Origin: an uncultured Clostridium sp.
Lineage (GTDB): Bacteria > Bacillota > Clostridia > TANB77 > CAG-465
Assembly: GCA_948470565.1 (NCBI GenBank)
Contig: CAOKPF010000012.1
Span: 1-35,045 of the forward strand
DNA: 35,045 nt
Reading direction: 5' to 3'
Below the pieces are notes generated by a model. That model did no database searches and was not told the DNA's origin. It worked only from the letters and a program-made list of their open reading frames with translations. A program made the translations under genes and the position numbers. Of the stretch, positions 1 through 35,045 are shown piece after piece. Each line of letters starts with the position of its first letter. Positions within the stretch are counted from its first letter, which is position 1.

Positions 1-59
1 ATTTTAAGTCTACATAAAAATTGTAACATTTATTTATGGAACGTCCCTAAATTTAATTA

Positions 60-107
60 GTGCCTATGAATATATACTATAACATAATATAAAATATTCA
101 TAGGCAC
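60..107. repeat. Inverted repeat downstream of trxA
   Basis: Perfect 14-bp arms (60-73 and 94-107) flank a 20-base loop, just past the trxA stop. It is placed like a terminator for the minus-strand ATPase-trxA unit, but no run of T follows on either strand. It may instead be a 3' stabilising hairpin. Confidence 0.5.
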
Positions 108-121
108 ATAAAAGTAAAATT

Positions 122-436
122 TTACATATTATCCTCAATTAAATGTACAATTTCATCTTCATTTCTATATCCTACTTCTCTTGCTATAAGAACTCCATCT
201 TTATACAGACATAAAGTTGGTATAACATCAATTTTTAATTTCTGAGAAATATTGGGACACTTATCAACATCAACTTTTGCAATTACATAACCCTGTCTAC
301 TAGAAGCTATTTTTTCTAATATAGGTGCAATTTTAGAACAAGGTCCACACCAAGTTGCATAAAAATCAACTAATATAACCCCATTACTCTCTTTTATCTC
401 CTGTTCAAAATCATTATCTGTTAAATGCTTTATCAT
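122..436 (-). CDS. trxA: Thioredoxin
   Basis: A 104-residue single-domain thioredoxin, the usual size for the family. It reduces protein disulfides in the cytoplasm. The redox motif WCGPC is at residues 29-33, the buried Asp at 24 and the cis-proline of the VIPT motif at 73. Its ATG overlaps the TGA stop of the upstream calcium ATPase gene in an ATGA arrangement, and a GGAGG site sits inside the end of the ATPase gene. Translation is therefore probably coupled. Why a thioredoxin is coupled to a cation pump is unclear; redox maintenance of the pump is a guess. No thioredoxin reductase gene is adjacent. Confidence 0.95.
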   Translation of the reverse strand: MIKHLTDNDFEQEIKESNGVILVDFYATWCGPCSKIAPILEKIASSRQGYVIAKVDVDKCPNISQKLKIDVIPTLCLYKDGVLIAREVGYRNEDEIVHLIEDNM

Positions 437-3126
437 AAATTTTTACCTCCAATTTCACTTTTCAAAAATATTTTAGCTAAAACAATTTTTACAATCTCAA
501 ATATCACGATAGCATCAACACTTGCTATTAATATCATTGTAAATATATGTGATGGTATTTCGGGCACTTTTAACCACTCTGCAAGGGCAGGAGTTGTTAC
601 AACAATAAATTGCAATACAAGTGTACCAATCACACAAAATACCATTGGCATATTAGAAAAGAAATTAATTTTTAATATTGAATCTCTATCTGATCTACAT
701 ATACATGAGAATAATATTTCAATAATTGAAAGCGATATAAATACTGATGCACTTGCAAGTTCATTTCCATATCCTCTTTCAACAGCAAAGTATATACAAA
801 ACATGATTATAGTTTTAATAACACCAGGAATTACTATTCTACATGTTAAAAACGGTGTAAAGAATCTCTCATTAGCACTTCGTGGTTTTTGTGACATAAT
901 GTTTTTACTCTCTTTTTCAAATCCAAGTGCAATAGCTGGAATTGTATCTGTTACAAGGTTTATCCATAATAATTGAATTGGTTGCAAAATTGTTCTATTA
1001 AATAATGTTGCTATAAATATTATAAGCACTTCAGCTAAATTTGATGCTAATAAATATACAATTACATTTTGAATATTATTATAAATACGTCTTCCCTCTT
1101 TAATAGCAACTACAATTGTTGCAAAATTATCATCAGCAAGTATCATACTAGATACACTTTTAGATACTTCTGTTCCTGTAATTCCCATTCCAATGCCAAT
1201 ATCTGCTCCTTTTAAAGCAGGTGCATCATTTACTCCGTCACCTGTCATTGCCACAGTCTTTCCTATTTTTTTCCAAGCCTTTACAATACGTATTTTATTT
1301 TCAGGCGATACTCTAGCATATACACAGATTTGACTAACTTTACTATACAACTCCTGATCACTCATTTTATCAAGCTCAGTTCCAGTAATTGCAATTTTTC
1401 CATCTTTATATATTCCAAGTTCCTTAGCAATTGCTGTTGCTGTATCTATATTATCACCTGTTATCATAACAGGCATCATACCTGCCTCATAACATCTTTG
1501 AACTGCTCTTTTAGCCTCTTTCCTTGGTGGATCAATCATGCCAACTAATCCTACAAATACAAGATTATCTTCACTTTTTGCACTAGCATTATCTTTAGGT
1601 ATCATTTTATATGCACAAGCAAGTACTCTTAGGGCATCTTTTGCCATATCTAAATTACTAGTCATAATTTTATCTTTAGTCTGACTGTCTAATCTTTGAG
1701 TTTTACCATTAACAAGTATACTATTACATCTAGCAAGAATTGATTCTACTGCCCCTTTTGTACAAACCATATATTCATTTTCAAAATCATTTATAGTAGA
1801 CATCATTTTTCTTTCAGAATCAAATGGAATTTCATCAACTCTCGTATATATTTTATCCATTTTTTCTTTATCAAATTTTAACTTTTGACCAAATTCAACA
1901 AGTGCAGTCTCAGTAGGATCACCAAGTAACTTTTTAATTCCTTTATCTTCTGATACTTTAGAATCATTACAAAGTAGTATAATATTTGATAGTGCGTACA
2001 GATCTGATTCATTAAAACTATTTTTCTTCTTTATTTCTTCAATACTACATACATCTGTAACATCTATTATTTTTCCATCTAAATATATTTTTCTTAATGT
2101 CATCTTATTTTGGGTTAGTGTACCAGTTTTATCTGAACATATAACCTCAGTTGAGCCTAAGGCTTCTACCGCAGATAGCTTTCTCATAATAGCCTTTTCT
2201 TTAGCCATTTTTTGAACACCAATAGCAAGAGTTATTGTAATAACTGCAGAAAGTCCCTCTGGTATTGCTGCAACTGCAAGTGATACTGCAAGCATAAATA
2301 CATCTATTACAGGATTACCTGCAAGATAACCTATTACAAACATAATCACTGCTATAATCACTACAAGAATACTAAGTATTTTACTAAGTTCATTCATCTT
2401 TCTTTGCAATGGTGTAATTTCAGCTTCTTGACTAGATATTGCATTTGCAATTTTACCAAGCTCGGTATTCATACCAGTTGCAGTAACAATAGCTTCTCCT
2501 CTACCATATACTACACTGCTACCAGAATACAACATATTAATTCTATCTGCAAGCGGTGCATTAGTTGTAGATATTACTTTTTCTGTTTTATCAACAGATG
2601 TAGATTCTCCTGTAAGTGCTGCCTCTTCAACCCTTAAGCTATGATTAGAAACAATTCTCATATCAGCTGGAATAAAATCCCCTGCTTCTACTAATACAAT
2701 ATCTCCTACAACTAATTCTTCAGTCTTAATCTTTTCAACTTTCCCGTTCCTCTTAACATTTATATATGGAAGTGACATACTTTTTAGTGCTTCTATTGCT
2801 TTTTCCGCTTTACTTTCTTGCATAACCCCCAAAATTGCATTTAATACAACTACAAATAATATTATAATTGAATCAGTAAAGGACTCTCCAGTTTCAATAG
2901 AAACGAATGCTGAAATTACAGCAGAAATTATTAATATAATTAGCATTATATTTTTAAACTGATCTATAAATCTTAGTATAATTCCTCTTTTTTTAGCCTC
3001 TTTTAGTTTATTAGCACCATTTTTTATTAATCTTTCCCTTGCCTCTTTATTGTCTATTCCAGCCTCACTTGATTTTAGTAATTTTATAACATCCCTTGTT
3101 TCTATATTATAATACTTTTGTTCCAT
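433..3126 (-). CDS. Calcium-transporting P-type ATPase (SERCA/PMCA-like, P2 type)
   Basis: An 897-residue cation pump of the plasma membrane that should export Ca2+ at the cost of ATP. Seen in order: an N-terminal cation-ATPase domain, the TGES actuator motif near residue 172, the PEGL motif of helix M4 near 289, the phosphorylation motif DKTGT with the Asp near 332, the hinge GDGVNDAP, and six C-terminal helices. Calcium-site residues match the SERCA family: PEGL in M4, N and E in M5 (ASNLAEV), and N, T and D in M6 (NLVTDTIPA). The second ATG (3126) is chosen because an AAGGTGG site lies 7 bases before it; the first ATG (3132) is too close. The 3' end overlaps the trxA start. A sigma-A-like promoter lies just upstream. 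Mn2+ specificity cannot be excluded from sequence alone. Confidence 0.93.
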   Translation of the reverse strand: MEQKYYNIETRDVIKLLKSSEAGIDNKEARERLIKNGANKLKEAKKRGIILRFIDQFKNIMLIILIISAVISAFVSIETGESFTDSIIILFVVVLNAILGVMQESKAEKAIEALKSMSLPYINVKRNGKVEKIKTEELVVGDIVLVEAGDFIPADMRIVSNHSLRVEEAALTGESTSVDKTEKVISTTNAPLADRINMLYSGSSVVYGRGEAIVTATGMNTELGKIANAISSQEAEITPLQRKMNELSKILSILVVIIAVIMFVIGYLAGNPVIDVFMLAVSLAVAAIPEGLSAVITITLAIGVQKMAKEKAIMRKLSAVEALGSTEVICSDKTGTLTQNKMTLRKIYLDGKIIDVTDVCSIEEIKKKNSFNESDLYALSNIILLCNDSKVSEDKGIKKLLGDPTETALVEFGQKLKFDKEKMDKIYTRVDEIPFDSERKMMSTINDFENEYMVCTKGAVESILARCNSILVNGKTQRLDSQTKDKIMTSNLDMAKDALRVLACAYKMIPKDNASAKSEDNLVFVGLVGMIDPPRKEAKRAVQRCYEAGMMPVMITGDNIDTATAIAKELGIYKDGKIAITGTELDKMSDQELYSKVSQICVYARVSPENKIRIVKAWKKIGKTVAMTGDGVNDAPALKGADIGIGMGITGTEVSKSVSSMILADDNFATIVVAIKEGRRIYNNIQNVIVYLLASNLAEVLIIFIATLFNRTILQPIQLLWINLVTDTIPAIALGFEKESKNIMSQKPRSANERFFTPFLTCRIVIPGVIKTIIMFCIYFAVERGYGNELASASVFISLSIIEILFSCICRSDRDSILKINFFSNMPMVFCVIGTLVLQFIVVTTPALAEWLKVPEIPSHIFTMILIASVDAIVIFEIVKIVLAKIFLKSEIGGKNL

Positions 3127-3156
3127 AAACATACCACCTTTTAAACTTACTATTAT

Positions 3157-3185
3157 ATTTTACACTAAAAAAGATTTTTTCTCAA
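3157..3185 (-). promoter_or_regulatory. Proximal promoter of the Ca-ATPase-trxA operon
   Basis: TTGAGA (3180-3185) and TAAAAT (3157-3162) are separated by 17 bases on the minus strand, about 30 bases before the ATPase start. Confidence 0.6.
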
Positions 3186-3381
3186 GAGCTATATATTAAA
3201 TTATATGTACAAGCACAAAAAAATATTCACATACATAATTATAATAAAAAAGAAGCTAAAATACCCATTCAAGATGTACTAAAAACTATTTTATCATAAA
3301 ATTCTTTAATCATGCATCTCTTTTTTCATATGTTTTTTCTAATCTACATATATTACTACAATTTATTTTTTATTACATCTA

Positions 3382-3455
3382 ATTATAACAAACTTTTGTT
3401 TACTTGTAAACAAATTTTAACCATATTATCTATATTTCGATCGCATATTTCGACA
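3382..3455 (-). promoter_or_regulatory. Regulated promoter 1: TGTCGAAA block plus sigma-A core
   Basis: On the minus strand, TTTACA (3405-3410) and TATAAT (3382-3387) are 17 bases apart. Starting 24 bases upstream of the -35 box is a 21-base block (3435-3455) beginning TGTCGAAA and ending GATCGAAA. The first part fits the published Spo0A-box consensus (TGTCRAA). A perfect palindrome with 9-base arms and a 2-base centre (3395-3414) covers the -35 box. The whole layout recurs at 20197-20270 with identical spacing. It points towards the Ca-ATPase gene about 250 bases away. Spo0A binding is inference. Confidence 0.55.
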
Positions 3456-3577
3456 TTTTGACTATAATGCCTATACTTAATAATACTCATATCTATTTCA
3501 ATTAAAAATATATTAGCTATAATTAATAAAATATATTATATTCCTATATATACATTAATATACTTATTAAAACGAAA

Positions 3578-3615
3578 AAAATCATTGAATTTACACATGT
3601 ATTTCCAATGATTTT
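3578..3615 (-). terminator. Intrinsic terminator of the polymer-forming membrane protein gene
   Basis: Arms AAAATCATTG and CAATGATTTT (3578-3587, 3606-3615) are followed on the minus strand by a run of seven T. Confidence 0.7.
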
Positions 3616-3663
3616 ATTTTCATAATTTATAATAATATTACTTTTTTTACAGACGCTTTTATT

Positions 3664-4965
3664 TTATACATTATTAGTATCATCATTTTTACTACTTTCA
3701 TTTATTGCTTCGTTAATAGTTCCTTCAACTTCCAAATTCATTTTTCCACCCGTAATTTTAGTATTGTTTTTAAATATAACTGTAAGTGCTATACCAATTG
3801 ATAACATAACAAGTATAAAAGTTACTATATTACCTATAACTGGTAATCTTGCCAATATATATAACACTATAAATGTTCCAAAAGAACCTGCCATAGTAGT
3901 TATAATGTTATTATCTAATGAATATTTTTGACTTACATACTTAAACAATACAGAGCCAACTATAAATGTTGATAACATTCCAAAACATATAATAAATGCA
4001 AAATATGCAATCATTAATGGAACTGCTATACCTGCTAATTTAAATGCACATAATGCAATAAGTATAATTGTAACAAGTGGTATTAAAAATAAACTTAAGG
4101 CTCCTGAAGTTATTAAAAAAGCTGGATTTGATGTCACCTTATCAAATGAATTATTAGCAAAAGAACCATCTCTTACTCTCTGTAAAGCCCAATACATTAA
4201 TGAATATGCTATACATACTATAATTGCATCTATAATTATTTGAGCTATACTAACCTCTTCTACAACATCATTTGTAATAACTTTTATAGTAGCATCTGGA
4301 TATTTAGTTCTATCTATATTATTATTAGTAGTAACTATATATATCTTTCCTTTTATATTATCAGATGAACTTGTATCTAAACTTTCAGTTTCAACTCTTA
4401 GATCTGTACCAATTGTACCTGTTATATCTATGTTTTCACAAGCACCAAGTACACTACCATTTACTCTACCTTGTATATCTAAATTAGAAGTAAATAATAT
4501 AAGGTCTCCATTAATAGTAGCATTTTTAGTAATAGTAACGTCATTAGCAGCGAATATTATTAAAGATTTATCAATATTAGAATCTATTACTATATTACTT
4601 CCTGCGAACATAACACCATATTCCATATTTGAATTTACACGAATAGAATCTGATGCAAATAAAACTTGAATTTCTTTCATAGCTTTATTAACTTCTATAT
4701 TCTTATTTGAAAATATTGCCCCCATTTTATTTATTTCTCTATCTACAACTGCCCTTTCATCACTAAAACGGACATATGGTAGATATGATATAGTATTATC
4801 TTCACTTGATTTATACACATTACTATCAAATTGAGCATCAATTATACCATCATAATCTGTACCATCATTACTACTTACAGCAAATAAATTTGTCGAAATT
4901 AACATACACACAGTAAACATTATTATGACAAATATTTTTTTATGTCTACTTTTTATATTACACAT
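3664..4965 (-). CDS. Exported bactofilin-like (polymer-forming) membrane protein
   Basis: 433 residues. A signal peptide or first helix spans about residues 10-30. A beta-rich section of short repeated turns (about 95-205) follows, with alternations such as NATINGDLILF and GRVNGSVLGA typical of the right-handed beta-helix of polymer-forming (bactofilin-like) proteins. Four or five membrane helices occupy about 240-410, and the tail is hydrophilic. The beta-helix should lie outside the membrane. The likely role is an envelope scaffold, but no specific partner is shown. The start has an AGAAGG site 8 bases upstream. The gene is monocistronic: TTGATT/TAAAAT promoter (4992-5020) and a terminator at 3578-3615. 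The family link rests on repeat pattern, so function is tentative. Confidence 0.7.
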   Translation of the reverse strand: MCNIKSRHKKIFVIIMFTVCMLISTNLFAVSSNDGTDYDGIIDAQFDSNVYKSSEDNTISYLPYVRFSDERAVVDREINKMGAIFSNKNIEVNKAMKEIQVLFASDSIRVNSNMEYGVMFAGSNIVIDSNIDKSLIIFAANDVTITKNATINGDLILFTSNLDIQGRVNGSVLGACENIDITGTIGTDLRVETESLDTSSSDNIKGKIYIVTTNNNIDRTKYPDATIKVITNDVVEEVSIAQIIIDAIIVCIAYSLMYWALQRVRDGSFANNSFDKVTSNPAFLITSGALSLFLIPLVTIILIALCAFKLAGIAVPLMIAYFAFIICFGMLSTFIVGSVLFKYVSQKYSLDNNIITTMAGSFGTFIVLYILARLPVIGNIVTFILVMLSIGIALTVIFKNNTKITGGKMNLEVEGTINEAINESSKNDDTNNV

Positions 4966-4991
4966 ATTATACCTTCTTTCTTTATAATATA

Positions 4992-5020
4992 ATTTTACTA
5001 TATTTATATAAAAAAATCAA
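4992..5020 (-). promoter_or_regulatory. Promoter of the polymer-forming membrane protein gene
   Basis: TTGATT (5015-5020) and TAAAAT (4992-4997) lie 17 bases apart, just upstream of the gene. Confidence 0.55.
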
Positions 5021-5053
5021 CATAAAAACAGATATTTTCAATATCATTAAAAA

Positions 5054-5087
5054 AAGAAAATGTGCCAAATTCGTAACACATTTTCTT
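5054..5087 (-). terminator. Intrinsic terminator of the 5188-5604 gene
   Basis: An 11-bp stem (5054-5064 with 5077-5087), with arms AAGAAAATGTG and CACATTTTCTT, is followed by a T run on the minus strand. Confidence 0.75.
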
Positions 5088-5187
5088 ATTATCAAGTTAA
5101 CTTAAGAAGATTACTAATCTATCAATACTGCCTATATAACAGTACTTCCTATAACAAAAATTAAGTAAAACTATACTTTAAGTTATT

Positions 5188-5604
5188 TTACATATTTTTT
5201 AAATAATTATACTCGTCTTTTGATATTGAATAGATACCATTATATGGTTGTTCTAAGTAATACTTTCCTTTTTTTATATATACAAATATTGTAGATGTTC
5301 CACCCTCCTTAAAATTAAATTCAATCTTTATTTCATTTTCAACATTTACAGGATAATCCTGTACACTCTCTTCATTTGTTTCTCTTCCATTACTATTTAA
5401 TATACTTAGTAATTCTTTAATTTCAGATTGATCTCCAATAACTTTTACTTGTGTATTTTGATTAAAAGTTACATTCAATAAATTTTCTAAACTTGGTAAA
5501 TTTATCTTGTACAAATTTCTATTACCATTAATTTTAAATAATATTAATATACACATTAAAACTAATATTAATATTATTCCTACAATTATAATCTTTTTTC
5601 TCAT
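5188..5604 (-). CDS. Small membrane-anchored extracytoplasmic protein, function unknown
   Basis: 138 residues. One hydrophobic segment (about 3-24) is preceded by basic residues (MRKK). The remainder is a soluble domain probably outside the cell. No lipobox cysteine is seen. The domain has the look of the small DUF5301-type proteins of clostridia (a beta-strand-rich tail with conserved aromatics), but I do not identify a family with confidence. A longer GTG start at 5628 is rejected because it would translate through the TAGGAGAG ribosome binding site that serves the ATG at 5604. A weak promoter (TTTTAA-17-TATAAT, 5635-5663) precedes it. The gene is monocistronic. Confidence 0.7.
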   Translation of the reverse strand: MRKKIIIVGIILILVLMCILILFKINGNRNLYKINLPSLENLLNVTFNQNTQVKVIGDQSEIKELLSILNSNGRETNEESVQDYPVNVENEIKIEFNFKEGGTSTIFVYIKKGKYYLEQPYNGIYSISKDEYNYLKNM

Positions 5605-5704
5605 AATAACTCTCCTATAATATTTCACACATACATTATATCATTTTTTACAAAAAATTAAAACTGTTTTAAAAAAATCATAAGCAAAAATTTATTGAAA
5701 AAAC

Positions 5705-5741
5705 AAAAATGGCAAAAATCATATAAATTAATGCCATTTTT
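5705..5741 (-). terminator. Intrinsic terminator of the 5759-6199 gene
   Basis: Perfect 10-bp stem AAAAATGGCA/TGCCATTTTT (5705-5714, 5732-5741) followed by T-rich sequence on the minus strand. Confidence 0.75.
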
Positions 5742-5758
5742 TAATAAATAAAAATAAA

Positions 5759-6199
5759 TTAACTGTATATATTCCAAATAGCTACTACATATACAATAAA
5801 TTCACCTAAACATACCATTGCAGAACAAATAGCAGCAATAAGCAAACCATACCAAAGTATAAGTCTACTTTCAGAATTAGCTGTGTGTATTACAATATAT
5901 TTCTCTTCATATTCTTCATCATAATATTTCACAGTTACTCTTTTGTTCTTTACAAATACGCCCGTAATTATTCCATTTTCTTTGAAAATTCCCACTTTGC
6001 AACCGTCTTCGCTTTGAGTTTTATTCTCTTTTTCATTAAAAATCTCAGTTGCAAGTTCTCTTAACTCTGCAATTCTTTCAGCTTTCTCATCACCTATTAC
6101 CTTACTTTTTACCCAAAATAGTCTTTTTTTTACAATTACTATGGATACTACAAAGCTTAACATTATAACTACCATAAATACTGTCATTATATGCTCCAT
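5759..6199 (-). CDS. Membrane protein with N- and C-terminal helices, function unknown
   Basis: 146 residues. Hydrophobic segments at about 4-24 and 113-142 bracket a charged, Glu/Lys-rich middle with a short beta-strand section (KVGIFKENGIITGVFVKNKR). Both ends are probably membrane-embedded. I recognise no family or motif. An AAAGGAGG site lies 7 bases before the ATG. The gene lies downstream of the cysteine desulfurase gene on the same strand, about 100 bases away, so co-transcription is possible. It has its own terminator. Nothing else indicates its role. Confidence 0.7.
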   Translation of the reverse strand: MEHIMTVFMVVIMLSFVVSIVIVKKRLFWVKSKVIGDEKAERIAELRELATEIFNEKENKTQSEDGCKVGIFKENGIITGVFVKNKRVTVKYYDEEYEEKYIVIHTANSESRLILWYGLLIAAICSAMVCLGEFIVYVVAIWNIYS

Positions 6200-6296
6200 T
6201 ATAATTCCTCCTTTAAATTATTAAATAGGTTACTAAAGTTTGCTATTAAATTATACATTATTTTTAGCTTTATGTCAAGTTATCAATACAGTTTAT

Positions 6297-7442
6297 TTAC
6301 ATATATCTTAACTTTTCTACTACATCTTGTAATACTTTATTAATATACTCTACATCTTCTATTGTATTATCTTCTCCAAATGTAATTCTAAGTGAACCTT
6401 TAGCAATGCAAGGATTTACCCCAATAGCACTAAGCACATGAGATGGTTCAACACTTCCACTTGTACAAGCACTACCACTTGAAGCACATATTCCATTCAT
6501 ATCGAGCATTAAAAGCAAATTTTGACTATCTATTCCCCTAATTGATATATTTACATTGCCAGGTAATCTTTTAGTTCTATGACCGTTTAAACCTACATAA
6601 CTAATACTTTGACTAACTCTACCAATAAAGTTTTCTCTTAAAAACAATAATTTTTTATTATACTTCTCTATATTTCCCTTTGCTATCTCAATAGCCTTAC
6701 CCATACCAACTATACCTGCAACATTTTCAGTACCTGCTCTTTTACAATCTTCTTGATGTCCACCATTTATTAATGGTTCAAAATTTACATTATTTTTTAT
6801 ATATGCACATCCAATTCCTTTTGGTCCATAAAACTTATGGGCAGATAATGACATTGCATCTATATTCATTTTACCTACATCAATATCTATATTTCCTATT
6901 GCCTGTACAGCATCTGTATGAAAAATTATATTTCTTTGTTTAGTGATTTGTGAAATTTCAGTTATTGGCTGAATTGTACCAATCTCATTATTTGCAAACA
7001 TAATAGATACTAAAATAGTGTTATCTTTAATACTATTTTTTAATTCTTCTAAATTAACAATACCATATTTATCTACATTAAGATAAGTAACCTCAAATCC
7101 TTCTTTTTCAAGTGCTTTACACGTATTTAATACAGCTAAGTGTTCAATTTTACTAGTTATAATGTGATTACCCCTATCCTTATTTGCCATAGCTATTCCT
7201 CTAATGATCATATTATCTGCCTCACTACCACCAGATGTAAAATATATTTCATTAGTAGAAGCTCCAATTGAACTTGCTATTCTTTCTCGAGCAATATCAA
7301 TAGCCTCTCTAGATATTCTTCCTATCGAATATGATGAAGACGCATTTCCAAAATTACTTTTAAGAAAAGGTAGCATTTCCTCCAAAACTTCACTTTTAAT
7401 GTTAGTAGTTGCACTATGATCTACATAAATCAATTTGTCCAT
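6297..7442 (-). CDS. Cysteine desulfurase, NifS/IscS family
   Basis: 381 residues. A cytoplasmic PLP enzyme that takes sulfur from L-cysteine for iron-sulfur clusters or tRNA thiolation. The PLP lysine is at 203 in SAHKFYGPKG. The catalytic cysteine is at 326 in the short SSGSACTSG loop, and the His of the H-T-D-A motif is near 175. The start at 7442 follows a GGAGG site; a longer start 24 codons upstream lacks one and would add an unrelated hydrophobic extension. No iscU or thiI gene is adjacent, so the sulfur acceptor is not shown. It lies immediately downstream of the rplL terminator. Confidence 0.93.
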   Translation of the reverse strand: MDKLIYVDHSATTNIKSEVLEEMLPFLKSNFGNASSSYSIGRISREAIDIARERIASSIGASTNEIYFTSGGSEADNMIIRGIAMANKDRGNHIITSKIEHLAVLNTCKALEKEGFEVTYLNVDKYGIVNLEELKNSIKDNTILVSIMFANNEIGTIQPITEISQITKQRNIIFHTDAVQAIGNIDIDVGKMNIDAMSLSAHKFYGPKGIGCAYIKNNVNFEPLINGGHQEDCKRAGTENVAGIVGMGKAIEIAKGNIEKYNKKLLFLRENFIGRVSQSISYVGLNGHRTKRLPGNVNISIRGIDSQNLLLMLDMNGICASSGSACTSGSVEPSHVLSAIGVNPCIAKGSLRITFGEDNTIEDVEYINKVLQDVVEKLRYM

Positions 7443-7500
7443 AATTTTTCCTCCAATTACTTTATATTTTATGAACATAAATAATTTATGTGAGAGTAAC

Positions 7501-7536
7501 AAAAAAATTAGCAACTAAAACATTGCTAATTTTTTT
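7501..7536 (-). terminator. Terminator after rplL
   Basis: Perfect 14-bp stem (7501-7514 with 7523-7536) and an 8-base loop, with seven T at the 3' side on the minus strand. It closes the ribosomal operon directly after rplL. Confidence 0.85.
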
Positions 7537-7541
7537 GTATT

Positions 7542-7913
7542 TTATTGCATTTCTGCCATAGCTCCAGCAGCCTTTAATGCTTCAACTAATTTTTCAGCAT
7601 CTTCCTTAGGCATAGCTTCTTTTACAGTCTTAGGTGCTCCATCAACTAATTCTTTAGCTTCTTTTAAACCTAAACCAGTAGCTTCTCTAACAGCTTTTAT
7701 AACTGCAATTTTAGTAGCTCCAGCATCCTTTAATACTACATTAAATTCAGTTTTTTCGTCAGCAGCAGCAGCTCCTCCTGCAACTGGTCCAGCAGCTACA
7801 ACAGCAGCAGCAGCGCTTACTCCAAATTTCTCTTCAATAGCTTTTACTAAATCAGCTAATTCAATAACTGTTAATTTTTCAACTTCTTCAACAATTTTTT
7901 CAATTTTTTCCAT
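7542..7913 (-). CDS. rplL: 50S ribosomal protein L7/L12
   Basis: 123 residues, standard for the family. An N-terminal dimerisation helix pair is followed by the Ala/Gly-rich hinge (about 37-50) and the factor-binding C-terminal domain with [12 protein letters not shown] and [15 protein letters not shown]. It forms the ribosomal stalk on L10 and recruits translation GTPases. The start at 7913 has a GGAGG site 8 bases upstream; the in-frame ATG five codons earlier overlaps that site. It is the last gene of its operon, 28 bases after rplJ. Confidence 0.97.
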
Positions 7914-7941
7914 TTCTAATTCCTCCAATTCTATTTTTTAT

Positions 7942-8442
7942 TTAAACATTTTCTTCTTGTTTTTGTCTTGCTTGATCAAGAACAACAGCAAGATTACGTA
8001 TATTTCCAAGTAATGCAGATGCAAACATTGCATATAATGTATCTTTTGATGGTAGACTTGCAAGTTTTTTAACTTCAGCACAATCAATAGCCTTTCCATC
8101 CATAACACCAGATCTAATTTTATAAAATTCATGATCTTTTGCATAATCATTAACTGCTTTTGCTGGCGCAACATAATCTTCATAACCAATAACTACCGCT
8201 GTTGGACCTTCAAAATCAGCAATACCTTCAATTCCTGCTTCTTTTAAGGCATATGACAATGTAGAATTTTTTACTACAAAATATTCATCTCCATTTTCTC
8301 TTATATTAGCACGTAATTTTGTGTCATCTTCAACAGTAATACCTCTGTATTCTGTAAAAATAACCATCTTTGCTTTTTTAAATTTATCAGCAAGTTTACT
8401 TACTTGCTCTTTCTTTTGCTCTAATATTTTCTTACTTGGCAC
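7942..8442 (-). CDS. rplJ: 50S ribosomal protein L10
   Basis: 166 residues, with the L10 N-terminal rRNA-binding domain (FTEYRGITVEDDTKLR) and the C-terminal helix that carries L7/L12 dimers. It anchors the stalk and, as the L10-L12 complex, represses its own mRNA. The start is GTG with a TAAGGAGG site 8 bases upstream. An L10 leader with an attenuator-like hairpin lies directly upstream. Confidence 0.97.
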   Translation of the reverse strand: MPSKKILEQKKEQVSKLADKFKKAKMVIFTEYRGITVEDDTKLRANIRENGDEYFVVKNSTLSYALKEAGIEGIADFEGPTAVVIGYEDYVAPAKAVNDYAKDHEFYKIRSGVMDGKAIDCAEVKKLASLPSKDTLYAMFASALLGNIRNLAVVLDQARQKQEENV

Positions 8443-8570
8443 TTAGTACACCTCCTTAAAACACAAAAAAGTTTTTGCTATACCCAAAGGTAATATAACA
8501 AAAACTATTACACGTTCTTATTTTATTACCTCGGTAGGATTTATGGATTATTCCACCTACTGTCTTGGGC
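8443..8570 (-). ncRNA. L10 leader (autoregulatory mRNA structure)
   Basis: On the minus strand the conserved leader core AGACAGTAGGTG is followed by CCTACCGAGGTA, the signature of the Rfam L10 leader. The L10-(L12)4 complex binds this RNA. Next comes a long hairpin (about 8470-8510; arms like AGTTTTTGTTATA and TATAGCAAAAACT) with a T run, resembling a transcription attenuator before rplJ. The leader starts inside the last codons of rplA. Confidence 0.85.
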
Positions 8571-9237
8571 TTATTTTTATTCCTGCACCCATTGTTGTTG
8601 ATACAGCAATAGATTTTAAATATGTTCCTTTTGCAGCTGCTGGTTTTGCCTTTACTATAGTTTCTAGTAATGCATCATAATTTTCTTTTAATTTATCAAT
8701 TCCAAAAGAAACTTTACCAATTGGACAATGTATAATATTATTTTTATCCAATCTATACTCTATTTTACCAGCTTTAATATCTGCAACTGCCTTTGCTACA
8801 TCCATTGTAACAGTTCCAGACTTTGGATTAGGCATAAGTCCTTTTGGACCAAGTATTTTAGCAATTCTTCCAAGAGATGCCATCATATCAGGTGTTGCAA
8901 CTATGACATCATATTCAAACCAATTTTCATTTTGAATTTTTTCAATCATGTCCATTTCACCTACAAAGTCAGCACCTGCAGCCTTTGCTTGTTCTGCTTT
9001 ATCTCCTTTAGCTAAAACTAAAACTTTTTTTGATTTACCTGTTCCATTTGGTAATACCATAACACCTCTAACTTGTTGATCTGCCTGTTTTGAATCAACT
9101 CCAAGCTTTATATGTATTTCCAAAGTTTCGTCAAACTTAGCTTTAGGCATTTTTAGTGCAAGTTCAATAGCTTCTCTAGAATCATAAAGTTTACCTTTTT
9201 CAACTAACTTAGCAGCTTCGCACATTCTTTTACTCAT
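8557..9237 (-). CDS. rplA: 50S ribosomal protein L1
   Basis: 226 residues, close to the usual length of about 230. It carries typical L1 signatures, including the [21 protein letters not shown] stretch near residues 123-143. It binds 23S rRNA at the L1 stalk and controls release of deacylated tRNA. It lies 45 bases downstream of rplK. The ending is slightly unusual: the last codons and the TAG stop (8557-8559) are also the first bases of the conserved L10 leader motif, so the tail residues (SPRQ) are constrained by RNA. Confidence 0.97.
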
Positions 9238-9282
9238 TTTTTTCCCTCCTTTGGTTATAACGAATTATTAATTCTCCCATTT

Positions 9283-9711
9283 TTAGTCTATAACTTCTAT
9301 CCCCATTGATCTTGCTGTACCTTTTATTATAGATACTGCAGTCTCTAAAGATGATGCGTTAAGGTCTTTCATTTTTATTTTTGCAATTTCTTCTACTTGA
9401 GCAAGCGTTACTTTACCAACTTTATCTTTGTGAGGTTTTCCTGAAGCTTTTTCAATTTTAGCTGCTTGCTTCAACAAAACTGCAGCTGGTGGAGTTTTTA
9501 ATATATATTCAAATGTTTTATCTGAATACACAGTTAAAACAACTGGGAATACCATTCCTGCGTCTTTTGCTGTTTTTTCATTAAAGTCCTTACAAAATTG
9601 CATAATATTTACACCAGTTGGTCCAAGTGCAGGTCCTACAGGTGGTGCTGGATTAGCTTTACCAGCTTGAATTTGTAATTTAACTACATGTGTTACCTTT
9701 TTTTCTGCCAT
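9283..9711 (-). CDS. rplK: 50S ribosomal protein L11
   Basis: 142 residues beginning [13 protein letters not shown], with the proline-rich [15 protein letters not shown] segment of the N-terminal domain and the rRNA-binding C-terminal domain ([10 protein letters not shown]). It sits at the GTPase-associated centre and binds thiopeptides. Two adjacent ATG codons follow a GGAGG site. The second (9711) is preferred for spacing (8 bases) and family length. It follows nusG in the operon. Confidence 0.96.
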
Positions 9712-9769
9712 CATTTTCACCTCCTTAACATAGGCTCTATATAAATATATTGAAACAATATATTACATA

Positions 9770-10318
9770 CTAAATTCTTTGAACTTGGTCAAATTCAAGA
9801 TCAACTGTAGTTTCTCTACCAAACATTGATACTTTTACTTTAACCCTTTTCTTATCTTTAAATATTTCCTCTATAACAGCTGAATAGTTATAAAACGGTT
9901 CTGTTATAATTCTAACTTTATCACCAACTGAAAAGTCTACATTTATAACCTCTTCAATTCCAAGTGTTTGCATTTCACTCTCTGTCAATGGAAGCGGCTT
10001 TTCACCAATTCCAACAAATTGGAAAACACCTTTTATGCTTTTAACAACATACCAAGTTTCATCTTCCATAATCATCTTTACCAAAACATAGCCTGGAAAA
10101 ACTTTTTTTATAGACGATTTTTGTTTTCCATCTTTAATTTCAATTTCCTCTTCCATAGGAATTATTATTTCAAAAATCTTATCCTTTAAGCCTCTGTTTT
10201 CTACTACTTTTTCAAGAGTTGCTTTAACCTTATTCTCATAACCAGAATAAGTATATACAACATACCAATGTGGTTCTTGAGCTATGCTATTATCTATATC
10301 AGCATTTTCATTTTCCAC
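9770..10318 (-). CDS. nusG: Transcription elongation and termination factor NusG
   Basis: 182 residues: NGN domain with WYVVYTYSGYENKVK near the start, and a C-terminal KOW domain (VGDKVRIITEPFYNYSAV). It binds RNA polymerase and couples it to ribosomes or Rho. A GTG start at 10318 is chosen because AAGGAG lies 9 bases upstream; the in-frame TTG three codons earlier abuts that site. The order secE-nusG-rplK is standard. Confidence 0.96.
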   Translation of the reverse strand: MENENADIDNSIAQEPHWYVVYTYSGYENKVKATLEKVVENRGLKDKIFEIIIPMEEEIEIKDGKQKSSIKKVFPGYVLVKMIMEDETWYVVKSIKGVFQFVGIGEKPLPLTESEMQTLGIEEVINVDFSVGDKVRIITEPFYNYSAVIEEIFKDKKRVKVKVSMFGRETTVDLEFDQVQRI

Positions 10319-10347
10319 AAAACTCAACTCCTTTTTTTAGAAAAGAA

Positions 10348-10545
10348 CTAACTTACTTTTGTTGATATAAAATCCCACAATTTTCCATCACAAAATTCCA
10401 TAATCATATCAAATCCCAAAATTATAGCTGATAGAATAACAACCAATCCAATAACCATTACAGTATTATTCATTAATTGTTTTTTTGTAGGCCATACAAC
10501 TTTTTTTAGTTCTCCTTTTACACCATTAATAAATCCTTTAGCCAT
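10348..10545 (-). CDS. secE: Preprotein translocase subunit SecE
   Basis: 65 residues with one membrane helix (about 26-48) preceded by the conserved amphipathic segment GELKKVVWPTKKQL, diagnostic of SecE. It clamps SecY in the translocon. ATG 10545 is taken as the start, about 8 bases after AGGGAG; a GTG three codons upstream overlaps the site. It lies between rpmG and nusG. Confidence 0.94.
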   Translation of the reverse strand: MAKGFINGVKGELKKVVWPTKKQLMNNTVMVIGLVVILSAIILGFDMIMEFCDGKLWDFISTKVS

Positions 10546-10561
10546 GTCAGACACTCCCTAC

Positions 10562-10711
10562 TTATTTTGTTTCTTTATGTATTGTATGTTTTCCACAAAA
10601 TTTACAATACTTTTTCATTTCAATTCTATCAGGATTATTCCTCTTGTTTTTCTCTGTTTCATAATTTCTTTGTTTGCATTCTGTACATGCTATTGTTAAA
10701 TTTACTCTCAT
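10562..10711 (-). CDS. rpmG: 50S ribosomal protein L33, zinc-binding form
   Basis: 49 residues starting [19 protein letters not shown], with paired CxxC motifs (CTEC and CKFC) that mark the zinc-containing form of L33. A GGAGG site precedes the ATG. First gene of the operon; its stop is 16 bases before the chosen secE start. Confidence 0.95.
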
Positions 10712-10753
10712 AAAAATTACACCTCCACGTTACTAACTCATGTATGCTAATTA

Positions 10754-10782
10754 ATTCTACCATAATTTATAGATATTGTCAA
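10754..10782 (-). promoter_or_regulatory. Promoter of the rpmG-secE-nusG-rplKAJL operon
   Basis: TTGACA (10777-10782), 17 bases, TAGAAT (10754-10759) on the minus strand, about 40 bases before rpmG. Near-consensus, as expected for a ribosomal operon. Confidence 0.85.
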
Positions 10783-10964
10783 CACAAAAATCATCTTTTA
10801 TGAAATTTCTGACATAATATGTGTTTTTTTGTTAGCATCAATATGAAATTTATTTTACACTAACTAATAATTTTAGCAATAATTTATATATATGTACTAA
10901 TTTTCATTATTTTAATCATTAAATTATAATCAATGTAATTATTTATATACATAAAACAAAAAAA

Positions 10965-10995
10965 TATATCAATAGCATTTTACTATTGACATATA
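10965..10995 (-). terminator. Terminator after rodA
   Basis: Imperfect stem around TCAATAG/CTATTGA followed on the minus strand by a run of seven T. It separates the rpoZ-rodA operon from the ribosomal operon. Confidence 0.7.
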
Positions 10996-11000
10996 ATTTG

Positions 11001-12113
11001 CTAATCAAAAAACATATCTTTTGGTCTTCTAGCAGATATATTTAACACCATACCTAATGCTAGCCCATTAGTAAGAAGATTACTTCCTCCATAACTAACA
11101 AAAGGTAATGGTACTCCAGTAATAGGCATAAGTCCAATTGTCATCCCAATATTTTCTAAAAAATGAAAAAATATCATACCTGTAACGCCAATTACAATAT
11201 AACTTGAAAAATCATCTCTAGCCTTTCTAGAAACCCAAATCATACGAATTATTAATACTGCAAAAATTACAACAATTAATACTGATACTACAAAGCCAAA
11301 TTCCTCAGAAATTACAGAATATATAAAGTCAGTAGTCTTTATTGGTATATATCCAAGTTGAGTTTGAGTACCTTTTAAAAATCCTGTTCCAAATAGCATA
11401 CCTGAACCAACTGCAATTTTTGATTGCAAAGCATTATACCCACTACCTGTTGGATCAAGTTCTGGATTTAAAAAAACCTTTATACGATTTTGTTGATAAT
11501 CACTTAATACAAAACAGTACACAATTGGCACCATAATAGCAATTAATAATATAGCTAAAGCAACATATCTATACTTTATTCCCATTTTAAATACCATAAA
11601 GGCTGTTATAAAGAAAAATACTATTGCAGTTCCAAAATCAGGCTGCAATAAAATTAATGCAACAGGTAATAAAAATACAATGCACATCATCAAAAATAGC
11701 CTTTTCTTTTTTTTCTTTTCAGATTTACCAATTGCACAGTAATTGCTCATAAGTTTTGCCATACAAATAATAAAACCGACTTTCATTAACTCTGATGGCT
11801 GATATAACATACCACCAAGATTAAACCAACTTGAAGCTCCCATTAGAGAGCCGGTAAATAAAACACCAACGAGTAATGCAATATGACTAATATACAAAAT
11901 ATAGCCAGCAATTTGAAAAGAACTTGTATCAACAAGCCAAATACCAACTATCATTACAAAAATAATACATAACCATATTATTTGCTTTATATATTCATCT
12001 TTATTTACATCAGTAGAATATCCAGCACTATATATTGCAATAACTCCTATAATACTCAAAATAATAATACATGTCAGTATTATATAATCTGTATTTTTTA
12101 GTAACTTATTCAA
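11001..12113 (-). CDS. rodA: Peptidoglycan glycosyltransferase, RodA/FtsW/SpoVE (SEDS) family
   Basis: 370 residues with about ten membrane helices. SEDS signatures are present: ASSWFNLGGMLYQPSELMK, LQPDFGTAIVF, TDFIYSVISEEFGF and the C-terminal GVPLPFVSYGGSNLLT. It polymerises lipid II at the membrane together with a class B PBP, and RodA types serve the elongasome. The short N-terminus and the neighbouring glmM favour RodA over FtsW, but SpoVE cannot be excluded. The start is TTG after a GGGGGA site. Its partner PBP2 is not in the window. It is the last gene of the rpoZ operon. Confidence 0.88.
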   Translation of the reverse strand: MNKLLKNTDYIILTCIIILSIIGVIAIYSAGYSTDVNKDEYIKQIIWLCIIFVMIVGIWLVDTSSFQIAGYILYISHIALLVGVLFTGSLMGASSWFNLGGMLYQPSELMKVGFIICMAKLMSNYCAIGKSEKKKKKRLFLMMCIVFLLPVALILLQPDFGTAIVFFFITAFMVFKMGIKYRYVALAILLIAIMVPIVYCFVLSDYQQNRIKVFLNPELDPTGSGYNALQSKIAVGSGMLFGTGFLKGTQTQLGYIPIKTTDFIYSVISEEFGFVVSVLIVVIFAVLIIRMIWVSRKARDDFSSYIVIGVTGMIFFHFLENIGMTIGLMPITGVPLPFVSYGGSNLLTNGLALGMVLNISARRPKDMFFD

Positions 12114-12165
12114 AAAATATCCCCCTTTCGTTGCATAAGTTTTTATATATTGTGTGTAATATTAA

Positions 12166-12193
12166 CCCATGCAATTCACTTTTATTGCATGGG
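12166..12193 (-). other. Hairpin between glmM and rodA
   Basis: Perfect 10-bp stem CCCATGCAAT/ATTGCATGGG with an 8-base loop, a few bases after the glmM stop. No T run follows, so it may be a partial terminator or a processing hairpin. Confidence 0.5.
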
Positions 12194-12199
12194 CTATAA

Positions 12200-13564
12200 T
12201 TAATTTAATTTTTCTTCAATAAGTGAAGCAACACCTTTAGCTTTTTGTGTAATATAGTTTATATCCTCTCCCTCTATCATAACTCTAATTAAAGGTTCAG
12301 TACCTGATGCACGAATAAGTACTCTGCCATTACCCAAAAACTCTTTTTCAATCTTTTCAATTGCATCACATATAGCCTTATCATTTTTATACTCATATTT
12401 TTTCGAATTACTAACTTTTGCATTTATTAAAACTTGAGGATATATATCTATACTTTGTTTTAACTGACTTAATGTTTGCCTTTTTTCTAATAGTACTTGT
12501 ATAAGCATGAGAGATGTAACAATTCCATCTCCTGTTGGATTGTAATCTAAAAATATTATATGTCCTGATTGTTCTCCACCAAGATTGTAACCATTTTTTA
12601 GCATTTCTTCTAATACATATCTATCTCCAACTTTAGTTTGAACAAAACCTATACAATTTTTTTCTGCATATTTATTTACGCCTAAATTACTCATAACAGT
12701 AGCTACTAAAGTATCTTTATTAAGTTTTCCATTTTCCTTTAAGTACGAAGAAAAAATTGAAAGCATAATATCCCCATCTACCACATTTCCAAATTCATCT
12801 ACTGCTAAACATCTATCACCATCACCATCATATGCAATACCAAGGTTACATTTATTTTTAACAACAAATTCTTGCAAACTTTCAAGATGTGTTGAGCCAC
12901 AATCTTTATTTATATTAGTTCCATTTGGATTATTATTTAATATTTTATAATTAATCCCTAATTTATCATATATTTTCCTTGCCATTTCAAAAGTAGCTCC
13001 ATTAGCAGTATCTATAGCTACACAAAAATCAGCTATCATATTTTGCTTAATATCATTTTTTAAATTGTCTACTATATAATTTATATATTCACTACTAAGT
13101 TCATTTGAATTTTCACATGTGCCTACATGTTCATTGATAACATTTAATTTGTCTATCTTTTCACTATCCATTATTTCTTCAATTTCTTCTTCTAATTCGT
13201 CTGATATTTTCATTCCTTTATTACTAAAAAATTTTATACCATTAAATTCGTAAGAATTATGTGAAGCTGATATAACCACTCCAACATCGGCATTTTCTTT
13301 TTTAGTCAGATATGCTACTGCTGGTGTTGGTAAAACTCCAAGTAGCTTTACTTTAGCGCCATAACTTAAAAAACCTGCAACCATTGCACTTTCAATTAAA
13401 TCTCCTGAAATTCTTGTATCCTTTCCAATAAATACTATTGGTGTATGCCCATACTTTTTTTCAAAAACATAAGCTCCTGCCTTTGCAACTTTGTATGCAA
13501 GCATTGGTGTAAGTTCTAAATTTGCTACACCTCTTATACCATCTGTCCCAAAATATTTTTTCAT
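12200..13564 (-). CDS. glmM: Phosphoglucosamine mutase
   Basis: 454 residues, the normal length. Converts glucosamine-6-phosphate to glucosamine-1-phosphate for UDP-GlcNAc. It begins MKKYFGTDGIRG. The phosphoserine loop ISASHNSYEFNG has the catalytic Ser at 101. The metal loop is YDGDGDRC, and the C-terminal phosphate loop RASGTEPLIRVMIEG is present. It follows the cytidylate kinase-like gene by 35 bases. glmS, the preceding enzyme of the pathway, is also in this window at 26450. Confidence 0.97.
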   Translation of the reverse strand: MKKYFGTDGIRGVANLELTPMLAYKVAKAGAYVFEKKYGHTPIVFIGKDTRISGDLIESAMVAGFLSYGAKVKLLGVLPTPAVAYLTKKENADVGVVISASHNSYEFNGIKFFSNKGMKISDELEEEIEEIMDSEKIDKLNVINEHVGTCENSNELSSEYINYIVDNLKNDIKQNMIADFCVAIDTANGATFEMARKIYDKLGINYKILNNNPNGTNINKDCGSTHLESLQEFVVKNKCNLGIAYDGDGDRCLAVDEFGNVVDGDIMLSIFSSYLKENGKLNKDTLVATVMSNLGVNKYAEKNCIGFVQTKVGDRYVLEEMLKNGYNLGGEQSGHIIFLDYNPTGDGIVTSLMLIQVLLEKRQTLSQLKQSIDIYPQVLINAKVSNSKKYEYKNDKAICDAIEKIEKEFLGNGRVLIRASGTEPLIRVMIEGEDINYITQKAKGVASLIEEKLN

Positions 13565-13599
13565 AACATGCCCCCTATTTTATCATAAACATTTAAATA

Positions 13600-14169
13600 T
13601 TATATTTCTAACCATTTAAAATATTCTTTTTGTATCTTTTTACTTACCTGTTCTGGCGTAAAATTTGTTGTATCTAAAACTAAATCATAATTAGACATAT
13701 CATCTTTTCTTACACCATATACATCAAAATACCTCTTATTTTCCAATTCATATCTTTTTTTCATATCAGCTTCCTGTTCCTCAACTGTTTCAAAGCTTTC
13801 AGTACTTTTTCTTTTAGGATCTGCAAACGCTCTTCTCGCTCCTTCTTTTGAATCAACAGTAAGATATATTTTAAATGAATCTGGAACAACATACCAACCA
13901 AGTCTAGCATCTACAATTAATTTATCATGTGTTTTAGCATAATTTTTAGCACTCTTTTCAATCTGTATATCAATTTCAGGATGATTTTCTACATAAATAT
14001 TAAATTCAGTAACACTCATATTCTTTTCTTTTGCAAGCATTCTAAAATACTCACCATTTCTATATATCTCATATCCCAAATCTTCTTTTAACAATTCAGT
14101 AACAGCACCTTTTCCACTTGCTAAATCTCCAGTAATTGTAATTATATGCTGCTTATTGTTGTTCTTCAT
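13600..14169 (-). CDS. Cytidylate kinase-like P-loop kinase
   Basis: 189 residues with a Walker A loop (GDLASGKG) near the start and the layout of the cytidylate kinase-like family (Cytidylate_kin2 type). The DARLGWYVVPDSFKIYLTVD and RRAFADPKR segments provide base and phosphate contacts. It probably phosphorylates a nucleoside monophosphate, but the substrate is not proven. Its start overlaps the end of rpoZ by 17 bases. Position after rpoZ is often taken by guanylate kinase in other bacteria, but the motifs here are not those of Gmk. Confidence 0.8.
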   Translation of the reverse strand: MKNNNKQHIITITGDLASGKGAVTELLKEDLGYEIYRNGEYFRMLAKEKNMSVTEFNIYVENHPEIDIQIEKSAKNYAKTHDKLIVDARLGWYVVPDSFKIYLTVDSKEGARRAFADPKRKSTESFETVEEQEADMKKRYELENKRYFDVYGVRKDDMSNYDLVLDTTNFTPEQVSKKIQKEYFKWLEI

Positions 14170-14404
14170 CTTTTTTCTCTTCCTTTATTTCATTTTTTTC
14201 TATATATTCACCATTTATTAATACATGAGCTTTTCCTTCTAAAATTTCAGTAGCCGCTAAGTCTACTGCATCACGTATATCTCTATCTCCTTTTTCAACT
14301 CTTTTTTCCTCTATTTTTCTTGCTCTTTTAGCCAATGCAAGTACTGCTTCATATCTATTTCCTGCCTTTGGCATAATTTTTTTTACATTTGGATCTGATA
14401 ACAT
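14153..14404 (-). CDS. rpoZ: DNA-directed RNA polymerase omega subunit
   Basis: 83 residues. The core omega motif NRYEAVLALAKRARKIEE is at about 16-33, followed by DAVDLAATEILEGK. It supports assembly of the beta-prime subunit. The C-terminal tail is highly acidic and lysine-rich and overlaps the next gene. Its own promoter lies immediately upstream. Confidence 0.92.
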   Translation of the reverse strand: MLSDPNVKKIMPKAGNRYEAVLALAKRARKIEEKRVEKGDRDIRDAVDLAATEILEGKAHVLINGEYIEKNEIKEEKKDEEQQ

Positions 14405-14435
14405 AATAATCTCCTTTCAAATAATGAATACTTAG

Positions 14436-14464
14436 ATTTTATCACAAAATTTAGCTATTTACAA
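14436..14464 (-). promoter_or_regulatory. Promoter of the rpoZ-cmk-like-glmM-rodA operon
   Basis: TTGTAA (14459-14464), 17 bases, TAAAAT (14436-14441), about 30 bases before rpoZ. Confidence 0.65.
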
Positions 14465-14528
14465 TACATACATTAGAAAATAAATGTAATTTAACAAAAT
14501 AAATTTTAATATGACTACAAAAAGGTAA

Positions 14529-14564
14529 AAAACATTAGGAATGTATATGTATTCCTAATGTTTT
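14529..14564 (-). terminator. Terminator of the 14615-16318 gene
   Basis: Perfect 14-bp stem (14529-14542, 14551-14564) around the arm CATTAGGAAT, followed by six T on the minus strand. Confidence 0.85.
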
Positions 14565-14614
14565 CTACTAAATTATATTACAATATTTTTTTAACATATT
14601 TTTTCTCCCAAAAG

Positions 14615-16318
14615 TTATGGCGCAATTTCATCTTTTGGGTTATTATACACATTTGGGTTATAAAAAGATATGATAGAAACGCCTCCATTATTATCATCAA
14701 CATACTCGATTTTTATCTTATCTCCTGGCTTGGTAAGTATTACTTCGGATGAAACTGATGGAGAAACTTCATAAATCTTATCATCATTATCTAAAGTAAA
14801 CAGATACATTGTACTAGTTCCATCTACTAATGTAAATGAAATTCTTGACACAATTCCTTCCTTAGTATCTGTATATGCATCATCAGTAAATTCCATTTTA
14901 TTTCCATTGGATTGTACTTTTGTAACATACGCCCTTTTAGCCTCTGCAATATTATCACCAATCCCAACAAACTGGGCATGCTCAACATTTACAAATGCAA
15001 ATTTTTTAACATATCCCGTTTTGTCTTTTAATGCCATAAAATATGATGGTACTCCATCAATATTTACTGGCAATGGGAAACTTGCTGTATACTCTAAATT
15101 TTGTACTTCGCCTTCTGCCGAAGCTTGAGCTGCATTTTCATTTGCTCCCCTAAGATTATACTTTACAGTTTCTTTAGTTCTTGTATTCACTAATATAAAA
15201 CCATTAGTAGAATCATCTGAACCATAGCTTGTAATTCCAGTATAATAGTAGCATTCTCCATTGTTATATATTGTATCCATTCCTTCAGTAGTTTTTAGTT
15301 TGCCTTCGTCAGAAAAATTAAAAGCACCTTTTACATATTTTCCCCAATTTTTAATCTGAGCACTTACAAAAGATTTTGGCTGAATAATATCAACCCATTC
15401 TGGTGCCTCCTTAACAGAGTATTTTTCTATATCTCCAGTTTGAGGATCAACAACAATTACACCTGTAGCCTCTGGGCGACATAATCCGATTGTATTTTTA
15501 TAAGTAGTAATTACCCAATATGGATAACCCTCATCATTTAATTCAAATGTACACTCAGTGATACCCTCTTTATTATATCCTGAACTTATAACATGGCGAA
15601 TTAAGTCATCACCAAAATATGCTTCTGTTTGGTAACGTAATTTTATATCATCACCATTTAAACTAGTAACTAGCCTAACATCTTCAGCATTAGTAGCTGA
15701 AACAATTACATAACCTGGCGTTCCTTCTTTATACTTCATGTATTTAAAAAGACCTTTGTGTTCCAGTGGAGCAACTAAAACAAGATTACCATCAACTTCT
15801 TGCATGTTAAAATCACCAATAGTTGCAGTTGAACCTAAATCAGGTTTTTCACCAAGTACTTTATTTCCAAGTATCTTAGCATAGTCCTCGTTAATATATG
15901 GTACTTGACTTAGATCAAGTGGTGATACCTCCTCTTTATATTCTTTTTCTTCAACAGTTCCTAATTGCTTATAATACTTGTTACTGTTAAATATTGCACT
16001 ATTTGAAAATAAAGAACAAACTAATACGACTATTCCAATACAAAGTAATACTCCAGCAACAATTCCTGCAGTGCTCCATCCCTTATCTTCTGGAAACAAA
16101 TACGTAACAATAGATGTAATTGCCAAAATTGCGAAAGAAAAGTAAAATATTGCTGTTCCCAAAAAGCTTAGTGATGAAGTAATAGATAGCGGTAAACATA
16201 AGTATTTAGCTACAAAGAACATAATGACTAAAGCTATTGTTGTAGCTATTTTTCCAATTGTAAAGTGTTCCCTAATTAATTGCGCATTTGAAATATCACG
16301 CTTTGAAAAATATGCCAT
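14615..16318 (-). CDS. Large membrane-anchored protein, function unknown
   Basis: 567 residues. Three membrane helices in the first 105 residues (about 20-44, 48-74 and 82-104) are followed by about 460 mostly beta-strand residues that are probably extracytoplasmic. Internal strands such as GVIVVDPQTGDIEKYSV and GFILVNTRTKETVKYNL resemble each other, suggesting two related sub-domains with a PepSY-like pattern. No catalytic motif is seen. Similar long proteins occur in clostridia without known function, as I recall. Codon use matches its neighbours. It is expressed alone, with its own terminator and a strong ribosome binding site (AAAGGAGG). Confidence 0.75.
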   Translation of the reverse strand: MAYFSKRDISNAQLIREHFTIGKIATTIALVIMFFVAKYLCLPLSITSSLSFLGTAIFYFSFAILAITSIVTYLFPEDKGWSTAGIVAGVLLCIGIVVLVCSLFSNSAIFNSNKYYKQLGTVEEKEYKEEVSPLDLSQVPYINEDYAKILGNKVLGEKPDLGSTATIGDFNMQEVDGNLVLVAPLEHKGLFKYMKYKEGTPGYVIVSATNAEDVRLVTSLNGDDIKLRYQTEAYFGDDLIRHVISSGYNKEGITECTFELNDEGYPYWVITTYKNTIGLCRPEATGVIVVDPQTGDIEKYSVKEAPEWVDIIQPKSFVSAQIKNWGKYVKGAFNFSDEGKLKTTEGMDTIYNNGECYYYTGITSYGSDDSTNGFILVNTRTKETVKYNLRGANENAAQASAEGEVQNLEYTASFPLPVNIDGVPSYFMALKDKTGYVKKFAFVNVEHAQFVGIGDNIAEAKRAYVTKVQSNGNKMEFTDDAYTDTKEGIVSRISFTLVDGTSTMYLFTLDNDDKIYEVSPSVSSEVILTKPGDKIKIEYVDDNNGGVSIISFYNPNVYNNPKDEIAP

Positions 16319-16450
16319 AATAAATCCTCCTTTAAAATTTTAATAGTTTTATAGCTATATTAATAGCTACATAGTTAAAGTTCCTATTTAATTATATCAT
16401 CTTTTTTTATTATGTCAATCTAATTTTATTTTTTTTTTTTTGTATATAAA

Positions 16451-16475
16451 AGCACACATAAAATTTATGTGTGCT
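16451..16475 (-). terminator. Hairpin after the hibernation factor gene
   Basis: A near-perfect palindrome (AGCACACATAAA arm with its complement) followed by TTTTATATA on the minus strand. Confidence 0.65.
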
Positions 16476-16481
16476 CTCCTA

Positions 16482-16838
16482 TTATTCCTCATCTAAAATG
16501 GTTTCAATATCATCATTTTCAATATTATTCTTTGATATTCCATCTCTTCTTTGCTTTTCAGCAATAGTCTTTTCTTTTCTAATTTGACCTTCAATTTTAG
16601 AAACTAAACTTTCTATACCTGAGTACAGGTCTTCAACATTGTCTTCTGCAAGATATGTATGTGATTTATATTCAATACGTATATCAACATGTTGAATTCC
16701 CTTTGATTTGTCTGTAAATGTTACATGACAAATAGTTCCTGGTTCAAAAAATTTAGCTAGCTTTTCAATCTTTTTCTCAGTAAACTCCCTTATTGCATCT
16801 GTTACTTCTATACGAAGTCCTGTTAAATCTAATTCCAT
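16482..16838 (-). CDS. hpf: Ribosome hibernation promoting factor, short form
   Basis: 118 residues with the S30AE/HPF beta-alpha-beta fold (MELDLTGLRIEVTDAIREFTEKKI near the N-terminus; YKSHTYLAEDNVEDLYSGIESLV). It binds the decoding region of the 30S subunit in stationary phase. Most Firmicutes carry a long form with an extra C-terminal dimerisation domain; that domain is absent and the gene stops cleanly before a terminator. The start at 16838 follows GAGGTGA; the longer ORF start nine codons earlier includes the binding site. A TTGAAA/TATAAT promoter (16857-16884, spacing 16) lies upstream. Confidence 0.88.
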   Translation of the reverse strand: MELDLTGLRIEVTDAIREFTEKKIEKLAKFFEPGTICHVTFTDKSKGIQHVDIRIEYKSHTYLAEDNVEDLYSGIESLVSKIEGQIRKEKTIAEKQRRDGISKNNIENDDIETILDEE

Positions 16839-16856
16839 AGCAATCACCTCATTTAT

Positions 16857-16884
16857 ATTATACACTATTTTTGCTTTTTTTCAA
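16857..16884 (-). promoter_or_regulatory. Promoter of hpf
   Basis: TTGAAA (16879-16884), 16 bases, TATAAT (16857-16862), less than 20 bases before the hpf start. Confidence 0.7.
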
Positions 16885-17097
16885 GTAAATTACATTTTTT
16901 TATGATTTTTTCACAATTACTTTACAAAAATAACATAATTTCTTCTTTATAATGTATTATTTTTTATAACTTACATATATGTTTAAAATCTTGTAATTTT
17001 ATACCAATTTTATCAATATAAAAAATTTATTTTATTAAAAATATCATTATATATAACCTTTTATCATAATATTTTAGTAAATATATGGAGGCATAAT

Positions 17098-18597
17098 GTG
17101 AAAAAATCAAAACTATTTTTAACAAATGGAATTATACTTACACTAACTGCTCTATTTATGAGAACTATAGGTATATCATTTAATGTATATATTTCAAATA
17201 GAATTGGTGCTGAAGGAATGGGAATTTTTTCCCTAGTAATGTCTATATATGCCTTTGCAATAACACTTGCAACTTCTGGCATAAGTATTGCAACAACTAG
17301 AATTGTAACAGAAGAATTATCTGTAAATAACAAAGAGGGAGCAAAAAAAGTTGTAAGAAAAAGTATATTTTTTAGCTTTATTATATCTATAATTGCTGGT
17401 ATAATTATAATTATTCTATCAGACTTTTTAGTAACAAATTGCTTACATTCAAAAGTAAGTTCAAAATCATTATACTGTATAATAATAGGACTTCCATTCA
17501 TATCAATGTCTGCATCAATAAATGGATATTTTAGTGCGGTAAGAAAAGTTGCCAAAACTGCTTCATCTCAAATATTAGAACAAACAGTAAAAATTATAGT
17601 TACAGTATACATACTAAACCTATTATTACCCAAAGGCTTAGAATATGCCTGTATATCACTAATTATAGGAGATGTAATCTCTGAGGTAGTTTCATTTACA
17701 TATATACTTATACTCTATATTATTGAAACTAGAAAAATGATTATTAGCAAAAGACTTTCTGAGAGCTATACTAAACGAATTCTTGCAATATCTATTCCAA
17801 TTGCATTTACATCATATATTCGTTCAGGGCTTTCAACTCTAAAACAAATGCTAATCCCTATGCAGTTAGAAAAATCAGGTATATCATGTGAACTAGCACT
17901 ATCACAATATGGAATAATAACAGGAATGGTTCTTCCAATAATACTATTTCCAAACGTAATAATTACATCATTTTCCAATTTAATTATACCAGAATTTTCA
18001 TATTATTACGCTGACAGAAATTATACTAGAATTAATCAAATTTGTACAAGATTATTTAAAATTTGTTTAATATTTTCAATAGGTATATTTGGAATTTTAC
18101 TTACATTTTCAGATAAACTTAGTATGATAATGTATGGAAATTTAGAAACATCTTACTATATAAAATTGCTATCACCGCTAATAATTTTAATGTATCTTGA
18201 TACAATAGTTGATGGTATGCTAAAAGGGCTAAACGAACAAGTAAGTGTTATGAAATGCAATATCTTAGATCTTGTAACAAGTATCTCTTTTATATTTTTC
18301 CTATTACCTGTTTTAGGCATAAATGGTTATATAATAGTATTATATATAAGTGAAATATTAAATACAGTTATTAGCATATTTCAGTTATTAAAAATTACAA
18401 AATCTAAAATAAAATATATATATTGGGTAATAATTCCACTATCTGGAGCATTTTTTGCAAGATATGCACTAAATTTCTTAGACATAACTAGTACTCGTAT
18501 ATCAACACTTATTTTCCAATTTGCATTATATATAATTTTTTATACAATATTTTTATTTTTTACTTCTTGTATTAACAAAAAAGATTTTAAGCTCTAA
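17098..18597 (+). CDS. SpoVB-like flippase of the MATE/polysaccharide transporter superfamily
   Basis: 499 residues with about 12-14 membrane helices. It matches the stage V sporulation protein B / MurJ-like branch (N-terminal MRTIGISFNVYISNRIGAEGMG, then GISIATTRIV). Members flip lipid-linked precursors, and SpoVB acts in spore cortex formation. The GTG start follows a GGAGG site 6 bases upstream. It is the only plus-strand gene in the first 22 kb, divergent from hpf. A general polysaccharide flippase role is possible, but no glycan genes are adjacent. Confidence 0.85.
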   Translation: MKKSKLFLTNGIILTLTALFMRTIGISFNVYISNRIGAEGMGIFSLVMSIYAFAITLATSGISIATTRIVTEELSVNNKEGAKKVVRKSIFFSFIISIIAGIIIIILSDFLVTNCLHSKVSSKSLYCIIIGLPFISMSASINGYFSAVRKVAKTASSQILEQTVKIIVTVYILNLLLPKGLEYACISLIIGDVISEVVSFTYILILYIIETRKMIISKRLSESYTKRILAISIPIAFTSYIRSGLSTLKQMLIPMQLEKSGISCELALSQYGIITGMVLPIILFPNVIITSFSNLIIPEFSYYYADRNYTRINQICTRLFKICLIFSIGIFGILLTFSDKLSMIMYGNLETSYYIKLLSPLIILMYLDTIVDGMLKGLNEQVSVMKCNILDLVTSISFIFFLLPVLGINGYIIVLYISEILNTVISIFQLLKITKSKIKYIYWVIIPLSGAFFARYALNFLDITSTRISTLIFQFALYIIFYTIFLFFTSCINKKDFKL

Positions 18598-18632
18598 AAC
18601 AAAAAATCGTATTCCTTAACTTTAATTAGAAG

Positions 18633-18661
18633 ATCATTGAAAGTATTACAAATTCAATGAT
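18633..18661 (+). terminator. Terminator of the SpoVB-like gene
   Basis: 9-bp stem ATCATTGAA/TTCAATGAT (18633-18641, 18653-18661), then a T-rich tract on the plus strand. Confidence 0.7.
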
Positions 18662-18729
18662 TTTCTCTCTTTTCTTTATATATATTTAATACTATATTAT
18701 TGTCAATTTAATTACAAAATAAAATATAT

Positions 18730-19431
18730 TTAGTTTAGTAAAAATATTTTTTTAATAAATTTTTTTATAGGCTCTATACTTAATACTCCATACATTATAC
18801 AAGCTCCACCTACATTTAAAATTACATCATCAATATCACAGGAACCAGATAAAGTTATAAATTGCAATAGCTCAATACATACTACAATACCTATTACTGT
18901 TAAAAGAAATACTTTAAATTTTTCTTGACTTTTAAATATAAGCGGTAAAAAAAATGCAAATGGCATTAATGCAACAATATTTCCAATAATATTATACATA
19001 AATATATAGAAAGCTGTATTTCCACTTATATAACTTTTAATATACGATACAATTGTATTAAAAGGTATAATATTAAATGAATTATTTATATAACTATTAA
19101 ACATTTCACTATTCCAATGATACATGCTAAATCTATCTCTATGAAAATACCCATCAAATAATGTAAGATTTAACAGTAACACTATATAAAGTATTAACCA
19201 TACAATTAAATTAATTTTAAGTAGCTTGTCCTTATTTTTATCACTTATATTCTTTGAAGCAGATATTCCTCCTATATACATAAAGACGCAACTTGTTATT
19301 AATATGACTACCTTTTCTAGAGGTGATAATACTATATTTTTACTAAAATCTATTATATAATATATCATAATTAAGCCAAATGATATTATATACACTACTA
19401 TTGATATCAACATACTTATTTTTTTATTCAT
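18730..19431 (-). CDS. VanZ-like membrane protein
   Basis: 233 residues with about six membrane helices. The VanZ-type core is seen in LYIVLLLNLTLFDGYF, the N-I-I-P-F-N-T segment near the middle, IGNIVALMPFAFFLPL, and SGSCDIDDVILNVGGACIMYG close to the C-terminus. VanZ confers low-level teicoplanin resistance; most homologues have no proven role. The start at ATG 19431 has AAAGAGAG just upstream. The same frame is open through a glycine-rich ORF for another 64 codons, so a fused product starting at 19623 is possible. No terminator separates the two parts. Confidence 0.75.
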   Translation of the reverse strand: MNKKISMLISIVVYIISFGLIMIYYIIDFSKNIVLSPLEKVVILITSCVFMYIGGISASKNISDKNKDKLLKINLIVWLILYIVLLLNLTLFDGYFHRDRFSMYHWNSEMFNSYINNSFNIIPFNTIVSYIKSYISGNTAFYIFMYNIIGNIVALMPFAFFLPLIFKSQEKFKVFLLTVIGIVVCIELLQFITLSGSCDIDDVILNVGGACIMYGVLSIEPIKKFIKKIFLLN

Positions 19432-19680
19432 ATATATCTCTCTTTCAAGAATGTTTATACTATTTTTTATTATTTTTTTCTTTTTTATACTAGAACCAAC
19501 TACCACTCCAATACACATCCCAATACTTATCCCAAAACACATACATATAGGTATATTATTAATAATGGTACCTACTAGCATACCTATTGCAACACCAAAG
19601 CACATTCCTAGACTAATTCCCATTGAAATATAATTTTCCTGTTCTTCTTATTTTGTCTGATTTTTTTCTTCTATCTCCAT
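19432..19680 (-). pseudogene. Glycine-rich small membrane protein ORF with an in-frame stop, fused to VanZ-like gene
   Basis: An ATG at 19680 has a good GGAG site 6 bases upstream and begins MEIEEKNQTK, but codon 11 is TAA. The same frame then runs on through EEQENYIS and MGISLGMCFGVAIGM, two glycine-rich hydrophobic repeats of GISLGMCFG/GISIGMCIG type, and KKKK, directly into the VanZ-like protein without a stop. Short standalone proteins with this GxSxGMCxG pattern are common in Firmicutes, as I recall. One nonsense change and loss of the original stop would explain the arrangement. An internal start at 19623 is possible but has a weak ribosome binding site. Confidence 0.6.
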
Positions 19681-19981
19681 TTTTTTCTCCTTCATAAACT
19701 AATTAAAATGTGTTCATACATTAAATAGCAACTATCAATTATGGTTCAAGTATTAATCAAAATAAAATAATTAACTTTTAATTATTCCCTATCAACCTAT
19801 TTTTCTTCTACATCTATTTTTATATACTACAAATATTTTTATCATTACTAATGTTTCTAACTTTTTATTAAATATAATTTAAATAAATTATCTGTCCAAT
19901 AGGTAAATTCCAATGCTATATCCGAATAAGCAAATATTCTTATACTATATTTGCATTTACTATAAGTAAATTTATTTACAT

Positions 19982-20080
19982 TTACTCTAGTACACCATTG
20001 ACTAAGAGATATTGTAAAAAAAGTCCTAAATCTTTATTATGGATTTGCATTACTCTTATCTCATTATCATTAACATTCAT
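19982..20080 (-). CDS. Possible small ORF downstream of promoter 2
   Basis: 32 codons, MNVNDNEIRV to YLLVNGVLE. The frame is open further upstream (RRKFYKKVITV) until an in-frame TAA. No good ribosome binding site serves the ATG. It may be a decayed gene rather than a peptide gene. I recognise no family. Confidence 0.25.
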   Translation of the reverse strand: MNVNDNEIRVMQIHNKDLGLFLQYLLVNGVLE

Positions 20081-20196
20081 AACAGTTATAACTTTTTTAT
20101 AAAATTTTCTCCTACTCTGTTTATTAAAGTATTTATATAAGCCTTTTTATTTTATCTCTTGCAAATATAATTTACTTAATATTTACTAGTACCATA

Positions 20197-20270
20197 ATTA
20201 TACTAAATTATGATTTATTTGTAAACAACATTTTACTATTTTCTCCAACTTTCGATCGCAAATTTTGACA
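20197..20270 (-). promoter_or_regulatory. Regulated promoter 2: same layout as 3382-3455
   Basis: Minus strand: TTTACA (20220-20225), 17 bases, TATAAT (20197-20202). A 21-base block (20250-20270) beginning TGTCAAAA and ending GATCGAAA starts 24 bases upstream of the -35 box. Block length and both spacings equal promoter 1 exactly, and 18 of 21 block bases agree. It points towards the small ORF and the VanZ-like locus. TGTCRAA fits the Spo0A-box consensus; binding is inference. Confidence 0.55.
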
Positions 20271-20386
20271 CTTTCTACTACATTTTTACACCATTTTATA
20301 AAATAAATATATAACCTATTATTTTTTATAAATTATATATATTAAACAAATATATTTTTTATTCAACAATATCTAATCAAAAATTT

Positions 20387-21703
20387 CTACTTATATATCT
20401 CCTCTATAATTTTTTCTATATTACCAATCATATATAATGGAATATTTACCATAAGTTCATCTTTTCTAAAATCTGACATTGAAGTTCTTACATTAACTTT
20501 ATTATCATATTTCTTTATAAAAGTTTTTAAACTTTTTGATTGCAAGTTTTCGTTTGATTTTACTTCTATTGGAACATTATTTTTACTTATTTGAGTAATA
20601 AAATCAATTTCTGAAGTTCCACTATCTGATGCCCAATAGAATACATCTAGTTCTGTACACTCCTTTAACTGACATAGTACATACTGTTCTGTTAAACTTC
20701 CTTTAAATTCAACAAATATATCATTTCCCTCAAGTAAAGTTCTATCGTCTATATTTGCCATTGCACAAAGTAATCCTACATCTAACAAATAAAGTTTAAA
20801 TGCCCCAAAATCCTGATATGTAGATAATGGAACTTTATTATCCTTTATTCTATTCACCTTATACACTAAGCCACAATCGATTAACAAAGATAATGCAATT
20901 TCATATTCCCTAGCTCTTGCACCTTTTTTTATTAAGCCATATATAAATTTTTTATTCTCTTTTGCAAGTTGTGTGGGTATATTATTCCATAACTGTCTTA
21001 TCCTAGGTACAATATTATCAGGTGCGTGTTTAGAAAAATCTTGTTCATATGAATACAACAATCTTTTTTGTATGGTTCTTACCTCATCTAAATTCATATC
21101 ATCTACATATGATTTTACTGCCTCAGGCATTCCACCAATGTACAAATACAATTTTAAATATTCTTTGTATTTTTCTCCAAATATTGTTGCAATATCTATA
21201 TTATTTTTCTGTATATTTTCTACTAGGTCTATTTTTCCAAAAGCTTGCAAAAACTCTAAAAAATTTAATGGTGTAAGTGTTAAAAAATCAACTTTTCCCA
21301 CAGGAAATGAAGTTCCCTCATGAATTGCCACTCCCAAAAGTGAACCTGCCGAAATAATATGATATTCATTTGCATTTTCACAAAAATATTTTAAGGCTTT
21401 TAAAGCTTTAGGCGTTTCTTGGATTTCATCAAAAATTATTAAAGTATTTTCAGGTTCAATATTAACTCCTGACTCTATCTTTAACCCCTGTATAATTCTA
21501 TCCAAATCAAATCCATTTTCAAATAAATTCTCCATTCTTTTGTTATCATCAAAATTTATATATGCACATTTTTCATAAAATCTTCTTCCAAACTCCTTCA
21601 TAATCCATGTCTTTCCTACTTGCCTAGCACCTCTAACTATTAATGGTTTTCTATTTTTTGAGCTTTTCCACTTTTTCAAATATTCTATTTTATATCTATA
21701 CAT
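20387..21703 (-). CDS. AAA-family ATPase with C-terminal DUF4143
   Basis: 438 residues. Walker A GARQVGKT is at 25-32 and Walker B LIIFDEIQ at 89-96. A winged-helix section follows, then the C-terminal DUF4143 region with SEIDFITQISKNNVPIEVK, which has the D...ExK spacing of a PD-(D/E)XK nuclease fold. These proteins are widespread in gut anaerobes and their role is not established. The start is the ATG after AGAGGGAT. It lies on the same strand as, and downstream of, the membrane-anchored protein pseudogene, separated by two 21-base direct repeats. A fragment of the same gene (residues about 44-88) recurs at 23946-24082. It looks intact. Confidence 0.85.
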   Translation of the reverse strand: MYRYKIEYLKKWKSSKNRKPLIVRGARQVGKTWIMKEFGRRFYEKCAYINFDDNKRMENLFENGFDLDRIIQGLKIESGVNIEPENTLIIFDEIQETPKALKALKYFCENANEYHIISAGSLLGVAIHEGTSFPVGKVDFLTLTPLNFLEFLQAFGKIDLVENIQKNNIDIATIFGEKYKEYLKLYLYIGGMPEAVKSYVDDMNLDEVRTIQKRLLYSYEQDFSKHAPDNIVPRIRQLWNNIPTQLAKENKKFIYGLIKKGARAREYEIALSLLIDCGLVYKVNRIKDNKVPLSTYQDFGAFKLYLLDVGLLCAMANIDDRTLLEGNDIFVEFKGSLTEQYVLCQLKECTELDVFYWASDSGTSEIDFITQISKNNVPIEVKSNENLQSKSLKTFIKKYDNKVNVRTSMSDFRKDELMVNIPLYMIGNIEKIIEEIYK

Positions 21704-21782
21704 TAAATATCCCTCTTCCCGTTATTTATTAATATATATTATCATTATTTTTACAAAAAGTAAATGAGTTTTCAATATTTTT

Positions 21783-21836
21783 CACATTTTCCAAACGACT
21801 TTTAGTCAATACTTACACATTTTCCTAACGACTTTT
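21783..21836. repeat. Two 21-base direct repeats upstream of the DUF4143 ATPase
   Basis: Copies at 21783-21803 and 21816-21836 differ at one base and have a 33-base period (about three helical turns). The core is AACGACTTTT after CACATTTTCC. They lie 80-130 bases before the ATPase start and could be an operator. Slightly diverged versions occur in the second copy at 24074-24094 and 24107-24127. Confidence 0.6.
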
Positions 21837-21847
21837 TACACACATAG

Positions 21848-22630
21848 TTAAAAATTTATAGAATTTGTGATAATATCACCAAAACTTTTACATTCATTCT
21901 TATATTCTATATCACAATTTAAACTTATTATTCTTAAATTTCCATTATCAGAAAATACTATCTCATAATTATATTTTTCATCACTAGAAGCTGATTTTAC
22001 AAACTCTAACACTCCTATTTTATGCTCTGCTTTTTCCAAAAAAACTACATTAATTTCATCTACAAACTGCTTATACGAATGTTCCATAACTCTTACATAT
22101 TCTTCAATTTCACTATTTTGCACTATTTCATTTTTTATATAAAAAGCAAGGTTTATAGTTTTATTTTCATTAACATATGCTTGAGTGGGCAAATTTTCAA
22201 TTTGGTATTTTAATTTTATTTCTTCATCACTCATTACCAAAAAATCTTTTGGTATATCTACTGAAAATGAACCAAAATTTTGAGTATAATGTGAATTATT
22301 ATTATTTATAACACTATTTAATGTATTATTTGTATCTTTGTTTTCATCATTTTTTTTAGTAATAAACTTCCCCGGGGCAAGCCCTCAAACATCTAGAAAA
22401 GATGTTTGCCTCTCTTCGAGAGCGGGGTATTCGCCCCAGCAAACAAAACTTCGTAATGTTTGCCTAATTTGTTACGACGCAAGCGTCGGGGAATTAAACC
22501 CGAAGAGATTAAAATTATTCTTCACTAATATAACCATAAAAACAGATACAATAATCACCATAATACTTAGTATTATTGCAAAATACTTTTTATTTAAACT
22601 CTTTCTACTATTTATACTACTATCTTTCAT
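21848..22630 (-). pseudogene. Membrane-anchored protein, copy A, interrupted by a 147-bp insertion
   Basis: The same gene as the intact copy at 24139-24774 (offset 2291, then 2144 after the insertion). The ATG at 22630 and its ribosome binding site are intact. After about 42 codons the frame enters the 147-bp element (22362-22508) and meets TAA after 11 more codons. The insertion is a multiple of three, so the downstream frame is kept, but a TGA near its far end also blocks readthrough. The last 129 residues are identical to copy B. A short product from an internal TTG (22240) is unlikely. Confidence 0.85.
22362..22508. mobile_element. 147-bp structured element, copy 1 (MITE/PATE-like)
   Basis: Inserted in the copy A gene; the unoccupied site is seen at 24652-24653. 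It is roughly half G+C, against about a quarter around it. A terminal pairing TTCCCC/GGGGAA encloses hairpins: CAAACATC/GATGTTTG, CTCTC/GAGAG, GGGG/CCCC, GCAAACA/TGTTTGC and CGACG/CGTCG. There is no coding capacity. Both copies are flanked by TTTTAA on the minus-strand 5' side, and there is no target duplication. A second copy with one difference is at 33850-33996. Confidence 0.8.
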
Positions 22631-22722
22631 CTATATTTCCTCCTATTTTCTAAAACTAATTATATCATTAATTACTATATATATATATCAATTATTAAAA
22701 GTTTAATACACTTTTTGTAAAG

Positions 22723-22751
22723 TTGACATATTATGTATATCATGATATAAT
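22723..22751 (+). promoter_or_regulatory. Promoter of the truncated radical SAM copy A
   Basis: TTGACA (22723-22728), 17 bases, TATAAT (22746-22751). Identical to the copy B promoter at 24867-24895. Confidence 0.7.
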
Positions 22752-22819
22752 CTAAATACCATATAACAATAAATTTACTATATTAATATATAGTATTGTA
22801 AAATTAAGGAGGAAATTTC

Positions 22820-22912
22820 ATGACAAAAAAAGAGTATTACGAAAAATATGGAAAATATGAAATAAAAAGAAAAGTAGGAAAATTATTATGCACCCTCATA
22901 AATACTACTATG
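22820..22912 (+). pseudogene. Radical SAM gene, copy A, 5' remnant
   Basis: An ATG after AAGGAGG begins MTKKEYYEKYGKYEIKRK, the same as copy B at 24964. Homology continues for about 90 bases, includes a one-base deletion near 22893, and then ends. No SAM-binding cysteines remain. Confidence 0.85.
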
Positions 22913-22929
22913 AAAAAAATATCTCTTAA

Positions 22930-23135
22930 TTACGAAAAAAGACACAATCCCCCTTTCCCCAAAAAAATGTCATCTTGACAAATTCTTTGGAAATGATATA
23001 ATTATATCAATAATATATTTATTTAAGAAGGAAAATACATATATACATCTTTTATTTATTGTTAATTAATAGCTAATTATAATCTAGTTGTTCTAATTTA
23101 TATATATATTAATTTGCTTTCTTTTATGTATTAAA
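22930..23135. other. Intergenic segment with an orphan plus-strand promoter
   Basis: TTGACA (22975-22980), 16 bases, TATAAT (22997-23002), followed by AAGAAGGAAAA, but no ORF starts there. No gene is seen. It probably once served a gene replaced by the remnants that follow. Confidence 0.45.
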
Positions 23136-23335
23136 TTAATTATAAAAATTGGAACCTAAATCGTTATATTCCACATTATTTTTTAACATATAGTAAATTG
23201 ATATTAACATTGAATGGGCTACTGCTACTGTAGTTCTATTTTTACCTTTTCTTCCATTAATCTTTAATACTGAGCATAGTAAAACGTATCTTTATTCTTT
23301 ACAGCTGAAATTCTGAATTTTGCTTGACTTTCTAC
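23136..23335 (-). pseudogene. IS110-family transposase, C-terminal remnant
   Basis: In one minus-strand frame the sequence reads NGRKGKNRTTVAVAHSML, ISIYYMLK, YNDLGSNFYN and a stop. Just upstream, in another frame, it reads AKFRISAVKNKDTFYYAQY. Together these match the C-terminal end of IS116/IS110/IS902 transposases (YxRLxGRRGKKRAxVAVAHSxL and YxDLGxxxY). At least one frameshift and an in-frame stop separate the parts, and the N-terminal RuvC-like domain is missing. Confidence 0.72.
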
Positions 23336-23365
23336 TAGGAATAGTTTATAGTTAAATTAACAAAA

Positions 23366-23530
23366 ACATTAGTGTCCGTTCTGAAAGAACGTAATCATTA
23401 TAATCCGATAGCCCAAAAAGCTATCGCTTTTCATTGCATATAATTTTTCATATACTATTATTACATTAGTGTCCATAGCTTTTTGCTATGCAAGTCATTA
23501 GTAAAAGGAGAAAATCTAAAATATCAATTT
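23366..23530. repeat. Hairpin cluster with a 12-base direct repeat
   Basis: ACATTAGTGTCC occurs at 23366-23377 and 23463-23474. Each copy directly abuts a hairpin: CGTTCT-GAA-AGAACG (23377-23391) and CATAGC-TTTTT-GCTATG (23474-23490). Two more hairpins are CGATAGC/GCTATCG (23406-23426) and a 9-bp stem GGAGAAAAT/ATTTTCTCC. Its origin is unknown. It could be non-coding end sequence of an insertion element. Confidence 0.5.
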
Positions 23531-23631
23531 TCTCCTTTATTTGATTAGCTGTTATTAATTCATCTAGTTCTTCAGTTACATTTTCTCAAGGCTATCAGAA
23601 ACTAAATTATAGTTAATATTTAACTTGTACA

Positions 23632-23945
23632 TTAATCTTTAGTTATTTTTTTCATTTTATTAGTAGTCATTGCCCAAGTAGAAATACATATATTTTTCAC
23701 ACTATCTTTATATATATAATATCTAGTTAAAGAAACATAAATAATCTTTACATTTTCTCCGAATTTTTATCTTATTATATTAGTAACAATGTTTACAGTT
23801 TCTCCAGTAACATGATTACCTTCTACTAACAATATACATTAATTTTCATTGATGGAATTATCTTTTAAATAATTTAATCCAATTTTAGTATCTATTCCAT
23901 GAGTTTCATGATTATGTTTTAAATGTATTGATAACATATCTATAA
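23632..23945 (-). pseudogene. Possible phosphoribosyltransferase-like remnant
   Basis: One minus-strand frame is open for about 100 codons apart from two stops. It contains LLVEGNHVTGETVNIVTNII, then KIIYVSLTRYY and STWAMTTN. The first part resembles a PRPP-binding loop (acidic residue, then TGxT after a hydrophobic strand). No start codon or ribosome binding site is clear. The family call is tentative; that it is a dead gene is more secure. Confidence 0.4.
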
Positions 23946-24082
23946 CATTAAAGTATTTTCAGATTGAATATTAGCTCCTTACTCTAGCCTTAACCCCTGT
24001 ATAATTCTATCCAAATCAAATCCATTTTCAAATAAATTCTCCATTCTTTTGTTATCATCAAAATTTATATATGCACATTTTT
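23946..24082 (-). pseudogene. DUF4143 ATPase fragment (second copy)
   Basis: Matches bases 21438-21573 of the intact ATPase, covering residues about 44-88. The start codon and Walker A are missing because a deletion of about 218 bases joins CACATTTT inside the gene to the CACATTTT of the upstream direct repeat. Confidence 0.8.
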
Positions 24083-24138
24083 CAAACGACTTTTAGTCAA
24101 TACTAACACATTTTCCTAATGACTTTTTACACACATAG

Positions 24139-24774
24139 TTAAAAATTTATAGAATTTGTGATAATATCACCAAAACTTTTACATTCATTCTTATATTCTA
24201 TATCACAATTTAAACTTATTATTCTTAAATTTCCATTATCAGAAAATACTATCTCATAATTATATTTTTCATCACTAGAAGCTGATTTTACAAACTCTAA
24301 CACTCCTATTTTATGCTCTGCTTTTTCCAAAAAAACTACATTAATTTCATCTACAAACTGCTTATACGAATGTTCCATAACTCTTACATATTCTTCAATT
24401 TCACTATTTTGCACTATTTCATTTTTTATATAAAAAGCAAGGTTTATAGTTTTATTTTCATTAACATATGCTTGAGTGGGCAAATTTTCAATTTGGTATT
24501 TTAATTTTATTTCTTCATCACTCATTACCAAAAAATCTTTTGGTATATCTACTGAAAATGAACCAAAATTTTGAGTATAATGTGAATTATTATTATTTAT
24601 AACACTATTTAATGTATTATTTGTATCTTTGTTTTCATCATTTTTTTTAGTATTAAAATTATTCCTCACTAATATAACCATAAAAACAGATACAATAATC
24701 ACCATAATACTTAGTATTATTGCAAAATACTTTTTATTTAAACTCTTTCTACTATTTATACTACTATCTTTCAT
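24139..24774 (-). CDS. Membrane-anchored extracytoplasmic protein (PsbP/Mog1-like pattern), copy B
   Basis: 211 residues. A basic N-terminus (SRKSLNKK) is followed by one membrane helix (about 16-36), an Asn-rich linker (about 42-65), then a globular domain beginning FGSFSVDIPKDFLVMSDEEIKLKY. The order of strands (a peptide with IP near the start, a charged helix near the middle and a final NxRxISLNC strand) resembles PsbP/Mog1-type proteins, but this is pattern-based. No lipobox is present. It is divergent from the radical SAM gene, with about 190 bases between starts. A ribosome binding site (GGAGGAAA) is present. The intact copy of the tandem pair. Confidence 0.72.
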   Translation of the reverse strand: MKDSSINSRKSLNKKYFAIILSIMVIIVSVFMVILVRNNFNTKKNDENKDTNNTLNSVINNNNSHYTQNFGSFSVDIPKDFLVMSDEEIKLKYQIENLPTQAYVNENKTINLAFYIKNEIVQNSEIEEYVRVMEHSYKQFVDEINVVFLEKAEHKIGVLEFVKSASSDEKYNYEIVFSDNGNLRIISLNCDIEYKNECKSFGDIITNSINF

Positions 24775-24866
24775 CTATATTTCCTCCTATTTTCTAAAAC
24801 TAATTATATCATTAATTACTATATATATATATCAATTATTAAAAGTTTAATACACTTTTTGTAAAG

Positions 24867-24895
24867 TTGACATATTATGTATATCATGATATAAT
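24867..24895 (+). promoter_or_regulatory. Promoter of the radical SAM gene, copy B
   Basis: TTGACA (24867-24872), 17 bases, TATAAT (24890-24895). An inverted repeat ACTATAT-TAAT-ATATAGT lies between the promoter and the ribosome binding site AAGGAGG and may be an operator. Confidence 0.75.
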
Positions 24896-24963
24896 CTAAA
24901 TACCATATAACAATAAATTTACTATATTAATATATAGTATTATAAAATTAAGGAGGAAATTTC

Positions 24964-26355
24964 ATGACAAAAAAAGAGTATTACGAAAAGTATGGAAAAT
25001 ATGAAATAAAAAGAAAAGAAGGAAAATTATTATGCACTCCTCATAAATACTATTCACCAGAAGAACTTGATGGTTATAAGATTAATGCATTTCCATTTCA
25101 GTACAATGTTTCATCTGACTGTTATAGAGAGCTTTTAGTATCATATATTCCAATAATCCCATTACTTGAAAAGCAGGTTAGATTCAAAGATGCTGACTAT
25201 ATTTTATATACTCATGGCTATGCCAGATGTGACGATTTAACGGATTTAGTGTGTAATAATTTAAGAGAAATTGCAAATCACAGAAAAGAAGGCGCAGAAA
25301 TCATTGTTGTTGGAAAATCTGCTAATGCTAAATATATTTTAAATGGAGAAATTAACAATATCACTTTTGTAGGAGATCATTATGCAGAATATTTAGGCAA
25401 ACGATTTGGATTTCCTGAAATAAAAGAACAATATGTAGTATATGATGATTATTTAAAACAGCTTAATGTTTGGCCTGTTGACGGTTGTAATAACAAATGT
25501 GGTTTTTGTAGACGTAGTTATATGCACATTCGTTATGAGAGTCAAAAATATACTTTTATAAAACAACAACTTGATTGGTATCAAGAAAATGAACCTGAGA
25601 AAATGGAACACATAAGCCTAAGAGCTGAAAATTTGACTGAATATGGTATTGACTTATATGGAAAACCTATGCTTCACCGTATAATATCACTAATAAATTC
25701 ATACCAAGCTGTAAAAAAAATAACTATTGATATAGGTATGTGCATTGGCGAAATTACACCTGAAATACTTGATTCACTTTGTAATGCCAAGAAAATAGTT
25801 AGTATAGGACTAAATATTGAAACAGGTAGTAATAGATTACTTAAACTTATAGGAAAAAAGCATACCTGCCAACAAGTGATTAATGTATTTACTAAGCTTA
25901 GAGATGCTAATCCAAATATTGCCATAGAAAGTACGATAATGATTGGACTTCCTACTGAAACAATTTAGGATATGTATCTACTAGCAAAATTAATTCATAA
26001 AGTATGGCCTGACTATATACACTTAAATTACTATATACATTCACCACGCGCAACTTTAAACAAATATCCTCAACTAAGTGAAAGCTTAAGGGAATATCAT
26101 CTAAAAATATTTCTAAATAGACTAAGGGAACCTAATGAAAAATATAAATATTTAGAATTACACCCAGTTATTAATATTCGACATTACTTTATATGGGGAA
26201 AAAGAAAAAGCTCAAGAAAATGGATTAAAGAGCAAATAAGAATTGATGAAAAAAATAGTATAACTAACAATTTTCCAATTAATATGCCATTTAAACGTAT
26301 AATGTATATATATCACGAAAGTGGATATAAGAAGCTCTGGAAAGATTATTTCTAA
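24964..26355 (+). pseudogene. Divergent MiaB-like radical SAM protein, interrupted by one TAG
   Basis: Codons 1-334 and a further 128 codons are in the same frame, separated only by TAG at 25966-25968 within GLPTETI-stop-DM, where family members read ET-x-ED/EM. The radical SAM cluster motif is C175-x3-C179-x2-C182 (CNNKCGFC). The SAM-domain segments NIETGSNRLLKLIGKKHT and ESTIMIGLPTET resemble MiaB/RimO/MtaB methylthiotransferases. An N-terminal domain of methylthiotransferase type is suggested by C53 and C89, but the usual third cysteine position looks like G117-K118. No TRAM domain is seen. One nonsense change probably kills the gene; natural readthrough or a sequencing error are alternatives. 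Confidence 0.8.
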
Positions 26356-26401
26356 AGCAATTTTTGTAATTTTTAAATTTCAAGTTATAAATAAACAGAG
26401 A

Positions 26402-26440
26402 AAAACTCTAAGAATTTATTTATTTTATTCTTAGAGTTTT
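26402..26440. terminator. Bidirectional terminator between radical SAM and glmS
   Basis: 14-bp stem (26402-26415, 26427-26440; arm AACTCTAAGAAT) with T runs on both strands. It closes the plus-strand radical SAM unit and the minus-strand glycan operon. Confidence 0.8.
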
Positions 26441-26449
26441 CGCTTTTTA

Positions 26450-28288
26450 TTACTCTACTGTTACTGATTTTGCCAAATTCTTAGGTTTATCTATATCACA
26501 GCCCTTTATTTTAGCTACTTCATAAGCAATATATTGTATTACAACTGCTACAAGAAGTGGTTGTATAAAATCTGATACATCTGGTATATTTAGCACCACG
26601 TTAGAAAAATCTGTAATTTGTTTATTATTTTTGTATTCATTAGCAATAATTATTGTATATGCACCTCTAGCCTTTACTTCTTCCACATTGCTTATAGTTT
26701 TTTCATATATACTATCATTTGTAATTATAGCAATTACAGGAGTACCTCTATCAATAAGTGATATTGTACCATGTTTTAGCTCACCTGCGGGATATGCTTC
26801 ACTATGTATATATGATATTTCTTTTAATTTCAAAGAGCCTTCCATACATAATGAATAATCTATTTCTCTGCCTATATAATACAAATCATCTTTCTTAGCA
26901 ATATATTTTGCAATATCCTCATATTCAGCTTTGTTTTTTAATAAATTACATAAATATTGTTTTACACTTTTAAATTCCTCAATTACTTTTTGATAATTTT
27001 GCTTATCAATTAAATCACTTTTTATACTAAGTTCTAAAGCAATACATGATAACACCGCAACTTGTGTAGCATATCCCTTAGTTGTAGCAACTGCAATTTC
27101 AGGACCAGCATTAGTGTATATACACATATCAGCTTCTCTAGCAATAGATGAATATGGAACATTTACAATAGCAAGTGTATCAGCTCCCATTTTCTTAGCA
27201 AGTTTTAGTGCTGCAAGTGTATCAGCAGTTTCACCTGACTGAGATATAACCATTGCTAAAGTATCACTATTTGTAAACACTTTTTTATATCTATATTCTG
27301 ATGCAATTTCTACATTAACCGCAATATTTCCATATTTTTCTATAAGTGCTTTTCCAACAAGCCCTGCGTGCATTGCACTACCACAAGCTATTATATCAAA
27401 CTTTTTGTACTTAGAAAAATCAATATTTTCAAATAATTTTCCATTTATGTATTTTTCAAAAATATTGTATATTACCTGAGGTTGTTCATTCATTTCTTTT
27501 AACATATAATGCTCATAACCATTTTTTTCATACTCAGTTGCACTAAGCATTGCCTCTTTAATTTCCTTTTCTATAATCTTAGCATCTTTATTATATACTT
27601 TTATTTCATTACTAGAAATTACAGCATATTCATCAAATTCTAGTTCTATATACTTATTTGTATATTCTAATACAGAGGAAATATCTGATGTAACAAAATT
27701 TCCTTCTTTAGACATACCGATTATAAGTGGACTATTTTTTCTAGTAGCATAAATTTCATCTTGGGAGTCTTCAAAAATAATCGCAAACGCATATGAACCT
27801 GTAAATCTAGTACATGCCTCTTTAATTATTTTAACTCTATCTTCTGCAGTTACACTTCTATTACCACTTATTTTCTCATTATACACATAATTTATATATG
27901 CACATGCAACTTCCGTATCAGTAGAAGATGAAAAATTAACTCCCTTATTTAATAACTCATTTTTTATTTCTAAATAATTTTCAATTATACCATTATGTAC
28001 AAGAGTAACTTTACCACATTTATGAGGGTGTGCATTTACTTCATTAGGTGTTCCATGAGTTGCCCATCTTGTATGAGCAATTGCAAGTTTTGAATCAATG
28101 TCACTATCCTTTACCTTATCTGCTAAATTTAATATCTTGCCACTAGCCTTATATACACAAATCTCATTATTAAGGCTAAGTGCTATTCCAGCAGAATCAT
28201 AACCCCTATATTCTAATTTTCTCAAACAATTAATTGCTATATCTTTAGCACCAGTTTTTTCTCCAACATAACCTATTATTCCACACAT
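26450..28288 (-). CDS. glmS: Glutamine-fructose-6-phosphate aminotransferase
   Basis: 612 residues. After Met removal the N-terminal nucleophile Cys is exposed (MCGIIGYVG). The glutaminase domain is followed by two SIS domains (CGSAMHAGL and VISQSGETADTL; YIGREIDYSLCMEGSLKLKEISY) and the C-terminal KNLAKSVTVE. It makes glucosamine-6-phosphate, feeding GlmM. The start at 28288 follows a GGAGG site. It is the last gene of the glycan operon. Only about 32 bases separate it from the upstream gene, so no glmS ribozyme of the usual size can precede it. Confidence 0.97.
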   Translation of the reverse strand: MCGIIGYVGEKTGAKDIAINCLRKLEYRGYDSAGIALSLNNEICVYKASGKILNLADKVKDSDIDSKLAIAHTRWATHGTPNEVNAHPHKCGKVTLVHNGIIENYLEIKNELLNKGVNFSSSTDTEVACAYINYVYNEKISGNRSVTAEDRVKIIKEACTRFTGSYAFAIIFEDSQDEIYATRKNSPLIIGMSKEGNFVTSDISSVLEYTNKYIELEFDEYAVISSNEIKVYNKDAKIIEKEIKEAMLSATEYEKNGYEHYMLKEMNEQPQVIYNIFEKYINGKLFENIDFSKYKKFDIIACGSAMHAGLVGKALIEKYGNIAVNVEIASEYRYKKVFTNSDTLAMVISQSGETADTLAALKLAKKMGADTLAIVNVPYSSIAREADMCIYTNAGPEIAVATTKGYATQVAVLSCIALELSIKSDLIDKQNYQKVIEEFKSVKQYLCNLLKNKAEYEDIAKYIAKKDDLYYIGREIDYSLCMEGSLKLKEISYIHSEAYPAGELKHGTISLIDRGTPVIAIITNDSIYEKTISNVEEVKARGAYTIIIANEYKNNKQITDFSNVVLNIPDVSDFIQPLLVAVVIQYIAYEVAKIKGCDIDKPKNLAKSVTVE

Positions 28289-28320
28289 ATTTTTTACCTC
28301 CAAAAATTACATTTATTATA

Positions 28321-28746
28321 CTATATTCTATTTTCTACATTAGTTGCTATTTCCGTTTTTATATTATTATTTTTTGCACTATTTACATCATTTTGGTTAA
28401 ATTTTAAATTCATAACTATAATTCCAATTATAACAAGTATTGCTCCAACAATACCATTAATACTCATTTTTTCATGAAATACAAAATAAGATATAATTAA
28501 TGTTACTACTTGAGTAATACCAGCAGTAAGTGGATATATATAACTTAAATCAAACATTACAACAAGTCTTGTAAATAGAAAAAAGCTTCCTATATAACAT
28601 ACAAAACCAATTGCACTAATTGTACTCATTGATATACTAAAACTACCATCAGCAAATGTAACTGTACCAGGATTACCACCCTGTTTCATAAAAACTAGTC
28701 CAAGTATAGTAAGTACCAAATACACTGGAATTAATAAATACTTCAT
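28321..28746 (-). CDS. Small EamA/DMT-type membrane carrier (ArnE/ArnF-like)
   Basis: 141 residues with four membrane helices, the last two spanning about 78-112 (GITQVVTLIISYFVFHEKMSINGIVGAILVIIGI). The PLTAG and FHEK motifs are typical of half-size drug/metabolite transporter proteins. In glycan clusters such proteins are proposed to flip undecaprenyl-linked sugars, and here it sits next to DUF2304 and two glycosyltransferases, which supports that role by context. The polar Asn-rich tail is unusual. Same operon, with short gaps on both sides. Confidence 0.75.
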   Translation of the reverse strand: MKYLLIPVYLVLTILGLVFMKQGGNPGTVTFADGSFSISMSTISAIGFVCYIGSFFLFTRLVVMFDLSYIYPLTAGITQVVTLIISYFVFHEKMSINGIVGAILVIIGIIVMNLKFNQNDVNSAKNNNIKTEIATNVENRI

Positions 28747-28769
28747 AATCTCACTCCTTACCTATCTTT

Positions 28770-29138
28770 TTATTTTTTTAACAATTTTTCATTTTCTAGC
28801 TTTTCAATTCTCTTTTTTAACATAGATACTTCTTGTATTAAAATAACATTTTGCTTAAATTCCTTAGAAAGTAACATTACCAAATTAAAAATTAAGTAAA
28901 ATGCTATAAAAATTGCCAAACAAAATATCATATTTGATGCTTTTTCAAATCCTAAAAAAGATGAAACACTTTCTATAAAATTTGGTATAAGTATAGATAC
29001 TATTAAAACAATTCCTGTCAAAATCCAAAATATTGAAAAAGATGTTTGAAGTTTTCTCTTTTTTACGGCATCTACTATTATATACAAATAAATTAATGTA
29101 ATTATTATTAAGACAGCTTTTAAAGTAGTTGATAACAT
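28770..29138 (-). CDS. DUF2304 membrane protein
   Basis: 122 residues: three helices (about 4-22, 34-54 and 69-90) and a C-terminal coiled coil (about 93-120, SMLKKRIEKLENEK). This is the DUF2304 layout, found beside GtrB-like glycosyltransferases. It starts in a TAATG overlap with the preceding glycosyltransferase, implying coupled translation. It may hold the glycosyltransferase at the membrane; inferred from neighbourhood only. Confidence 0.82.
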   Translation of the reverse strand: MLSTTLKAVLIIITLIYLYIIVDAVKKRKLQTSFSIFWILTGIVLIVSILIPNFIESVSSFLGFEKASNMIFCLAIFIAFYLIFNLVMLLSKEFKQNVILIQEVSMLKKRIEKLENEKLLKK

Positions 29139-29872
29139 TACACATCTCCCTCCCTTTTCGTAGTTTTTCTCATACTATCTATACATATAGCAATTGATAC
29201 TTTTATCATATAATGAGCACTCTTAAGTGGAGTTGCAAAAGATTTTCCAGCAGTTCTCTCATTCATAGATACTGCCTTTTCAGTAACTCTAAATCCATGT
29301 TTTATCAAATTAACTAAAGACTCTGGTTCTGGATAATCTGTTGGATAATCACTTGCAAATATCTTTATTACCTCATTATTAGTAGCTCTAAATCCTGATG
29401 TTGGATCTGTAATTTTTACTCTACAACACATTCTTATTATAACAGAAATAATATTTTTTCCTAATCTTCTCATAAAAGTAGATTTAAAACTACTTGTTGT
29501 CTTGTCCAAATATCTTGAACCAATACAAATATCTACTTTTTTGTTAATTATAGGTTCACATATAGTATACACATAATTTACATCATGTTGTCCATCACCA
29601 TCAAACTGAACTGCTATATCATAACCATTATCATAAGCATATTTATAACCTGTCTGAACAGCACCACCAATTCCAAGATTTGCAACTAAATCAATATGTG
29701 GTATATTATTATCTTTTAAAATTTTAGAAGTATTATCTTTTGATGCATCATTTATTACTATATAATCAAGTTTTTTATCGCTATTATTTAAGTTATATTC
29801 ATCTATATTTTTACAAACTTTTAATATATTTTCCTCTTCGTTATATGCTGGTATTATTAATAAAATTTTCAT
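29138..29872 (-). CDS. Family 2 glycosyltransferase (dolichol-phosphate-mannose synthase type)
   Basis: 244 residues, GT-A fold. PAYNEEENI at the start binds nucleotide sugar; QFDGDGQHD provides the metal-binding acidic residues; DPTSGFRA lies in the acceptor region. It lacks the C-terminal membrane helices seen in GtrB, so it may depend on DUF2304 for membrane contact. It probably transfers a sugar to undecaprenyl phosphate; the sugar is unknown. Start and stop are closely coupled to its neighbours. Confidence 0.88.
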   Translation of the reverse strand: MKILLIIPAYNEEENILKVCKNIDEYNLNNSDKKLDYIVINDASKDNTSKILKDNNIPHIDLVANLGIGGAVQTGYKYAYDNGYDIAVQFDGDGQHDVNYVYTICEPIINKKVDICIGSRYLDKTTSSFKSTFMRRLGKNIISVIIRMCCRVKITDPTSGFRATNNEVIKIFASDYPTDYPEPESLVNLIKHGFRVTEKAVSMNERTAGKSFATPLKSAHYMIKVSIAICIDSMRKTTKREGDV

Positions 29873-29884
29873 AATAACTTCTAC

Positions 29885-30823
29885 TTAAATTTCTCCTTTA
29901 CTATTATTATCTAATATTTTTTCAACTAAATACACTGGTCTATTCCTTATTTCATCATACGCTCTCCATAAATACTCTCCTAGTATTCCTGTCATAAACA
30001 TTTGAATTCCTGCTGTAAAAAGTATAAGAATTACAATTGATGTCCAACCAGGAACTAGAATTGTTCCATTTAGCTTTAATACAATAAACAAAATTGTAGC
30101 AACAAAAGCTAAAAACGCAAATAATATACCAAGAAAAGTCATTGAACGTATAGGAAAATATGAAAATGCAACAAACGAATCAATAAAATACTTAACTTTT
30201 TTGGCCAAAGTCCATCTTGATTTTCCCTTTTCTCTTTTCTTCCTTACATAGTAAACCTTTTCAATTTTTTCACTACACCATAATACTTGTCCTGTAAGAG
30301 ATGTATTCTTTTCTTTCATATTAACTATTTCATCTATTATTTTTCTATTAATTAGAAAACAATCAAATCCACCTCTTGGCATATTTGAAAGTGCAAATTT
30401 TGCCATAAGGCTATAATATGTGTTTGAAAATAATTTTTGTCCAAAAGACTCTTCTCTATCTTGTCTTACTGCAAGCACAGTAGTAACATCACCTCTTAGT
30501 TTTTCTAGCATCTGCAAAATTATTTCAGGTGGATCCTGCAAATCAGCAGAAATTGCACAAGCGCAATCACCTGTACAGTTAGAAAGCCCCGCCAAAATTG
30601 CAACAAATGAACCATAATTTTTTACTAATTTTACTAGTTTTATATTAGGATATTTATTATACAACTCTTCCATTTTTGAAAAAGATGCATCTTTTGAACC
30701 ATCATCTACAAATATTAATTCATATGAATCAAGTTTTGGCAATACAGCAGTACTTAACTTTTCATATAAATCATCTAAATTCATTTCATTATAATAAACA
30801 GGTACTATTATAGATAGTTTCAT
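29885..30823 (-). CDS. Family 2 glycosyltransferase with two C-terminal helices (GtrB/ArnC-like)
   Basis: 312 residues. Catalytic domain: VPVYYNEMNLDDL, FVDDGSKD, the SADLQDPPE metal motif and EKGKSRW. Two membrane helices (about 228-255 and 262-290) follow, then a short cytoplasmic tail ending in the YDEIRNRPVYLVEK signature. It attaches a sugar to undecaprenyl phosphate on the inner face. Its ATG shares the A of a TAATG overlap with the upstream FdtA-like gene. Confidence 0.92.
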   Translation of the reverse strand: MKLSIIVPVYYNEMNLDDLYEKLSTAVLPKLDSYELIFVDDGSKDASFSKMEELYNKYPNIKLVKLVKNYGSFVAILAGLSNCTGDCACAISADLQDPPEIILQMLEKLRGDVTTVLAVRQDREESFGQKLFSNTYYSLMAKFALSNMPRGGFDCFLINRKIIDEIVNMKEKNTSLTGQVLWCSEKIEKVYYVRKKREKGKSRWTLAKKVKYFIDSFVAFSYFPIRSMTFLGILFAFLAFVATILFIVLKLNGTILVPGWTSIVILILFTAGIQMFMTGILGEYLWRAYDEIRNRPVYLVEKILDNNSKGEI

Positions 30824-31227
30824 TATTTTATCTCCATTTCTTTTAAAAATTCATCATAATCTCTTATATATTCATTAGCATCGTATGGTATATTAGATAA
30901 CACAAGTAAAACCGAATCATCTGAGAAATCATACATATCTTTCCATACCATTTTATTTAAATACAAACCTTTATGAGGTTTATCTAAATTTATTATAACT
31001 TGTTCTTTTCCTGTATCAACTTTTACTTTACATGAGCCTGATACATTAATTAAAACAAATTCAGACTTTCTATTAGCGTGTTTTCCCCTTACAACATCTT
31101 TATCAGATCCGTATATATAAAATATTCTTTGAATACAAAAAGGAATATTTTGAGGATACTCAGCTACTACTAAATGCCCTCTTTCATCTCCTAATTCATT
31201 AAAATATAATTCTTTATATAGTTCCAT
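30823..31227 (-). CDS. FdtA/WxcM-like sugar 3,4-ketoisomerase (cupin)
   Basis: 134 residues, single cupin domain of the FdtA/QdtA/WxcM type: DERGHLVVAE, RIFYIYGS, VRGKHANRKSEF and GLYLNKMVWKDM. Members isomerise dTDP-4-keto-6-deoxyglucose at positions 3 and 4 on the way to 3-amino sugars. No RmlA/RmlB or PLP aminotransferase is in this window, so the rest of the pathway lies elsewhere or the protein has another role. The ribosome binding site is AGGAGAG, 5 bases before the ATG. Confidence 0.85.
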   Translation of the reverse strand: MELYKELYFNELGDERGHLVVAEYPQNIPFCIQRIFYIYGSDKDVVRGKHANRKSEFVLINVSGSCKVKVDTGKEQVIINLDKPHKGLYLNKMVWKDMYDFSDDSVLLVLSNIPYDANEYIRDYDEFLKEMEIK

Positions 31228-31236
31228 ATAACTCTC

Positions 31237-31740
31237 CTATTTTTTATAATCATTTTTTAAAAAACAATACCATTTTAAATCTTTAAACTTAGAATTTATA
31301 CATAAATGTTCTTTAAATTCTCCTTCATATATAAACCCTACTTTTTCATAAAATTTTATAGCCCTAGTATTTTCACTTAAAACATTTAAATATACTTTAT
31401 TTAAATTTAATGTCTCAAAAGCATATTTTAATAATTCTTCAGTAGCAAATTTTGAAACACCAGTTCCATGAAACTTTTTTCTTACAGCAATTGCATATTC
31501 TGCATTTTTATTTTCCATATCTATATTTTTTAAACTTATAGTTCCTAAATATTCGTCATTATCATCAGCTATTGCAAAATTTTTATTTTTCTTATCATTT
31601 ACACTATTTTCTATAAAACTTTTGCAACTATCTATTGTAATTTTTTTAGGATCAAATCTAAAATTACAGTAAACTTCAGGATCACTCATCCATTCATACA
31701 TAAATTTTGCATCTTTTTTTTCTAAATCTCTAAGTTTCAT
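31237..31740 (-). CDS. GNAT acetyltransferase, RimJ/RimL type
   Basis: 167 residues with an acetyl-CoA-binding GNAT core (AEYAIAVRKKFHGTGVSKFATEELLKYAF, then YLNVLSENTRAIKFYEKVGF). Near a 3-ketoisomerase, N-acetylation of an amino sugar is plausible. The substrate is not shown. The start at ATG 31740 follows GGAGGAAA; an in-frame TTG/ATG further upstream is rejected for lack of a site. It is the first gene of the glycan operon, with a TATAAT -10 box at 31763-31768. Confidence 0.85.
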   Translation of the reverse strand: MKLRDLEKKDAKFMYEWMSDPEVYCNFRFDPKKITIDSCKSFIENSVNDKKNKNFAIADDNDEYLGTISLKNIDMENKNAEYAIAVRKKFHGTGVSKFATEELLKYAFETLNLNKVYLNVLSENTRAIKFYEKVGFIYEGEFKEHLCINSKFKDLKWYCFLKNDYKK

Positions 31741-31762
31741 AAAAGTTTCCTCCGACAATTAC

Positions 31763-31785
31763 ATTATAACACATTTATGCTTATT
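31763..31785 (-). promoter_or_regulatory. Likely promoter of the glycan-glmS operon
   Basis: TATAAT (31763-31768) with a weak -35 (TGTAAA-like) near 31785, about 25 bases before the acetyltransferase start. The -10 box is convincing; the -35 is not. Confidence 0.5.
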
Positions 31786-31797
31786 TACATAGTATTT

Positions 31798-33258
31798 TTA
31801 TAAAAAAATAGGAAATTTGTAAAATGATTTATATGTAGCAATGGACAATGTGTAACAAATAATTACAAATAACACATATAATACGGGCTTATACTTAAAA
31901 ATAAAATATTTTATTGCATAAATATATTTTTTATCTTTTATAAAATTACATATATCATTAAAAAATTTATTATTTATACCAGAATACAATATTACTGCAT
32001 AAATAAATACTTGTAATGGTAGCATAAATCTTACTTCTATTGCCGTAGGTATTGAAATAGCTACGCTAAATAGTATCATTAAAGTTAAAAATATAAAATC
32101 AAAATTTTTATATTCTTTTATCTTTATCATCTTACAAAATGTAACTATGAAAATATATATAATTGTATAATTTAATAATGAAAATAATACATTTACAGAA
32201 TATATATCATCTATATAAAGTTTAGGGTATTTTATATCCAAAGCATTGAATATATGTCTAAAGTATATACCTCCAAAACTAAAAGGATATTTTAATACTA
32301 GTTTAATATAGCTAACTATATCTAACTTAGTTATATTTTCTTGTTGTATAATTTTTTCTCCCCTATTATCTCTAAAAAATAATGTTGCATCTATATTTTC
32401 CTGATTTCCTACATAAGTTTCATACTTTTGATTCTGAATTCCCCATACTAATTGAGTAGAAAAAAGATCAGTTCCATTATCAGTTTTAGTAATAACAAAA
32501 GGACTAATCACATTATTATTCTTTTTATTTATTACTATTTGTGGAAATAATATTACTACAAAACCTAAAATAAATATACTAGTATAAATAATAGCATATT
32601 TCCAATTCTTTATATTTTTTTCTCTTTTTAACTTACATATCAGATAAATACATATAACTGGTATAATTATATTATATGATGGTCTTATATTTATACTTGC
32701 ACCTAGTGATATTGCAGATATAAATACAAAAATATAATTTTTTATACTTTTATTGTCTTTTGATATTTTTAACACACTATAATATGATATAACAGCACAT
32801 AATAATGATGGAAAATCAGATAAAGGAAAGCCAAAATATCCTCTCCAAAATATAATTATAATGCTAAAATATAATAAAATACTAACAAAGCCTATATCTC
32901 TATTAAAAAGCTTTGAAAATATTTTTGGTATATAAATTCCAAATAATACTGCAAATATCAAACCATTAAAAATCCATAATAAAATTAGTGCATTACTTAT
33001 ATTAAACAAACTAGATAATTTTTTTATAACATAAATTATAAATGGAAATAAATATCCTCTTATATTATCATTATAATTAAAAACACTAAAGTGTCCAAAG
33101 TTATCCAAAAATTTATCTGAATAATTCCAATATTTTAGTGAATCCCAATATAATTTTGAATTGCTAAAACATGAATACAAAAAAGTAATTAAGAAAATTA
33201 TAATGCTACATATTATATACTTTTTACTATTATTATTACTTTTTCTAACTCTTATCAT
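31798..33258 (-). CDS. GT-C-type membrane glycosyltransferase (family 39-like)
   Basis: 486 residues with about 11-12 membrane helices. The first lumenal loop carries an acidic motif (LYWDSLKYW, Asp 39), in the position of the catalytic Asp of GT-C/PMT-like enzymes that use polyprenyl-linked sugars. No close family is certain. It is separated from the glycan operon by its own stop and a short gap; its start has no good ribosome binding site, but a TATAAT lies very close. Its middle region recurs as a broken fragment at 34880-35000. It may transfer the sugars made by the adjacent GtrB-like enzymes. Confidence 0.78.
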   Translation of the reverse strand: MIRVRKSNNNSKKYIICSIIIFLITFLYSCFSNSKLYWDSLKYWNYSDKFLDNFGHFSVFNYNDNIRGYLFPFIIYVIKKLSSLFNISNALILLWIFNGLIFAVLFGIYIPKIFSKLFNRDIGFVSILLYFSIIIIFWRGYFGFPLSDFPSLLCAVISYYSVLKISKDNKSIKNYIFVFISAISLGASINIRPSYNIIIPVICIYLICKLKREKNIKNWKYAIIYTSIFILGFVVILFPQIVINKKNNNVISPFVITKTDNGTDLFSTQLVWGIQNQKYETYVGNQENIDATLFFRDNRGEKIIQQENITKLDIVSYIKLVLKYPFSFGGIYFRHIFNALDIKYPKLYIDDIYSVNVLFSLLNYTIIYIFIVTFCKMIKIKEYKNFDFIFLTLMILFSVAISIPTAIEVRFMLPLQVFIYAVILYSGINNKFFNDICNFIKDKKYIYAIKYFIFKYKPVLYVLFVIICYTLSIATYKSFYKFPIFL

Positions 33259-33849
33259 AATTATATTATATGTATATAATTTGAATTAATTTGAAATGTT
33301 AAAAAAAAGACATAATTTAGTACAACTATTGCTAAAGTTAAACATCTTTTTTACTATTAAAATTATTCCATATATTTTTTGTAAAATTTACTTCGCCAAA
33401 ACTTAGCCAATACTTTGCCACTATTATTTTAATTTTTTAATAGATAATTTAATTGTAGAATGCAAAATAAAAAGAGCAACATTTGTCGAAATATGAAATA
33501 CAGAACTTTCGAATAAAAAATATAAAACTGTATTTATGTCGATAAAGTATATTTAAATGATAATTCTCAATATGTAATCCTAAAAAGAAAGTAAATTATA
33601 CTACCTGAAATAGCTGAAAAATGTATATAGTTTACCATTATTTGATTTGAAATATATTGATTAAGCTCGTGTCAATATATAGTAAAGTAAATACTTTATA
33701 TTGTCATTGGAATTTCTTATACAACACCTAAATATCTTAATTTGCATTTACTTATATATTTTAAGATGTAAATAAATAATATATTAATACCAATTTTTTG
33801 CCTTTAAAGTTCACCTTTAAAAATTTTATTTACTATATAAATTTTCATA
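33259..33849. other. 591-base gene-free region
   Basis: No coding sequence is credible. It contains a perfect Spo0A-box-like TTTGTCGAAA followed by TATG near 33483-33495, the same twelve bases (TGTCGAAATATG) that begin the block of promoter 1, but without the matching core promoter. The rest is AT-rich. Confidence 0.4.
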
Positions 33850-33996
33850 ATAAACTTCCCCGGGGCAAGCCCTCAAACATCTAGAAAAGATGTTTGCCTC
33901 TCTTCGAGAGCGGGGTATTCGCCCCAGCAAACAAAACTTCGTAATGTTTGCCTAGTTTGTTACGACGCAAGCGTCGGGGAATTAAACCCGAAGAGA
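33850..33996. mobile_element. 147-bp structured element, copy 2
   Basis: Identical to 22362-22508 except for one base (TGCCTAGTTT instead of TGCCTAATTT). The flanks differ beyond TTAAAA on the right and a TA on the left. Intergenic here. Confidence 0.85.
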
Positions 33997-34044
33997 TTAA
34001 AAAATCCATAGGACGAATTTTTCTAATTTTTCGTCCTATAAATT

Positions 34045-34479
34045 TTATTTTAAAAATAAGTCTATATAATTCTGAAAAGCAAATACTTGATTTCTGCTAT
34101 ATCCCGTTATTTCTACTATTATACTATTTTCTAATAAAACATTTACTGTATCTTTTAATGTTGATGGTTTTATATTAGTTATTTCCATTAATTTTTTTCT
34201 ATTTATTATTGGTTCATTATACATAACATCAATTACTTTCTTCGCATTTTCTGTTTTAACAGGTAGATTTATTATAACTTTGTCCGTTTCCATAGTTAAT
34301 TCCACAACCTTTCTAAATTTTTCCTTTGCCGTTTTTGATGTTTCTATAACCGCCTCTAAGAAAAATTTAATCCAACTAATCATATCATCATGTGTTCTTA
34401 CTCTTGTAAGCATATCATAATATGTATCTTTGTTTCTTTCAATATAATCAGAAATATATAAACAAGATTTATCAAGCAT
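34045..34479 (-). pseudogene. Fic-family protein, C-terminal remnant
   Basis: 144 residues starting MLDKSCLYISDYIERNKDTYYDML, followed by ISWIKFFLEAVIET. This is the stretch after the FIC domain in many Fic proteins. A winged-helix-like C-terminus (NRKKLMEITNIKPSTLKDTVNVLLEN) follows. The catalytic motif HPFx(D/E)GNGR and the whole N-terminal domain are absent; an in-frame TAA lies just upstream and no ribosome binding site fits. Most likely a truncated gene. Confidence 0.75.
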
Positions 34480-34519
34480 TCCTTTACTCTGAATATTATG
34501 ATTTTATATTTTATATATT

Positions 34520-34708
34520 TTATTTATTATTATATCTACCTTTTATATATTCTCCATTTTCCTTATATTCTGTTAAATCATGATGCTGTAAATTATTTAT
34601 ACTTTCATTATCACTTTTCTTAAATAAATCATTTGTATCATATTTTTCAATTAAATAATTTTGATAAATTTCTTCATTTTTAGTAAATTTACCTTTCCAT
34701 ACTTTCAT
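34520..34708 (-). CDS. Short hypothetical ORF
   Basis: 62 codons, charged and Asn-rich, no recognisable domain and no convincing ribosome binding site. It lies in a degraded stretch and may be a random or residual ORF. Confidence 0.25.
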   Translation of the reverse strand: MKVWKGKFTKNEEIYQNYLIEKYDTNDLFKKSDNESINNLQHHDLTEYKENGEYIKGRYNNK

Positions 34709-34879
34709 TTATTTGTAAATAATTTTCCAAGATTTTATACAATTTTAAACAGAAAAAAGGAAATAACCATAATTGATTATATTCCTAAATTCAAATAATA
34801 TTTTCTATTAATTTCATTTACTATTAAAATTATTTAACACATCTATTGCATAAGTTATTCTCTCATATTACACCATAAT
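34709..34879. other. Gene-free AT-rich spacer
   Basis: No gene or structured element recognised between the short ORF and the glycosyltransferase fragment. Confidence 0.4.
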
Positions 34880-35000
34880 ATATTGGCATAAAAATTCCAA
34901 ATAATACTGCAAATATCAAACCATTAAAAATCCATATAAAATTAATTCATTACTTATATTAAGTAAACTAGCTAATTTTTTTATAATATAAATTGTAGAT
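34880..35000 (-). pseudogene. Fragment related to the GT-C glycosyltransferase
   Basis: Closely matches bases 32930-33045 of the glycosyltransferase gene (IKKLSSLFNISNALIL region; here KKLASLLNISNELIL), with a one-base deletion and several substitutions. It is a broken relic of a paralogue, flanked by non-matching sequence. Confidence 0.7.
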
Positions 35001-35045
35001 TTGCATATAAAAAGATATAAAAAATGAAAGAAAAAATCAAATAAA

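Follow-up and report, generated by a model that had tools for sequence, protein, structure and literature searches.

A homogeneous 147-bp element, very probably a non-autonomous IS200/IS605-family transposon, in the genome of an uncultured Clostridium species

The window considered here (the whole stretch of DNA that was analysed, 35,045 nucleotides) carries two copies of a 147-bp element, which is very probably a non-autonomous IS200/IS605-family transposon (a palindrome-associated transposable element or PATE, MITE-like) that is moved in trans, as single-stranded DNA, by a Y1 TnpA. Elements of this kind are already known, and the present one, which is homogeneous and recently active, displays their features in an unusually clean and complete form. 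Within an AT-rich lineage that has been studied little, it is a clean example from nature of very probable single-strand transposition by an element without genes, with near-identical copies, empty sites, a single fixed target and a replication-strand bias without exceptions.

The element, its copies and its empty sites

Copy A of the element occupies positions 22362-22508 (minus strand) within a minus-strand membrane-protein gene, and a second copy, which has the consensus sequence, is located at 33850-33996 (minus strand). The duplicate of the membrane-protein gene is uninterrupted (24139-24774, minus strand, 211 aa), and in it the empty site is seen as a junction between positions 24652 and 24653. 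These exact boundaries and the empty junction, claimed in the first-pass annotation, were all reproduced exactly, save that the boundary can be shifted by one T: in every copy the element starts with a T, and another T stands immediately after its last base. Comparison of A with B gives 3 differences in 579 bp for the left arm of the duplication and an identity of 98.75% in 401 bp for the right arm. On the minus strand, the sequence of the element extends from TCTCTTCGGGTTTAATTCCCCG to GGGGAAGTTTAT; the pentanucleotide TTTAA stands directly before it (22509-22513 for copy A and 33997-34001 for the second copy, both minus strand) and a T, viz. the +1 base of the target, directly after it (22361, minus strand, for copy A), as is the case in 15 of the 15 complete copies of the genome. 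The single difference described earlier between the two window copies was found at element position 42 (C to T) and is private to the copy at 22362, and the reported richness in G+C also stands (48% for the element versus 26.5% for the window). The earlier statement that the element brings in stops is correct for the frame of the host gene, but antisense frame 0 is open throughout; its 49 codons are the longest open stretch within the 147 bp, and a transposase gene is absent. An Rfam search gave no match at the element and a tRNA/tmRNA search found none. The segmental duplication itself (21500-25300) covers the membrane-protein gene together with the first part of the gene next to it, at a spacing of about 2.1-2.5 kb, and this neighbour gene is truncated in copy A. 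Elsewhere in the window, an ordinary ribosomal protein L10 leader (RF00557) is present at 8456-8587.

A search of the species' own genome (a draft of 2.1 Mb in 126 contigs, 96.6% complete) identified 15 full-length copies and one truncated where its contig ends (C68), together with several matches to the ends only. Twelve of the 15 complete copies are identical, copy A and another copy show one change each (private in copy A), and one older copy shows seven. The flanks of the copies are unrelated to each other, and no target duplication is present in any of the 15 copies or in the empty sites. This pattern is far beyond chance. The recent movement in trans proposed in the first-pass annotation, which named no class of element, is thus supported by 15 exact 147-bp copies, 12 of them identical, with unrelated flanks and continuous empty sites; the two outcomes that would have spoken for another origin, viz. 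only two copies in the genome or long flanks shared between copies, were both absent. One contig (C32; L068, 5639-18075) carries three copies in the same orientation within 12.5 kb.

Empty sites were sought within the genus using the joined flanks of five intragenic copies, and the comparison of occupied and empty sites that had been called for revealed continuous empty sites in paralogues as well as congeners. Sites that align without the 147-bp gap were found for L003 (congener G015), for L009 (G018, G013 and G023, and contig C62 of the own genome), for L004 (G016) and for L011 (own contig C40). At the protein level, a PspC domain (PF04024) and a phage integrase domain (PF00589) are continuous across the joined sites. 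Because the alignments lack the 147 bp and the protein domains run through the joined sites, the insertions are precise. Excision by Y1 enzymes is likewise precise, and due to this the duplicate gene in the window is compatible both with a gain in copy A and with a loss from copy B. One example of a broken host gene is that with the PspC domain (copy at L004, 1501-1647), where the joined site restores the full domain; for annotation purposes, the element accounts for several broken genes in this genome, viz. the PspC-domain gene, a cyclase-like gene and the membrane-protein copy.

The effect of the insertion upon the host gene depends on its orientation. Seven sense-orientation intragenic insertions (five checked, and two more at shorter joined sites) bring in stops in both of the frames that are compatible with the target, whereas three antisense intragenic copies (L007, L009 and L013) are read through in a single open frame, which adds 49 codons. 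One of the latter (L013, 1501-1647) forms an in-frame C-terminal extension of a Spo0A_C-domain protein. A preference for codon phase was considered and rejected as unproven: TTAAA permits only two open frames, so that three of three antisense copies would fall in frame by chance in about 1 of 8 cases.

Ends of the element and related tnpA elements

Terminal inverted repeats are absent from the element and, as judged from the sequence and from DNA folding, hairpins are located near both of its ends; its folding is strong on both strands (z about -3.7 and -4.2). All of the following features are on the minus strand. The left end (22469-22508) is a stretch of 40 bp that is common to tnpA-bearing IS elements of the same genome, and it contains the hairpin CGACGC-TT-GCGTCG (22475-22488). 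An internal hairpin is located at 22439-22463. It is followed by the right-end compound hairpin (22370-22427), in which three small hairpins can be enclosed by an outer stem CCCC/GGGG; this structure was obtained by a constrained DNA fold, which lies within 0.4 kcal/mol of the unconstrained optimum. The tetranucleotide TTAT at the right terminus (22362-22365) is the putative right cleavage site. On the 5' side of the two end hairpins are found AATT (22492-22495), which complements the target TTAA position by position, and AATA (22428-22431), which complements the terminal TTAT in the same manner. By analogy with IS608 (PMC5934647), these two motifs match the idea of guide and cleavage sequences and they are regarded here as putative guides.

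The same 40 bp also begin elements of 576 bp at C28 and C3 and of 577 bp at C43, and a diverged IS element of this group is present at C52. All four carry a Y1 (IS200) tnpA (PF01797) related to PDB 2xm3 and 2a6m, and they share with the 147-bp element the TTTAA target and the terminal TTAT. Their right termini read GTTTAT|T (ATTTAT|T at C52), and a terminal AGTTTAT|T is common to the 147-bp element and the IS elements that have its left 40 bp. However, the right hairpins are alike only in part: that of the IS elements is simple (CCCCGTTGC-TT-GCGGCGGGG), whereas the corresponding CCCC/GGGG outer stem of the 147-bp element bounds the larger compound hairpin. Because the right end of the element differs in this way from those of the IS elements, any of them is only a candidate for its exact helper. 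These partner IS elements are tnpA-only, and the TnpB domain (PF07282) had no match anywhere in the own genome, with control genomes positive.

The tnpA genes at C28, C3 and C43 share the same extra base, a one-base frameshift before the catalytic tyrosine; that at C52 is also shifted, in the opposite direction, and no intact tnpA of this group is present in the 96.6% complete draft assembly. The simplest reading is that the helper has been lost or is situated in an assembly gap, and an intact helper was probably present until recently. Because all three of them share the same frameshift, the IS elements at C28, C3 and C43 (L018, L019 and L021) may have moved after their inactivation. From the same observation, viz. 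a shared one-base shift in elements that have nonetheless apparently moved, it could be proposed that the helper is a two-frame tnpA whose product depends on a frameshift immediately upstream of the catalytic tyrosine, and that the element is tuned so that antisense insertions add an in-frame peptide of 49 residues and the gene is not killed. This combined proposal is highly improbable in our estimation, and programmed frameshifting of tnpA is judged unlikely, given the opposite direction of the shift in the C52 copy.

Strand bias, proposed mechanism and rival explanations

The strongest mechanistic evidence is provided by the strand bias. In 16 of 16 copies, distributed on 13 contigs, the top strand of the element (the minus strand of the window) is the G-rich, positive-skew strand, both by local and by whole-piece GC skew. 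The four IS elements have the same orientation by whole-piece skew (one is neutral by local skew), as do three old fragments relative to GC skew. The target TTTAA is slightly rarer on the positive-skew strand (1723 versus 1882 occurrences). In organisms with such skew, the G-rich strand is the lagging-strand template; the top strand of the element is thus the lagging-strand template as assigned by GC skew in a draft genome with an unmapped origin. A bias of this kind is a signature of single-strand (Y1 HUH) transposition, and use of the lagging-strand template is known for IS608 and ISDra2 (PMC5371812).

The proposed sequence of events is as follows. The element combines an IS200-type left end with a short core rich in hairpins and a right end, and TnpA (Y1 HUH) from a tnpA-only IS200-like element would act upon it in trans. 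The enzyme would recognise the minus-strand (top-strand) subterminal hairpins when this strand, as lagging-strand template, is single-stranded, peel the element out, and insert it 3' of TTTAA (TTTAA|T) without a target duplication.

Other explanations account for parts of these results. If the element were a classical MITE of a DDE transposon, it would similarly be short, of high copy number, near-identical among copies and mobilised in trans; however, such an element has terminal inverted repeats and a target duplication and moves by double-strand cut-and-paste. Here the ends differ (TCTCTTCGGG versus ATAAACTTCC, the latter being the reverse complement of the other end) and no copy or empty site shows a target duplication, by which the DDE reading is already refuted; the complete strand bias and the TTTAA left flank further indicate Y1 transposition, and we regard a DDE origin as extremely improbable. 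A REP/REPIN-type repeat spread by a domesticated TnpA-REP (RAYT) is very unlikely, even though such repeats are also palindromic, dispersed and tied to Y1 enzymes: the GTAG-type tag is absent 5' of the hairpins, where AATT and AATA are present instead, many copies are intragenic with sharp 147-bp ends at TTTAA|T, and the end is common to tnpA elements that are themselves multicopy.

The strong folding on both strands, the many intragenic copies and the location of the three checked antisense copies in the only stop-free frame could also suggest a structured RNA or a splicing or bypass element that spreads and whose removal from the mRNA, or whose skipping, would keep the interrupted genes functional. 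However, Rfam shows nothing at the element, IS200 ends are expected to form hairpins anyway, the sense copies have stops in both target-compatible frames and the in-frame state of all three antisense copies is of the modest chance given above (about 1 in 8), so that this explanation deserves hardly any credence. TTTAA is the motif of ISAam1. It is often mentioned in work on TnpB adjacent motifs (PMC11043419), and the element is structured, as would be a decayed omega-RNA unit (IS605 right-end RNA) that serves a TnpB nuclease; but the TnpB domain is found nowhere in this genome and the partner IS elements carry tnpA only, which leaves such a unit with next to no likelihood.

Relation to known systems and distribution beyond the genome

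The reading of the element as a non-autonomous, Y1-mobilised transposon agrees with several described systems. Like the PATEs of Haloquadratum walsbyi (PMC3119063), it lacks inverted repeats and target duplication, has near-terminal palindromes, is too short to encode a transposase and has ends related to IS605-type transposons. In Haloquadratum, new insertions occur although nearly all tnpA genes are pseudogenes (PMC3119063), and the puzzle of new insertions despite broken tnpA is similar here. However, the Haloquadratum PATEs are archaeal and often linked to tnpB elements, whereas the present element is related to tnpA-only IS200 elements, uses TTTAA as its target and is nearly homogeneous in sequence. 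Like IS608 and ISDra2, it is inserted on the 3' side of a constant tetra- or pentanucleotide, carries guide sequences (putative here) beside its subterminal hairpins, shows the lagging-strand bias (PMC5371812) and has a preference for the +1 base, which is T here and is also described for ISDra2 (TTGAT|G) and IS608 (PMC5934647). Unlike the present element, these two encode TnpA and TnpB, and their targets and hairpins differ.

No match to the element was found in any of 27 congeneric species, and full copies of the 147-mer were limited to the own genome among 385 genomes drawn from the order, as was the left end among 391 genomes drawn from the class. Phage records gave no match, the left end and a close tnpA were both absent from viral contigs, and a literature search for the left-end sequence found no mention of it. 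The sole match in plasmid records is a 36-bp end match in Candidatus Megaera. Autonomous relatives are found in tnpA-only IS200-type elements that reside on plasmids of the cyanobacteria Kovacikia minuta and Pseudanabaena and of Candidatus Megaera; their TnpA proteins are 59-63% identical and they have the same end design, as seen in the left end after TTTAA (TCTCTTCGGGTCAATTCCCCGCCGC.. in Kovacikia) and in the right hairpin (AATACCCCGCTGCTTGCGGCGGGG.. in Pseudanabaena and Megaera). These elements carry an intact tnpA, whereas the 147-bp element has none and has an enlarged right-end hairpin.

The left end is more widely distributed. The exact 27-mer TTTAATCTCTTCGGGTTTAATTCCCCG is present in a Parachlamydiaceae MAG, Nitrosomonas, Nitrosospira, a Desulfobacterium, a Paraglaciecola MAG and Bacterium D16-36, and this 27-bp left end is identical across several phyla (L030-L036). 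Its conservation across very distant phyla makes the tnpA-only group to which the ends of the element belong a candidate single-strand integration system that would be compact and broadly portable. In these genomes, too, the 27-mer lies in short, gene-less stretches of about 50-130 bp (ends read by eye) without an adjoining tnpA, for example in the Parachlamydiaceae MAG and in Nitrosospira.
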